Shown: in pieces, positions 1-64,000 of the stretch
Layout: each line of letters begins with the position of its first letter
Numbering within the stretch: the first letter of the stretch is position 1
Source: an uncultured Pelagibacteraceae bacterium
GTDB taxonomy: Bacteria; Pseudomonadota; Alphaproteobacteria; Pelagibacterales; Pelagibacteraceae
Reading direction: 5' to 3'
Length of the DNA: 64,000 bases
NCBI GenBank assembly: GCA_902571925.1
Contig: CACGDW010000001.1
Location: forward strand, 21,483 to 85,482
Notes under the pieces: model-generated
What the model was told of the DNA's origin: nothing
Database searches by the model: none
What the model saw: the letters and a program-made list of their open reading frames with translations, nothing else
Made by a program: the position numbers and the translations under genes

Positions 1-513
1 TTTTATATCTTTTGCTCTTTGTTTTTCTAATCTGGCCTCATCTTTTAAAGTTTGCTCTTTTAATTTTAGTCTTAGAGCTTCGTCAATTTTTTTTTGTCTT
101 TGAATTTGGATTTTTTCATTCCTTTCCTTTTCAATTTTTTCTATTTTAAGTCTCCTTTTCTCATCATCTTTTATTATCTTATAATTTGAAATTGTATCTG
201 AAATTCTATCAAAAAATTTTTGAATATATTTTTCTAAATTAAAGTTAATCTTAAAATTTAATTTGGGCTTAATCGAAAGTTGAAATTTTACTAATTTTAA
301 AACTAAACTCTCACTTTGACTCTTTTTAGTTTTTAAGCTAACGAATTTTTTTTTATTTTTAAATGGTTTTTTTTTAACTCTTTTTTTTTGTTTATTTCTT
401 AAAGTTTTTTTTCTTATTTTTGTTGTTTTATGAAGTTTTTTTCTCGATCTGAGGTTTGACTTTTTCTTTTTAAATTTTGTATTTTTTTGTTTTTTTTTTC
501 GTTTTTTTTTCAT
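1..513 (-). CDS. Lysine-rich hypothetical protein (partial, C-terminus outside window)
   Basis: This gene is not in the ORF track because it runs off the left edge without a stop. Reading the minus strand from the ATG at 513 gives 171 uninterrupted codons. Residues 1-60 are extremely basic, made of Lys/Arg runs. A middle part around 75-120 looks more ordinary, with hydrophobic residues spaced as in a folded domain. The visible end is charged, rich in Lys, Glu and Gln, and looks like a coiled coil. I do not recognise a family. It lies 29 bases downstream of cfa on the same strand, so the two may be cotranscribed. It could bind nucleic acid through the basic N-terminus, but that is only inference. 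The alternative, a chance open frame in A/T runs, is less likely given its length and the absence of stops. Confidence 0.6.
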   Translation of the reverse strand, partial: MKKKRKKKQKNTKFKKKKSNLRSRKKLHKTTKIRKKTLRNKQKKRVKKKPFKNKKKFVSLKTKKSQSESLVLKLVKFQLSIKPKLNFKINFNLEKYIQKFFDRISDTISNYKIIKDDEKRRLKIEKIEKERNEKIQIQRQKKIDEALRLKLKEQTLKDEARLEKQRAKDIK

Positions 514-542
514 TTCAAAAGAAGCCTAATTCTACCAATTAT

Positions 543-1730
543 TTACTGATAAATATAGTCTCTAGTCACTGGCGTAGAGTTATAATTTTTTGTAAGTTGA
601 AATTGATATACAACTTGATCTCCCCACTTGAAAGCCATTTCACATCCTGCAAGATAAAACTCCCACATTCTAAAAAATTTCTCATCAAACATTTCAATGA
701 TCTTTTGCTTATTTTTTATACAATTTTCTTTCCAGTGTCTTAAAGTGTGAGAATAATGAAGTCTTAATACCTCTATATCAGTAACAATTAATCCCGCTTT
801 TTCGATAGGAGTTGTTACCTCACTCAAACTAGGAGTGTAGCCACCAGGAAAAATATATTTGGTTATCCAGGGATGTGGATCTCTAGGGGGATTAACTGAT
901 CCTATTGTATGTATCAACGAAACACCGTCCTCACTCAACAAATTTTCAACTTTCTTAAAAAATTTTTTATAAAATTTTCTTCCTACATGTTCAAACATCC
1001 CAACACTTACAATTCTATCAAACTTCTCTTTAAGCTCTCTATAATCAATTAACTTAAATTTTACCTGGTTCTCTAAATTCATATCTTTTGCAATTTTATT
1101 ACAATACTCGAATTGATTTTTTGATAGTGTAATTCCTGTAACTTCACATTTTGCACTTTTGGCTATATCAATTGCTAATGAGCCCCAACCACAACCTATA
1201 TCCAAAACTTTTTGATTTGGTTGAATGTTTAATTTTTTTATGATGTGTTGTATTTTGTTATTTTGTGCTGTCTCTAAACTATCATTTTCGTTTACAAAAT
1301 AAGCACAAGAATACTGTTTCTTCGGATCCAAAAATAAATCATATAGACCATCTGAAATATCGTAATGATGAGAAACATTCATTTTAGATTTTTTTATAAA
1401 ATTAAAGTTTGTTAAATATCTGTAAGAACCTCTTAGTCTATTAATTAAGTAGCTGAAAAAGTTTAATTCATTTCTGCCAAAATTCATTAAGGCTAAATCT
1501 AAAAAATCGGTTAAAGTACCATTTTCAATTATTATTTCACCATTTGTATACGCTTCTCCAAAATACAAATCAGGATGAAGTAATAATTTATAATGTAGTT
1601 TTTTATCTAAGATTTTTAATTTAATTGGATTGTTTCCTGGTTCGCCTATAATATAATCTTTTAAATTTGCATCGGTTAAAATAAAACCGCCTTTTTTAAA
1701 AACTTGATTTAGAAAACTTGCTAATTGCAT
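543..1730 (-). CDS. cfa: Cyclopropane-fatty-acyl-phospholipid synthase
   Basis: The enzyme transfers a methylene group from S-adenosylmethionine to cis double bonds of phospholipid acyl chains at the inner membrane. At 395 residues it has the usual family length. The N-terminal ~110 residues match the lipid-binding part of CFA synthases. The SAM-binding loop VLDIGCGWGSLA is at about 175-186, followed by GMFEHVG and the C-terminal RLHYSHTLRHWKEN region typical of the family. Its start is one base from the stop of the upstream DapA-like gene, so the two probably share a transcript. A related SAM-dependent fatty-acid methylase is possible, but the overall match to CFA synthase is strong. Confidence 0.92.
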   Translation of the reverse strand: MQLASFLNQVFKKGGFILTDANLKDYIIGEPGNNPIKLKILDKKLHYKLLLHPDLYFGEAYTNGEIIIENGTLTDFLDLALMNFGRNELNFFSYLINRLRGSYRYLTNFNFIKKSKMNVSHHYDISDGLYDLFLDPKKQYSCAYFVNENDSLETAQNNKIQHIIKKLNIQPNQKVLDIGCGWGSLAIDIAKSAKCEVTGITLSKNQFEYCNKIAKDMNLENQVKFKLIDYRELKEKFDRIVSVGMFEHVGRKFYKKFFKKVENLLSEDGVSLIHTIGSVNPPRDPHPWITKYIFPGGYTPSLSEVTTPIEKAGLIVTDIEVLRLHYSHTLRHWKENCIKNKQKIIEMFDEKFFRMWEFYLAGCEMAFKWGDQVVYQFQLTKNYNSTPVTRDYIYQ

Positions 1731-1731
1731 T

Positions 1732-2616
1732 TTAAGCAGCCAAATTTGAATTTGTTTTAAAATTTAGATTTTTAAGATCTTCAATTAAATTTTTCTCTTC
1801 TTTTGAGTTTAATAATCTCAAAGGTGGCAATATATTTTTATAAATTTTGTCCTCTTGTGAACAAAAAGTATGTAAACCAGATATTAAATTATATTTATCA
1901 AAAATACCTCTTACTTCACATAATTTTTGATTATGAGATTGGTTTTTATCAGAAAAAAAATCTTCATAAACTTTTCTGGATAATTGGGCGGTTACATTGC
2001 ATGTGGCTGTAATTATTCCTGAACAACCTAATTGTAAACCTTTTAATAATTTTAATTCTGAGCCTGGTAAGATTGAGAAATTTTCTAATTTAAGGTCTTC
2101 AAACAAATTATAAGAACTATCTTTGACACCAACTATTTGTTTAGGAAATCTTTTCACAAGTTCTTTAATGCAATCTAAACTAAATTTATAACCACAAAGT
2201 TTTTCGAAGTTATAAAGGATAATTTCAGACTCCGGTATGGCTTCTACTATTTTAGTGTAAAATTCTATTACCTCATTATCATCATATTTATAATAAGCTG
2301 GTGGCATAATTAAAAATTTCTTAAAACCTAAAGATGTTGCTACTCTCATTAGGTTGATGGTTTCTACTAAAGAATTTAACCCAGTCCCAATTATGTAGTT
2401 TTTTTTATACTTGCTATTAGAAAGTTTATTTAAAAGTCCAATTTTTTCAGCTACGGAAATAAGTTGGGCTTGGCCTGTGCTTCCAAAAATTGCAACTCCA
2501 TGACAACCTTGATCAATAATTTTTTCTGAATGTAAGATCGTTTTTTCAATATTTAGACTTAAATCTGCATTTAAGATTGATAGTCCTGCCGCATATATAC
2601 CTTTAATTTTTGACAT
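1732..2616 (-). CDS. DapA/NanA-family aldolase or lyase
   Basis: A 294-residue TIM-barrel protein of the dihydrodipicolinate synthase/N-acetylneuraminate lyase superfamily. The Schiff-base lysine is visible as K165 in GVKDSS and the conserved tyrosine as Y135 in LYNFE. The usual GTTGE signature is changed to GSTGQ at 45-49, and the proline normally after YN is missing. These changes argue against true DapA and for another pyruvate- or 2-oxoacid-dependent lyase whose substrate I cannot name. It precedes cfa on the minus strand and is divergent from the GT9 gene, with only 39 bases between starts. Superfamily assignment is secure; the substrate is not. Confidence 0.8.
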   Translation of the reverse strand: MSKIKGIYAAGLSILNADLSLNIEKTILHSEKIIDQGCHGVAIFGSTGQAQLISVAEKIGLLNKLSNSKYKKNYIIGTGLNSLVETINLMRVATSLGFKKFLIMPPAYYKYDDNEVIEFYTKIVEAIPESEIILYNFEKLCGYKFSLDCIKELVKRFPKQIVGVKDSSYNLFEDLKLENFSILPGSELKLLKGLQLGCSGIITATCNVTAQLSRKVYEDFFSDKNQSHNQKLCEVRGIFDKYNLISGLHTFCSQEDKIYKNILPPLRLLNSKEEKNLIEDLKNLNFKTNSNLAA

Positions 2617-2655
2617 AAATTTTTATTAAATAAGTATAATAGAAAAATTATTTAT

Positions 2656-3582
2656 ATGAAAACAGGAATTTTCTTAAGTTATAAGGGTCTTGGATCAAAT
2701 TTACTCCATTTAAGTTATTGCCATGAAATAGCAAAAAAATTTGGGCCAGTTAGCTTAATAACATTAAACTCTAAATTGAATGAAGTGTTGAGTGATGATC
2801 CAAATTTTAAAGAAGTCATTTGCTTAGAAGAGTTTCACAAAAAATTAAAAGATATATTCAAATTATCAAAGTTTCTAAAAACTTTGGACTTAAAAAATCT
2901 TTTCATTTTTTATCCTAGTCTAAGATATTTATTATCTGGTAAAATTGCTGGTATTGAAAACATCTATCACTACCCATTATTTAAAAAAAAAAAATTACAT
3001 TTAGTTAAAGCAGCAAAAATTTTCACCGAAAAAAATTTAAATATAAAAGAATGTCCTACTGAAACTAAAATATTTATTGATAGTAAAAAAATAAAAAAAT
3101 TAGAAAAAGATAATTCTAGAAAAATTATACTTGGTATTGGATCGTCTGGACCTACTACAAAATGGGGATATAGAAATTATATATCCCTCATTAAAAGATT
3201 AAACGAATATAATAAGTCTTTTTTTTATCTCCTTTGTGGACCAAATGAAGATGAAGATGCTCAAAAAATAATCAAGGAAATTGGTAAAGAAAATTGTGAG
3301 TCCTTGGGCAATAAAAGTATATACGAAGTGAAAAATTACATTTCAATAAGTAAAATTTATATTGGGAATGACTCCTTTGGCCATCATATAGCTTGTCAAA
3401 TGAGTAAACCGAGTTTTATAATTTTACTCGATACTCCAAGAGCTTATTCAGATTACAGCATTAATCAACATAAGATAATTCCTCCTGGAGTTAATATTAA
3501 TAAAATTACACATGACTCGAGATTAGATCCAAATACTATATCAGTAGATTTAGTTTTTAATAAAGTGAAAGATTTTATTTAA
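2656..3582 (+). CDS. Glycosyltransferase family 9 (heptosyltransferase-like)
   Basis: A 308-residue protein resembling ADP-heptose:LPS heptosyltransferases. The second Rossmann half begins near residue 158 with LGIGSSGPTTKWG, followed by a LLCGP strand near 192. GNDSFGHHIACQMSKP near 237-252 matches the nucleotide-sugar binding signature of GT9 (normally GNDTGxxHlAaal.P). It probably adds a sugar to lipopolysaccharide core or another envelope glycan on the cytoplasmic face. Its 3' end overlaps the convergent J-domain gene by 8 bases. Donor and acceptor cannot be read from sequence. Confidence 0.82.
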   Translation: MKTGIFLSYKGLGSNLLHLSYCHEIAKKFGPVSLITLNSKLNEVLSDDPNFKEVICLEEFHKKLKDIFKLSKFLKTLDLKNLFIFYPSLRYLLSGKIAGIENIYHYPLFKKKKLHLVKAAKIFTEKNLNIKECPTETKIFIDSKKIKKLEKDNSRKIILGIGSSGPTTKWGYRNYISLIKRLNEYNKSFFYLLCGPNEDEDAQKIIKEIGKENCESLGNKSIYEVKNYISISKIYIGNDSFGHHIACQMSKPSFIILLDTPRAYSDYSINQHKIIPPGVNINKITHDSRLDPNTISVDLVFNKVKDFI

Positions 3583-4078
3583 TTTCATTTAAAAGGACAT
3601 CTCTTGCTTCGTTAACAATTGATGAAAGTCTTGAAGTCTCTGGAGAAATATCTGGATGTATTTTCTTTTGAATTTTTAAATATGCTTTGTTAATATCTTC
3701 TTTAGTTAATCTTTTACTTTCATCTAAATTTAGAATCTTGCAAGACTCTGTGACCGATAAATTTGAAAAATTTTTGTTTTGATTATTATTAAAAGAAAAT
3801 CTACCATTTCTTCTAAGGGTTTGAATTAGCCTAAAAAGAGATATTAATTGGAAAATCGATAGACCTTTTAATTTTAATAATGCTAAACTTGCAAGAGTTA
3901 AAGGTAAACTTAATAAAAATCTTCCGCCCAAAGCAAATAATATTGCAAATAAAATTAATCCCAAAATTAATATAAATCTGATACCTTTTGATAACTTTTT
4001 TGATGAAATATTAACTATATACTTAATTATAAAATAAATAATAATCGATATAACTACTGTATAAAATATTATATTCAT
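3575..4078 (-). CDS. Membrane-anchored J-domain (DnaJ-like) protein
   Basis: The C-terminus holds a short J domain (CKILNLDES ... KKIHPDIS ... NEARDVLL) with the essential HPD tripeptide, so it should stimulate a DnaK-type ATPase. The N-terminal half has two hydrophobic segments, so the J domain is tethered to the inner membrane in the style of TIM14-like proteins. The ORF track begins at 4108, inside the divergent ptrB gene; I prefer the internal ATG at 4078 (MNIIFYTVV), which removes that overlap and starts right at the first membrane segment. The 3' end overlaps the GT9 gene by 8 bases. The client is unknown. Confidence 0.8.
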   Translation of the reverse strand: MNIIFYTVVISIIIYFIIKYIVNISSKKLSKGIRFILILGLILFAILFALGGRFLLSLPLTLASLALLKLKGLSIFQLISLFRLIQTLRRNGRFSFNNNQNKNFSNLSVTESCKILNLDESKRLTKEDINKAYLKIQKKIHPDISPETSRLSSIVNEARDVLLNEIK

Positions 4079-4093
4079 ATACTTCTTAATAAT

Positions 4094-6175
4094 ATGAAAG
4101 TACCACAACTTAGAAAAAAATCAGAAATAAAATCTTGTCACAATGTAACTTGGCAAGATAATTATAGTTGGATTCATCAAAAAGACATTTTGGATGTTTT
4201 GAAAGATAAAAATAAGTTAAATTCTGAGGTTAAAGAATATCTCGAACAGGAAAATACTTTCACAGATCATCACCTAAAAGACACTAAGGATGTACAAAAA
4301 AAGTTATTTAATGAAATAAAAGGAAGAATTAAACTTGATGATGAGTCTCTCCCTTTTAAAGATCATACTTATGAATATTGGACAAAGACAACCACAAAAG
4401 GCAATTACTCAATTAAGCTAAGAAAAAAAATTAATACACATAAAATAGAAGAAATTTGGAATGGAGATAAAGAAAAAGAAAAACTTAATGTTGAATATTT
4501 TGGCATTGGCGATCTAGAGGTAAGTCATAATGATAGATATTTAGCTTATTCATTGGATATTAAAGGATCTGAATATTACACAATTTATGTTAGAGAAATA
4601 AAAACTAATAAAATAATCACAAAAAAAATAATTGATACATCGGGCAGTATCACTTTCAGTTTAGATGATAAATATATTTTTTATTCAAAATTAGATGAAA
4701 ATCATCGAGCTAGAAAAATTTTTAGACATGAAATCGGAAATCTAAAAGATGAAGATGATTTAATTTTTGATGAAAAAAGTGAAGCTTTCACTGTAAGCAT
4801 AAACTTGAGTTCAGATGAAAAATATTACTTTATCTCTTCCTCAGATCATAATACTTCTGAGCAATATTATTTTGAAGTCGATGAAAAAAAACCAAATCCG
4901 AAATTAATCATAAAAAGGGAAAAAGGGATTTTATACTCTATAAGTTCATGGGATAACAAGTTCTATAACCATACAAATAAAGATGCAGAAGATTTTAAAA
5001 TTGATATTTCTACAAGTTTAAAAAGTCAAGATTGGCAACCTTTCATAGCAGCGAAAAATGAAGTGTTAATTGGGGGATGTGTTTTTTTAAAAGATTGGAT
5101 AATTCGTTCAGAGACATCAAATGCTCTGGACAAATTGTTTGTAAGAAATATTTCTAAAAATGAGGAGAAAGAGTTAATTTTTACAGATGAAACAGTCTGT
5201 GTTCCAAGTATATCATTAAGACAAAAAGATAAAGATACTGATGAAATCTATATTGGTTATTCATCTCCCAAAACTCCATCAAGAGTTTATTTGTATAATC
5301 TTTCAACCAAATCTAAAAAATTGGTTAAAGAACAAGAAATTCCATCAGGTCACAATCCTGATAATTATATCGTGGAAAGAGTTGATTATTTGTCTCACGA
5401 TGGAAGAATTGTTCCCTTAACAATAACGAGACATAAAAAAACCAAAACTGATGGATCAGCAAATTTACTTCTTTACGGCTATGGCTCATATGGAAATTCA
5501 ATGAGTCCAGGTTTCTCAGCAACAAGATTTAGTCTTATTGATAGAGATATAATTTGGGCGACCGCACACATAAGAGGTGGAATGGAAAAAGGTATGAGAT
5601 GGTGGAAAGAGGGAAAACTTACTAATAAAAAAAATACTTTTGAAGACTATATATACGCAGCTAAATATTTAATCGATAATAAATATTCTTCTAAAGGTAA
5701 AATAATTGGAATGGGAGGCTCAGCAGGAGGTCTTTTGATGGGAGCTGTAGTAAATATGGCACCAGACCTGTTCTTAGGAATTATAATGGCGGTACCATTT
5801 GTTGATTCTTTAACAACTAATCTTGATCATTCTTTGCCTTTGACGGTTGGAGAATTTGATGAGTTTGGTAATGCCAAGGATAATAAAAGTCATTTTGATT
5901 ACATATTTTCCTATGCTCCATATAATAACATAAAAAAAATGGATTACCCTCATATGTTAATAACAACTAGTCTAAGTGATAATAGAGTATTGTTTGATGA
6001 ACCAGCAAAGTTTACTGCCAAACTTAGAGATTATAAAACTGATAATAATTTACTTCTTTTAAAAACTGAAATGAATGCCGGTCATGGTGGAAAATCGGGA
6101 AGAGACGGTGCAATAGAAGAAATTTCTCTTGATTATGCATTTGCTTTAAAAATTTCAAACAAAATTAATTACTGA
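4094..6175 (+). CDS. ptrB: Oligopeptidase B / prolyl oligopeptidase family (S9A)
   Basis: A 693-residue serine peptidase with an N-terminal beta-propeller (about 70-410) and a C-terminal alpha/beta-hydrolase domain. The catalytic triad can be placed as Ser543 in GGSAGG, Asp629 in SLSDNRV and His664 in AGHGGKSGR. The MRWWKEGKLTNKKNTFEDYI stretch is characteristic of oligopeptidase B, which cleaves short peptides after basic residues in the cytoplasm. No signal peptide is visible. It is divergent from the J-domain gene. The next gene is hsp20, which has its own promoter starting at the ptrB stop codon. Confusion with prolyl endopeptidase is possible but less likely. Confidence 0.9.
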   Translation: MKVPQLRKKSEIKSCHNVTWQDNYSWIHQKDILDVLKDKNKLNSEVKEYLEQENTFTDHHLKDTKDVQKKLFNEIKGRIKLDDESLPFKDHTYEYWTKTTTKGNYSIKLRKKINTHKIEEIWNGDKEKEKLNVEYFGIGDLEVSHNDRYLAYSLDIKGSEYYTIYVREIKTNKIITKKIIDTSGSITFSLDDKYIFYSKLDENHRARKIFRHEIGNLKDEDDLIFDEKSEAFTVSINLSSDEKYYFISSSDHNTSEQYYFEVDEKKPNPKLIIKREKGILYSISSWDNKFYNHTNKDAEDFKIDISTSLKSQDWQPFIAAKNEVLIGGCVFLKDWIIRSETSNALDKLFVRNISKNEEKELIFTDETVCVPSISLRQKDKDTDEIYIGYSSPKTPSRVYLYNLSTKSKKLVKEQEIPSGHNPDNYIVERVDYLSHDGRIVPLTITRHKKTKTDGSANLLLYGYGSYGNSMSPGFSATRFSLIDRDIIWATAHIRGGMEKGMRWWKEGKLTNKKNTFEDYIYAAKYLIDNKYSSKGKIIGMGGSAGGLLMGAVVNMAPDLFLGIIMAVPFVDSLTTNLDHSLPLTVGEFDEFGNAKDNKSHFDYIFSYAPYNNIKKMDYPHMLITTSLSDNRVLFDEPAKFTAKLRDYKTDNNLLLLKTEMNAGHGGKSGRDGAIEEISLDYAFALKISNKINY

Positions 6176-6176
6176 T

Positions 6177-6205
6177 CTTGAAAATTTTAGATTAATTACT
6201 ATGTA
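6177..6205 (+). promoter_or_regulatory. Putative sigma-32 (RpoH) heat shock promoter of hsp20
   Basis: CTTGAAAA (6177-6184), 14 bases, then CTATGTAA (6198-6205) fits the alphaproteobacterial RpoH pattern of CTTGAAA with a C-rich/ATNT -10. It is followed by a leader of about 55 bases and the small heat shock gene. The -10 is a loose match in AT-rich DNA, so confidence is moderate. Confidence 0.45.
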
Positions 6206-6267
6206 AATTTTATAGGTCGCCTAATGGGGCTTATTAAAAATAAACTTGCTTAACAAAGGAGGATATA

Positions 6268-6714
6268 ATGACAAGTAAGGATTTATCTATTTTTAACTCT
6301 CTAAGACCATTTTCAATTGGTTTTGATGATATGTTCGATCAATTTGAAAATATGCTTGGAAATGGTGCAGTGACTATGCAGTCAAACTACCCACCATACA
6401 ACATTAGAAAGACTGGTAAAGACAACTACGCAATTGAAGTTGCTTTGGCTGGATTTAATAAAAAAGATGTTGAAGTAGAGTTTGAAGATAATTTATTAAC
6501 TGTAAGAACAAAACAATTTAATAAATCTGAAGATAAAGATGTTGCTGGAGAAATTATACATAAAGGTATTTCTCAAAGACAATTTGCAAGATCATTTACT
6601 ATTGCGGATGATGTAAAAGTAAATACAGCAGAACTTAGGGATGGTCTTTTAACAATTTCTTGTGAAAGAATTGTTCCAGAACATAAAAAGAAAAAACTTA
6701 TAGAGATAAGATAA
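6268..6714 (+). CDS. Small heat shock protein, Hsp20/IbpA family
   Basis: A 148-residue cytoplasmic holdase that binds unfolding proteins under stress. The alpha-crystallin domain spans about 35-135: NIRKTGKDNYAIEVALAGF opens it and GLLTISCER closes it. The short C-terminal tail contains an IEIR end in place of the usual I-x-I motif. The opening DLSIFNSLRPFSIGFDDMF is typical of IbpA-type proteins. The Shine-Dalgarno sequence AAAGGAGG, about 6 bases before the ATG, is unusually strong for this window and implies high translation. A sigma-32-like promoter lies upstream and a GC-rich hairpin follows the stop. Confidence 0.93.
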   Translation: MTSKDLSIFNSLRPFSIGFDDMFDQFENMLGNGAVTMQSNYPPYNIRKTGKDNYAIEVALAGFNKKDVEVEFEDNLLTVRTKQFNKSEDKDVAGEIIHKGISQRQFARSFTIADDVKVNTAELRDGLLTISCERIVPEHKKKKLIEIR

Positions 6715-6721
6715 ACAAGCC

Positions 6722-6752
6722 TTACTTGCGGGGAATAATTCTCCGCAAGTAA
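6722..6752. terminator. Inverted repeat between convergent hsp20 and lipoprotein genes
   Basis: TTACTTGCGGGG and its near-perfect complement CTCCGCAAGTAA form a 12-bp stem (one G-T pair) around a 7-base loop. It is one of the few GC-rich hairpins in the window and sits between two convergent stops, so it could end transcription both ways. No T-run follows on the plus strand, so an intrinsic terminator on that side would be atypical. Confidence 0.6.
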
Positions 6753-6754
6753 AC

Positions 6755-7060
6755 CTAAAAACATCCATTAGATACAAATCCTACTACAATTGAATTCGAG
6801 TTTATTTCAAATCTTCTTTCACATGGGATCCCATATTTTTTAGTATTATACACTAACACTAAATTACCCTTTTCATTTTTAAAATCTTCGTCTGATTTAC
6901 CAAGCTCTACTTGTAATTCATCTGAAGATTTACCAATAAATTTTGATAATTTTTGGTTTTCTTTTTCTACAATTGCATCTGTTTTTTTTTTAATTGTTTC
7001 ACATCCTGTGATTAAAATTATGAGTATAAAATAAAAGTAAATTGATTTAAGTTTCTGCAT
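6755..7060 (-). CDS. Small predicted lipoprotein
   Basis: A 101-residue protein with a hydrophobic leader and a lipobox (LITGC, Cys20), so it should be lipidated and anchored in the envelope. The mature part contains FIGKSSDELQVELGKSDEDF, reminiscent of the SmpA/BamE-like fold, followed by a strand-rich end with two cysteines (PCERRF, NGCF) that could form a disulfide. It lies convergent to hsp20 across a hairpin. No function is assigned; similarity to BamE-like lipoproteins is inference from a short stretch. Confidence 0.7.
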   Translation of the reverse strand: MQKLKSIYFYFILIILITGCETIKKKTDAIVEKENQKLSKFIGKSSDELQVELGKSDEDFKNEKGNLVLVYNTKKYGIPCERRFEINSNSIVVGFVSNGCF

Positions 7061-7190
7061 TATTCCATAATAACAGTCTAATTATTAGATAAATATAAAC
7101 TTCTAGGTTGAAAGTTGTGAATAAAGAGCAGTTTTGAAGGGAATTAATATGAAGAATCAAATAATTATTTAATAAAGAAAAGGAGGCTCA

Positions 7191-8501
7191 ATGCTTGAAA
7201 ATTATTTTAATTACAAAAAACATAAAACTGATTTTAAGACTGAAGTTATAGCTGGAACAACAACATTCCTAACTATGGCTTATATAATGTTTTTAAATCC
7301 ATTCATATTATCAGGAGAATTTGCCGGACCTGATAAAGGTTTCTTTGATTTCGGTGCAGTATATACAGCAACAATTTTAGCTACAGCTCTAGCATGTTTT
7401 ATAATGGCTTTTTACGGTAAAACTTGGCCTGTAGGACTTGCGCCTGGTATGGGTATTAATGCTTTTGTAGCTTTCGGAGTTTGTGCAGGAATGGGATATA
7501 CACCTCAAGAAGCTTTGGGTGCAGTATTAGTAGCTGGGGTATTATTCTTAATTATATCTCTTACACCTATCAGAGCTTGGTTAATCAACTCTATTCCAAA
7601 AAGTTTAAAGTTAGGAATTGGAGCTGGTATAGGATTATTTTTGGCAATAATTGGTCTTCAAATTATGGAAGTTGTTGTTGATAATCCAGTTACACTAGTA
7701 CAACTAGGTGACTTAAGTGATCCTCTAGTATTGTTGGGATGTGCAACATTTATAGCAATAATAGTTTTAGAAAAAATGAATGTTAAAGGTAATATTATCA
7801 TTGGTATTCTGGTGTTTAGTATCATTTCATGGGCTGCAGGTCTTGCTAAATTTAATGGTATTGCAAGTGCGCCACCACCAATGACTTATCTCTTTGATTT
7901 TGATCTATCAGCAGCCATGACTGCAGGTATGTCTACTGTGATATTTACATTATTATTCATAGACTTCTTTGATACAGCTGGAACTTTAACTTCGGTTGCT
8001 AATGTTGCGGGTAAAGTAGGAAAAGATGGAAAAGTACAAGATATCAATAAAGCAATGTTATCAGATAGTGTAAGTACTGTGGCTGGAGCAATGATGGGAA
8101 CTACTACTGTTACAAGCTATGTTGAGTCTGGAGCTGGTGTAAAGGCTGGTGGTAAAACTGGAATGACATCTTTAGTAATCGGTCTTTTATTCTTAGCATG
8201 TATATTTTTTGCTCCTTTAGCAACAAGTTTACCTAAACAAATAGACGGTGCAGCTTTGCTTTTTGTGTCAGTCCTTTTTATAAGGAATATTACTGACATA
8301 GAATGGAATGATATTTCAGAGTCAGCGCCTGCTATTCTAGCTATGATCTCAATGCCTTTGACTTATAGTATTAGTAACGGTATTGCTTTAGCATTTGTAT
8401 CTTATGCTTTAATCAAAATATTTACTGGTAAATTTTCAAGTACATCTCCAGCAATTTGGGTTATAGCAATATTAAGTGTCGTTAGTTTTGCTGTCGCTTA
8501 A
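7191..8501 (+). CDS. NCS2/AzgA-type purine permease
   Basis: A 436-residue polytopic inner membrane transporter of the AzgA (guanine/hypoxanthine/adenine) branch. The opening NYFNYKKHKTDFKTEVIAGTTTFLTMAYI and the internal GMGINAFVAFG and FIDFFDTAGTLTSVA stretches are signatures of this family. About twelve to fourteen membrane segments are visible. It has a strong ribosome binding site (AAAGGAGG). It faces a purine-type phosphoribosyltransferase across a shared terminator, so base uptake and capture as a nucleotide may be linked. Substrate could be hypoxanthine, guanine, adenine or xanthine. Confidence 0.92.
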   Translation: MLENYFNYKKHKTDFKTEVIAGTTTFLTMAYIMFLNPFILSGEFAGPDKGFFDFGAVYTATILATALACFIMAFYGKTWPVGLAPGMGINAFVAFGVCAGMGYTPQEALGAVLVAGVLFLIISLTPIRAWLINSIPKSLKLGIGAGIGLFLAIIGLQIMEVVVDNPVTLVQLGDLSDPLVLLGCATFIAIIVLEKMNVKGNIIIGILVFSIISWAAGLAKFNGIASAPPPMTYLFDFDLSAAMTAGMSTVIFTLLFIDFFDTAGTLTSVANVAGKVGKDGKVQDINKAMLSDSVSTVAGAMMGTTTVTSYVESGAGVKAGGKTGMTSLVIGLLFLACIFFAPLATSLPKQIDGAALLFVSVLFIRNITDIEWNDISESAPAILAMISMPLTYSISNGIALAFVSYALIKIFTGKFSSTSPAIWVIAILSVVSFAVA

Positions 8502-8515
8502 TTAAAGTTTTATTA

Positions 8516-8551
8516 ATAGGGCTGGTGTATCCAGCCCTATTTATTTTTTTT
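8516..8551. terminator. Intrinsic terminator between convergent purine genes
   Basis: ATAGGGCTGG and CCAGCCCTAT form a perfect 10-bp stem around TGTAT, followed on the plus strand by TTATTTTTTTT. This is a textbook rho-independent terminator for the permease. The stop codon of the opposing phosphoribosyltransferase lies inside the stem, so the hairpin is part of the end of that gene. Confidence 0.85.
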
Positions 8552-9073
8552 GATTATTTCGTCAATAGATATTTCTTCATAATGTTCTGTAGGTTGTACA
8601 ATCCAAGGATCAGAATCTAATCTTATAGGACAAAAATCTGGTTCAAATGAGGAAGATTTTTTTTTCCATAAACATGCAGTTTTGACCTCCTTTATATAAT
8701 TTTTAGTAGGCCCATAACTCCTCAACCATTCAATACTTTTATTAAGCGTTAAGCCTGTGTCAGACAAATCATCTATTAGGAGGACTCTATTAAAATCTTT
8801 TTCATTTGCTAATGAACTTATCTCTCTAGCAAACATTAATTGTCCTTGTTTATCCTCTATTCCTTTACCTGAATAACTCTGTATCACTATATAGGCAATT
8901 GGAAGTTTTAAAATTCTAGAAAGTATATCTATTATTGGTGCAGCTCCCCTCATGATGCCAACTAGAACTGTTGGTTTATAACTATTATGAATTAGCATTG
9001 CTAATTTTTCAACTATTTTAGTGTATTCTTGGAAACTTATAATTAATTTATCTGCCATAAATTTTTTTATCAT
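8537..9073 (-). CDS. Purine phosphoribosyltransferase (Gpt/Hpt-like)
   Basis: A 178-residue type I phosphoribosyltransferase. The PRPP-binding loop VLLIDDLSDTGLTL (97-110) and VGIMRGAAPI near 38-47 are diagnostic. Together with the WIVQP end they suggest a xanthine-guanine or hypoxanthine-guanine enzyme joining a free base to PRPP in the cytoplasm. It converges on the purine permease, which supports a salvage role. Two possible starts exist (9073 and 9058, MADKLIIS) and neither has a clear ribosome binding site. Base specificity is inference. Confidence 0.85.
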   Translation of the reverse strand: MIKKFMADKLIISFQEYTKIVEKLAMLIHNSYKPTVLVGIMRGAAPIIDILSRILKLPIAYIVIQSYSGKGIEDKQGQLMFAREISSLANEKDFNRVLLIDDLSDTGLTLNKSIEWLRSYGPTKNYIKEVKTACLWKKKSSSFEPDFCPIRLDSDPWIVQPTEHYEEISIDEIIKKNK

Positions 9074-9106
9074 ATAAAAAAAATTAAAAAAGATCTAAAA
9101 GTAACT

Positions 9107-10000
9107 ATGAAAATATTTGACTGTTTTATGTATTTTGATGAAGATCTAATCCTGGATCTTAGATTAAATTACCTCGATCCATTTGTTGATCATTTTGTAA
9201 TTGTAGAGTCTATTTACAATCATAATGGTGAAAGTAGAAAGCCAAAATTTGATATAAAAAAATTTGAAAAATTTAAGGACAAAATAACGTATCTTTTAGT
9301 TGATCGAGAAGGAGAGAATTTTTTAGACATTAACGATAATGATGTTGATGACCAAAAGGCAGGAAAAAAACTTATGAATGCTCTTATAAGAGAAAATTTC
9401 CAAAGGAATTTCATACTCAATGGTTTAATTCAAGCTAATGATGAAGATTGGGTCATTATTTCGGACTTAGACGAAATTCCAAATTTAGACATGAATGATT
9501 TAAAACAATGTAAAAATGAAATTGTTTTTTTTAAACAAACAATGATCTATTATAAATTAAATCTTTTTTTGGAAGACTTTCCATGGATTGGCTCTAAAGC
9601 CTGTAGAAAAAAAAACTTAAAATCACCCCAATGGTTAAGAAATATTAAAGATAGAAATTATCCCTGGTGGAGATTTGATGTTTTTTTTTCCGATACTAAA
9701 TATTCCAATATAAAAATTTTTAAAAATGGTGGGTGGCATTTTTCTTATATTAAAAGTCCTGAGGACATAGAAAAAAAATTAAAATCTTATTTGCATCATG
9801 TTGAGTATGAGTTAAACCCACTTGGTAAAGAAAAAATTTCTGAATTAATTAATCAAAAGAAAGCTGTTTATAATTTAAGGGTAGACTCTCGATTGAATAA
9901 ATTTAATGAAGGAGATGAATTAAAGAAATTAGATCTTAATCTTTTACCAAAATATGTTAGAGATAATATGAATATATTTAAGGATTGGATAGAAAAATGA
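9107..10000 (+). CDS. Glycosyltransferase family 17 protein
   Basis: A 297-residue protein whose opening IFDCFMYFDEDLILDLRLN and VIVESIYNHNGESR match GT17, the family of beta-1,4-N-acetylglucosaminyltransferase III. A likely metal/nucleotide-sugar motif, SDLDEIP, sits at 119-125. The WWRFDV and GGWHFSY stretches are also typical. No membrane segment is visible, so it probably works at the cytoplasmic face on an envelope glycan. Its stop overlaps the start of the DUF1330 gene (ATGA). The acceptor is unknown. Confidence 0.82.
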   Translation: MKIFDCFMYFDEDLILDLRLNYLDPFVDHFVIVESIYNHNGESRKPKFDIKKFEKFKDKITYLLVDREGENFLDINDNDVDDQKAGKKLMNALIRENFQRNFILNGLIQANDEDWVIISDLDEIPNLDMNDLKQCKNEIVFFKQTMIYYKLNLFLEDFPWIGSKACRKKNLKSPQWLRNIKDRNYPWWRFDVFFSDTKYSNIKIFKNGGWHFSYIKSPEDIEKKLKSYLHHVEYELNPLGKEKISELINQKKAVYNLRVDSRLNKFNEGDELKKLDLNLLPKYVRDNMNIFKDWIEK

Positions 10001-10290
10001 GTAAAGGTTATATTGTATGTGTTTATGAAATAATAAATGACGATAATACATTAAAAGAATATGCAGTAAAAGCAAAAGTTGCTGTTGAAAAATATAGTGG
10101 GAAATTTTTAGTAAGAGGTGGAAAAAAAATTGTTACTGAAGGTAAAAATTTTGTTAGAACTGTTGTAATAGAATTTAATTCATTTGATGTGGCTAAAGAA
10201 TTTTTTTATTCCTCTGAATATCAAGCGGCTCACGAATTATTAAAAGATAAAAAAGTAGTGAGAAATCATCAAATAATAGAAGGAAGCTAA
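9997..10290 (+). CDS. DUF1330-family protein
   Basis: A small protein of the DUF1330 dimeric alpha/beta-barrel family. YIVCVYEIINDD at the start, the central GGKFLVRGG-like stretch (SGKFLVRGGKK) and VVIEFNSFDVAKEFFYSSEYQ are family landmarks. The ORF track starts at 9985, but the ATG at 9997 gives the normal N-terminus (MSKGYIV) and an ATGA overlap with the GT17 stop, implying translational coupling. Biochemical function of the family is not settled. The 3' end interlocks with alkA in the tetramer CTAA. Confidence 0.85.
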   Translation: MSKGYIVCVYEIINDDNTLKEYAVKAKVAVEKYSGKFLVRGGKKIVTEGKNFVRTVVIEFNSFDVAKEFFYSSEYQAAHELLKDKKVVRNHQIIEGS

Positions 10291-10922
10291 TATTGAATTG
10301 GTTCTGGATCAATACTTCTCCAAAGATACCAAGTAGCAACTGAACAATAAGGTGTAAACTTTTTTTGTAAAAGTTTAATAAATTTTTCAGGGGGTAAATA
10401 TTTTTTTTTATAATTTTTTGATATAGCTCTTAAAAGCCCTATATCTTGGACAGGCCAAATATTAGACCTATTATATGTAAATAATAAAATCATTTCAGCA
10501 GACCATCTTCCGATTTGTTTTAAACTAGATAAATAAATAATTGCTTCTTCATCACCCATTTTATTAATCAATCTTGGATTAAAAGATCTATCTATCATCT
10601 GTTTTGCTAAATTTTTTATTCCTGAAATTTTCTGTCTACTAAGTCCACAGCTCTTTAGTTGAATTTTAGATAATTTTGAAACTATTTTAGGATTAATCTT
10701 ATTTTTACACTTTCTTTTGAATTTAATAAAAACTGAGTTAGCAGCAGCGACACTTATCTGTTGTCCTATAATACTTTTACATAATGAAAAAAAGATATCT
10801 TTGCGTGAAGTTAATGTTGTTTCTGATGGACTTTTATAACTTTTGATTAGATTGGACATCGTCTTATCTTTTTTTGAGAGATATTTTTTAGCCTTGTTCC
10901 AATATTTCGGGGATTTAGTCAT
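10287..10922 (-). CDS. alkA: DNA-3-methyladenine glycosylase II-like (HhH-GPD)
   Basis: A 211-residue base-excision repair glycosylase that removes alkylated purines. FSLCKSIIGQQISVAAA marks the start of the HhH-GPD domain. The helix-hairpin-helix is at about 134-148 (LKQIGRWSAEMILLF), and the catalytic aspartate is D160 in PVQDIGLLRAI. No iron-sulfur cysteine cluster is present, which separates it from EndoIII/MutY. It lacks the N-terminal extra domain of E. coli AlkA, as many compact homologues do. Its start overlaps the stop of the EamA transporter gene by 8 bases. Confidence 0.87.
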   Translation of the reverse strand: MTKSPKYWNKAKKYLSKKDKTMSNLIKSYKSPSETTLTSRKDIFFSLCKSIIGQQISVAAANSVFIKFKRKCKNKINPKIVSKLSKIQLKSCGLSRQKISGIKNLAKQMIDRSFNPRLINKMGDEEAIIYLSSLKQIGRWSAEMILLFTYNRSNIWPVQDIGLLRAISKNYKKKYLPPEKFIKLLQKKFTPYCSVATWYLWRSIDPEPIQY

Positions 10923-11799
10923 TTATAGTCTCTGAAGAAATAATTTTTTTTTTATAAATTTCTCTTCTAAAAATTATTAATGTTGAAATAATAACCAAAA
11001 AAGCTCCCATCAATGTTTTAATTGTAGGAACCTCACCCCAGATAAGATAGCCAAAAAATATGGCAAAAACCAAAGCTAAATACTTTAGAGGTGTAACAAG
11101 AGAAACTTCTGAATATTTATATGATTGACTGAGCCATAAATTAGCAACACCTCCAAAGATACCTACTAAAGATAATAATATAAAATGATTAAAACTGGGC
11201 ATCACCCAGCCCTGAGGAATTGTAAATAAACTCAGTAATGTTATAGACAAAGAAAAGTAAAAAGAAATTAACCACACTGGTTCAGTTGAAGAAAGTTGTC
11301 TAATGGTTATTGCCACATATGAAAGTCCTAAACAAAATATTATTGGAAAAATATAATAGATATTAAGTTCAGTTATTCCTGGTTCTGTTATAACTAAAAT
11401 ACCTATGAAACCTATAACTACTGCTAACCATCTAAAAATTCCAACTTTTTCGCTCAAAAAAAATATTGATAAAATTGTTGCAAATATTGGAGACGCAAAA
11501 GAAATACTGACAACTGTAGCCAAAGGTAGTTCTCTTAAAGCAATAAAAATTGAAACTAGAGCAATTAAACCTGATAAACATCTCAATAAATGAAGTCCTG
11601 CTCTTTTAGTTTGATAAAAATTATGCAATCTTTCTCTTGGAATAATAAAAAAATAAAAAATAATTCCAAAAAAGCCTCTAAAAAACAATACTTGTCCAAT
11701 TGGGTAATCTACAGACCATTTAACTATAATATCCATCAAAGAAAATGCGCAAATGGATATAAACATGTACAAAAAACCTAATTGATTTTTACTGAGCAT
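10915..11799 (-). CDS. EamA-family (DMT) transporter
   Basis: A 294-residue integral membrane protein with about ten hydrophobic helices and an internal repeat of two EamA halves, as in the drug/metabolite transporter superfamily. The N-terminal half shows FRGFFGIIFYF and LRCLSGLIALVSIFIALRELPLA, common in the S-adenosylmethionine/RhaT-like branch; the second half ends with WGEVPTIKTLMGAFLVIIST. It is upstream of and overlaps alkA. The substrate cannot be predicted. Confidence 0.85.
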   Translation of the reverse strand: MLSKNQLGFLYMFISICAFSLMDIIVKWSVDYPIGQVLFFRGFFGIIFYFFIIPRERLHNFYQTKRAGLHLLRCLSGLIALVSIFIALRELPLATVVSISFASPIFATILSIFFLSEKVGIFRWLAVVIGFIGILVITEPGITELNIYYIFPIIFCLGLSYVAITIRQLSSTEPVWLISFYFSLSITLLSLFTIPQGWVMPSFNHFILLSLVGIFGGVANLWLSQSYKYSEVSLVTPLKYLALVFAIFFGYLIWGEVPTIKTLMGAFLVIISTLIIFRREIYKKKIISSETIND

Positions 11800-11834
11800 A
11801 TGAATAATTTGTAGTTTAATTTAAATCATAATCA

Positions 11835-12278
11835 ATGGAAATAGCAGTTTTAGCATTAGGATGTTTTTGGGGACCAGAAATAAAATTTAGTAAAATTGAT
11901 GGTATTATTAAAACTGAAGTTGGATATTGTGGAGGTAACAGTCCAACCACAACTTATAAGGAAGTTTGCACGGGTAATACAAACCATGCGGAGGTTGTTA
12001 AGCTTGATTTTGATGAAAAGGTTATCTCTTATGAAAAAATCTTAAAAATCTTCTTTCAAATCCACGATCCAACAACTCTTAATTCTCAAGGGCCAGATTT
12101 TGGAACTCAGTACAGAAGTGAAATATTTTATCTAAATGATAATCAAAAAATAATAGCTGAGAAAGTGCTAAATAATATAAACGAGAGATTATCTGGCAAA
12201 GTTGTAACAAAAATTTCTTTATTGAAAAATTACTGTCCTGCTGAAGAATATCATCAAAAATATTTAGATAAAAGATAG
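11835..12278 (+). CDS. msrA: Peptide methionine sulfoxide reductase A
   Basis: Repairs oxidised methionine (S-sulfoxide form) in proteins using thioredoxin. The catalytic cysteine is Cys10 in ALGCFWGPE. EVGYCGG at about 30-36, HAEVVKLDFD and GPDFGTQYRSEIF are all classic MsrA blocks. A further cysteine in NYCPAEEYHQKYL near residue 135 is a candidate resolving residue. At 147 residues it is near the minimal size of the family. It is followed after one base by a sulfurtransferase on the same strand. Confidence 0.95.
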   Translation: MEIAVLALGCFWGPEIKFSKIDGIIKTEVGYCGGNSPTTTYKEVCTGNTNHAEVVKLDFDEKVISYEKILKIFFQIHDPTTLNSQGPDFGTQYRSEIFYLNDNQKIIAEKVLNNINERLSGKVVTKISLLKNYCPAEEYHQKYLDKR

Positions 12279-12279
12279 A

Positions 12280-13095
12280 ATGTCATTGGTTGAAACAGAC
12301 TGGTTAGCAAAAAATATTAAGGATGTAAAAATTATTGATTGTTCTTGGCATATGCCTCAAACAAAGAGAGATGGTTTTGTAGAGTATACGAACAAACATA
12401 TACCAAACGCTATCTTTTTTGATCTAGATAATAATTCTAAAAAAAATATCGATTTGCCTCATATGCTCGTTGAAAAAAATGATTGGGAGAAAATTGTATC
12501 AAATATGGGAATAAAAAAAGAAGATAAAATAATCATTTATGATAATTCTGATGTAATAAGTTCCTGTCGTTGTTGGTTTAACTTTATTTATTTTGGACAT
12601 GAACCAAAATTGGTCCATGTTTTAAATGGGGGGCTTAAAAAATGGGTTATAGAAGATAGAGAAATAACAAAAAATCTGCCTGATATTCAAATGTCTAATT
12701 ACATTAGTTCTGAAAAAAAAGAATTTGTAAAAACTAAAAACTTAATCGATCAAAATATTGATATTCAAAATTTTAAAGTTATCGATGCTAGAAGCAAAGA
12801 AAGATTTGAGGGAAAAGTTCCAGAGCCAAGAAAAGGTTTAAAAAGTGGCAGTATAAAAAATTCTTTTTGTATCCCTTTTAATAACTGTTTAAATGAAGAT
12901 AAGACATTTAAAAGTAAAGAGGATCTTAAGCTCATCTTTGAAAATTGTTTAAAAAATATAAATGATAGAAATATAGTTTTTTCATGTGGATCTGGTGTTA
13001 CTGCGTGTGTTTTGGCACTAGCTTATTCTTTAATAAATGATAAATATCACCCTTGTATTTATGATGGCTCTTGGGCTGAATACGGCTTAATTTAA
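12280..13095 (+). CDS. sseA: Sulfurtransferase, 3-mercaptopyruvate/thiosulfate type
   Basis: A 271-residue protein with two rhodanese domains. The first (about 1-125) is inactive-like, with LVETDWLA and WHMP...FVEYTNKHIPNAIFFD. The second carries the active cysteine Cys236 in the loop CGSGVTAC. A loop of this CGSGVT type is typical of SseA-like mercaptopyruvate sulfurtransferases. It transfers sulfane sulfur to thiophilic acceptors in the cytoplasm. It begins one base after msrA, suggesting cotranscription. Choice between thiosulfate and mercaptopyruvate as donor is uncertain. Confidence 0.88.
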   Translation: MSLVETDWLAKNIKDVKIIDCSWHMPQTKRDGFVEYTNKHIPNAIFFDLDNNSKKNIDLPHMLVEKNDWEKIVSNMGIKKEDKIIIYDNSDVISSCRCWFNFIYFGHEPKLVHVLNGGLKKWVIEDREITKNLPDIQMSNYISSEKKEFVKTKNLIDQNIDIQNFKVIDARSKERFEGKVPEPRKGLKSGSIKNSFCIPFNNCLNEDKTFKSKEDLKLIFENCLKNINDRNIVFSCGSGVTACVLALAYSLINDKYHPCIYDGSWAEYGLI

Positions 13096-13102
13096 ATTTA
13101 AA

Positions 13103-13972
13103 ATGAAAAGATCTACAAAAACTATTTCTATAATATTGGTGTTTTTCTTAATCATAGCAATTGTGATTATTGGAAGAACAATGATCGGAAATCATTTTAA
13201 AAAAAAATTTAGTAAAAGACCCCCTCCAGGAATTATAATTAGCGAGGTTGTAGAAAAACAATTTTCAGAAAAAATAGAAACTTTTGGAACAGCAATTTCG
13301 AAAAAATCTCAAACATTTAAGATAAAAAAAGATGACCTTTTAAAAGACCTAAAGCTAAAAAATTTTGTAAAAAAAGGCGAAATATTAATTGAATTGAAAA
13401 GTGGTAATATAATAGCACCATTCAATGGAGTATTAGGATATACCGGACTTACAGAGGATATTCTTGTTTCAAATAACATAGTCATTATCACAATTGATGA
13501 TAACTCAACTATATATTCTGATATAAAAATACCTGAAAATTATGCATCATACATAAAAAAGGGGCTGCCAGTTGATGTTAAAATAGCTAACTATAAAGAA
13601 AAAATTTTTAAGGGTGAGGTGGACTTTGTTTCAAGTAGAATTAACGCTGATACCAGAAGTTTACTATCAAGAATAAAAGTGAATAATAAAGACTTAGATT
13701 TAATTTCAGGTTCATTATTAGAAGTTAGTGTAAAATTTAACCTTAGAAATTCTTTAAGTGTACCTGATACAAGTGTAATGGTTGAAGGTGATAAATCTTA
13801 TGTTTATAAAATTAATGATGAAAATATTGCAAACAAAACAGAAGTAGAAACAGGTTTAAGAACAGATGAAAATATAGAAATAATTTCTGGTTTAACTCAA
13901 GGCGATATCATTGTGGCGGAAGGTTTAAGGAAAGTTAGACCTCGTGGAAAAATAAAACCCATCAATCAATAA
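13103..13972 (+). CDS. RND efflux membrane fusion (periplasmic adaptor) protein
   Basis: A 289-residue adaptor that links an RND pump to an outer membrane channel. An N-terminal membrane anchor (about 8-28) is followed by a proline-rich linker. A split lipoyl/barrel-sandwich domain comes next (IIAPFNGVLGYTGL), then beta-barrel segments and a C-terminal KVRPRGKIKPI end. It is shorter than MexA-type adaptors because the coiled-coil hairpin between the lipoyl halves is very short or absent. It is directly followed by the RND pump with no spacer. Confidence 0.88.
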   Translation: MKRSTKTISIILVFFLIIAIVIIGRTMIGNHFKKKFSKRPPPGIIISEVVEKQFSEKIETFGTAISKKSQTFKIKKDDLLKDLKLKNFVKKGEILIELKSGNIIAPFNGVLGYTGLTEDILVSNNIVIITIDDNSTIYSDIKIPENYASYIKKGLPVDVKIANYKEKIFKGEVDFVSSRINADTRSLLSRIKVNNKDLDLISGSLLEVSVKFNLRNSLSVPDTSVMVEGDKSYVYKINDENIANKTEVETGLRTDENIEIISGLTQGDIIVAEGLRKVRPRGKIKPINQ

Positions 13973-16900
13973 ATGAATATTACAGAATTAAGTATAAAAA
14001 GACCAACTGTCTCTTGGGTTATGTCTCTTATTTTAATTGTTTTTGGCTTATTCGTGTTTTGGAAATTGCCAGTAAGAGAGTTGCCAAATGGTATACAGCC
14101 TCCAGTCGTACAGATTCAAGTAGATTATAAATCCGCTGCGGCTTCAATAGTAGATCAAGAAGTAACTCAGGTTGTTGAAGATGTTATTGGAGGAGCCGAA
14201 GGTATAAAAAATATCGATTCTAAATCTGAAAATGGAAGAAGTACAATCAATGTAGAGTTTGATACTAGTATAGATTTAGATAATGCGGCCAACGACATTA
14301 GAGAAAGAGTTGCTAGAATTGTCGATAATTTACCCGCCGAGTCTGATGCTCCACAAATACTCAAAAGAGCAGCTGGTTTTACTACAACTATGTGGTTATC
14401 TTTATCCTCTTCAACTTGGAGTGATCTTGAGCTAGGAGATTACGCAGAAAGATATTTGGTTGATCAATTTTCTAGTGTTAAAAATGTTGGTAGGATCAGA
14501 GTTGGAGGGTTAAGAGAATTAAGTATCAGAGTTTGGATTGATCCTATTAGGCTTGCTGCTAATAATTTGACAATCAAAGAGGTTGAGACTGCGATGAGGG
14601 CAGAAAATATTAGTCTTCCAGCTGGAACTCTTGAAGCAGACAACATTGATTTAACACTTAATTTAGATAAATCATATAATGACATTAATTCTATCAAATT
14701 ACTCCCAATTAAAAAAAACGGTAATAAAGTTATTTTATTATCTGATGTTGCAAATATAGAATTTGGTCCAGTTTCAGAAAAAACCCTATTTAAAGCCCAA
14801 ACTAAAGATCAAATAAATTTAAAAACTGTTGGAATAGGTATCTATGCAAGAAGTGGTGCATCAACAGTTGAGCTCTCAGATGATATCAAGAAAAAGATTG
14901 TTCAAGTCAAGAAATCATTGCCTGATGAATTGGATTTAAGAGTTTCATTTAATCGAGCAAACTATGTGGAGGCAGCTATTCACGAAGTATATAAAACTCT
15001 AGTAATAGCTTTTATTTTAGTTGTATTAATAATTTACCTGTTTTTAGGAAATTTAAAGGCAGTTATAGTACCTGCAATAGCACTCCCTGTTAGTCTTATA
15101 GCATCCTTTTTAGGTTTATACATATTTGGGCTATCAATAAATATTTTTGTCCTTTTAAGCTTTATTTTAGCTATAGGAATAATCACAGACGACTCTGTCA
15201 TAATGACAGATGCAATATATAGACGAATAGAAAATGGTGAGTCACCATTGGTTGCTGCGTACAAGGGTTCTAAGCAAATCTCTTTCGCTATCATAGCAAC
15301 AACGTTAATTTTAGTAGCTGTTTTTCTGCCCTTAATTTTTATTGAGGGAATTTCTGGAACTTTGTTTAAAGAAACAGCAATTGCTTTGTCTTTTTCAATT
15401 GTTGTATCTTCTTTTGTAGCATTAACATTATCTCCAATGCTTGCTAGTAAATTTTTATATAAAAACACAACAAAAAAGAAATTTGTACAAAAGTTTGAAA
15501 AAATCTTTTTGGGTTTTGCTAATTTTTATAAAGAAACTTTAGATATAATTATTAATAGAACAAAAACTGTAAGCACTTTTATTGTATTAATAGTTGTAGC
15601 GTCAGTATTATTATTTAGTTTCTCAAAAAAAGAATTGTTACCCATGGAAGATCGTGGGGCATATTTGATTATCGGTTCAACTGATGAGGGAAGTTCTTTT
15701 GAATATACTCAAGAACAAGCCCAGAAAGTGGAGGCAAGACTGATTCCTCTTCTTCAAGCTGAGGATAGTCCATATGCAAGATTTATTATGAGGGTACCTG
15801 GCTTTGGTAATTCAGCAAATTCATATAATAGTTTTATAATTATTGCTTTACTAGATGACTGGAAAAACCGAAAAAAGGGACAACAAATTGTTTTGAGAGA
15901 AGCTATTGGAAAAATAGTAACTCTACCACAAGCATTGGCTTTCCCTATCTCTCCGCAATCAATAAGAGTTTCAAATTATAATAAACCTTTACAGATGGTT
16001 ATTTATGGAAACACTTACGAAGAACTAGAGGAAAAACAAAAAAGTGTTATTCGAAAGATGAGAACAAATAAAAATCTCTCTAGAATTGAGTCCGACTACA
16101 ACAGAAATAAACCAGAGATAAAATTGATGATTAACAAGAATAAAGCTAAAGATTTAGGTGTTTCAACAAAATCGATAGGTGAAACACTTGAAACTCTTTA
16201 TGGAGGAAAAAAAATAACAACCTTTAATAAACTAGGTAAAGAATATCCTATTATTGTTCAACAATATTTATCTGACAGAAGAAACAAAGAGGGTGTTTCT
16301 AAAATATTCGTTCGTTCAGAAACAAATGAAAAACTAATTTCTTTAGCAAATCTAGTTAGTTTTAAGGAAGAAGGCTCAGCAAAAAAACTTGCAAGATATA
16401 ATAGGCAGAGAGCAGTAACGATATCAGCAAATATTAACGAAGGTTATACTTTAACACAGGCAATGAGTTTTTTAGAGGATGTGATGGCTGATATTGCTCC
16501 TGAAAATCAAATTACTTGGAAAGGAAAATCTGAGGAAATTAAAGAAACTAGTAATGAATTATTCATAATTTTTGCGTTAGCACTACTTACTGCATATTTA
16601 GTAATGGCAGCCACATTTAATTCTTTCATTCATCCATTTATAATTATTTTAACTGTACCATTAGCTATTTTTGGTGGGTTAATATTTATTCTATTTCTAA
16701 ATAGTTCAGTAAATATTTTTTCTCAAATCGCTTTAATCATATTAATAGGTATTTCTACAAAAAATAGTATTTTGATTGTTGACTATGCAAATCGAATTAG
16801 AACTATGGGGAAAGATATAAGAGTAGCTGTTAAAGAAGCATGTTCAGCAAGATTTAGACCAATTATTATGACCTCACTGAGCACTATGATTGCTATGGTA

Positions 16901-17101
16901 CCTCTTGTAATTGGCAATTTTGGTCCTGGTGCAGGTGAGGGATCAAGACTAGCTGTAGGTTCAACTATTTTAGGTGGAATGATAATATCAACTTTTTTTA
17001 CCTTGTATATTACTCCATCGATGTATTTTGCATTAGCAAAAAATACAAAAAGAATTGATGTAGTAGATTTAGAGTTAAAAAAAGAGTTATCTAAAAAATA
17101 A
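13973..17101 (+). CDS. RND efflux transporter, AcrB/MexF-like (HAE1)
   Basis: A 1042-residue proton-driven pump with the expected plan: membrane helix 1 (about 10-30), a large periplasmic loop, six helices, a second large loop (about 550-860) and a final helix bundle. The adjacent aspartates in IGIITDDSVIMTDAIYRR correspond to the proton-relay pair of transmembrane helix 4. The opening SIKRPTVSWVMSLILIVFGLF is family-typical. It follows the adaptor gene with zero spacing. No outer membrane factor or local regulator gene is present. Substrates are unknown. Confidence 0.93.
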   Translation: MNITELSIKRPTVSWVMSLILIVFGLFVFWKLPVRELPNGIQPPVVQIQVDYKSAAASIVDQEVTQVVEDVIGGAEGIKNIDSKSENGRSTINVEFDTSIDLDNAANDIRERVARIVDNLPAESDAPQILKRAAGFTTTMWLSLSSSTWSDLELGDYAERYLVDQFSSVKNVGRIRVGGLRELSIRVWIDPIRLAANNLTIKEVETAMRAENISLPAGTLEADNIDLTLNLDKSYNDINSIKLLPIKKNGNKVILLSDVANIEFGPVSEKTLFKAQTKDQINLKTVGIGIYARSGASTVELSDDIKKKIVQVKKSLPDELDLRVSFNRANYVEAAIHEVYKTLVIAFILVVLIIYLFLGNLKAVIVPAIALPVSLIASFLGLYIFGLSINIFVLLSFILAIGIITDDSVIMTDAIYRRIENGESPLVAAYKGSKQISFAIIATTLILVAVFLPLIFIEGISGTLFKETAIALSFSIVVSSFVALTLSPMLASKFLYKNTTKKKFVQKFEKIFLGFANFYKETLDIIINRTKTVSTFIVLIVVASVLLFSFSKKELLPMEDRGAYLIIGSTDEGSSFEYTQEQAQKVEARLIPLLQAEDSPYARFIMRVPGFGNSANSYNSFIIIALLDDWKNRKKGQQIVLREAIGKIVTLPQALAFPISPQSIRVSNYNKPLQMVIYGNTYEELEEKQKSVIRKMRTNKNLSRIESDYNRNKPEIKLMINKNKAKDLGVSTKSIGETLETLYGGKKITTFNKLGKEYPIIVQQYLSDRRNKEGVSKIFVRSETNEKLISLANLVSFKEEGSAKKLARYNRQRAVTISANINEGYTLTQAMSFLEDVMADIAPENQITWKGKSEEIKETSNELFIIFALALLTAYLVMAATFNSFIHPFIIILTVPLAIFGGLIFILFLNSSVNIFSQIALIILIGISTKNSILIVDYANRIRTMGKDIRVAVKEACSARFRPIIMTSLSTMIAMVPLVIGNFGPGAGEGSRLAVGSTILGGMIISTFFTLYITPSMYFALAKNTKRIDVVDLELKKELSKK

Positions 17102-17690
17102 TGTATTTATTTTTGTTCAGTGAATTTCTACATTTTGATAATTGTTTTTTATAGATATTAGATTGTTTTTGAACTTTCTTTGCCAAGCTTATTACTTTTT
17201 TATTTTTTTTATAATACTTATAATTTCCCCAGCCCTCATGATAGGCGAGATATTGTTTGAAAGCATCTTTCTTTGAAACTTTGAGAATAGACTCAGTTTT
17301 ATTTGTATACCACCCAATAAAGTCAACGCTATCTTTAAATCTAACTCTTGTTGCAAGTTTGTTTCCAGTTTCTTTTTTATATTGCTCCCAAGTACCTTTA
17401 ACAGCTTGAGAATAACCAAATGAGCTCGAAGGTCTTTTAAAAGGGATCACCTTAAAAATTTTTTGTCTTGGAGGTTTTGCTAACCAATCAAAGTCGGACT
17501 CCATCTTTATTATTGCTAGTTGAACATAAATGGGTGTACCCCACTTTTGTTCAACCTTTTTAGTATGTTTATACCAAAGATATCTTTCATCAAATATTGA
17601 ACAACTATTAGCAGTATTAACTGGAATTGAGGAACATCCAGTCAGTAAAAAAAAAATTAAAATATAAAATTTATTTTTTAGAAACTCCAT
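17091..17690 (-). CDS. SLT-like (lytic transglycosylase fold) lipoprotein
   Basis: A 199-residue predicted lipoprotein with lipobox LLTGC (Cys19). The mature part resembles an SLT/lysozyme-like domain: QLAIIKMESDFDW carries a candidate catalytic glutamate, SSSFGYSQAVKGTWEQYKK is the typical GxxQ block, and YLAYHEGWGNY the downstream one. It probably cuts peptidoglycan glycan strands from the envelope side. The 3' end overlaps the RND gene by 11 bases, and its start overlaps the VanZ-like gene by 20. A non-catalytic relative cannot be excluded. Confidence 0.8.
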   Translation of the reverse strand: MEFLKNKFYILIFFLLTGCSSIPVNTANSCSIFDERYLWYKHTKKVEQKWGTPIYVQLAIIKMESDFDWLAKPPRQKIFKVIPFKRPSSSFGYSQAVKGTWEQYKKETGNKLATRVRFKDSVDFIGWYTNKTESILKVSKKDAFKQYLAYHEGWGNYKYYKKNKKVISLAKKVQKQSNIYKKQLSKCRNSLNKNKYIIF

Positions 17691-18066
17691 ATTTATTTAT
17701 AAGTTTCCTTACAAAAATTACAACAATCACTCCTAAAAAATTTCCAAATAAATCTGATAATTGAAAACTTCTTTCAGGTATAAATAAATGAAAAATCTCA
17801 AGAATTAACGATAATAAAACTAAATAAATAATTAAATTTTTGATTTGATTTTGGTTTTTAAAACTGAGAAAACCAATAGCTGAAATTAGAATAAATACAT
17901 AAAAGTGATTCGATGATATTATAAAATCAGGTGTTATTTGAGGTTGTATCTTTTTATTACCATAAATAAACCATCCAACTAAACTACCTGGAAAAAGATA
18001 TAAAGTTATTAAAAAAATGTTTAAAGAATAAAAGATTATTCTATAATTGGAAAAAAATTTTATCAT
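17671..18066 (-). CDS. VanZ-like family membrane protein
   Basis: A 131-residue protein with about four hydrophobic helices. The last part, FHLFIPERSFQLSDLFGNFLGV, fits the VanZ-like family pattern in which a conserved aspartate and asparagine precede a final helix. Role of these proteins in bacteria without glycopeptide resistance is not established. It overlaps the SLT-like lipoprotein gene by 20 bases on the same strand and is divergent from gpmA, so the pair may form a small envelope operon. Confidence 0.75.
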   Translation of the reverse strand: MIKFFSNYRIIFYSLNIFLITLYLFPGSLVGWFIYGNKKIQPQITPDFIISSNHFYVFILISAIGFLSFKNQNQIKNLIIYLVLLSLILEIFHLFIPERSFQLSDLFGNFLGVIVVIFVRKLINKYGVSKK

Positions 18067-18111
18067 TTAATTATATAGTTTTATTTATAAATATATCTTA
18101 GAAATAATAAT

Positions 18112-18825
18112 ATGAGTATTTTAGTTTTAGTAAGACACGGTCAAAGTACCTGGAATCTTGAAAAAAAATTTACTGGGTGGGTTGATGTCGATCTTACAGA
18201 AAATGGAAAATCAGAGGCAGAAAAGGCAGGCATTTTGATTAAAAATAGAGATATCGAAATAAATTTTTATTATTCTTCCCTACAATTACGAGCAAACAAC
18301 ACTCTTAAGATAATACAGAAAGTTTTGAATGAAAAAAAAAGTTTTACTAGAGCCTGGCAACTTAATGAGAGACATTATGGGGCGTTAACAGGATTAAATA
18401 AACTTGAAATGAGTAAAAAAATTGGCGAAGATAAAGTACATGAGTTTAGAAGATCCTGGAATGTCCGGCCAGAGGTTTTAAATAGAGGTAGTAAATTTCA
18501 CCCCCTAAATATTGATGCTTATAAAGATATACCTAGAGAATCGATTCCTGACACAGAGTCTCTTAAAGATACTTATGATAGAGTGATTAAGTATTATGAA
18601 GAAGAAATTAGAGATAAATTAAAAAACAATAATATTTTAATTTCTGCTCATGGGAACTCAATTAGAGCATTATGTAAAAATTTATTTAATTTAGATGATG
18701 TTCAAATCTCTAAATTGGAGATCCCTACAGGAAACCCTCTTATTATTGAATTTAATTCACAGAATAAGATAATTCTTTGTGAATACCTCGATAGAGAAAG
18801 GGCTAAAGATCTTGTAGTTTTTTAA
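18112..18825 (+). CDS. gpmA: 2,3-bisphosphoglycerate-dependent phosphoglycerate mutase
   Basis: Interconverts 3- and 2-phosphoglycerate in glycolysis and gluconeogenesis. The phosphohistidine motif LVRHGQSTWN is at residues 6-15, followed by FTGWVDVDLTENG. The second catalytic histidine is in SAHGNSIRAL near 180. The 237-residue length is standard. The active-site ERHYG motif is present. Its last 23 bases overlap the convergent murU-like gene. Confidence 0.95.
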   Translation: MSILVLVRHGQSTWNLEKKFTGWVDVDLTENGKSEAEKAGILIKNRDIEINFYYSSLQLRANNTLKIIQKVLNEKKSFTRAWQLNERHYGALTGLNKLEMSKKIGEDKVHEFRRSWNVRPEVLNRGSKFHPLNIDAYKDIPRESIPDTESLKDTYDRVIKYYEEEIRDKLKNNNILISAHGNSIRALCKNLFNLDDVQISKLEIPTGNPLIIEFNSQNKIILCEYLDRERAKDLVVF

Positions 18826-19492
18826 AAGTTTCAAAATTTGTAAGATGGTAAAACTTATTAGAACTTTCAAAACCGTATAGTTCGTTTTTATCTAAAAGTT
18901 CGTTCCAAACTTTAGTAATAGAAAAAGTATTGATATTGTATTTATTAAATATGTTTCTATTTAAAATTTGACAACCGATATATATAAAATTTTTATTATC
19001 ATCTTTTTTTAACAAATTGTCTTTAATACTAAAATCTCCTTTAAGATTTTTATCAAAACTTCGTGCTTTATTTGCCATTAAAAGAATACAATTTATTTTT
19101 TTCAAAAAATAGAAGTTCTGCATTTTATTAATCTCATTTACATATTCCTCATTCCATAAAGTATCTGGATTTAAAACTAAAAAATCATTTTCTTTAGAAT
19201 TATTAATCATATTTAAAATTCCACCTCCCGTATCTAAAATCATTTCTCCATCACGTATGATTTGAATATCAATTGAAAAATTTTTTTTTTTAATAAATTC
19301 AAAAATTTGTTTACTTAAATGAAATGTATTTAAAAAGACTTTTTTAACACCTAACTTAATTAGCATATTTATACAATTCTCTAGCATTGTTACATTGTTC
19401 AATTCCAAAAGTGGCTTTGGTGTTGTTAATGTTAATGGGTTCAATCTTTTACCAAGTCCCGCACATAATATTAAAGCTGTATTAATTTTCAT
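18803..19492 (-). CDS. murU: MurNAc-1-phosphate uridylyltransferase-like nucleotidyltransferase
   Basis: A 229-residue sugar-phosphate nucleotidyltransferase. The signature ALILCAGLGKRLNPLTLTTPKPLLEL covers residues 6-31, and NPDTLWNEE marks the metal-binding aspartate. It directly follows an AmgK-like kinase with an 11-base overlap; that pairing is the known AmgK-MurU arrangement that converts MurNAc via MurNAc-1-P to UDP-MurNAc. Without the neighbour it could be read as a mannose-1-phosphate guanylyltransferase-like enzyme, so the specific role rests on context. Confidence 0.8.
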   Translation of the reverse strand: MKINTALILCAGLGKRLNPLTLTTPKPLLELNNVTMLENCINMLIKLGVKKVFLNTFHLSKQIFEFIKKKNFSIDIQIIRDGEMILDTGGGILNMINNSKENDFLVLNPDTLWNEEYVNEINKMQNFYFLKKINCILLMANKARSFDKNLKGDFSIKDNLLKKDDNKNFIYIGCQILNRNIFNKYNINTFSITKVWNELLDKNELYGFESSNKFYHLTNFETFKKLQDL

Positions 19493-20429
19493 TTAATTCT
19501 TTTTTAAAGTTTTTATTTAGTAGCTTTTTTAAATCATCAAATAAAACATTTCCATAAATCCTAGTATTAATTAATTTCCAGGTATACGGTATTAATCTAA
19601 GATATCTTTTTTTTCTATCTCTAGTGGCTAGTCTAGTAAAAATTCCTATTATTTTAAGATTTCTTAAAATTGATAAAATCTCAAAATCATTTTTAAATTT
19701 AGAGCTTTCAAGTTTTTTCTGTTTTTTAATGTAAAAATTATAGATTTTTTGTTTAAATCCTTTTGAAGTTTTAAATCTGACATCATCTATTAATGATGCT
19801 AAGTCATATGCTCTATTTCCTATCAATGCATCTTGACTATCAATAACTCCTATTTTATTTTTTACTAACATTAAATTTGAAACATGAAAATCTCTATGTA
19901 CAAAAATATCATTTTTTAATTTTAATTTATATGTAAGTGTTTTTATTATTTTTTTAAATTCTTTTGAAAATTTTTTTCTCTTAGTTTTTGAAAGTTTTTT
20001 TTTTATATACCAATCACAAAACAAATTTGCTTCTTTAATCAATATTTGATTATTATATTTTGGGATAGTGTAAATTTTCTTTTTAAAATTTCTTACTTTT
20101 GTATCTTTAATTAGTTGAATTCGATTTAATAATTCAATGACTTTTTTAAAATAATTTAATTTGTTACTTTTTTTTTTACTTAATAAATTGAAAATTGTTT
20201 GATCTCCAAAATCCTGAATTTCAATGAAATGTTTATTATAATTCTCATTAAGTAATGTAGGAGCTAAAATTCTATTTTTAATAAAAATTTTATTAATTGC
20301 GTCATATATGATTAAATTTTTGAATTTTTCTTTTTTAGCAAAAACCAAAACTGAACTATTACTGTTGTTTTGTTTTCTAAAGAATTCTCTGGATGATGCA
20401 TCGCCTTTAATTTTTGTTAAATTTTTCAT
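19482..20429 (-). CDS. amgK: AmgK-like aminosugar anomeric kinase (phosphotransferase family)
   Basis: A 315-residue protein of the APH/choline-kinase fold. The catalytic loop HRDFHVSNLML and the metal-binding VIDSQDALIGNRAYDLASL are visible in the C-terminal half; the N-terminus begins with the family-like KIKGDASSREFFR. In the AmgK-MurU pathway this enzyme phosphorylates MurNAc/GlcNAc at C1. It sits between tsaE (6 bases) and murU (overlap), the order seen in many Proteobacteria. The protein is very lysine-rich, so sequence alone supports only the kinase family. Confidence 0.78.
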   Translation of the reverse strand: MKNLTKIKGDASSREFFRKQNNSNSSVLVFAKKEKFKNLIIYDAINKIFIKNRILAPTLLNENYNKHFIEIQDFGDQTIFNLLSKKKSNKLNYFKKVIELLNRIQLIKDTKVRNFKKKIYTIPKYNNQILIKEANLFCDWYIKKKLSKTKRKKFSKEFKKIIKTLTYKLKLKNDIFVHRDFHVSNLMLVKNKIGVIDSQDALIGNRAYDLASLIDDVRFKTSKGFKQKIYNFYIKKQKKLESSKFKNDFEILSILRNLKIIGIFTRLATRDRKKRYLRLIPYTWKLINTRIYGNVLFDDLKKLLNKNFKKELNEN

Positions 20430-20435
20430 ATAAGT

Positions 20436-20891
20436 TTACAAACTAAGACCTTTAACTTGTACAAATCTTTTCTTATAATCTTTTGCATATTCAAAACTAA
20501 GTTCTATTAACTGTTTAGGTTTTTCAATAATTTTTTGAGGCCATTCAATTAATGTAATTGAATTAAACTTGTCATCGAACAAATTTAAATTTTTAAGTTC
20601 ATCCGCAGAATTAAGCCTATACAAATCATAATGATTAATCTTTATTTTTTTTATTTGATATTCATTGAGTATGTTAAAAGTTGGGCTCGTAACTTCAGTT
20701 ATAATTTCATTGTTTTCTTTTTGAAACCCATTAATTAGGTATTTAACAAATGTTGTTTTTCCAACACCCATTTCGCCATATAAAAATATTACATCTTGTG
20801 GTTTAATTTTTTTTAAAAATTCAAGAGCGAATTCCTCTGTTTTGGTTTCTGAAGATAAATCTATTTTTTCATTTTTAATAGCGATAGGCAT
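20436..20891 (-). CDS. tsaE: tRNA threonylcarbamoyladenosine biosynthesis ATPase TsaE
   Basis: A 151-residue ATPase that works with TsaB, TsaC and TsaD to make t6A37 on ANN-decoding tRNAs. The Walker A motif [10 protein letters not shown] is near residues 40-49. [11 protein letters not shown] and HYDLYRL follow in the standard order, and IEWPQKI is the conserved end. The start overlaps ahcY by 17 bases, and amgK follows at once, so this is one transcript from ahcY to murU. Confidence 0.92.
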
Positions 20892-22161
20892 TAGGCTTAA
20901 AAGGACCTTCTACTCCAACACTTATATAGTCTGCTTGATCTTTTGATAATTTAGTTAGTTTTGCTCCAACTTTTTTTAAATGAAGAGTAGCAACCTTTTC
21001 GTCCAGGTGTTTTGGTAGAACGTAAACTTTATTCTCATAGTTTTTATGGTTATTCCAAAGTTCTATTTGAGCAATAACCTGATTGGTAAAAGATGCGCTC
21101 ATCACAAAACTTGGATGACCTGTTGCACACCCTAAATTAACAAGTCTTCCTTCAGCCAGAAGAATTATTCTTTTTTTACTTGGAAGTTCAATTTCGTGAA
21201 CTTGAGGTTTTACTTCGGTCCATTTATAATTTTTTAATGCGTCTACTTGGATTTCATTATCAAAATGACCAATATTACATAGGATAGCTCTATCTTTCAT
21301 ATCTCTCATATGATCAGCAGTAACAATGTCTTTATTGCCTGTGGCTGTTACAACAATATCAGCTTTGCTAATAGCCTCATCCATTAATACTACTTCATAA
21401 CCCTCCATTGCAGCTTGGAGTGCACAAATTGGATCTGCCTCTGTGACTAGAACTCTGGCCCCACTTTGTCTTAAAGATGCTGCACTTCCTTTACCTACGT
21501 CTCCAAATCCAGCTACTATTGCTATTTTTCCAGACATCATTACGTCTGTAGCTCTTCTAATTCCATCAACTAAACTTTCTCTACAACCATATAAATTATC
21601 AAATTTTGATTTAGTTACAGAATCATTTACATTAATTGCTGGTACTAAAAGAGACTTATCTTTTTCCATTTTATTTAAAGCTTTAATTCCAGTAGTTGTT
21701 TCCTCTGAAACTCCTTTCACATCTTTTAATAAATCTCTATACTCGTTGTGCATTATTGCTGTTAAATCCCCTCCATCATCTAAAAGCATATTGGGTTTCC
21801 AGTCCTTTTTAGCTATTATTGTTTGCTTAATACACCAAAGGTATTCTTCTTCAGTTTCACCTTTCCACGCATAAACAGGTATACCTGCTTTTGCAATCGC
21901 AGCAGCTGCATGATCTTGTGTTGAAAAAATATTACAAGAAGACCACCTTACCTCTGCACCTAAATCTATTAATGTTTCAATTAGTACAGCTGTCTGAATT
22001 GTCATATGTAAACATCCGATAATTTTTGCCCCTTTTAAGGGCGATTTACCAGAATATTCGTCCCTTAATGCCATCAATCCAGGCATTTCACTTTCTGCTA
22101 TAGAAATTTCCTTACGACCAAATTCTGCTTGGGATATATCTTTTACTTTGAAATCATCCAT
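20875..22161 (-). CDS. ahcY: Adenosylhomocysteinase
   Basis: Splits S-adenosylhomocysteine into adenosine and homocysteine, using tightly bound NAD, and so relieves inhibition of methyltransferases. The NAD-binding loop [10 protein letters not shown] lies near 220-229. [15 protein letters not shown], the ETTTG block and the C-terminal [10 protein letters not shown] are all hallmark stretches. The 428-residue length is normal for the bacterial form without a long insertion. The gene heads the tsaE-amgK-murU run. I see no riboswitch in the 45 bases upstream. Confidence 0.96.
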
Positions 22162-22206
22162 GGAAGGACTTCTAACAATAAAGGATTAATTAATCAATAG
22201 AACTCT

Positions 22207-23748
22207 TTATACTTTAGGAAATATAATTTCCATGCTTGCTCCCTTTTGATCTGTTCTATTAGAAGCTTTAATTGAAGCATTATGAAGATCAACTAAATTT
22301 TTGACTATATTTAAACCTAGTCCAGAATGTTGGCCAAATTTATTTGGTCTATTGCTATAAAACCTATTAAAAATTTTATTTGTATCTTTTTCTTTAAAAC
22401 CCTCCCCTTCATCTAGTATATTTATTACTACCTTATTATCCTTTGACTTAGAAATTTTTACTATTACCTCTTTATCATCTTCACTAAAAGAAACTGCATT
22501 ATCCAAAAGATTAGCAACTATTTGTTCAATTCTATTTTCTATTCCATTAACAAAATATTTATCTTTTTTATCATTTTCGTAAGATACTTTAATACCTCTC
22601 TTAAGCTTATAAATATTGTTAAAATCATCTACAACTGACTTGATAACTGGTTCTATATCAATTTTTTTTATCTTTTCTTTACTAAGAGCTACTTCATCTT
22701 TAAGTATCTGCGAATAATCAGTAATTAATCTTTCAATTCTTTGGACATCATGACTTAATATATCAATAAGTTTAATTCTTTGTTTAATATCATTTGTATC
22801 ATGTAAAATTTCAGAAGCACTTTTCAAGGAAGCAAGCGGATTTCTAATTTCATGAACAAGATCAGTAGAGAAATTTTCTGCATGAGTTATTCTTTTCTGT
22901 AATTCTAATGTCATGTCATCTAAAGAATTTGAGAGTAAGCCTAGCTCATCATTTCTTAATTTTAGCGTATCAATATTAGTTGTCTTGGGATTTTTGTTTC
23001 TAATTGTTTTAGTATAGCTTACTAAATTTTTTATAGGTTTAAGAAAATACCTATTTAAAACAAATGAAAAGATTAAGATTACAATCCCAACTGCCATTGC
23101 GGTTCTTATGATAAAATTTTTTCTTTCATCTATCGCAGCTTTAACGTCATTCGCGTTTTCCGTTATAGCTAAATAACCGATATTTATTCCATTTTGCATC
23201 ACATTTTTAATAGTTGTTAATTTAAATTTATTAAATTCTTCTTGAGTAAATGTGAATGGAGTCCCAAAATTTTTAGAACCAGCATAATTGAATAATACAT
23301 CATTTAAAGATACTGAATTTTTTTTCCCTATATTAATGTTTTTTTTTTCAGTAATTTCCTTTGTTTTTTTTTCAGTCAAAATTTCGAATTCTATAGTATC
23401 TAACCTTGTTGAAAATGATCTAGGATCCAGATCTAATGTATCTGTGTCTCCAACTAAATTTAATTTATTATCAAAAAATATTACTCTATCAAGGTTTTGA
23501 AAAAGAAATCTTGTAGAAAATAAAAAACTTCTAATATCTTCCTCAACAAAGTTTACATTTAATCTAGTTAAATTATCAATTGTATTATTAATAACTTCAA
23601 TATGATTAGATGATTTTTTTTTTATCAAATTTGGTTGTACATTTTTTATGTAAATAAATGTGAACAATCCTATAATTGTAAAGAAAATTGAATTAATAAA
23701 TAAGAACTTTTTAAGGATAGATAAATTTTTTAGAATTCTATCAAACAT
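22207..23748 (-). CDS. chvG: Sensor histidine kinase, ChvG-like
   Basis: A 513-residue two-component sensor. A transmembrane helix near 15-35, a sensory region of about 180 residues on the periplasmic side, a second helix near 215-235, and a HAMP-like segment precede the kinase core. The phosphoacceptor is His299 in HEIRNPLASLKSA. The ATP-binding boxes follow as NLLDNAVSF, DEGEGF and GLGLNIVKNLVDLH. It shares one base with its response regulator, so they are cotranscribed and coupled. The ChvG name rests on overall resemblance to the alphaproteobacterial envelope/acid-stress sensor. Confidence 0.83.
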   Translation of the reverse strand: MFDRILKNLSILKKFLFINSIFFTIIGLFTFIYIKNVQPNLIKKKSSNHIEVINNTIDNLTRLNVNFVEEDIRSFLFSTRFLFQNLDRVIFFDNKLNLVGDTDTLDLDPRSFSTRLDTIEFEILTEKKTKEITEKKNINIGKKNSVSLNDVLFNYAGSKNFGTPFTFTQEEFNKFKLTTIKNVMQNGINIGYLAITENANDVKAAIDERKNFIIRTAMAVGIVILIFSFVLNRYFLKPIKNLVSYTKTIRNKNPKTTNIDTLKLRNDELGLLSNSLDDMTLELQKRITHAENFSTDLVHEIRNPLASLKSASEILHDTNDIKQRIKLIDILSHDVQRIERLITDYSQILKDEVALSKEKIKKIDIEPVIKSVVDDFNNIYKLKRGIKVSYENDKKDKYFVNGIENRIEQIVANLLDNAVSFSEDDKEVIVKISKSKDNKVVINILDEGEGFKEKDTNKIFNRFYSNRPNKFGQHSGLGLNIVKNLVDLHNASIKASNRTDQKGASMEIIFPKV

Positions 23749-24455
23749 TAGCTAACATTCCACCTATACCCACTCCCATATCTTGTCTCAATAGCTGAAA
23801 ATTCTGGATCAACTTTTTTAAACTTTTTTCTAATTCTTTTAACATGACTATCAATGGTTCTATCCTCAATGTCAGTGTCTTCTCTATAAGCTATATCCAT
23901 TAGTTGTGCTCTTTCTTTAATAATTCCTGGTCTTTTTGCTAATTCTTTTACTAATAAAAATTCTGTTGTTGTCAGTTTGTCTGGAAGTTGTTTTCCATCC
24001 CATTCACACTCTAACTGTGATGGATCTAACTTTAATTTACCATGAGAAATTATACTTTTATTTTCCTCAATGCTATCTTTTGAATCTTTTTTTCTGAGCT
24101 GAACTCTTATTCTTTCTATCAAAACTTTTATAGAGAAACCTCCTGACTTTTTTACAAAATCATCTGCACCTAATTTTAAACCCAGCAACTCATCAATTTC
24201 ATCATCCTTTGAAGTTAAAAATATAACTGGTAAAGATGTTTTTTTTCTTAACTTTTTGAGTAACTCTTCGCCATCCATTTTAGGCATTTTAATATCAATA
24301 ATTGCTAAATCTGGAGGAGTTCGAGTTAAACCTATTAAAGCACTTTCACCGTCTATATAAGTCTGGACCTTAAAACCTTCTTTTTCTAAAGCTATACTTA
24401 AACTTGTTAAGATATTTCTATCATCATCTATTAAAGCGATTACTTGTTTCTGCAT
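23748..24455 (-). CDS. chvI: OmpR-family response regulator, ChvI-like
   Basis: A 235-residue regulator: receiver domain (about 1-120) with phosphoacceptor Asp54 in AIIDIKMPKMDG and the conserved Lys in FVKKSGG, followed by a winged-helix DNA-binding domain (about 140-235) ending in IRKKFKKVDPEFSAIETRYGSGYRW. FVKKSGGFSIKVLIERI is typical of ChvI. It precedes the sensor gene and overlaps it at one base (TAATG). Its regulon cannot be read here. Confidence 0.85.
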   Translation of the reverse strand: MQKQVIALIDDDRNILTSLSIALEKEGFKVQTYIDGESALIGLTRTPPDLAIIDIKMPKMDGEELLKKLRKKTSLPVIFLTSKDDEIDELLGLKLGADDFVKKSGGFSIKVLIERIRVQLRKKDSKDSIEENKSIISHGKLKLDPSQLECEWDGKQLPDKLTTTEFLLVKELAKRPGIIKERAQLMDIAYREDTDIEDRTIDSHVKRIRKKFKKVDPEFSAIETRYGSGYRWNVS

Positions 24456-24506
24456 AATTGGATATAAAAATACTAAATTGTTCTAATTTGGGCAATCAAA
24501 TTAAAT

Positions 24507-27281
24507 TTAGTGAAGTTGTCCCCAGTTATTACCAGTATTTAAATCTACTGTTAAGGGTATGGAAAAAGAGTGATGATCGCTGTTAACAACACTACTCATT
24601 TCCTCAATTATAATTTTACTGATTCTTTTTACATCTTCTTCAGGAGTCTCAAAAATTAATTCATCATGAATTTGCAGTAACATTTTTGTTTTATTATTTT
24701 TTTGGTCATTTAACTTTTCACTTAATCTAATCATTGCTAACCTCATAATTTCTGATGCAGATCCTTGGATTGGAGCATTAATTGCAGCACGTTCTTGAAA
24801 ATTTCTAATATTAAAATTTTTATCGTTTATGTTCATAAAATGTGATTTTCTTCCAAATATGTTATTGACATAACCACTTTTTCGGCAAAACTTAATCGTT
24901 TGGTCCATGTAAACTTTAATTTCTGGAAACTTTGCAAAATATGAATTCAAAAATTCTTCTGCTTCATAATTAGAAACATTTATTTGCTTGGCTAAGCCAT
25001 ATTGGGAAATACCATAAATAATTCCAAAATTTATTGCTTTTGCCTTTCTTCTTTGGTCTTGATTCACTTTATCGATATTAATATTGAATATTTGACTAGC
25101 TGTTAAGGAGTGAATATCTTCATTATTTTTAAAAGCTTTTTTTAATTCTTTCACATTTGCAAGATCAGCTAAAATTCTCATTTCGATTTGATTATAATCT
25201 GCAGAAATTAAACTATACCCTTTTTCTGCTACAAAAGCTTTTCTAATATCCTTACCATCCTCTGATTTTATAGGTATGTTTTGCAAATTTGGGTCACTAG
25301 ATGCCAATCTACCTGTTGTCGTTGCTGCTAATAAAAAAGACGTATGAACTCTTTTGGTTTGTGAATTAATGTGTTCCGGCAAAGAGTCTGAATAAGTATT
25401 TTTTAATTTTGAAATTTGTCTCCAATCAAGAACCAATTGGGGAAATTTATGACCTTTAAAAGCAAGATCCTCTAATACAGACGCGCTAGTGGCAAAACTA
25501 CCTTTTTTCGTTTTTTTAAGATCAGCTATTTTAAGATCATTATACAAAACCTCACCTAGTTGTTTAGGTGAGGCAATATTAAACTCTTTTTTAGATATTT
25601 TAAAAACCTCTTTTTGAATTTTTTCAATTTTTTTTTCAAATTTTAAAGATAAGGTTTTTAGGAATTGATTATTAACTTTAACACCTTCAATCTCCATAAA
25701 AGCTAAAATTTTAATCATTGGTTTTTCAAATACTTCATAAATGTTGGTCATTTTCTCATCTTTCAAACTTTTGTTAAATTTTTTATATAGTCTATAAGTT
25801 ATATCCGCATCCTCAGCCGCATAATCTTTTGCTTTTTCAACCTCTACAGAACCAAAATTAATTTCTTTCTTTCCTGTGCCAACTAGATCCTTAAAAGAGA
25901 TTGGTTTATGGTTTAAATGAATTTCAGATAAGGTATCCATATTATGTCTATTTTTTCCAGCATCCAAAACATATGACATAAGCATAGTGTCCTCCATCGA
26001 TGTAATATTGATACCATGCTTAAATAATACAATAAAATCAAACTTAATATTCTGTCCTATTTTTTTTATGCTTGGGTCTTCAAGTAAGGGTTTGAGTTTT
26101 TTTAAAACTAAACCTTTATCCAAAGATTTCTTTGGATCATGACCTATGGGAATATAACAAGCCTTACCGATTTTAGAGCTTAAAGATAATCCAATTAAAT
26201 CAGCTTGATGAGGATCCAAAGAGCTTGTTTCAGTGTCTACTGCAACTTCTCCCTTCTCTTCAGCTTCTTCAATCCAATTATCAATTTCTTTTAGATCAGT
26301 AATGAGATGATAGTCTTTTTTATTTATTTCTTTAATTTTTTCTTTAGTTTTTGTGATATTTTTTACTTCTTCAAAATTTGGCTCTCCATAAACTGAAATA
26401 GCAGAACTCAATAACCTATTAAATTCCATCTCTCTCAAAAATTTATAAAGCTTATCCTTATCTATTTCCTTTAATTGAAATTCTATCAAAGCTCTTTCAA
26501 CAGGAACATCATGCTTAAGAGTAACTAGCTGCTTACTTATTAAAGCTTTATCCTTATTTTCAATAAGTGTTTCTCTTCTTTTATTCTGTTTAATTTCATG
26601 AGCAGATTTTAAAAGTTTTTCCAAATTTCCATATTTATTGATCAATTCTGAGGCAGTTTTTACACCAATTCCTGGTACTCCTGGAACATTGTCACTACTA
26701 TCACCGGCTAAAGCTTGAACATCAATAACTTTAGATGAGTCTACCCCAAATTTTTTTTGTATATCTTCCTCAGAAATAAATTTATTTTTCATAGGATCAA
26801 AAATTCGAACATCTTTTTTATATAATTGCATTAAATCTTTATCAGATGACACAATTGTAACTTTTGCTCCTTTTTTTAAAATTTGATCAACATATGTTGC
26901 AATAAGATCATCAGCCTCATAATTAATTAAATCTACAGAAGGCAAATTGAATGCTAGAACAGATTTTCTTATGTATTCAAATTGTGGTGCAAGATCATCA
27001 GGAGCTTCGGTACGATTTGCTTTATACTCAGTGTAAATTTCATTTCTGAAAGTTTTTCTTGCAGAGTCAAAAATAACTGCAAAATGTGTTGGCTTTTGTT
27101 TATTTTCACTGGATTTAGAGTCCTCTAACAACTTGAACAACATACTGCAGAATCCACTAACTGCACCAGTTGGTAATCCATCACTTTTTCTTGTTAAAGG
27201 GGGCAGTGCATAGTAAGCCCTAAATATATAACCTGAACCATCGATGAGATAAAAATGATCTGATTTTTTAATTTTGTCCAT
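24507..27281 (-). CDS. polA: DNA polymerase I
   Basis: A 924-residue enzyme with all three domains: the 5'-nuclease (about 1-290, YLIDGSGYIFRAYYALPPL and GDSSDNVPGVPGIG), the 3'-5' exonuclease (about 320-500, with VAVDTETSSLD containing the D/E pair), and the family A polymerase (about 520-924, with SADYNQIEMRILA, RRKAKAINFGIIYG and LQIHDELIFE). It fills gaps and removes RNA primers. All key residues appear intact. It is divergent from bioY. Confidence 0.97.
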   Translation of the reverse strand: MDKIKKSDHFYLIDGSGYIFRAYYALPPLTRKSDGLPTGAVSGFCSMLFKLLEDSKSSENKQKPTHFAVIFDSARKTFRNEIYTEYKANRTEAPDDLAPQFEYIRKSVLAFNLPSVDLINYEADDLIATYVDQILKKGAKVTIVSSDKDLMQLYKKDVRIFDPMKNKFISEEDIQKKFGVDSSKVIDVQALAGDSSDNVPGVPGIGVKTASELINKYGNLEKLLKSAHEIKQNKRRETLIENKDKALISKQLVTLKHDVPVERALIEFQLKEIDKDKLYKFLREMEFNRLLSSAISVYGEPNFEEVKNITKTKEKIKEINKKDYHLITDLKEIDNWIEEAEEKGEVAVDTETSSLDPHQADLIGLSLSSKIGKACYIPIGHDPKKSLDKGLVLKKLKPLLEDPSIKKIGQNIKFDFIVLFKHGINITSMEDTMLMSYVLDAGKNRHNMDTLSEIHLNHKPISFKDLVGTGKKEINFGSVEVEKAKDYAAEDADITYRLYKKFNKSLKDEKMTNIYEVFEKPMIKILAFMEIEGVKVNNQFLKTLSLKFEKKIEKIQKEVFKISKKEFNIASPKQLGEVLYNDLKIADLKKTKKGSFATSASVLEDLAFKGHKFPQLVLDWRQISKLKNTYSDSLPEHINSQTKRVHTSFLLAATTTGRLASSDPNLQNIPIKSEDGKDIRKAFVAEKGYSLISADYNQIEMRILADLANVKELKKAFKNNEDIHSLTASQIFNINIDKVNQDQRRKAKAINFGIIYGISQYGLAKQINVSNYEAEEFLNSYFAKFPEIKVYMDQTIKFCRKSGYVNNIFGRKSHFMNINDKNFNIRNFQERAAINAPIQGSASEIMRLAMIRLSEKLNDQKNNKTKMLLQIHDELIFETPEEDVKRISKIIIEEMSSVVNSDHHSFSIPLTVDLNTGNNWGQLH

Positions 27282-27327
27282 TGTAAATAAATATAGATTA
27301 TCAATAAAAATAAGAGTATTATTTTTT

Positions 27328-27879
27328 ATGGAACTTATAAAGCAAAATACTCAAACTAAAATAATTAAATCATTAATTGTAATTTTTCTTGGATCAATAA
27401 TTCTGGCTATTTCTGCCAAAATTAAAATACCTTTTTATCCAATACCTATGACAATGCAAACTTTTGTAGTTTTGTTTTTGGGAATAAGCTTTGGATATAA
27501 AATTGCTTTTTTTACAGTTGGATTATATTTAATAGAAGGGATATTGGGTTTACCAGTTTTCTCTAATTCTCCAGAAAGGGGTGTGGGTCTAGTTTACTTT
27601 ACAGGACCAACTATGGGTTATCTAATTGGATTTCTTTCTGCATGTTTTTTGGCTTCTTTGGTTAAATTAAAAGATAACTACTTTATTATTTTTATAAAAT
27701 TGGTTTTAGCAGTTTCAACTATTTATATTTTTGGTATTTTATGGTTAGGAACATTAATAGGTTGGGATAAGCCAATTGTACAACTTGGTGTTACTCCGTT
27801 TCTTTTAGCTGAACTATTTAAGGTTGGTTTGCTTACAGTTATTTCTAAGTATGTTTTTAAATTAAGAAGATTTACTTAG
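27328..27879 (+). CDS. bioY: BioY biotin transporter substrate-binding (S) component
   Basis: A 183-residue membrane protein with six hydrophobic helices. The MTMQTFVVLFLG block followed by GLPVFSN and FTGPTMGYLIGF is the BioY signature. BioY takes up biotin alone or with an ECF module; no ATPase genes are present here. The ORF track starts at 27274, inside the polA start region; the ATG at 27328 (MELIKQ) gives the expected N-terminus and removes that overlap. The 3' end overlaps regA by 8 bases. Confidence 0.9.
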   Translation: MELIKQNTQTKIIKSLIVIFLGSIILAISAKIKIPFYPIPMTMQTFVVLFLGISFGYKIAFFTVGLYLIEGILGLPVFSNSPERGVGLVYFTGPTMGYLIGFLSACFLASLVKLKDNYFIIFIKLVLAVSTIYIFGILWLGTLIGWDKPIVQLGVTPFLLAELFKVGLLTVISKYVFKLRRFT

Positions 27880-28435
27880 GAGATCTTTTAGATAAAATTC
27901 TTTGTAAAGTTCTTCTGTGCATCTTTAATCTTCTCGCTGTTTCCGACACATTTCTATTACATAGTTCGAATACTCTATGAATATGTTCCCACTTTACTCT
28001 ATCAGCTGACATTGGGTTTTCCGGTGGAGCTGCTTTTTTTTCTGGGTCTGCCAACAAAGCTTTTTCAACATCATCAGCATCTGCAGGTTTGGCTAAATAA
28101 TCAATTGCGCCCTCTTTTATAGCAGCAACTGCAGTTGGTATATTTCCATATCCCGTTAACATTATAATTCTACTAAGTGAATTAGAGGATTGTATTTCTT
28201 TTACTACCTCTAGACCATTACCATCTGCTAATCTTAGATCAACAACAGCAAAACCAGGTTTTTTTGCTTTAACAGTATCTATGCCTTTTTTTACACCTTC
28301 AGCTTGAATAACCTCAAATCCTTTTTTTTCCATTGCTCTAGCCAACCTCTCTCTAAAAGGATTGTCATCATCAACAATTAATAGGGATTTATTATCAAAA
28401 TCAGCTAAGTTTTGAAGTGTTGTTTCATTTTTCAT
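27872..28435 (-). CDS. regA: RegA/ActR/PrrA-type response regulator
   Basis: A 187-residue global regulator of the alphaproteobacterial redox-responsive RegBA system. The receiver domain has the acidic VDDDN pocket and phosphoacceptor Asp66 in VVDLRLADGNG. A proline-rich linker follows, and the Fis-like helix-turn-helix at the C-terminus (VSETARRLKMHRRTLQRIL) is nearly invariant in this family. No sensor kinase gene is adjacent, so RegB must lie elsewhere or be absent. It is divergent from the polyamine cluster. Confidence 0.92.
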   Translation of the reverse strand: MKNETTLQNLADFDNKSLLIVDDDNPFRERLARAMEKKGFEVIQAEGVKKGIDTVKAKKPGFAVVDLRLADGNGLEVVKEIQSSNSLSRIIMLTGYGNIPTAVAAIKEGAIDYLAKPADADDVEKALLADPEKKAAPPENPMSADRVKWEHIHRVFELCNRNVSETARRLKMHRRTLQRILSKRSPK

Positions 28436-28480
28436 GATCTTAATATGGAGGTTTTTTTCAATATTTCAATAGATCATTAT

Positions 28481-28510
28481 TTACTTTACTTTAGGTAACT
28501 ATTCTATAAT
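28481..28510 (+). promoter_or_regulatory. Putative sigma-70 promoter of the decarboxylase cluster
   Basis: A perfect TATAAT at 28505-28510 has TTACTT (28481-28486) 18 bases upstream as a fair -35. Transcription would begin near 28517, giving a leader of about 65 bases before the decarboxylase. The -35 is weak, and AT-rich DNA yields such matches by chance. Confidence 0.45.
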
Positions 28511-28520
28511 GAGTCGATTT

Positions 28521-28559
28521 ATGAAAGTTATTTCATACGAAATTGCTTTTTTTTGTTAA
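28521..28559 (+). other. Possible 12-codon leader ORF before the decarboxylase
   Basis: ATG at 28521 opens a short frame (MKVISYEIAFFC) ending in TAA just after a T-run. It lies wholly in the predicted leader, 23 bases before the decarboxylase ATG. No clear ribosome binding site precedes it, so it may be a chance frame. Confidence 0.25.
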
Positions 28560-28582
28560 ATTTTTTTTGGGGGGCATTTTAA

Positions 28583-29767
28583 ATGCAAAAATTTAAGTCA
28601 GTTGAAGACCTTGTTAAACAACTGAAACCAAATAAGCCGGTTTATTGTATAAGGAAGAAGTCTATTCTTTCTGCATCAAAATACTTTCAAAAAAATTTCC
28701 CTGGAAATATTTTATACGCAGTCAAAACAAATCCTCATCCTACAGTTATTAAAACTCTGATAAAAAGTGGTATAAACCAATTTGACGTTGCATCGATTGA
28801 AGAAATAAAAGTCATAAAAAAATTCAGTCCATCAGCTAAATGCTCTTATATGCATACTGTAAAAAACAGAGAAAGCATAAGAGAAGCTTATTATAAATAT
28901 GGAATTAAAACTTTTGCTTTAGATACTAAGGAGGAATTAATAAAAATTATTGAAAGTACAGATAATGCAAAAGATCTTGAATTATTTGTAAGGGTGGCTG
29001 TTTCTAATGAGCATGCTGAAATAGATTTATCAAAAAAATTTGGCGCTTTAAGTTCTGAAGCTACTGGATTACTTAGATTGGTTAAACAAAATTCAAAAAA
29101 AATTGGTTTAAGTTTTCATGTAGGATCACAATGTATGCATCCTATCTCTTACTCAAAGGGTATTTCAGAAATAGGAAATATAATTAAAAGAACAAAAATT
29201 ATACCAAATTACATAAATGTTGGAGGAGGTTTTCCAACGATATATCCTGATTTAATTCCACAATCCTTAGATAACTATTTAGAGGAAATTAAAAAAAGTT
29301 TAAAGAGTTTAAAATTAGAAAGTATGCCAGAGATTATCTGTGAGCCAGGAAGAGCTTTGGTTGCAGAAAGTGGTTCTACCATAGTAAGAGTTGACCTTAA
29401 AAAGAAACAAAAACTTTATATAAATGATGGAACTTATGGAACACTTTTTGATGCGGGCACACCAAATATAGTTTTTCCATCAAAAATGATAAAAGATAGT
29501 TCAAATAAAATTATTTCGAAAAAATTAACGGCTTTTGATTTTTATGGTCCTACTTGTGACAGTATGGATTATATGAAAGGTCCCTTTCTTCTTCCAAATA
29601 ATATTAAGGAGAATGATTATATTGAGCTAGGACAACTTGGAGCGTATGGAATAACTTTTAGAACTCAATTCAATGGTTTCTTTTCAGATGAGATTTACGA
29701 AGTTGAAGATAGCCCTATAATGAGTCTTTATGATAAAGACATTAATAAAGCTATTTTGGTTGCTTAA
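28583..29767 (+). CDS. Ornithine/lysine decarboxylase, PLP fold type III
   Basis: A 394-residue alanine-racemase-fold decarboxylase. The PLP lysine is K48 in YAVKTNPHP. HVGSQCMHP and the GGGFPTIYP phosphate-binding glycine loop follow, then CEPGRALVAESG. The active-site cysteine is Cys325 in GPTCDSMDYM, as in eukaryotic-type ornithine decarboxylases. It should make putrescine (or cadaverine) in the cytoplasm. The adjacent deoxyhypusine-synthase-like and ureohydrolase genes support polyamine metabolism. A GGGGGG run and the palindrome GCATTTTAAATGC surround the start codon. Preference for ornithine over lysine is inference. Confidence 0.88.
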   Translation: MQKFKSVEDLVKQLKPNKPVYCIRKKSILSASKYFQKNFPGNILYAVKTNPHPTVIKTLIKSGINQFDVASIEEIKVIKKFSPSAKCSYMHTVKNRESIREAYYKYGIKTFALDTKEELIKIIESTDNAKDLELFVRVAVSNEHAEIDLSKKFGALSSEATGLLRLVKQNSKKIGLSFHVGSQCMHPISYSKGISEIGNIIKRTKIIPNYINVGGGFPTIYPDLIPQSLDNYLEEIKKSLKSLKLESMPEIICEPGRALVAESGSTIVRVDLKKKQKLYINDGTYGTLFDAGTPNIVFPSKMIKDSSNKIISKKLTAFDFYGPTCDSMDYMKGPFLLPNNIKENDYIELGQLGAYGITFRTQFNGFFSDEIYEVEDSPIMSLYDKDINKAILVA

Positions 29768-30810
29768 TGTCGGAAAATAAAAATCTAGGTCATAATAGTA
29801 AAAAAGATTTATTAAAAAATCCAGTTGAACATATAGACATAACATCTTTTGACTCACGAAAGATTATTTCATCTATGGAGAAAATGTCTTTTGTTTCACG
29901 AGAAACTGCTAATGCTGCAAATATTTATAATGAAATGCTGAAAGATAAAGATTGTACAATTTTTTTAACATTAGCAGGTTCTACGTCTGCAGCTGGTTGT
30001 ATGAATATTTATAAAGACCTTGTAAAATACAACATGGTAGATGCAATTGTTGCAACTGGAGCATCAATAATAGATATGGATTTTTTTGAAGCCTTAGGTT
30101 TCAAACATTATCGAGGATCACAATTTCAAGATGATACTGAGCTAAGAAAAAATTATATAGATAGAATATATGACACCTATATTGACGAAGAGGAACTGCA
30201 GATTTGTGATAAAAAAATTTGTGAAATAGCCGATAATTTAGAGCCTAAAAGTTACACTTCTAGAGAATTTATTTGTGAAATGGGAAAATATTTAAAAAAA
30301 AATTCCATCAAAAAAGACTCTCTGATTGAAACAGCTTATGACAACAACGTTCCAATATTTTGTCCAGCCTTCACAGACTCAAGTGCAGGTTTTGGACTAG
30401 TAATTCATCAAGAAAAAAATCCAAAAAAACATATGACGATTGACTCAATTAGAGAATTTAGAGAACTAACAGAAATTAAGATTCGGTCAAAAGGTTCAGG
30501 TTTATTTATGATTGGAGGAGGAGTGCCAAAAAATTTTATTCAAGATACGGTAATATGTGCCGAGCTTTTAGGTAAAGAAGTTGATATGCATAAATACGCT
30601 GTACAAATCACTGTAGCAGACTCTAGAGATGGAGCTTGTAGTAGCTCAACTTTAAAAGAAGCTAGTTCTTGGGGTAAAGTTGATGTAACTAAAGAACAAA
30701 TGGTTTTTGCAGAAGCAACAAGCGTACTCCCTTTAATAGCCAGTGATGCATATCACAAAGCTGAATGGAAAAACAGAGAAAGAAAAAATTTCTCAAAAAT
30801 ATTTGGATAA
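29767..30810 (+). CDS. Deoxyhypusine synthase-like protein
   Basis: A 347-residue homologue of deoxyhypusine synthase. The block SSWGK (300-304) places a lysine where the eukaryotic enzyme has its catalytic lysine, and FLTLAGSTSAAG, VATGASIIDMDFFEALG and FCPAFTDSSAGFG match the NAD and spermidine sites. Bacteria lack the eIF5A substrate, so it probably moves an aminobutyl group to a small amine, as plant homospermidine synthases derived from this family do. It overlaps the decarboxylase by one base (TAATG) and is followed by a ureohydrolase. The family is clear; the reaction is inference. Confidence 0.85.
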   Translation: MSENKNLGHNSKKDLLKNPVEHIDITSFDSRKIISSMEKMSFVSRETANAANIYNEMLKDKDCTIFLTLAGSTSAAGCMNIYKDLVKYNMVDAIVATGASIIDMDFFEALGFKHYRGSQFQDDTELRKNYIDRIYDTYIDEEELQICDKKICEIADNLEPKSYTSREFICEMGKYLKKNSIKKDSLIETAYDNNVPIFCPAFTDSSAGFGLVIHQEKNPKKHMTIDSIREFRELTEIKIRSKGSGLFMIGGGVPKNFIQDTVICAELLGKEVDMHKYAVQITVADSRDGACSSSTLKEASSWGKVDVTKEQMVFAEATSVLPLIASDAYHKAEWKNRERKNFSKIFG

Positions 30811-31690
30811 TAGATTGAAATATCTGTCAAATAAAAAAGGTTTTTTAGGAGTTGATAATAAATTTAATTTTCAAGAAAGAGTTGTAATAGTCCCTTTTGG
30901 TCTAGAAAAAACTGTTAGCTACGGCAGTGGTACTAAAAATGGTCCAAGAGAAATAATTAAAGCCTCTCATCAAGTAGAATTATATGACGAGGAATTAAAT
31001 TGTGAACCTTATAAAAAGATAGGAATAAAAACATTAAAACCTTTTAAGATTGACAAGAACATAAATAAAGCACTAAAAAAAATGACTTCTTTAAACAAAG
31101 AAATTTTGGATAAAAAACTCTTTCCTATGACTTTTGGTGGTGAACATTCGATTACACCTGCATGCATAGAGCCATTTGTAAAAAAATATAAAAAAATTTG
31201 TCTTTTACATTTTGATGCTCATGCAGATTTAAGAGATAGTTATAATGGTAATAGATTTTCTCATGCCTCAGCTATTAGAAGGTGTTTAGACCATAAAAAT
31301 GTTTCAATTATCTCATTTGGTATAAGAAATATCTCTCAAAGTGAAATCCCATTCTTAAAAAAGAATAAATCTAGAATAAATATTTTTTGGGCTAAAGATA
31401 AAGCAAAGTGGAGTCTTCGGAAGTTTCAAAAATTAATAGAGAATAAAACAGTATATCTTACTTTTGATGTTGATGGTTTTGACTCAAGTATTATGCCTGC
31501 TACTGGTACACCAGAGCCAGGAGGATTATTTTGGGATGAAACTTTGGACATTATAAGGATAGCCGCAAAAAACTCTAATATAGTTGGAGCAGACATAAAT
31601 GAACTTTCACCAATCAAAGGTTTTAACTCTTATAATTTTTTAGTAGCAAAGCTAGCGTATAAAATACTCACTTATAAATATTTATACTAA
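30743..31690 (+). CDS. Agmatinase/arginase family ureohydrolase
   Basis: A 315-residue binuclear manganese hydrolase. Metal ligands are visible in TFGGEHSIT, HFDAHADLRD and TFDVDGFDSS, and TGTPEPGGLFWDE is typical of agmatinases. It likely releases urea from agmatine or a guanidino compound. The ORF-track start at 30743 overlaps the previous gene by 68 bases without a ribosome binding site; a TTG at 30815, five bases after that stop, is a real alternative and would remove 24 residues. A hairpin at the stop codon ends the cluster. Confidence 0.85.
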   Translation: MMHITKLNGKTEKEKISQKYLDNRLKYLSNKKGFLGVDNKFNFQERVVIVPFGLEKTVSYGSGTKNGPREIIKASHQVELYDEELNCEPYKKIGIKTLKPFKIDKNINKALKKMTSLNKEILDKKLFPMTFGGEHSITPACIEPFVKKYKKICLLHFDAHADLRDSYNGNRFSHASAIRRCLDHKNVSIISFGIRNISQSEIPFLKKNKSRINIFWAKDKAKWSLRKFQKLIENKTVYLTFDVDGFDSSIMPATGTPEPGGLFWDETLDIIRIAAKNSNIVGADINELSPIKGFNSYNFLVAKLAYKILTYKYLY

Positions 31691-31710
31691 GCCTATATCG
31701 GCTTAAATGT
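31688..31710. terminator. Short hairpin spanning both convergent stop codons
   Basis: TAAGCC (31688-31693) and GGCTTA (31700-31705) form a 6-bp stem over a 6-base loop, followed by AATGTTTTT. The stop of the ureohydrolase begins the stem and the stop of the opposing transporter overlaps its end. A small bidirectional terminator is plausible. Confidence 0.5.
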
Positions 31711-32244
31711 TTTTAATAAAAATCTAAAAGGAATTAGCATTATTAACGCTACTAATATCTTTACTGTTAAATCTCCAAATGCGAGCGAAACCCAAGGTAT
31801 TCCCGTCGCATAAAAGGATATAGAAAAAAATAAAAAAGTATCAACTGTGGATCCAATAAGTGATGATGTTAATGGAGCAATGAACCAGTCTCTTTTTCTA
31901 AAATTATCGAATACTTGAACATCTAGTAATTGAGCTATTAAAAATGCGGTACCTGAACCTATAGCAATTCTTAAGGATATTAGGTCTGCGAAGTTTGTAG
32001 AAAATAAAAGAGTAAAACCAATTCCTATAACAAAACCAATATAAACAATTTTTCTAGCAATCAACTTACCATAAGATCTATTAGCTAGGTCCGTAATTAA
32101 AAAAGCGACTGGATAACTAAATGCACCATAAGTTAATATTTCTTCTAAACCATAATACCTAATTGGAAACTGAACTAAATAATTAGATGCTAAAACAATA
32201 GCTCCCATAAAAAATGAGAGTGTCAAAAATATCTTATTCATCAT
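31693..32244 (-). CDS. VUT-family queuosine precursor transporter (YhhQ-like)
   Basis: A 183-residue membrane protein with about six helices. [32 protein letters not shown] and the later [13 protein letters not shown] stretch match the VUT/DUF165 family, whose E. coli member YhhQ imports 7-cyano-7-deazaguanine or a related queuosine precursor. Its ATG overlaps the rpmB stop (ATGA), so translation is coupled to ribosomal protein L28. No other queuosine gene is in the window. Confidence 0.85.
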
Positions 32245-32555
32245 GCAGACTTAGATTGAACAGGCTTTTTTTGAAATGGAGATTTAATCAGTAAACTTTT
32301 TTTTAGTTTTTTTAATCTTGGAGATAAATTTTTATTTTTTACTGTCTTTAAGAATTCATCAAAACTTCCTTTTTTATCGACAGATCTTACACCAGCATTA
32401 CTAACTGTAAGTTTCATACTTCTTTTTAAAAGCTCACTAGTAAATTTTACTTTTTTTAAATTAGGCAGAAATCTTCTTTTTGTCTTATTATTAGCATGAC
32501 TAACATTATGACCTTTCATAGGATTTTTTCCAGTTAGTTCACATTTTTTTGCCAT
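32241..32555 (-). CDS. rpmB: 50S ribosomal protein L28
   Basis: A 104-residue basic protein. [29 protein letters not shown] is the nearly invariant L28 start, and [12 protein letters not shown] the following block. It is somewhat long, with a lysine-rich C-terminal extension of the type common in alphaproteobacterial L28. Its stop overlaps the start of the VUT transporter gene. Confidence 0.96.
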
Positions 32556-32613
32556 AATAACATCGACTATATAAGGTGAGATATGGATTGCGTCAAGTTT
32601 ATATGATTTAAGA

Positions 32614-33660
32614 TTATCTTTTTTTACCTATAATCTCAGTAAAATTCTTAACACCATCTTTTAACAGTAATTCTTTTAACTCTTTTTTAATAATACCCAC
32701 TATATTTGGACCTCTATAAACCATTCCAGTATATAGCTGTACGTAATCAGCCCCCGCTAAAAATTTTTTATAAGCGCTTATACCTGAGTCTACTCCACCT
32801 ACTCCTATAATTTTAATTCTTCCTTTTAAAATATTATAAAATTTATCAATTAAATTTGTAGATTTTTCCTCAATTGGTTTACCTGATAATCCACCTTTTT
32901 GATGTTTCAAAATATTACTTAATCCCTCTCTTGTTGAGTCTGAGGTATTTGAAATAATTACTGCTTCGATATTATTATCTAAAAGCACATCCGAAATTTT
33001 ACTTATATCCTGATCACTTATATCAGGTGATACTTTCACAACGATTGGGATTGATGTATTCAAATCTTTTTTTTTTTCATTAATTATTTTTAATAGTTCA
33101 TCTAACTTTAATTCATCATGGAAATTTCTCAAATTTTCAGTATTGGGTGAAGAAATGTTTATGGTGATATAATCAGCAACTTCGTGAAAAGTTTTAAAAC
33201 ATTGTATGTAATCACTATTTCTATCATTGGTGTCTTTGTTTGGACCTATGTTTACTCCTAGTAAACCGATCTGTCTTTTAGATTTAATCCTATCTAAAAC
33301 ATTTTTTGCGCCTAAGTTATTAAAACCCAATCTGTTAATTAGGGCCTCATCCTCAACTAATCTAAAAACTCTAGGTTTAGGATTTCCATATTGTTTGAGA
33401 GGAGTTACTGTGCCAACCTCAACGAAACCAAAGCCAAGTTTGAATAGGGAATTGTATACTTCAGCATTTTTATCGAAACCAGCCGCTATCCCTAAGGGAT
33501 TTTCTATATCTTTTTTAAATAATCTTGTTTTAAAAAGAGGATTGTTTTTATCATCATCCAAAATATTAGGAGCAAAACTAAATTTTAAAGATTTGATAGC
33601 TAAATTATGAGCTGTCTCTGGATCTAATTTAAAAATTAAAGATCTTAAATTTAAAAACAT
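32614..33660 (-). CDS. pyrD: Dihydroorotate dehydrogenase (quinone), class 2
   Basis: A 348-residue FMN enzyme that oxidises dihydroorotate to orotate in pyrimidine synthesis, passing electrons to quinone. The N-terminal ~40 residues ([16 protein letters not shown]) form the membrane-associating part found only in class 2. [34 protein letters not shown] with the catalytic serine, and IGVGGVDSG are all in order. Its start shares one base with the lysS stop, so the two are coupled. Confidence 0.96.
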
Positions 33661-35222
33661 TATTTAATTTTACCTATTATAAGATCTTTTGTTTCTTTAA
33701 CACCAAAAAAACTTATAAAAAAACCCATACGTGGTCCATTTTCGTCACCAAATACAACTTCATAAATCAATTTAAACCAGTCTCTAAGATTATCTGAATA
33801 ACCATTTTCTTTTCCAGTTGAATAGATCAAAGTTTGAATATCTTCAGGAGACATCTTGTCATTACATTTATCCAAAGTTTTTACCAAGGCTTCTAATGCT
33901 AATTTTTCGTCTTTATTTGGTTTTTTATATTTTTTTTGTAACTTAATTACATCATTAAAGTATTTAATTGCATATCCAACTAAATTATCAAATATAGGAT
34001 AATCATTCTCTGAAATACTCGTTTTATATTTTTTAACAAACTTCCATAAAAGATCTTTGCTATCTGCATTGCTTGTTTCAACAAGATTAAGCAACATAGA
34101 AAAAGACATTATCGTATTTTCTTTTGGTATTTTGCTATTATGAACATGCCATACTGGATTCATAAGGAGCTGTAATTCATTTTGACTTTTAGACTTTTCA
34201 GTAAAATCTAAATATTCATCAACTGCTTTCGGTACTATTTTCTTGTAAAGTTTTTTAGCTCTTTTAGGATTTTGATACATATAAAGAGACAAACTTTCAG
34301 GTGAAGCATATTCGAGCCATTGATCAATCGTAATTCCATTACCTTTTGATTTTGAAATTTTTTCTCCTTTTTCATCTAAGAATAACTCATAAGCAAAACC
34401 TGAAGGATTCGTTTTTCCTATCAGTTTAATTATTTTTGTTGATAAGATCGCACTCTCAATAAGATCTTTTCCATACATTTCAAAATCGACATCTAAAGCA
34501 TACCATCTCATTGCCCAATCTACTTTCCATTGTAATTTACAATTTCCATCTAAAATACTAGTCTCTAAATCTTTTCCATTATTATCAAAAACTATTTTAA
34601 ACTCTTTCTTTTTTAATTCTTTTACTGGAATTTCTAAAACACAACCTGTATCAGGGCATATAGGTAAAAATGGACTGTAAGTTTTTTGTCTTTCTTTTCC
34701 TAGGGTTGGTAATATAATATTCATTATACCATCATAATTTTCTAAAATTGTTTGTAATGAGGAATTAAAAAATCCAGATTTATAAAGAATCGATGAACTT
34801 TTGAAAATGTATTTAAAACCAAAATTATTTAAAAAACTCTTTAACATCTCATTATTATGTTCACCAAAACTACTAAATTTTTGAAATGGATCTGGCACTT
34901 GGGTTAGTGGTTTGTGTAAATTTTTTTCTAATAATTCTTTTTGAGGAATGTTCTCTGGTATTTTTCTTAAACCATCCATATCATCAGAAAATGTAATTAT
35001 TTCAGTTGGAATATCTGACAATTGTTTTATAGCGTTTACAATCATAGAGGTTCTAGCAACTTCCCCAAAAGTACCAATATGTGGAAGGCCACTTGGACCA
35101 TAGCCTGTTTGAAGAGTAATTTTACCTTTATTCTCAATAAAAGATTTTCTCTCGCGAAGCATTTTTTTAGCCTCAACAAAGGGCCAGGCGTTTGTTTTAT
35201 CTAAATTCTCTTTTTTAATCAT
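33660..35222 (-). CDS. lysS: Lysyl-tRNA synthetase, class I
   Basis: A 520-residue class I enzyme of the archaeal type. The HIGH-like motif is PHIGT at 47-51 and the KMSKS-like motif is KISKSKG near 290. A cysteine-bearing PICPDTGCVLEI region is also present. Most bacteria use the unrelated class II LysRS, but class I is established in several alphaproteobacteria. It charges tRNA-Lys with lysine. It is divergent from trkH, with 86 bases between starts, and followed by pyrD with a one-base overlap. Confidence 0.93.
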   Translation of the reverse strand: MIKKENLDKTNAWPFVEAKKMLRERKSFIENKGKITLQTGYGPSGLPHIGTFGEVARTSMIVNAIKQLSDIPTEIITFSDDMDGLRKIPENIPQKELLEKNLHKPLTQVPDPFQKFSSFGEHNNEMLKSFLNNFGFKYIFKSSSILYKSGFFNSSLQTILENYDGIMNIILPTLGKERQKTYSPFLPICPDTGCVLEIPVKELKKKEFKIVFDNNGKDLETSILDGNCKLQWKVDWAMRWYALDVDFEMYGKDLIESAILSTKIIKLIGKTNPSGFAYELFLDEKGEKISKSKGNGITIDQWLEYASPESLSLYMYQNPKRAKKLYKKIVPKAVDEYLDFTEKSKSQNELQLLMNPVWHVHNSKIPKENTIMSFSMLLNLVETSNADSKDLLWKFVKKYKTSISENDYPIFDNLVGYAIKYFNDVIKLQKKYKKPNKDEKLALEALVKTLDKCNDKMSPEDIQTLIYSTGKENGYSDNLRDWFKLIYEVVFGDENGPRMGFFISFFGVKETKDLIIGKIK

Positions 35223-35308
35223 GAATAGTTCAAAAAAACTAAAATTAACGTTTTTACCAATTCTTATAGAGTTGAAATTTATTTACCATAAAATAATGTT
35301 CTTTAAAA

Positions 35309-36748
35309 ATGTCTAATTATAAAACTGTTTTTTTTACTTTAGGAATTCTACAGATAATTCTCGGAATTTTTATGTTGATTCCAACAATTGTCCAATTTAT
35401 TTATGATGAATTTGATTCATCTTTTTTTGGTGCTTCAATTATTACCATAATTTTTGGAACATTATTTTTTTTATCAAATTTGGATCATCAAAAAAAACTA
35501 AACTTACAACAAGCTTTTTTGTTGACTGCTTTATCTTGGTTAAGTATTGCAATTTTTGGATCTCTACCATTTGTTTTTTCTAATACTGGTTTTTCTTTCA
35601 CAAATGCTTTTTTTGAGAGCATGTCAGGAATTACTACCACCGGATCTACAATCATTGCTGATATAGAAAGCATGCCTAAGGCTATCTTATTGTGGAGAGC
35701 AATACTTCAATGGCTTGGTGGAATTGGTATAATTGTAATGGCAATTACATTGATGCCTATAATGAACGTTGGAGGTATGCAATTATTTAAAATTTCGAAT
35801 AATGATTCTTCAGAAAAAATTCTGCCAAAATCAAAAGAGATTGCTATGAGATTAATTTTTATTTACGCAGGTCTAACGTTGCTTTGTGCTGCCTCATATA
35901 AATTTTTGGGTATGAATATATTTGATAGTTTAACACATTCAATGACGACAATAGCAACAGGAGGCTTTTCAAATTATAATGAGTCTATAGGTTTTTTTGA
36001 TAGTTTTTCTATAGAAATTTCTGCAATGATTTTCATAATTTTAGGGAGTATACCTTTTATAGTTTATATAAAATTTTTGAATGGTAACAAAAAAATTTTT
36101 TTTTCAGATATACAGATAAGAACTTTCGTAAAAATAATATTCATTAGTATTATTATGTTATCAATTTATCTATTAATAGATGATACTACTCAACTTAGCT
36201 TAAGATCTATTTTTTTTAATGTTATTTCTATTTTAACTGGAACTGGTTATGTTAATGCACAATTTGATAAATGGGGGGAATTCCCTCTAATCTTATTTCT
36301 TGTGTTAATGTTTATAGGAGGATGTGCGGGATCAACAACATGTGGTATTAAAATATTTAGAATACAAATTCTTTACTCCTTTGTTTCAAATCAGCTTAAA
36401 AAAATTGTTTACCCAAAAGGGGTATTTGTTTTAAAATATGATCAAAACCCGGTGGATAATAAATTTATTGCTTCGATAATTTCATTTATTTATATGTATC
36501 TAATAATCTTTTTTATAATTTCTACATTGCTTTCATTGACTGGACTTGATTTTATTACTTCATTATCTGGTGCAGCTACTTCTATTTCAAATGTGGGTCC
36601 AGGGCTTGGGTCCATAATTGGGCCAAATGGTAATTTTTCATCATTACCTGATATATCTAAATGGATATTAGCATTAGGTATGATACTAGGAAGATTAGAA
36701 CTTTTTGCGATATTAGTTTTATTTTTACCCTCTTTTTGGAGAAATTAA
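35309..36748 (+). CDS. trkH: Trk/Ktr potassium uptake membrane subunit
   Basis: A 479-residue potassium channel-like transporter with four repeated pore loops. SGITTTGST, TTIATGGFSNY, ILTGTGYVN and AATSISNVGPG are the four selectivity-filter regions, each with the conserved glycine. About ten membrane helices are visible. It needs a cytoplasmic TrkA/KtrA subunit, not present here. An ampG-like gene follows after 4 bases. Confidence 0.93.
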   Translation: MSNYKTVFFTLGILQIILGIFMLIPTIVQFIYDEFDSSFFGASIITIIFGTLFFLSNLDHQKKLNLQQAFLLTALSWLSIAIFGSLPFVFSNTGFSFTNAFFESMSGITTTGSTIIADIESMPKAILLWRAILQWLGGIGIIVMAITLMPIMNVGGMQLFKISNNDSSEKILPKSKEIAMRLIFIYAGLTLLCAASYKFLGMNIFDSLTHSMTTIATGGFSNYNESIGFFDSFSIEISAMIFIILGSIPFIVYIKFLNGNKKIFFSDIQIRTFVKIIFISIIMLSIYLLIDDTTQLSLRSIFFNVISILTGTGYVNAQFDKWGEFPLILFLVLMFIGGCAGSTTCGIKIFRIQILYSFVSNQLKKIVYPKGVFVLKYDQNPVDNKFIASIISFIYMYLIIFFIISTLLSLTGLDFITSLSGAATSISNVGPGLGSIIGPNGNFSSLPDISKWILALGMILGRLELFAILVLFLPSFWRN

Positions 36749-36752
36749 TATT

Positions 36753-38213
36753 ATGGAAAATATAAATATTTTTTTTAGAGAAAAACCTCTCAAAATGATA
36801 TGTTTAGGTTTTTCGTCTGGACTCCCCATCTTATTAGTTTTCTCAACTTTGTCTGTATGGTTAGTTCAAGCTGGTATAAGTAGAAGTACTGTAACTTTAT
36901 TTAGTTGGGCAGGTTTTGCCTATGCTTTCAAATACCTGTGGTCCCCTTTAGTAGACAATTATAAATTACCATTTTTAACAAAATTAGGTCACAGGAGAAG
37001 TTGGCTTTTAATATCTCAAATATTAATTATAATCGCACTAATATTAACTGCATTTACTGATCCGCAAAATAATTTATTTTATACTGCTTTATTTATTACT
37101 CTTTTAGCTTTTTTTAGTGCAACTCAAGATATTTTAATAGACGCATTTAGGATAGAGTCTGCGCCTCAATCCTTTCAAGGCCCCATGTCTTCAATGTACA
37201 TTGCTGGTTACAGAATAGCTATGCTTGTAGCGGGAGCAGGGAGCTTATGGTTAGCAGCTTTATTTGGTACTGAAATTTACAACCAAGATGTATGGAAAAA
37301 AGTATATCTTATAATGTCAACTTTCATGTTTGTAGGGATCTTTGCAACTATGTCCTCAAAAGAACCAAAAAATAGAAAAAATCCTAAAAAAGATAGTCAT
37401 TTAAAATTTTTGTTAGCTATATTCTTTTCTGTTATAGGATTTATATTCTTATACTCGATTATTGATAATCCTTATGATAAAAAAGATATTTTTTTAAGTT
37501 TTATCTTTTCTTCAACGAGATTAATTATTTGTTTTATATTTGCTTTTCTTATTGTCAAAATTTTGATTTTGATAAAATTTACTTCAAGGGAAAAGATTTC
37601 AAATAGTTACCTTAGTCCAATCATAAATTTTGTTGGAAGATATGGTAAATTTGCCTTTCTAATTTTACTTTTAATTTCTTTGTATCGTATAGCTGATATT
37701 GTTATGGGAGTAATGGCCAATATATTTTATTTAGAAAAAGGTTATAAAATTTCAGAAATAGCGACATTTTCAAAATTTTTTGGAGTTTTCGCGACTATAA
37801 TTGGTGGTTTTATAGGTGGCTATTGCTCTTACAAATTTGGGACAATGAAAGCATTATTTTTTGGAGCTCTCATAGCTGCACTCAGTAACTTATTGTTTGC
37901 ATGGTTGGCTATTTCACCATTAAGTATTAATTTTTTGATTGCTGTAATTACAGCAGATAATATATCCAGTGGCTTTGCTGGGGCCGCATTTGTTATTTAT
38001 CTATCTGGTCTTACTTCAATAAAATTTACAGCTACTCAATATGCATTATTTAGCTCTATTATGCTTTTTTTACCAAAGCTTATTGCAGGTTATGCAGGTA
38101 GTTGGGTCGATGTAATGGGTTATGCTTATTTTTTTTCATTAACAGCATTATTAGGCCTTCCAGTTCTTCTTTTAGTTATTTGGATAGGAAAAGTAGCACC
38201 AATTAAAAATTAA
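36753..38213 (+). CDS. ampG: AmpG-like muropeptide permease (MFS)
   Basis: A 486-residue major facilitator with 12-14 helices. GFSSGLPILLVFSTLSVWL at the start, then the FAYAFKYLWSPLVDNY and LGHRRSWLLISQ blocks and SATQDILIDAFRIE, are hallmark AmpG stretches. It should carry GlcNAc-anhydroMurNAc peptides from periplasm to cytoplasm during cell-wall recycling. It is followed with no spacer by an NlpC/P60 peptidase gene, which fits that job. Confidence 0.9.
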   Translation: MENINIFFREKPLKMICLGFSSGLPILLVFSTLSVWLVQAGISRSTVTLFSWAGFAYAFKYLWSPLVDNYKLPFLTKLGHRRSWLLISQILIIIALILTAFTDPQNNLFYTALFITLLAFFSATQDILIDAFRIESAPQSFQGPMSSMYIAGYRIAMLVAGAGSLWLAALFGTEIYNQDVWKKVYLIMSTFMFVGIFATMSSKEPKNRKNPKKDSHLKFLLAIFFSVIGFIFLYSIIDNPYDKKDIFLSFIFSSTRLIICFIFAFLIVKILILIKFTSREKISNSYLSPIINFVGRYGKFAFLILLLISLYRIADIVMGVMANIFYLEKGYKISEIATFSKFFGVFATIIGGFIGGYCSYKFGTMKALFFGALIAALSNLLFAWLAISPLSINFLIAVITADNISSGFAGAAFVIYLSGLTSIKFTATQYALFSSIMLFLPKLIAGYAGSWVDVMGYAYFFSLTALLGLPVLLLVIWIGKVAPIKN

Positions 38214-38957
38214 ATGATAAATAATTTTTCTGTAATTAATATATATGAGAGTCCAAATTTGGATTCAAAACTTTCGTCACAAATGTTATATGGAGAAAAA
38301 TTTAGAATTTTAAACAAAAAAAAAAATTGGTTAAAAATTAAAACTGACTATGACAATTACATTGGTTATATTAAAAATAAAAAGTTTTTGAAAAAATTTG
38401 ATCCCAAATTTAAAATTTCTTCAAAAAAAACAGAAATTTTTACTAAAATAAACAAAAGATTTAAAAAGACAAATAAGTTTTTGTATTTTGCAAGTAGAAT
38501 TTCAAAAATAGATGAAAATAGAAATTTTATAGAATTTGAAAAAAATAAGTGGATAAAAAAAAATAATCTAAAAAAGATTAATTATTTTGAAAAAAATTAC
38601 AATAAAATTTTCAAATTTTTCTTAAATTCAAAATATCTTTGGGGTGGAAAGACTTCGAGTGGAATTGATTGTTCAGCACTAGTTCAAATTTATTTCTATT
38701 ATAATAGAGTTTTTTTTCCAAGAGATACGAAAGACCAAATTAGATTTTGTAAAATTAAAAATAAAAAAATATTTTCAAAAGGTGACATTATATTTTGGAA
38801 AGGTCATGTAGGAGTATGTTTAAATCAAATTAAATTTATTCATGCATACGGTCCAAAAAAAAAAGTAATAATCATGCCTACTAATCTAACTATTCAGCAT
38901 ATTAAAAAAACTGCAAAATTAATTGTTAAAAAAGTTAGCAATATAGGTGCTTATTAG
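38214..38957 (+). CDS. NlpC/P60 family peptidase with SH3-like N-terminus
   Basis: A 247-residue protein: an SH3b-like N-terminal region (about 1-110, with MLYGEKFRIL and NYIGYI) and an NlpC/P60 catalytic domain. The nucleophile is Cys153 in SGIDCSALVQ and the histidine His198 in KGHVGV. No signal peptide is apparent, so it may cut imported muropeptides in the cytoplasm, as YkfC-type D-glutamyl-L-diamino-acid endopeptidases do. It directly follows ampG. Its stop interlocks with the tyrA stop in TTAG. Confidence 0.87.
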   Translation: MINNFSVINIYESPNLDSKLSSQMLYGEKFRILNKKKNWLKIKTDYDNYIGYIKNKKFLKKFDPKFKISSKKTEIFTKINKRFKKTNKFLYFASRISKIDENRNFIEFEKNKWIKKNNLKKINYFEKNYNKIFKFFLNSKYLWGGKTSSGIDCSALVQIYFYYNRVFFPRDTKDQIRFCKIKNKKIFSKGDIIFWKGHVGVCLNQIKFIHAYGPKKKVIIMPTNLTIQHIKKTAKLIVKKVSNIGAY

Positions 38958-39850
38958 TCTCTTCCAAAATTAGGCTTATTTATATCTTGTTTCAGTTTGA
39001 TAATTTTAGATCTTACTTTTTTTGTTTGTGTCAATTTTTTAAGAATAGAACTATTATTTTTAGATAAAATATCCTTTTTAAAAGATTTTAAGTTTTTAAT
39101 GAACAAATTAATTGCTTTTGAGACATTAGTTTTATTATCAAAAAAAATGTCTCTCCACATAATTTCATTGGATGCTGCAATCCTTGAAAAATCTCTTAAT
39201 CCTCCTGCGCTGTATTTTAGTAGATCATACTTTTGTTTTTTCTCAAAATCTTGTGCTGATTGAACTAAATTATAAGCTATCAAATGTGGTAAATGACTTG
39301 TTATTGAAAAAATTTTATCATGTTTATCTGGACTCATTTCAACAGTTTTAGAGCCCATCTTCCTCCAAAAAGATTTCAAAAACTTTAAATGAGTTCTATT
39401 AGATCTTTTCCCCTTGATTAAAATACACCACTTATCTTCAAAGATATTTTGTTTTCCATTCTCAGGTCCACTTACCTCAGATCCAGCAATTGGGTGACTT
39501 GAGCTCCAAAAAATACCTTTTTTCAAATTTTTATTTATTACTTCTAGAGACTTACACTTTGACGAACCTATGTCTGTTATTATATGTTTTGAATGAAAAT
39601 TTTGATTCATTTTAAGAATAATTTTTTTGTATTCATTCATTGGGGTACAAAAGATAATTAATTTTGATTTAGCAACAGCATCTTCAGGTTTTTTTATAAT
39701 TGTTGCAGGTAATTTTAATTTTTTAATCTTTAATATGTTCTTTTTAGATTTTTCATAAACAAAAATTTTGCTAGCTAATCTTTTTTTGTGAATTCTTCGC
39801 AATAAAGATGAGCCTAATAACCCACAACCAATTATTAATATATTTGTCAT
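38954..39850 (-). CDS. tyrA: Prephenate/arogenate dehydrogenase
   Basis: A 298-residue NAD(P)-dependent dehydrogenase of tyrosine synthesis. ILIIGCGLLGSSLLRRI is the Rossmann fingerprint at 4-20; the HPIAGSE block contains the catalytic histidine, and ITSHLPHLIAYNL and AGGLRDFSRIAASN complete the family pattern. No chorismate mutase or ACT domain is fused. Its start overlaps hisC by 4 bases (ATGA). Prephenate versus arogenate use cannot be decided. Confidence 0.94.
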   Translation of the reverse strand: MTNILIIGCGLLGSSLLRRIHKKRLASKIFVYEKSKKNILKIKKLKLPATIIKKPEDAVAKSKLIIFCTPMNEYKKIILKMNQNFHSKHIITDIGSSKCKSLEVINKNLKKGIFWSSSHPIAGSEVSGPENGKQNIFEDKWCILIKGKRSNRTHLKFLKSFWRKMGSKTVEMSPDKHDKIFSITSHLPHLIAYNLVQSAQDFEKKQKYDLLKYSAGGLRDFSRIAASNEIMWRDIFFDNKTNVSKAINLFIKNLKSFKKDILSKNNSSILKKLTQTKKVRSKIIKLKQDINKPNFGRD

Positions 39851-40932
39851 CTATTGAATATTCCTTGCACTGTGCGAATAAACTTTTGACAATCAGTTCT
39901 TGAACCTATTGTTAATCTCAACATATTTTTAATTTTGTAACCGTACTCTGTAGATCTTAAAATAATTCCCTTACTTTTAAGTTTTTCATAAAATTTCTCA
40001 GCTTTAAATTTGCACTTAGAAAAGTCTAGTAACAAGAAATTTGCCGAAACTTTGTTTGAGCTAATATCATATTTTTCTAAGAATTTTTTTATTTTTTTTG
40101 CATATATTAAATTATGTTTGACTGATCTAGATATAAAACCTGAGTCTTTAAGAGACTCAATAGCCGCTAATTGTGCAACTTCATTTATATTAAATGGTGG
40201 TTTTATTCTGTTTAAAGCATTAATTATCTTTTTATCTCCATATCCCCAACCTACTCTTAAAGACGCAAGACCATATATCTTTGAAAATGTTCTTAATATA
40301 AAAACATTATTTTTATTTCTAAATAATTCTAAACCAGACTTATAGTCTGAATTTTTCATGTATTCTGCATATGCATCATCTACAACTAAAAGAATATTTT
40401 TTCTCAGTTTTTTTCTCAATTTAATAATCTCGAATTTATTAAGATAAGTTCCTGTAGGATTATTTGGATTAGCTAAAAAAACTATCTTTGTTTTTTTAGT
40501 TACTTTCTTTAAAATTTCAGGAATTGATATTTTGTAATTTTCTTCTTTAGAAAAGATTACTTTTGCTCCAATTATTTTTGCATAAATTCTGTACATCAAA
40601 AAACTAAATTGTGGAACTATTACTTCGTCTCTTGAATTAAGAAAGAGTTGGCATATCATTTGTATAACTTCATCGGAACCAGCTCCACATATAATCTTAT
40701 CTTTATTACATCTAAATTTTTTTGATATTTGATTTCTTAATTTTTTTGATTTCCCATCAGGATATCTTGCAAAATTTAATTTTCTATTTGATAAAACTCT
40801 CTTAGCTTTAGGACTAATACCTAATGCAGACTCATTAGCTGAAAGCTTGGTTATGTTTTCTATTTTTTCAATAGTAGATTTACCCGGCTCATATACCTCT
40901 ATATCTAATTTTTTAAATTTAACAGATGTCAT
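39847..40932 (-). CDS. hisC: Histidinol-phosphate aminotransferase
   Basis: A 361-residue PLP aminotransferase, fold type I. LSANESALGISPKA, GAGSDEVIQMI, FLANPNNPTGTYL, VDDAYAEYM and the Schiff-base lysine in RTFSKIYGLASLRVGWG occur in the expected order. It works in histidine synthesis, and its place next to tyrA suggests it may also transaminate aromatic precursors. The order hisC-tyrA, divergent from metX, is a common alphaproteobacterial layout. Confidence 0.93.
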   Translation of the reverse strand: MTSVKFKKLDIEVYEPGKSTIEKIENITKLSANESALGISPKAKRVLSNRKLNFARYPDGKSKKLRNQISKKFRCNKDKIICGAGSDEVIQMICQLFLNSRDEVIVPQFSFLMYRIYAKIIGAKVIFSKEENYKISIPEILKKVTKKTKIVFLANPNNPTGTYLNKFEIIKLRKKLRKNILLVVDDAYAEYMKNSDYKSGLELFRNKNNVFILRTFSKIYGLASLRVGWGYGDKKIINALNRIKPPFNINEVAQLAAIESLKDSGFISRSVKHNLIYAKKIKKFLEKYDISSNKVSANFLLLDFSKCKFKAEKFYEKLKSKGIILRSTEYGYKIKNMLRLTIGSRTDCQKFIRTVQGIFNR

Positions 40933-41004
40933 GTTTTTAATTTAAAGCTCTTTATAATTAAAATAACCAATTTTCATATAGTATCAGTAAAAATATTTTT
41001 AAAA

Positions 41005-41033
41005 TTGACATACTAAATAACATCTTGTACAAA
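41005..41033 (+). promoter_or_regulatory. Sigma-70 promoter of metX
   Basis: A perfect TTGACA (41005-41010), a 17-base spacer and TACAAA (41028-41033, four of six -10 bases). Transcription would begin at about 41040, which is the first paired base of the riboswitch below. Confidence 0.7.
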
Positions 41034-41037
41034 ATTT

Positions 41038-41090
41038 ATGCGCTGATTTAACTGAATTGCGAGCGCTTTAAAAAAACCGCTAAAAAAGTT
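41038..41090 (+). ncRNA. SAM-II-type riboswitch upstream of metX
   Basis: The stretch ATGCGCTGATTTAACTGAAT ... TTGCGAGCGC ... CCGCTAAAAAAG follows the SAM-II (SAM-alpha) consensus. P1 forms between GCGCT (41040-41044) and AGCGC (41062-41066). The conserved GATTTAAC follows the first strand, and TTGC precedes the second. GCTAAAAAA closes the pseudoknot; GCG before AGCGC and CGC in CCGCTAA can pair. It sits 34 bases before metX, whose product makes methionine precursors. SAM-V shares this core and is the main alternative. A T8 run right after the core could take part in the switch. Confidence 0.87.
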
Positions 41091-41123
41091 TTTTTTCTCT
41101 CAATTCACATATCGGCTTTAATT

Positions 41124-42242
41124 ATGAATATTAAAGACAACATAAAAACGATTATTATTGAAAAGTCCTTAAAACTGGACTGTGGCAAAACTATAAATAA
41201 CTTTCCGCTTGCATACGAAACGTATGGTTCACTTAATAAGAAAAAAGATAACGCAATTTTGGTTTGCCACGCATTGACTGGTGATCAATTTGTTACAGGG
41301 TTAAATCCAGTCACAAAAAAAGATGGCTGGTGGTCTTACGCAGTAGGTCCTAGCAAATCTATAGATACAAATAAATATTTTGTTATTTGTGCTAACGTCA
41401 TTGGCGGATGCATGGGTTCATTTGGCCCAAGCCATATTAATCCAGAAACAAAAAATATATATGGTACAGATTTTCCTATAATTACTATTAATGATATTGT
41501 TAATGCACAGGTTAATTTGTTAGATCATTTTGGAATTAAAAAACTTTTTTCTGTTGTAGGTGGCTCAATGGGCGGAATGCAAGTTTTACAGTTTGTTAGT
41601 AATTTTCCTGAAAGAGCAAAAACAGCTGTACCAATAGCATGCACGTCTAGCCACTCTGCTCAAAATATAGCATTCAATGAACTTGGAAGACAAGCAATAA
41701 CTGCTGATCATAATTGGTCTGAAGGTAAATATTCCTCAAAAAACAAAGTTCCCGAAAAAGGTTTAGCTGTTGCAAGAATGGCCGCTCATATAACATATTT
41801 ATCAAAAAAAGGTCTTCAAGAAAAATTTGGAAGAAAATTGCAACAAAGAGATGATCTTAAATTTGGTTTTGATGCTGACTTTCAAATAGAAAGTTATTTA
41901 AGATATCAAGGTTCTGTCTTTGTTGATAGGTTCGATGCAAATAGTTATCTTTATATAACAAGAGCAATGGATTACTTCGATTTAGTTAAACAATTTAATG
42001 GCAATCTATCAAATGCATTTAGGAACTCTAAAACTAAATTTTTTGTAATATCGTTTACATCTGATTGGCTTTACCCTACTCAAGAAAATAAGGATATAGT
42101 TATTGCCTTGAATGCAATTGGTGCAAATGTTGGTTTTGTAGAAATAGAGTCAGATAAAGGTCATGATTCATTTTTGTTGGATGTTCCAGATTTTTTGGAA
42201 ACTCTTAAAAATTTTTTAGATAAATCATACCTTGAAAAATAA
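41124..42242 (+). CDS. metX: Homoserine O-acetyltransferase/succinyltransferase MetX
   Basis: A 372-residue alpha/beta-hydrolase that activates homoserine for methionine synthesis. The nucleophile is Ser148 in [36 protein letters not shown] (Asp) and KGHDSFLLD (His) complete the pattern. Expression is probably set by the riboswitch just upstream; no good Shine-Dalgarno sequence precedes the ATG. The MetX family contains both acetyl and succinyl enzymes, and I cannot separate them here. metW follows after 2 bases. Confidence 0.94.
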
Positions 42243-42244
42243 TT

Positions 42245-42841
42245 ATGAAACCAGAATATAAATTAATCTCCGACATGATAGAAACAAATTCTAGAGTATT
42301 GGATGTTGGATGTGATGATGGAACTTTAATGGAATTTCTTAAACAGAATAAAAATGTTGACATTCGAGGTATTGAAATATCAAAAGAGAAAGTTCAAACC
42401 TGTATATCCAAAGGATTGACAGTAATTGAAGGTAATGCAGAATTTGATCTTAAACAATTTCCAAATAAATCTTTTGATTATGTTGTTCTTGGTCAAACTT
42501 TACAAGCTTTTGTAAATCCAGAATTAGTTATAAATGAACTTCTTAGAGTAGGAAAAAAAGCAATTGTAACTATCCCAAATTTTGGGCACTGGAAAGTTAG
42601 ATTAAATTTAATGATAAAAGGTACAATGCCAGTAACCAAAACATTGCCTAATGAGTGGTATAATACACCAAATATTCATATGTGTACTATTAAGGATTTT
42701 TTTAAATTTTCTGAAACAATAGATTTTAAAATTTTTAAATCTCTAGCACTCATCAACAAAAATGTATCAAACATTAATAATTCTAATTTATTTACAAAAA
42801 ATCTTTTTTCAGAACTTGGGATATTTTTAATTGAGAAATAA
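42245..42841 (+). CDS. metW: MetW methionine biosynthesis protein
   Basis: A 198-residue methyltransferase-fold protein that partners MetX in proteobacteria. VLDVGCDDGTLMEFL near 20-34 is the SAM-like loop with the MetW-typical CxDG form; FDYVVLGQTLQ, VGKKAIVTIPNFGHWKVR and LPNEWYNTPNIHMCTIKDF are family hallmarks. It is two bases downstream of metX and one base upstream of gloB, clearly one operon. Confidence 0.94.
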   Translation: MKPEYKLISDMIETNSRVLDVGCDDGTLMEFLKQNKNVDIRGIEISKEKVQTCISKGLTVIEGNAEFDLKQFPNKSFDYVVLGQTLQAFVNPELVINELLRVGKKAIVTIPNFGHWKVRLNLMIKGTMPVTKTLPNEWYNTPNIHMCTIKDFFKFSETIDFKIFKSLALINKNVSNINNSNLFTKNLFSELGIFLIEK

Positions 42842-42842
42842 G

Positions 42843-43562
42843 ATGAGAATTGAAATTTTAAAATGTCTTCAAGATAACTATAGTTATCTTATCATCGATG
42901 AAACTAATAAAAACGCATGTGTGGTCGATCCTGGTGAATCAATTCCGATAATTAATTTTGTTGAAAATAATAATATCAAATTGAAATATATTCTTAATAC
43001 ACATCATCACTATGACCATATTGGCGGTAATCTAGAATTAAAAGAGAAATATGGATCTAAAATAGTTGCATTTAAAGATGATAAGAGTCGTATTCCTGAA
43101 ATTGATGTTCTTGTTCAAAATAATCAAATATGGAAAGCAGGTAACTTTGAAGCAAAAATTTATCATACTCCTGGTCACACAAATGGTCATATTGTGTTCT
43201 ACTTTTTTAATGAAAAAAAAATATTTACTGGTGATACACTATTCTCTCTTGGATGTGGTAGAATCTTTGAGGGAACTTATAAAGAAATGTTTGATTCCTT
43301 GAATAAGATAAAGAAGCTTCCAAAAGAAACAAAAATATATTGTGGACATGAATATACATTACAAAATTCAAATTTTTGCATTCAACAGGACCCTAAAAAT
43401 TCTAAACTTAAAGATAAGATAATTAAGATAAAAAATAAACTTGAGAATGGTCTACCAACATTACCAACTATTTTAAGTGAAGAGATAGAATGTAATATAT
43501 TTCTCAAAGCTAATAATATAGAAACATTTTCAAAATTAAGAGATTTAAAGGATAATTTCTGA
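42843..43562 (+). CDS. gloB: Hydroxyacylglutathione hydrolase (glyoxalase II)
   Basis: A metallo-beta-lactamase-fold enzyme of about 239 residues that hydrolyses S-lactoylglutathione in methylglyoxal detoxification. The metal motif THHHYDHIGG is near residue 53, followed by TPGHTNGHI, FTGDTLFSLGCGRIFEG and CGHEYTLQN. The ORF track begins at 42831 within metW; I prefer the ATG at 42843 (MRIEILKC), one base after the metW stop, because it gives the normal N-terminus. Confidence 0.94.
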   Translation: MRIEILKCLQDNYSYLIIDETNKNACVVDPGESIPIINFVENNNIKLKYILNTHHHYDHIGGNLELKEKYGSKIVAFKDDKSRIPEIDVLVQNNQIWKAGNFEAKIYHTPGHTNGHIVFYFFNEKKIFTGDTLFSLGCGRIFEGTYKEMFDSLNKIKKLPKETKIYCGHEYTLQNSNFCIQQDPKNSKLKDKIIKIKNKLENGLPTLPTILSEEIECNIFLKANNIETFSKLRDLKDNF

Positions 43563-43572
43563 GTTATAGAGC

Positions 43573-43600
43573 TTGACTAAAATTAAGCTGGGACTATATT
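43573..43600 (+). promoter_or_regulatory. Sigma-70 promoter of rplU-rpmA-obg
   Basis: TTGACT (43573-43578), 16 bases, TATATT (43595-43600): five of six bases match at each box. The implied start near 43607 leaves a leader of about 19 bases before rplU, too short for an L21 leader structure. Confidence 0.6.
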
Positions 43601-43625
43601 GCGATAGTTAAAATTACATTACACT

Positions 43626-44024
43626 ATGTCATACGCAATAATACAAACAGGTGGAAAACAGTATAAGGTAAAATCTGGTGAGATCTTAAAGATTGAAAAA
43701 TTAGCGGATTCTAAACCTGATACTAAAATAGAATTCAAGGATATTTTGGCTTATGGAGATGATAAAATAATAGAAATTGGAACCCCTTTAGTTCAGGGCT
43801 CCAAAGTAGAAGCGAATTTAATTAAAAATAGTAAAAACAGAACTATCTTAATATTCAAAAAAAGAAGGAGACAAAATTCAAGAAGGAAAAATGGACATAG
43901 ACAAGAATATTCTCTGATTAAAATTAACAAAATTTTTTCAAAAGATGGTAAAGTTCTGTCTGAAGTTGAAAAGGTTTCTAAGCCTTCAAAAAAAGAAGTG
44001 CCTAAAAAGCAAGTAAGTAAGTAG
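43626..44024 (+). CDS. rplU: 50S ribosomal protein L21
   Basis: A 132-residue ribosomal protein. YAIIQTGGKQYKVKSGE is the invariant start and KKRRRQNSRRKNGHRQ the rRNA-contacting block. The normal family length is about 103; the extra C-terminal ~25 residues are lysine/serine-rich, as in other alphaproteobacterial L21 proteins. rpmA follows after 9 bases. Confidence 0.97.
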   Translation: MSYAIIQTGGKQYKVKSGEILKIEKLADSKPDTKIEFKDILAYGDDKIIEIGTPLVQGSKVEANLIKNSKNRTILIFKKRRRQNSRRKNGHRQEYSLIKINKIFSKDGKVLSEVEKVSKPSKKEVPKKQVSK

Positions 44025-44033
44025 GAAAAAATT

Positions 44034-44288
44034 ATGGCAACAAAAAAAGCAGGTGGATCTTCCAGAAATGGTCGAGATAGTGCTGGCCGAAGGCTGGGTG
44101 TTAAAAAATATGGTGGTGAAACTGTTATACCTGGAAATATAATTGTTAGACAGAGAGGTACTAAAATATTTCCTGGAGAAAATGTGGGAATGGGTAAAGA
44201 TCACTCAATTTTTTCAGTGGTAAAAGGTAAAGTAGTTTTTAAAAAGACTAAATCAGATAGAACTTTTGTTTCAGTAAAACCCAATTAA
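44034..44288 (+). CDS. rpmA: 50S ribosomal protein L27
   Basis: An 84-residue protein. [20 protein letters not shown] is the classic L27 N-terminus that reaches the peptidyl transferase centre. [19 protein letters not shown] follows. It starts directly with MATKKAGG, so no N-terminal pre-sequence of the Firmicutes type is present. It lies between rplU and obg. Confidence 0.97.
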
Positions 44289-44307
44289 TAGTACAACTTA
44301 AAACTAG

Positions 44308-46395
<2,088 letters not shown>

Positions 46396-46396
<1 letters not shown>

Positions 46397-47646
46397 TGAT
46401 TAATTTAATTAAAAATATTGGAAAAAAGTCAAAAAAAGCATTTTCTTCACCTATTAATACAAAAAAAAAAAATAAAATTTTACAAGATTATAACCAGTTG
46501 ATTGTAAAAAATAAAAAGATAATTCTTAACGAAAATACTAAAGACTTAAAAAATGCTTACAAAAAAAAGCTAAATGAAAACTTGATTAAAAGACTTATTT
46601 TAAATGATAAAAAAATTCTTGATATAAGCAACTCAATCAAAAAAATTATCAAGTTAAAAGATCCTACTAATGTTATTCTAGAAAAATGGAAAAGACCTAA
46701 TGGTTTAAACATTTCGAAAATATCAATTCCAATAGGAGTAATTGGTGTTATATATGAAAGCAGACCTAACGTTACTTCTGATGTGGCTTCTCTATGTTTT
46801 AAATCTGGAAATTCTGTAATCTTAAAAGGTGGTTCAGAGGCATTTTATTCTAATCGTATCCTTTCAAAATTATTTAGAAAAGCTTTAAAGAAAAATAAAA
46901 CTAACGAAAATTTTGTTCAATTTATTGAAATAAAAAGGAGAAGTGTAGTTAATATTCTTTTAACTAAAATGAGTAAATTTATAGATGTTATTATTCCACG
47001 AGGTGGAAAAAGTTTAGTAAAAAAAGTTCAAGACTTATCTTCAGTCCCAACTATAAGTCATTTGGAAGGTGTTTGTCATTCCTATGTAGACAAAGATGCA
47101 AATCCTAAATTTGCAGAAAAAATTATTTACAACGCTAAATTAAGGAATACTGCTATTTGTGGGGCAACAGAAACTATACTAATGCATGAAAAGATTATAA
47201 AAAAATTTGGTAATTCTATTCTGAAAAATTTGGAAGATAATGGATGTAAAATAATTGGAGATAGTAAAATTATAAAATCATACGGTAAAAAAATACAGAG
47301 AGCTTCTATTAAAGATTGGTCTAAAGAATACCTGTCATCTACAGTGTCAGTAAAATCAGTTAAAAATCTTGATGAGGCTATAAATCATATTAATAAATAT
47401 GGAACAATGCATACTGATTGTATAATTACGCAGAATAAAAAGTCAGCAAGGAAATTTCTTGAAAATGTAAAAAGTTCTATTGCAATGCATAATACTTCTA
47501 CTCAATTTGCAGATGGGGGTGAATTTGGTTTTGGAGGAGAGGTCGGAATTTCAACAAACACTTTGCCACCTAGAGGGCCTGTTGGATTAAATCAACTAGT
47601 TTCTTATAAATACCACGTATCAAGCAAAGGAAAAATTAGGAATTAA
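46396..47646 (+). CDS. proA: Gamma-glutamyl phosphate reductase
   Basis: A 416-residue NADPH-dependent reductase giving glutamate semialdehyde. IGVIGVIYESRPNVTSDVASLCFKSGN, VILKGGSEA, FIDVIIPRGGKSL and the cysteine block RNTAICGATET are hallmark stretches; EFGFGGEVGISTNTLPPRGPVG closes the protein. Length is normal. It shares one base with proB. Confidence 0.96.
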
Positions 47647-47647
47647 C

Positions 47648-48169
47648 TTGGATTTAAAGAAAAATAAAATTGGGATACTTGGTGGATCCTTTGATCCTGC
47701 TCATAAAGGTCATATAGCAATATCCAAAGAGGCTAAGAAAAAATCAAAGTTGAAGAGTATTATATGGGCTATAACGAAAAAAAATCCTTTTAAGAAAAAA
47801 AGCAATCTAAGTGTTTCTGCCAGAATTAAATATTGTAAAAAAATAATAGGAAAAAATAATTTTATTAAAGTCAAATTTTATGAAGATATTATTGGATCAA
47901 ATAAAACAATAGATCTAATCAATTTTCTTTGCCGAAATAAAAAAAATGAAATTTACTTTTTAATGGGTGCAGACAATCTTATTAATTTTCATAAATGGCA
48001 TAAATGGAAATCAATTTCAAAAAAATGTAAAATTTTAGTATTTGATAGATATGGATATAAAAAAAAATCTTTGAATTCAACGACATATAGAAGGCTAAAT
48101 AATAAGAATCTTCAATTTATAGAATTTGAAAAAGTCAATATTTCTTCTTCTCAATTAAGAAAAATTTGA
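47648..48169 (+). CDS. nadD: Nicotinate-nucleotide adenylyltransferase
   Basis: A 173-residue enzyme that makes deamido-NAD. GILGGSFDPAHKGHIAIS holds the nucleotide-binding HxGH motif, and FLMGADNLINFHKWHKW the second conserved block. The end SSSQLRKI is the ISSTxIR motif, after which the protein stops, so the usual 15-30 residue tail is missing. The start codon is TTG, preceded by an AGGA; no ATG is available before the conserved core. Confidence 0.92.
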   Translation: MDLKKNKIGILGGSFDPAHKGHIAISKEAKKKSKLKSIIWAITKKNPFKKKSNLSVSARIKYCKKIIGKNNFIKVKFYEDIIGSNKTIDLINFLCRNKKNEIYFLMGADNLINFHKWHKWKSISKKCKILVFDRYGYKKKSLNSTTYRRLNNKNLQFIEFEKVNISSSQLRKI

Positions 48170-48186
48170 TAATGTTTCTATAATTA

Positions 48187-48537
48187 ATGGATAAAATCTC
48201 TGATTTAAAAAAAATCGTAATAGAAACCTTAGATTTAAATAAAGCACAAGATATAGTAAGTATAGATCTCAAAGATAAAAGTTCTATGGCCGACTATATG
48301 ATAATTGCAAGTGGAACCTCCTCAAGGCATATTCAGTCATTATCAGAGCAAGTGTTAGAAAAACTAAAAGACAAAGGAGTTAATGATTCTAAGATTGAGG
48401 GTAAAGATAGCTTAGAATGGAAATTAGTTGATGGTATTGATTTAATTGTTCACATCTTTCATCCAGAAAAAAGGAAGTTTTATGATCTCGAAAAAATGTG
48501 GTCTGAATTAATTCCAAAAGAAAAATTAATTATATGA
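48187..48537 (+). CDS. rsfS: Ribosomal silencing factor RsfS
   Basis: A 116-residue protein that binds L14 and blocks subunit joining under starvation. MADYMIIASGTSSRHIQSLSEQV, KIEGKDSLEWKLVDGIDLIVHIFHPEKRKFYDLEKMW is the conserved core. It normally precedes rlmH; here its stop overlaps the ctpA start (ATGA) instead. Confidence 0.95.
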   Translation: MDKISDLKKIVIETLDLNKAQDIVSIDLKDKSSMADYMIIASGTSSRHIQSLSEQVLEKLKDKGVNDSKIEGKDSLEWKLVDGIDLIVHIFHPEKRKFYDLEKMWSELIPKEKLII

Positions 48538-49670
48538 TAAAAAAAAGTTTAGGTATTTTACTTTTATTTTCAGTTGTATGTTTAGACTCAGTAAATTCTG
48601 CTGAGAAAGATATATATAAAAAAATTGATTTATTTGGTGAAGTACTTGAAAAAATAAACGAAGAGTATGTTGATGAGATAGACCAATCTGAGAGTATGGA
48701 CTCTGCTATCAATGGCCTTCTACAATCTCTAGATCCATATTCTGCGTATATGTCTCCAGAAATATTCAACGAGATGCAAACAGAAACAAGTGGAGAGTTC
48801 GGGGGATTGGGAATTGAAGTAAGTATGGAATCTGGTGTTGTTAAAGTTATATCTCCTATTGATGATACACCAGCATCTAGAGCAGGAATAAAAGCTGGAG
48901 ACTATATAGTGAAGATTAATGATACACAAGTTCAAGGAAAATCTCTAGCTGAAGCAGTAGATTTAATGAGAGGTCCAGTTGGCTCAGGAATTGAATTAAC
49001 AATTAGAAGAAGGGGTGAAAAAAAAGCTCTTACATTTAATATAACAAGAGAAATTATTCAAATTGCATCTGTAAAATCTGATCTTTTAGAAGATAATATA
49101 GGGTATATTAGGTTAACTTCATTTAATGACAATAGTGGCAAACAAATTGAGAAAGAAATTAAAAAATTAGAGAAAAATAAAAAGGTAAAATCTTATATTT
49201 TAGATTTAAGAAATAACCCGGGAGGTCTACTTTCTCAAGCAATAAAAATCACTGATTTTTTTTTAAATAATGGTGAAATAGTTTCTACAAAAAGTAGAAA
49301 ACCTTCAGAGAATCGAAGGTGGTTTGCAAAACAAGGAGATTTAACAAATGGAAAAGCATTAATTGTTTTAATAAATTATGGTTCTGCATCTGCTTCTGAA
49401 ATTGTTGCTGGTGCTTTGAAAGATCATAAAAGGGCAATTTTATTAGGTGAAAATAGTTTCGGAAAAGGCTCAGTACAATCAATCATACCACTTAAAAATG
49501 ATGGTGCAATCAGATTAACAGTTGCCAAATATTATCTTCCTTCGGGAAAATCAATTTCTGATGTTGGTGTATCACCTGATATTGATATTAGTGAAGAAAC
49601 GGATGATTTTAAAATAAAAACTGATACTGATAACCAATTAAGTTACGCTATTAAGTTGCTCAACGGATAG
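48534..49670 (+). CDS. ctpA: Carboxy-terminal processing protease (S41)
   Basis: A 378-residue periplasmic serine protease. An N-terminal signal peptide (LGILLLFSVVCLDSVNSA) is followed by a PDZ domain (about 85-170) and the S41 domain. The catalytic dyad can be placed by alignment to E. coli Tsp as Ser286 in SASASEIV and Lys311 in FGKGSVQ. It is shorter than most alphaproteobacterial CtpA (about 440) because the C-terminal tail is reduced. rppH follows after one base. Confidence 0.94.
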   Translation: MIKKSLGILLLFSVVCLDSVNSAEKDIYKKIDLFGEVLEKINEEYVDEIDQSESMDSAINGLLQSLDPYSAYMSPEIFNEMQTETSGEFGGLGIEVSMESGVVKVISPIDDTPASRAGIKAGDYIVKINDTQVQGKSLAEAVDLMRGPVGSGIELTIRRRGEKKALTFNITREIIQIASVKSDLLEDNIGYIRLTSFNDNSGKQIEKEIKKLEKNKKVKSYILDLRNNPGGLLSQAIKITDFFLNNGEIVSTKSRKPSENRRWFAKQGDLTNGKALIVLINYGSASASEIVAGALKDHKRAILLGENSFGKGSVQSIIPLKNDGAIRLTVAKYYLPSGKSISDVGVSPDIDISEETDDFKIKTDTDNQLSYAIKLLNG

Positions 49671-49671
49671 A

Positions 49672-50145
49672 ATGGATAAGAAATATAGTAACTTGCCGCT
49701 TAGAAGTGGTGTAGGGATAGTCGTTTTAAATCAAGAAAATAAAGTATTTGTAGCAAAGAGAATTGATAACCCAAAAAATTTTTGGCAAATGCCTCAGGGC
49801 GGAATTAATTCTGGTGAAGATTTTTTAAAGGCTGCTTATAGGGAGCTTGCCGAGGAAACCAGTATTAAAAATGTTAAACTCATCAAAGAGCTAGATGGTA
49901 TTATAACCTATGAACTTCCAGACCATCTATTAGGAATCATTTGGAAAGGAAAATATCGAGGACAGAAGCAAAAGTGGTTTTTGATGAGATTTATTGGTGA
50001 AGATAAAGAAATTAATATTAATACTCCCCATCCAGAGTTTTTAGAATGGAAATGGATAGAACTAGATCAACTTACTAAAGTGGTAGTAGATTTCAAACTT
50101 CATGTTTACAAAGAGGTGTCAGAGAAAGTTAAAAAATTAATTTAA
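49672..50145 (+). CDS. rppH: RNA pyrophosphohydrolase
   Basis: A 157-residue Nudix hydrolase that removes pyrophosphate from mRNA 5' ends and starts decay. The Nudix box GGINSGEDFLKAAYRELAEETSI is complete. LPLRSGVGIVVLN, FWQMPQGGI and KWFLMRFIGED match RppH. Its stop interlocks with the atpC stop in TTAA. Confidence 0.95.
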   Translation: MDKKYSNLPLRSGVGIVVLNQENKVFVAKRIDNPKNFWQMPQGGINSGEDFLKAAYRELAEETSIKNVKLIKELDGIITYELPDHLLGIIWKGKYRGQKQKWFLMRFIGEDKEININTPHPEFLEWKWIELDQLTKVVVDFKLHVYKEVSEKVKKLI

Positions 50146-50533
50146 TTAAGTGTTTTTAAAATTTCAATTTTTTGATCAATTAAATACTTAGTTTGATCAT
50201 TTAATTCTTGCTTGCTAGACTCTATCTCTGCTTGTTTTAATAAATTTTGTTTTTTAGATTTATCCATTTCAGCAATATTGAAAATAGAACTAGTTAAAAT
50301 TGAAAGATTGTTATCTTTGAATTCAACAATACCATCTTCAACATAATAATTATTATCCCCAGATTTTGATAAAATCTTAATTATCCCAGGCTTTAAAAAA
50401 GAGATTATAGATATATGGTCTTTAAGTATTCCCATTTCACCCTCATAAGCTGGTACAACAACCTCGGAAACATCTTCTTTTACTAGAAAGGATTTCTCTG
50501 GATTAACTATTTCAACTTTAAATTCCTCCTTCA

Positions 50534-50534
<1 letters not shown>
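50142..50534 (-). CDS. atpC: ATP synthase epsilon subunit
   Basis: A 130-residue F1 subunit of the central stalk. The N-terminal beta-sandwich is clear (VEIVNPEKSFLV, VVPAYEGEMGILKDHISIISFLKPG), and a helical C-terminus follows. It is the last gene of atpHAGDC and shares one base with atpD. Confidence 0.95.
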
Positions 50535-52830
<2,296 letters not shown>

Positions 52831-52836
52831 TTATTA

Positions 52837-54372
52837 TTATGATTTAAGGTTTTGTTTAAGTTGAGTAATTACTTCTATTAATAGTTTTTCTTTGTCCTCT
52901 TCAAGTTTTCCTGAACTTTGGATAGAGTCAATTATTTCAGGCTTATCAGATTTGCATTTTTCAATTATTTTTGTTTCGAACTCTGCAATATCTTTTAAAT
53001 CTATGTCATCCAAATAACCCTTAACTCCACAAAAAACGGATACTACTTGCTCTGCGACTGTTAGTGGTGAATATTGTTTTTGTTTTAAAAGTTCTGTCAA
53101 TTTTGAACCTCTATTAAGTAGCTGTTGTGTAGAAGCATCTAAATCTGATCCAAATTGAGCAAAAGCTGCCATTTCTCTGTACTGAGCTAACTCAAGTTTC
53201 ATGGAGCCTGATACTTTTTTCATGGCTTTTGTCTGAGCTGAAGATCCCACCCTCGATACAGATAAACCAACGTTAATTGCTGGTCTAATACCTTGGTTAA
53301 AAAGCTCTGTTTCTAAAAATATTTGGCCATCTGTAATTGAAATCACATTTGTTGGAATAAATGCAGAAACATCACCCCCTTGTGTTTCAATTATTGGAAG
53401 TGCAGTTAATGATCCTCCACCATGTTCATCACTAAGTTTTGCAGCTCTTTCTAATAATCTACTGTGCAGATAAAATACATCTCCTGGGTAAGCTTCCCTT
53501 CCCGGAGGTCTTCTTAAAAGAAGAGACATTTGTCTATATGCAACAGCTTGTTTCGATAGATCATCGTAAATAATTAACGCGTGCATTCCATTATCCCTAA
53601 AATATTCACCCATTGCACAACCCGTATAAGGAGCTAAAAATTGTAGTGGTGCTGAATCCGATGCTGTAGCAGCAACAATAGTTGTGTATTCCATTGCTCC
53701 AGCTTCTTCTAAAGTTTTTTGAATTTGTCTTACTGTTGATCTTTTTTGACCTACTGCAACATAGATACAGTATAATTTTTGTTTCTCATCACCTGACTCA
53801 TTAATTTTTTTCTGATTTATAATTGCATCGACAGCAACAGCAGTTTTACCTGTCTGTCTATCTCCAATAATTAATTCTCTTTGACCTCTTCCAATTGGGA
53901 CCAAACTATCAATTGATTTTAATCCAGTTTGCATTGGTTCACTAACTGATTGTCTTGGGATAATACCAGGGGCTTTAACTTCTACCCTTGTTTTTTTAAC
54001 ACTTTTATCAAGTGCTCCTTTTCCATCAATTGGATTTCCAAGACCATCAACCACTCTACCTAAAAGTTCTTTTCCTACTGGTGTATCAACAATATTTCCT
54101 GTTCTTTTAACAACATCACCTTCTTTAATATTTCTGTCATCACCAAATATTACAACACCAACATTTTCACTTTCCAAGTTAAGAGCCATGCCTTTTGAAC
54201 CATCAGCAAACTCAACCATCTCACCGGCCTGAACATTATCTAAGCCATAAATTCTAGCAATACCGTCTCCAACGGATAATACTTGGCCGACTTCAGTAAC
54301 CTCGGTCTTTTCACCAAAATTTTTAATTTGTTCTTTTAATATTTTTGTAACTTCTGAAGGATTGATTTCCAT
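52837..54372 (-). CDS. atpA: ATP synthase alpha subunit
   Basis: A 511-residue nucleotide-binding subunit. Walker [58 protein letters not shown] and [17 protein letters not shown] are near-identical to the family. It begins directly after atpH with no spacer. Confidence 0.98.
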
Positions 54373-54930
54373 TTATGCCTCTATCATTCTATTTTCAATT
54401 TGTTGTAATTTATTTTTAATTGAGGTGTCAACCATAGTACTTCCGACTTGAAGTACTAAACCTCCTATTAAACTTTTATCATGTTTGTAGTTTAATTTTA
54501 TTTTTGAGCTAAAATTTTTGGTTAGCTCTTCTGTAATTTTAGATATTTCGTCATTAGATAATTCTTTTGCGGATTTTAGTTCTGCTTTAAGTTCACCTCT
54601 TTTTTTTGAACAAATCTCTATAAAGCTTTTAAGAATTCTTTCTAAAAAAAAGAAGCGTCTTTTTTGTATTAAAAAATTTAAAAAATTTTTAAATAAATTT
54701 TCAAATTTATAATTTTCTGAAATTAAAGTTGTAATCTTTAATAAATCATACTGTTTTGTTGTTGGATCTTTAATTAAATTTTTAAAGTCTTCACTTGAGT
54801 TTATTAAACCCAGAACTGATGAACACTGTTCCTCAATTTGAGTCAAAAGATTATTCTCGTTGGACAGCTCATAAAGTGCAAGCGAATATCTTTCAGCTGA
54901 AGTAATTGAAAATCCAGTGTCTTTGCTCAA
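54373..54930 (-). CDS. atpH: ATP synthase delta subunit
   Basis: A 185-residue peripheral-stalk subunit. An N-terminal helical domain (AERYSLALYELSNE) and the C-terminal DKSLIGGLVLQVGSTMVDTSIKNKLQQI are characteristic. The start codon is TTG, eight bases after GAGG. It is the first gene of the F1 cluster; F0 genes are not in the window, as usual in alphaproteobacteria. About 108 bases separate it from priA; I see no clear promoter or terminator in them. Confidence 0.94.
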   Translation of the reverse strand: MSKDTGFSITSAERYSLALYELSNENNLLTQIEEQCSSVLGLINSSEDFKNLIKDPTTKQYDLLKITTLISENYKFENLFKNFLNFLIQKRRFFFLERILKSFIEICSKKRGELKAELKSAKELSNDEISKITEELTKNFSSKIKLNYKHDKSLIGGLVLQVGSTMVDTSIKNKLQQIENRMIEA

Positions 54931-55038
54931 CTTTGTTCCTCTATAATGTTGAAGATTAAATTAAAATCAGGCTTTAATTAACATATGAATTTTATGTCTT
55001 CAAGTAACCGATTTGTTAAAAAGGTGTTTTTTTGCTGA

Positions 55039-56994
55039 TTAATTGAAGTTTATAGGGTCAACATCAACTGAAAGTTTTATTCCAGCTGCAAACTTATAAT
55101 TTGGAATAATTTTTGCAATTGACTTTTGTACTCTCATAGATTTATTTCCTCTTATTAGCAATCTAACTCTAAATTTTCTCTTCAGCCTAAATATGGGTGC
55201 GTTTACTGGACCCAATACTCTGCCTTCAATTTTAGTTTCTATAAAATTTTTAAATCTTAAAGCCTCTTTTTCTAATTTATGCTCATTTTCACCTGTAAGT
55301 ATAAGTGAGATAAATCTTTGAAATGGAGGAAGCTTATTTTTTTTTCTAATCTCTAACTCTTTCTCTAGAAAAATATCAGGATTTTTATTAGTAATATCAT
55401 CAATCATTTTTGTATCATGATTATATGTTTGAAAATAAACTGTAGCTGGTTTTCCAGTTCTACCAGCTCTTCCTGAAAGTTGGTGATAAAGTTGTAAATT
55501 CTTTTCAGCTCCTCTTAAATCGTGTCCTTGGGATGAAAGATCAATGTCAACAACTACAATACAATTTAAACTTGGAAAATGAAATCCTTTTGAAATTAGC
55601 TGAGTTCCAACTAAAATATTAGTTTCATTTTTAATAATTTTATCCAACTTATCTATTGAATCTTTTTTATTCATTGTATCACTTGAAAATATTTCAATTT
55701 TCTCAGTTGGGAATTTTCTTTTTACTTCATCTGATATTCTTTCAACACCAGGACCACTAAAAATAAATTCACAATTTCCGTCTTTTGAACAATTTCTTTT
55801 TAAATGAGATTTATATCCACAGTAATGACAAAGCAAATTACCTTTATTTTTATGATAAACTAAATTGATACTACAGTTTGGGCATGAAAAACTTGTGTAA
55901 CATTTATTGCATAATACATGTGGTGAAAACCCACGTCTGTTTAAAAAAAATAAAACTTGATCCTTTTTTTTTAAATGAGAATTTACCTTTTCAATAGTTT
56001 CATTTGATAACCACGATTGCTTTTCCAACTTAGAATTATTTAAATTTATAATTTCATAATTAGGAAGAGAAGCATTTTGATATCTCTGGTTTAATCTAGA
56101 TAAACTATACTTCCCTTTTTTTATATTTTCATATGTTTCAACAGATGGAACTGCAGTTATAAGATTTATTGGAATATTTTCAAATGACGCTCTAGCTATT
56201 GCCATATCCCTTGCGTTGTAAGTTACTCCCTCATCTTGCTTAAATGATTGGTCATGTTCTTCATCAACAATAATTATTCCAAGTTTTTTAAATGGTAAAA
56301 ATAAAGATGATCTTGCCCCAATTATAACCTGAATTTTTCCATTAGAAATTCCATTCCATATTATCTCTTTTTTCTTTTTAGATATTCCCGAATGCCAGAC
56401 AGCTGGATTAAATCCAAAATATTCAACAAATTTTTGCTCAAATTGGCTCGTTAGTCCTATCTCTGGTAATAATATTAAACCTTGAAAGCCCTTCTGTATT
56501 ATTGATTTTAATGCCTCAAAATAAACAAAGGTTTTTCCAGAGCCAGTTGTTCCCTGTAATACATGTACTCTAAATTTATTTTTTAAGACGACCATTTCCT
56601 CCAGAGATTTCTTTTGGTCCTCAGAGAGTTTTATTGAATTATTTTTTATGTTGCTTTCAAAAACCTGAAAATTATTTTTTATGTTGTCTTCAATTGCATT
56701 GTTGCTCAATAGCATCAATTTTAAAGCCATGCCCTTTGGAATAATATTGTATTCTGAAAACCAATTTAAAAAGTTTATAGTTGTTTTTTTAAGTGGTTTA
56801 ACTTGTAGTTTCTTAAAAACTTTTTTTAATTTAAATTTTTTTTGTTTATTATCTTCTAATTTATCCCATACCACTCCAGTAAGTTTATTTTTACCAAAGG
56901 GTACTGATACATATTCACCAATTTTTAAATCTAAATCACTTTCATATGTGAACGGATGATTAAATATATTTGGTAACAGAATCGGATATTTCAT
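55039..56994 (-). CDS. priA: Primosomal protein N' (replication restart helicase)
   Basis: A 651-residue 3'-5' helicase that reloads the replisome at stalled forks. An N-terminal DNA-binding domain is followed by Walker A GTTGSGKTFV, the DEEHDQSF box, and two zinc-binding cysteine clusters (CNKCYTSFSCPNC, CHYCGY ... C ... C). LSGRAGRTGKPATVY is helicase motif VI. It is shorter than the E. coli protein (732). priA next to atpH is a conserved alphaproteobacterial neighbourhood. Confidence 0.95.
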   Translation of the reverse strand: MKYPILLPNIFNHPFTYESDLDLKIGEYVSVPFGKNKLTGVVWDKLEDNKQKKFKLKKVFKKLQVKPLKKTTINFLNWFSEYNIIPKGMALKLMLLSNNAIEDNIKNNFQVFESNIKNNSIKLSEDQKKSLEEMVVLKNKFRVHVLQGTTGSGKTFVYFEALKSIIQKGFQGLILLPEIGLTSQFEQKFVEYFGFNPAVWHSGISKKKKEIIWNGISNGKIQVIIGARSSLFLPFKKLGIIIVDEEHDQSFKQDEGVTYNARDMAIARASFENIPINLITAVPSVETYENIKKGKYSLSRLNQRYQNASLPNYEIINLNNSKLEKQSWLSNETIEKVNSHLKKKDQVLFFLNRRGFSPHVLCNKCYTSFSCPNCSINLVYHKNKGNLLCHYCGYKSHLKRNCSKDGNCEFIFSGPGVERISDEVKRKFPTEKIEIFSSDTMNKKDSIDKLDKIIKNETNILVGTQLISKGFHFPSLNCIVVVDIDLSSQGHDLRGAEKNLQLYHQLSGRAGRTGKPATVYFQTYNHDTKMIDDITNKNPDIFLEKELEIRKKNKLPPFQRFISLILTGENEHKLEKEALRFKNFIETKIEGRVLGPVNAPIFRLKRKFRVRLLIRGNKSMRVQKSIAKIIPNYKFAAGIKLSVDVDPINFN

Positions 56995-57015
56995 ATTTTA
57001 TAATATGAAAAAAAA

Positions 57016-58416
57016 TTAAGAGTGTATTGCTCTTTTATCTACTGATAAAGCTGCTTCTTTTACTGCCTCTGAAAAAGTTGGGTGAGCGTGACATGTGCGT
57101 GCAATATCCTCTGAGCTGGCGCCAAACTCCATAGCAATACCAATTTCGGCGATTAGCTCTCCTGCATGTGGGCCTATTATGTGAGCACCTAGTACTTTAT
57201 CTGTTTTTTCATCAGCTAAAATTTTCACAAATCCCTCTGCATCATCAATAGCTTTTGCTCTTGAGTTAGCCATAAATGAAAATTTTCCAACTTTATATTT
57301 CATTTTAGAGTCTTTTAATTGTTCCTCAGTTTTTCCAATCGCTGCAACTTCTGGAGTAGTATATACAACCCCTGGAATAGTATCATAATTGACATGCCCT
57401 GATTGTCCTGCAATATTTTCGGCAACAGCAATACCTTCATCTTCGGCTTTATGAGCAAGCATAGGTCCTGATATTACATCACCGATTGCATATATGTTCT
57501 CTAAATTTGTTTTAAAAGATTTGTCAGTTTTAATTCTTTTTCTGTCATCCAGTTCAACTCCAATAGTCTCTAAATTTAAGCCCTCAGTATTTGCCTTTCT
57601 ACCAACAGAAATTAAAACGACATCAGATTCAAAGTTATTTTTATTTCCTTCTTTGTCTACAGTGGATACTACAACACCAGATTTGTTTTTTTTAATTGTC
57701 TCAACTTTATTTTGCATATTAAACTTTATGCCTTGTTTCTTTAAAATTTTCATGAACTCTGAAGATATTTCTTTGTCCATACCTGGAGTGATGTGATCTA
57801 AAAACTCTATTACTTGTACCTCAGCTCCCAATCTCGACCAAACCGATCCCATTTCTAATCCAATATAACCGCCACCTACAACAACCATTTTATTTGGAAC
57901 TTTTTCAAGCTTTAATGCACCCGTTGAAGAAACTATTTTTTGTTCATCGATTTCAATTCCTGGCAAAGAAGTAGCTACAGAACCTGTTGCTATTATAGTT
58001 TTTTCAGATTGAATAACGGTCTCTTTGTTTTCGTTATCTTTTATTGAAATTTCATTTGGTGATTTAAAACTGCCATAACCTTTGAAATAAGTTACTTTGT
58101 TTTTCTTAAACAAAAATTCAACACCTTTTGTGAGAACAGTTACGGCTTTATCTTTACTTTTCATCATTTTATCTAGATTTAGTTTTACATCTCCTACTTC
58201 TATTCCTTTATTTGCTAAACCCTTAACTTTATGAAATTCCTCAGATAAATTAAGCAAACTTTTTGAAGGTATGCATCCAACATTCAAACAGGTGCCTCCT
58301 AAAGAACCTCTAGATTCTATACATGCTGTTTTTAATCCTAGTTGAGAAAGCCTAATCGCACAAACATACCCTCCAGGTCCACCACCAATAACTACTGCTT
58401 GAAATTTTTCTGACAT
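57016..58416 (-). CDS. lpdA: Dihydrolipoyl dehydrogenase (E3)
   Basis: A 466-residue flavoprotein that reoxidises lipoyl groups. GGGPGGYVCAIRLSQLG binds FAD, the redox disulfide is in GGTCLNVGCIPSKSLL, and the C-terminal active-site His-Glu is in CHAHPTFSEAV. It directly follows sucB, which marks it as the E3 of the 2-oxoglutarate complex, though it may serve others too. Confidence 0.97.
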   Translation of the reverse strand: MSEKFQAVVIGGGPGGYVCAIRLSQLGLKTACIESRGSLGGTCLNVGCIPSKSLLNLSEEFHKVKGLANKGIEVGDVKLNLDKMMKSKDKAVTVLTKGVEFLFKKNKVTYFKGYGSFKSPNEISIKDNENKETVIQSEKTIIATGSVATSLPGIEIDEQKIVSSTGALKLEKVPNKMVVVGGGYIGLEMGSVWSRLGAEVQVIEFLDHITPGMDKEISSEFMKILKKQGIKFNMQNKVETIKKNKSGVVVSTVDKEGNKNNFESDVVLISVGRKANTEGLNLETIGVELDDRKRIKTDKSFKTNLENIYAIGDVISGPMLAHKAEDEGIAVAENIAGQSGHVNYDTIPGVVYTTPEVAAIGKTEEQLKDSKMKYKVGKFSFMANSRAKAIDDAEGFVKILADEKTDKVLGAHIIGPHAGELIAEIGIAMEFGASSEDIARTCHAHPTFSEAVKEAALSVDKRAIHS

Positions 58417-59724
58417 CTAAATATCCAAAAACAACCTTCTTGGGTCCTCTAAATTTTCCTTTATCATTTTAAGAAATGACACTGACTCTTTACCATCAAT
58501 AATTCTATGATCATATGATAATGCTAAGTACATTATTGGTCTTATCTTAATTTCTCCATCAACAACTGTTGGCCTTTCGACAATATTATGCATACCCAAA
58601 ACTCCTGACTGTGGAAGGTTTAATATAGGTGTTGAAAGCATAGATCCATAAACTCCACCATTGCTTATTGTGAATGTTCCTCCTTGAAGATCCTCAATTG
58701 ACAATTTTCCGTCTTTTGCTTTTTCAGAAATTTCTTTAATATTTTTTTCTATATCTGCAAAAGATAATTCATCTGCATTTCTCAAAACAGGCACTACTAA
58801 GCCCTTATCTGTACCGACTGCAAAACTTATATTATAGTAATTTTTATAAACAATTTCGTCACCTTCAATTTCTGCGTTTACAACAGGGAAATTTTTCAAC
58901 GCTACAACACAAGATTTAACAAAAAATGACATAAACCCGAGTTTAATACTGTATCTTTTTTGAAAATCTTCCTGATTTTCTTTTCTCATTTCCATAATTT
59001 TTGTCATATCGACTTCATTAAAGGTCGTAAGAAGAGCTGCATTATCTTGGGCTTGTTTAAGTCTCTTAGCAATTGTTTGTCTTAATCTGGTCATTTTAAT
59101 TCTTTCTTCTTGACCATATTTTATTTTTCTTTCTGATGGTGGGGGACTAACTCCCATTAAATTGATTAAATCACCTTTTAAAACTCTACCATCTTTTCCT
59201 GATCCCTTTATCGAATTAATATCTATTTTATTTTCAACAACAATTTTTCTAACAGCCGGTGATAAAGTTTGATTATTGCTAGGTTTACTTAAAGTTTTTT
59301 CTTCCCTAATTTCTTGGGTGAGCACTAATGGTTTTTCCTCCTGCTCCTCATCACTTGTTATTTTTTCATCAAAAATTTCTGGTTCCTCTTTTTCTTTTCT
59401 AACTTTTGTATCTATTTTAATTATATTGTCTTCTTGAATAGTGGGTTCAATTTTTTTGATCTGATCTGATTTTTTTGAGCCTGCACCATTTTCAGATACT
59501 GATCCTAATATTGCACCAACTTCGACTACAGAGCCATCTTTTGAATTTATTTTTGTTAATGTTCCTGATACAGGGGAAGGAACTTCTAAATTTACTTTAT
59601 CTGTTTCTAACTCAACAATAGGCTCGTCTGCATCAACTTGATCTCCTTCTTGCTTTAACCATTTAGAAATTGTAGCTTCTGTAATACTTTCTCCCAAAAC
59701 TGGAACTAATATTTTTTCACTCAT
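58417..59724 (-). CDS. sucB: Dihydrolipoyl succinyltransferase (E2 of 2-oxoglutarate dehydrogenase)
   Basis: A protein of about 435 residues with three parts. The lipoyl domain (about 1-75) has the lipoylated lysine in [15 protein letters not shown] peripheral-subunit binding domain near 150-190 ([11 protein letters not shown]) follows, then the catalytic domain with [16 protein letters not shown]. The linker near 90-150 is strongly acidic and lysine-rich. The ORF-track start at 59733 is a TTG inside sucA; the ATG at 59724 (MSEKILVP) is preferred. One base separates it from sucA. Confidence 0.96.
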
Positions 59725-59725
59725 T

Positions 59726-62599
59726 TTATTCAAAAACTTTCTTTATAATTTCTTGTTGTTGAGAATTATGCCTCTTTGCATAGCCTGTTGCTGGAGATGC
59801 ATCAGGTTTTCTACCTATATAAGAAATTTGATTATTATTAGCCTTAATATTATCTAATGTCCATTGGATATAATCTCTAACAGAAAACCATGCACCCATA
59901 TTTTTAGGTTCTTCCTGACACCAGTAAAATTTAGCTTTTTTCGCATATTGTTTAAGTTCTTTTACAAGACTTTTTGCAGGGAAAGGATAAAGTTGTTCTA
60001 TTCTATAAAATACTACATTATTTCTTTTTAATTTTTCCCTGGCCTCAAGTAAATCAAAATATATTTTACCAGAACATAGAATTACTTTTTTTATTTTTTC
60101 TGGTTTATTTAATTTAATAAAACCTTTGATTTTAGGATCTATTGCATGATCCCATAAAACTCTATGAAATGAATTTTTTTTATCAAAATCCTCTAGATCA
60201 GATACACAATTTTTGTGTCTTAACAAAGATTTAGGTGTCATGATTATTAAAGGTTTTCTAAAATCTCTGTGCATTTGTCTTCTTAAAGCGTGAAAATAAT
60301 TAGCTGGAGTGGTGCAATTCATTACCTGCATATTATCATTTGAGCATAACTGTAAGAATCTTTCTAATCTTGCAGAAGAATGTTCTGGTCCTTGACCTTC
60401 GTATCCATGTGGTAATAGCATTGTCAGACCCGAAGCTCTTGACCATTTTCTCTCTCCTGATGCGATAAATTGATCTATGACTACTTGAGCACCATTTGCA
60501 AAGTCACCAAATTGAGCTTCCCAAATAGTTAGTGTATTGGGTTCAACTAAGCTATAACCATACTCAAATCCTAAGACAGCTAATTCAGACAAAAAACTAT
60601 CTACTATTTCAAAATGCTTTTGTTTTTTAGAAATATTATTTAAGGGTATATATCTTGAATTATCTATTTGATTTCTCAAAACAGAATGTCTTTGACTAAA
60701 TGTTCCTCGACCAGAGTCTTGTCCAACAAGTCTAACAGGATAACCTTCCTCTAATAATGACCCAAAAGCTAATGCCTCCGCAGTTGACCAATCAATTCTT
60801 TTTTCATCAGAAACAACTGATTTTCTATTTTCTAAGATTTTTGAAATAGTTTTATGGATATTAACTTCTTGTGGAACTGAATTAAGTCTATTTGAGATCT
60901 CTTTTAATTTTTTAGTGTCATAACCTGTAACTCCTCTTTTATCTTTACCTTTTTCAGGTTTATACCTTGACCAAGTACCCTCAAACCACTCAATTTTTGG
61001 TTTATAGTCTTTCGCATTTTTGAATTGTTCATCTAATAAGTCTTTAAATTTTTTGATGGAGCTATTTAAATAATCGTTTGAAATTGAGCCTTCATAAACT
61101 AAATTTTGACCATAAACTTTTATTGGAGATGGGTGAGATCTAATTTTTTTATACATAAGTGGCTGAGTAAATGAAGGTTCATCTCCTTCATTATGACCAA
61201 ATCTTCTATAACAAATCAAATCTATCAGTACATCTCTGTTAAACTTTAATCTAAAATCAGTGGCTATTCTTGCTGCATATACTACAGCTTCTGGATCATC
61301 ACCGTTTACATGAATAATCGGAGCTTCAACCATTTTTGCAACATCAGATGGATAAGGAGAAGATCTTGCAAACCTAGGACTAGTTGTAAAACCTATTTGA
61401 TTATTAATTATAATATGAATTGTTCCGCCAGTATTGTGACCTGGAAGTCCAGACATTGCAAAACATTCTGCTACAACTCCTTGCCCTGCAAAAGCTGCAT
61501 CACCATGAATTAAAATTGGTATGACTTTATTTCGTTCTTTGTCTTTGTGGAAAAACTGTTTTGCTCTTGTTTGTCCAAGGACAACTGGATTTACTGCCTC
61601 CAAATGAGAAGGGTTATCAGTTAAACCAACATGTACTAAATTTCCATCGAAGTCTCTGTCTGAAGAGGCACCTAAATGATATTTAACATCTCCAGTATCA
61701 TCTTTAGACTTTGAGCTTATTTCTCCAGCAAATTCATTAAATATTCTTTTGTAAGATTTTTGTAAAACATTAGCTAATACATTTAATCTACCTCGATGAG
61801 ACATTCCAATTTTAACCTCTTTCACATTTGATTGACCACCTATTTTGATAATTTGTTCAAGAGCAGGAATTAAACTTTCGGCTCCATCAAGTCCAAATCT
61901 TTTTGTCCCTACATATTTAGTGTGTAAAAACTTTTCAAAGCCCTCTGCTTGAATAAGTTTATTAAGAATAGCTTCTTTACCATTTTGAGTAAATTTAAAA
62001 TCATCAGTTTTTTCAACTCTATCTCTAAACCATTTTCTTTCTGTCGGGTTAGATATATGCATATATTCATAACCTAATGAACCACAATATTTATCCCTTA
62101 AAAAATTTAGTATTTCTTTTATAGTTGAATATTGTTTATTAATTACTCCGTCTAAAAAAATTTTCTTTTCATAATCGCTTTTTTTAAATCCATATGATTC
62201 TGGATGAAGTTCTTCTAAATATTCTGTTTTCCTAAGTTCTAAAGGATCTAATTTGGCTATTAAATGTCCTCTTTGACGATAAGCCCTAATCATAGCTACA
62301 GCTTTAATTGAATTTGTATTTGATTTAATAACTTCTGCCCCATTAAGTTGTTCGGTATTTATATTTTGATTTTGAGATCTATTTATTGAAACTTTTTTAG
62401 ATGGGTTCCAAGATGGACCATTGATTTCGTTTATGATGTCATCAAATTCATCTCCAATCTCATGAAAATATTTTTTCCAACTTTCTGGAAGGGTAGGATC
62501 ATTATTAACAAACTTGACATACATATCCTCAATAAAGGCGCTGTTAGATTTAGACAAAAAAGCAGTTTTTTCGTAATCAAGATTTTTAGATGAAGACAT
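59726..62599 (-). CDS. sucA: 2-oxoglutarate dehydrogenase E1
   Basis: A 957-residue thiamine-diphosphate enzyme that decarboxylates 2-oxoglutarate. The N-terminal segment ([21 protein letters not shown]) binds E2. [22 protein letters not shown], the TPP motif region with [12 protein letters not shown], and [13 protein letters not shown] with [14 protein letters not shown] are all standard. It sits between sucD and sucB in the conserved sucCDAB-lpd order. Confidence 0.98.
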
Positions 62600-62634
62600 T
62601 ATTTATAACTAATATAAACCTAGAAAGAAATTTT

Positions 62635-63510
62635 TCAATCAGACAATTTATTGAATAATGTTTTTCCAATTTTTGATGGTGAGTTTGCTATAGTTATTCC
62701 ACAATCTTGCATCTTTTTTATTTTATCTTCAGCTCCACCTTTGCCTCCAGAAATTATTGCCCCAGCATGGCCCATTCTTCTTCCTGGAGGAGCAGTTATT
62801 CCAGCAATAAAACCTACAATTGGTTTTTTAATTTTATGATTCTTAATAAAATCTGAAGCCTCTTCCTCAGCAGAACCTCCGATCTCTCCAATCATTAAAA
62901 TTGACTCAGTTTCTTCATCATTTAAAAATAAATCTAAACAATCAATAAAATTGGTGCCATTTATAGGATCTCCACCTATACCTATACAGGTAGATTGGCC
63001 TAAACCGTTTTCAGTAGTTTGTGCAACTGCTTCGTATGTCAATGTACCTGAACGAGAAACTATTCCAACTGATCCTTTTTTGTGAATGCTTCCAGGCATA
63101 ATACCAATTTTACATTCATCGGGTGTAATAATTCCTGGACAATTGGGGCCTATCAATCTACTTTTTGATTTAGATAATTTATGTTTTACCTTAAGCATAT
63201 CTTGGACCGGAATCCCCTCAGTTATACAAACAATTAATTCTATTGAGGCATCTATAGCTTCTATTATAGCTGCTGCAGCAAATTTTGCAGGAACATAGAT
63301 CATAGTTGCATTTGCACCCTCTGAATCTTTTGCTTCTTTTACAGTATTAAAAACTGGGAGATCCAAATGTTTTTGACCACCTTTTTTAGGAGTGACTCCT
63401 CCAACTAAATTTGTACCATATTTTATGGCTTGTTCAGAATGAAATGTCCCATGAGAACCTGTAAAACCTTGACAAATTACCTTTGTATTTCTGTTAACTA
63501 AAACTGACAT
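62635..63510 (-). CDS. sucD: Succinyl-CoA synthetase alpha subunit
   Basis: A 291-residue subunit. [19 protein letters not shown] binds Co[12 protein letters not shown] follows, and the phosphohistidine is in the [11 protein letters not shown] loop. With SucC it converts succinyl-CoA to succinate with nucleotide triphosphate formation. It starts right after the sucC stop. Confidence 0.97.
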
Positions 63511-64000
63511 TTAATTTATTGCCTCAACAATTTTTTTTGCTGCATCATCTAAATTTTCAGCTGAAATTAGTTTAAGACCGGAATTATCTAGTATTTCTTT
63601 TCCCTCTTTAAAATTTGTTCCTGCGAGTCTTACTACTAAAGGAATGCTAATATCTATTTCTTTTGCAGCATCAACAACACCTTGGGCAAGAATATCACAT
63701 CTCATTATTCCACCAAAAATATTTATGAGGATTCCTTTAACATTATTATCAGAAAGAATTATCTTTAGAGCAGCCGAAACTTTTTCCTTTGATGCCCCAC
63801 CTCCTACATCTAAAAAATTAGCAGGTTCTTTTCCATAAAGTTTAATTATATCCATAGTTGCCATAGCCAAGCCTGCTCCATTAACCATACAACCAATACT
63901 TCCATCTAGTTTTATATAAGCAAGGTCATGTTTGCTAGCTTCTATTTCAGTTGGATCTTCCTCGTTTAAATCTCTAAGTTCTGTAATTTCAGGATGTCTA
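63511..64000 (-). CDS. sucC: Succinyl-CoA synthetase beta subunit (partial, N-terminus outside window)
   Basis: The frame given in the track from 63888 continues upstream without a stop to the window edge (codon boundary 63999), reading [20 protein letters not shown] just inside. So the Met at 63888 is internal and at least 163 C-terminal codons are present. [37 protein letters not shown] and [14 protein letters not shown] are hallmark SucC blocks, covering the nucleotide-binding end and the C-terminal domain. It is the first visible gene of sucCDAB-lpd. Confidence 0.97.

Follow-up and report, generated by a model that had tools for sequence, protein, structure and literature searches.

The window, that is, the whole stretch of 64,000 nucleotides that we analysed, holds a SAM-II aptamer between a predicted promoter and the gene metX, and the RNA between aptamer and gene carries two short strands complementary to the aptamer itself. 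Counts for leaders refer to a sample of 99 distinct metX leaders from the same genus (n = 98 for some counts), which are related to each other and do not amount to 99 independent tests. The features are the following.

41005-41010, + strand: -35 hexamer TTGACA, read from the sequence
41011-41027, + strand: 17-base spacer, read from the sequence
41028-41033, + strand: -10 hexamer TACAAA, weak, matching TATAAT at 4 of 6 positions
41005-41033, + strand: predicted promoter (-35, spacer and -10), from the sequence and the same-genus leaders
41040-41090, + strand: SAM-II aptamer (RF01726 31.9 bits, RF00521 30.3 bits)
41040-41044 with 41062-41066, + strand: P1, 5 pairs
41050-41053 (AACU) with 41087-41090 (AGUU), + strand: P2a, 4 of 4 pairs in the window
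41045-41049 GAUUU, 41057-41060 UUGC and 41079-41084 GCUAAA, + strand: core, read from the sequence
41045-41052 GATTTAAC, 41057-41060 TTGC and 41079-41085 GCTAAAA, + strand: core elements as DNA, read from the sequence
41082-41087 A6 and 41088 G, + strand: between the core and T8
41089-41096, + strand: U8 tract (T8), directly 3' of the pseudoknot; a T-run of 7-9 in 94/98 leaders
41097-41107, + strand: strand A (CUCUCAAUUCA), complementary to 41053-41063 (UGAAUUG-C-GAG)
41111-41116, + strand: strand B (AUCGGC), complementary to 41042-41047 (GCUGAU)
41124-42242, + strand: metX, homoserine O-acetyltransferase (NCBIfam NF001209, 522 bits, cut-off 331)
42245-42841, + strand: metW, operon gene 3' of metX (TIGR02081, 232 bits, cut-off 189.5)

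The start codon of metX, read directly from the sequence, is the ATG at 41124. The first base of P1 (41040) lies 7 nt past the -10 hexamer, and the 5' end of the RNA is predicted to fall at P1 or just before it. The initial annotation had described a strong promoter at this place; the TTGACA, the 17-base spacer and the start near P1 stand, while the word "strong" does not, since the -10 hexamer agrees with TATAAT at only four of its six positions. It is absent from a consensus promoter scan because it lacks the final T. Other leaders of the genus have TTGACA at equal spacing, mostly with a 17-base spacer and a 6-nt gap from the -10 to P1. All 50 of the 50 same-genus leaders that were located via MetX protein homology and reach far enough upstream share the TTGACA, the spacing and the aptamer, and an arrangement repeated in all of them is therefore not due to chance. 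A promoter at P1 is also normal for SAM-II, because the original description reports that a near-consensus promoter is usually found a few nucleotides 5' of P1 (PMC1273637). The core elements GATTTAAC, TTGC and GCTAAAA, as well as the A6-G-T8 run without a Shine-Dalgarno sequence, lie where the initial annotation had placed them.

Next, we asked to which class the aptamer belongs. It has the fold of an H-type pseudoknot, that is, a P1 hairpin whose loop pairs to the 3' tail as P2, and no more than one of the four P2a pairs is lost in 93/98 leaders. The SAM-pocket nucleotides GAUUU, UUGC and GCUAAA are all present, they are invariant in an alignment that includes the crystallised RNA, and the SAM-binding nucleotides are intact in 99/99 leaders and P2 in nearly all of them. 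As in other SAM-II contexts, methionine-pathway genes (metX and metW) lie 3' of the aptamer. At gathering thresholds, no SAM riboswitch was found when the whole window was scanned with Rfam. At relaxed thresholds the locus matches RF01726 (SAM-II) with 31.9 bits (cut-off 44, E 2e-4) and RF00521 (SAM_alpha) with 30.3 bits (cut-off 36, E 4e-5), and our own covariance model, R1, gives 83 bits at the window locus, the window row being itself part of R1. Where listed genomes of the genus have no R1 match, a complete metX is missing too, so that these cases are assembly gaps.

Note that an Rfam gathering threshold is a curation cut-off and not a biological trait. RF01726 matches with an E of 0.01 or less occur in 119 of the 297 genomes of the family; a minority of these matches is coding noise, and none reaches the gathering score, so that automatic annotation overlooks every SAM-II in the family. 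Even the locus that contains the crystallised SAM-II RNA in exact form falls short (34.1 bits against a cut-off of 36). Since scores are below threshold throughout the family and even for the crystallised RNA, the failure to pass the cut-off is no argument against SAM-II membership. SAM-V (RF01826) scores 18.9 bits (cut-off 41, E 1.1), which is noise, and the SAM-V at metY of the same genome reaches 84.1 bits. The proposed SAM-II identity, for which a covariance search with the Rfam SAM-II and SAM-V models had been suggested, is thus borne out by a sub-threshold match to the former and noise for the latter. Judged by its sequence, the aptamer is an ordinary SAM-II, and this copy presumably binds SAM. 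Weak second RF01726 matches in the g4 and g1 genomes were discarded as coding-sequence noise; the real g4 leaders were later located with R1. We also see SAM-II 5' of metF-like and metW-like genes (L194, L196 and L236 in g9; L192, L195, L199 and L216 in g5), where the metW-like leaders have short AT-rich hairpins and no GC terminator. Elsewhere in the window, an Rfam match above the cut-off to the Rickettsia sRNA Rp_sR47 (49206-49514, - strand) lies antisense within a gene (48534-49670, + strand) that plausibly encodes a C-terminal processing peptidase, and is probably due to protein-coding conservation rather than to an sRNA.

The part of the leader that departs from the known pattern lies beyond the U-run. 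The target of strand A (41053-41063) takes in the UUGC pocket as well as the 3' strand of P1, and the sole free position of strand A faces the unpaired C41060. In the minimum-energy fold of the window leader the aptamer is gone, and both strands are paired to it, strand B with a predicted pairing probability of 0.98. About 97% of the 99 same-genus leaders carry CYCnCAATTC 3' of the U-run; the U-run, CYC, one free base and CAATTC form a near-invariant block in these 99 leaders, in which the spacer to the ATG varies from 9 to 23 nt, and strand A is retained while MetX identity drops to about 75%. Strand B is less regular: 72% of leaders, as compared to 26% of shuffled ones, can form 5 or all 6 of its pairs, and the strand is absent in a minority of leaders, those that are short. 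Two-sided covariation for strand A, looked for across the order, was not found: the strand was seen in this genus alone, where it and its target hardly vary, and for comparison we turned to the genera that bear terminators. Nor is strand A a motif that is widespread in the genome: within the 64-kb window, CTCnCAATTCA is confined to the two arms, and the genome has just one further site, at an unrelated place (3 sites in all). The initial annotation had proposed that the A7 run may pair with the T8 run in an alternative fold; this pairing is indeed predicted, but it forms just the inner portion of a more extensive refold, to which strands A and B also belong.

How do the related genera regulate the same gene? 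Intrinsic terminators are found in the SAM-II-metX leaders of g3 (17/17), g4 (11/11), g2 (5/5), g6 (2/2) and g8 (1/1), so that all 36 of the 36 scored metX leaders from these five sister genera have a terminator plus an antiterminator. The terminator is typically GCCCAGUUUAGCUGGGC-U9, and UUUAGC in its loop is complementary to GCUAAA of the aptamer core, which is the classical antiterminator arrangement. On the other hand, no intrinsic terminator lies between P2 and the ORF in any of the 99 metX leaders of the window's genus, and a hidden terminator was likewise rejected (0/99). The metX leaders of g7, g9 and g12 have no terminator by the strict rule, but they do have short AT-rich hairpins. 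The aptamer loop is always CUGAAUUGC in the window's genus (the 99 leaders were gathered by a pattern that fixes the loop letters, and 50 of 50 leaders found by protein homology fit the same pattern), as compared to 11 forms in genera without strand A; the loop is therefore frozen exactly where a complementary strand exists. Occlusion of a Shine-Dalgarno sequence was rejected too, since none is seen ahead of metX in the window and only 5/98 leaders have anything like one, in line with the earlier remark that the usual SAM-II way of hiding the ribosome site is not evident here.

The terminators of the sister genera also touch on the model SAM-II RNA. The 2QWY RNA has been classed among the rare translational SAM-II RNAs (PMC6061858; PMC10907184). 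We find this exact 52-nt RNA at L184 (1486-1561, - strand), L238 (5503-5554, - strand) and L239 (7044-7095, + strand); its sequence, taken from PMC8494917, has identical copies in two Pelagibacteraceae records and another at L184. In all three places GCCCAGTTTAGCTGGGC-T9 comes directly after it, and the metX start assigned by protein homology lies past this terminator. An AUG after GGGG lies upstream of the homology-matched start, in frame with metX. The loop of the terminator (GCCCAGUUUAGCUGGGC-U9) complements the GCUAAA core, and 11/11 g4 metX leaders carry the terminator. Going by these sequences, the 2QWY type of SAM-II, the textbook translational example, may really be a transcriptional switch.

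To quantify the interaction between the aptamer and the downstream strands, we compared it with dinucleotide shuffles. In the window the interaction energy is -9.9 kcal/mol as compared to -3.8 kcal/mol for the shuffles (z -5.6, 0/100); the 99 leaders have a median z of -4.4, and 98% of them lie below -1.5. In a length series, folded with a thermodynamic model that ignores the pseudoknot, the energy of SAM binding and marine ions, the probability of P1 stays at about 0.9 (0.91) from an RNA end at 41096 up to the emergence of base 41105, and pairing of strand A then reaches 0.79 at 41108 and 1.0 at 41117. In these folds strand A wins once it is transcribed, and therefore the finished leader should not bind SAM and the choice should fall during transcription. 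Comparison of the leaders together with these computations shows an aptamer, a lost terminator, conserved complementary strands and, as predicted folds, two mutually exclusive states.

We propose the following mechanism. Transcription would start at P1, so that the aptamer is made first, and SAM could bind only before 41097-41107 leave the RNA polymerase, an interval that U8 perhaps lengthens. Without SAM, strand A would invade the aptamer loop and P1, strand B would capture the 5' core and U8 would zip onto the A7 of L3; the aptamer would be permanently destroyed and metX would be ON. With SAM, the pseudoknot would hold, both strands would stay free and metX would be OFF, most likely by pairing of strand A (CAAUUCA) with the metX start region (AUGAAU). 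We infer SAM binding at this locus, the kinetic decision, the OFF state with SAM and the blocking of the start codon; OFF with SAM is assumed because feedback logic asks for it.

The last step deserves a closer look. With the aptamer held, strand A forms on average 5.2 pairs with the metX start region, as compared to 1.8 pairs with the starts of other genes, and this pairing is slight in one third of leaders. The start context AUGAAU is ancestral and is also seen in genera without strand A. The median cost of opening the region from -20 to +15 is 5.8 kcal/mol with the aptamer held and 8.3 kcal/mol with the leader free, and AUG exposure is 0.43 and 0.53, respectively. Since the opening cost is not higher in the held state and AUG exposure is nearly equal, the models argue weakly for start-codon blocking. 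Predicted accessibility is ambiguous and predicted strand-start pairing supportive, and sequestration of the start codon appears to be the likeliest of several outputs.

Potentially, the output could work in other ways, and we infer the route among start-codon blocking, termination at the pseudoknot and U8, and the action of Rho or RNase E. The SAM-stabilised pseudoknot and the abutting U8 could together act as an intrinsic terminator, with strand A merely locking escaped transcripts against late SAM; without SAM, the pseudoknot would be too weak and the polymerase would pass. A U-run of 7-9 abuts P2 in 94/98 leaders, the sister genera rely on termination, and for another class a terminator-embedded aptamer is on record (PMC6478431). 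Yet strand A, which this explanation does not need, is conserved as well as the U-run, and it lies 3' of U8 and so can have no antiterminator role; P2a has just 4 pairs, mostly A-U, plus triples, and the available excerpt of PMC5069961 does not name metX among the mRNAs that rise under sulfur limitation. We consider this explanation rather unlikely, and still less likely one in which SAM, by holding the aptamer, leaves the pyrimidine-rich U8-CUCUCAAUUCAC open to attack by Rho or RNase E, so that metX is turned off by termination or decay, and in which the same segment is hidden inside the anti-aptamer hairpin without SAM. The segment is indeed rich in U and C, free of G and predicted to be single-stranded only when the aptamer is held.

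It could also be that the aptamer is idle, the anti-aptamer fold always winning in the finished RNA and metX being constitutive. The median P1 probability of 0.08 in the folded full leaders agrees with this, as does the SAM-II half of the bhmT tandem, which is inert in the full-length RNA (PMC11508383). However, an idle aptamer should decay, whereas here the SAM-binding nucleotides are kept throughout the sample and P2 nearly so, and we regard this explanation as highly improbable. Our preferred reading, which we hold to be moderately probable, is that in the SAM-II switch of metX(-metW) in this Pelagibacter genome an ancestral terminator/antiterminator was replaced by an anti-aptamer strand that works by the mechanism proposed above. 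A more specific form of it is less probable: a one-shot, co-transcriptional SAM-II with neither terminator nor Shine-Dalgarno sequence, in which a reading interval of about 20 bases is followed by irreversible erasure of the sensor, which fixes the state of the start codon, and which would have replaced termination at the base of Pelagibacter.

Several known systems can be compared with this switch. A SAM-II ahead of metX (SAR11_0217) was reported for 'Ca. Pelagibacter ubique' HTCC1062 (PMC2704228), and we found no description of its expression platform in the literature searched. It is the orthologous switch, with the same aptamer, promoter and gene. One of our genomes (G086, with loci L132 and L143) we take to be HTCC1062: its bhmT tandem (L143) lies at the published coordinates, and the orthologous metX leader (L132) has U7 and CTCACAATTC. 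SAM-II with terminator and antiterminator is known from A. tumefaciens metA (PMC1273637) and S. meliloti metZ (PMC9373788). These and the SAR11 sister genera share with the window the aptamer class, the gene family, the promoter position and the proposed OFF state with SAM, but the window has no terminator, and its strand lies beyond the U-run and targets L1 and P1 instead of GCUAAA. Translational SAM-II (2QWY, and Group 1, the direct occlusion class of PMC10907184) has the same pseudoknot fold and a near-identical core, whereas the window has no Shine-Dalgarno sequence in P2.

The closest parallel is the SAM-II/SAM-V tandem of bhmT, in which a downstream linker masks SAM-II (PMC11508383). In both cases sequence 3' of SAM-II refolds the aptamer, and the published masking fits a co-transcriptional choice at metX. 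However, the bhmT linker (L143) forms a terminator and pairs with CUAAAGCG through its loop, while the strand in the window is terminator-less and pairs with L1 and P1; within HTCC1062, too, the masking strand of the metX leader differs from the bhmT linker strand. The linkers of the tandems (L143 of HTCC1062 bhmT; L087, L091 and L113-L117) are terminators with the loop CGCUUUAG, and the complementarity of this loop to the SAM-II core CUAAAGCG gives a simple sequence explanation for the published masking. Such tandems are also found 5' of metY in genera g2 and g4. In addition, 22 same-genus leaders have a SAM-II-like motif directly 5' of SAM-V, at metY and probably mmuM, for example L177 361-411 (in the window's own genome, G000:C12 about 8360-8410) and L144 about 284-331 (metY of HTCC1062). 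Its invariant core reads GCCGATTTG..CCTATTGC.GGC..GCTAAA..GGA, it scores only 18.9 bits with RF01726, and it is followed by AUCGG, which complements its CCGAU. We interpret it as a candidate cryptic SAM-II-like/SAM-V tandem at metY and probably mmuM; no report of such a motif upstream of SAM-V at these genes was found in the literature searched.

In summary, the SAM-II aptamer before metX, the gene and the placement of the promoter are already known. A terminator-less anti-aptamer platform was not found in the literature searched, outside of which lies Poiata 2009, the key SAM-II/SAM-V paper, and an earlier description is possible; within this scope, our results point to the anti-aptamer strand at the metX SAM-II as new and to a mode of switching undescribed for SAM-II. 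In the genomes that carry it, the model SAM-II RNA, taken as the prime example of direct occlusion of the ribosome site, lies ahead of an intrinsic terminator. Pelagibacter ranks with the most abundant ocean bacteria, and its control of sulfur metabolism leans heavily on riboswitches. With the metX platform one can readily test why SAM-II appears inert in the full-length bhmT tandem and, if our reading is true, such a conserved, self-erasing platform would add a new mode of output to the SAM-II class.
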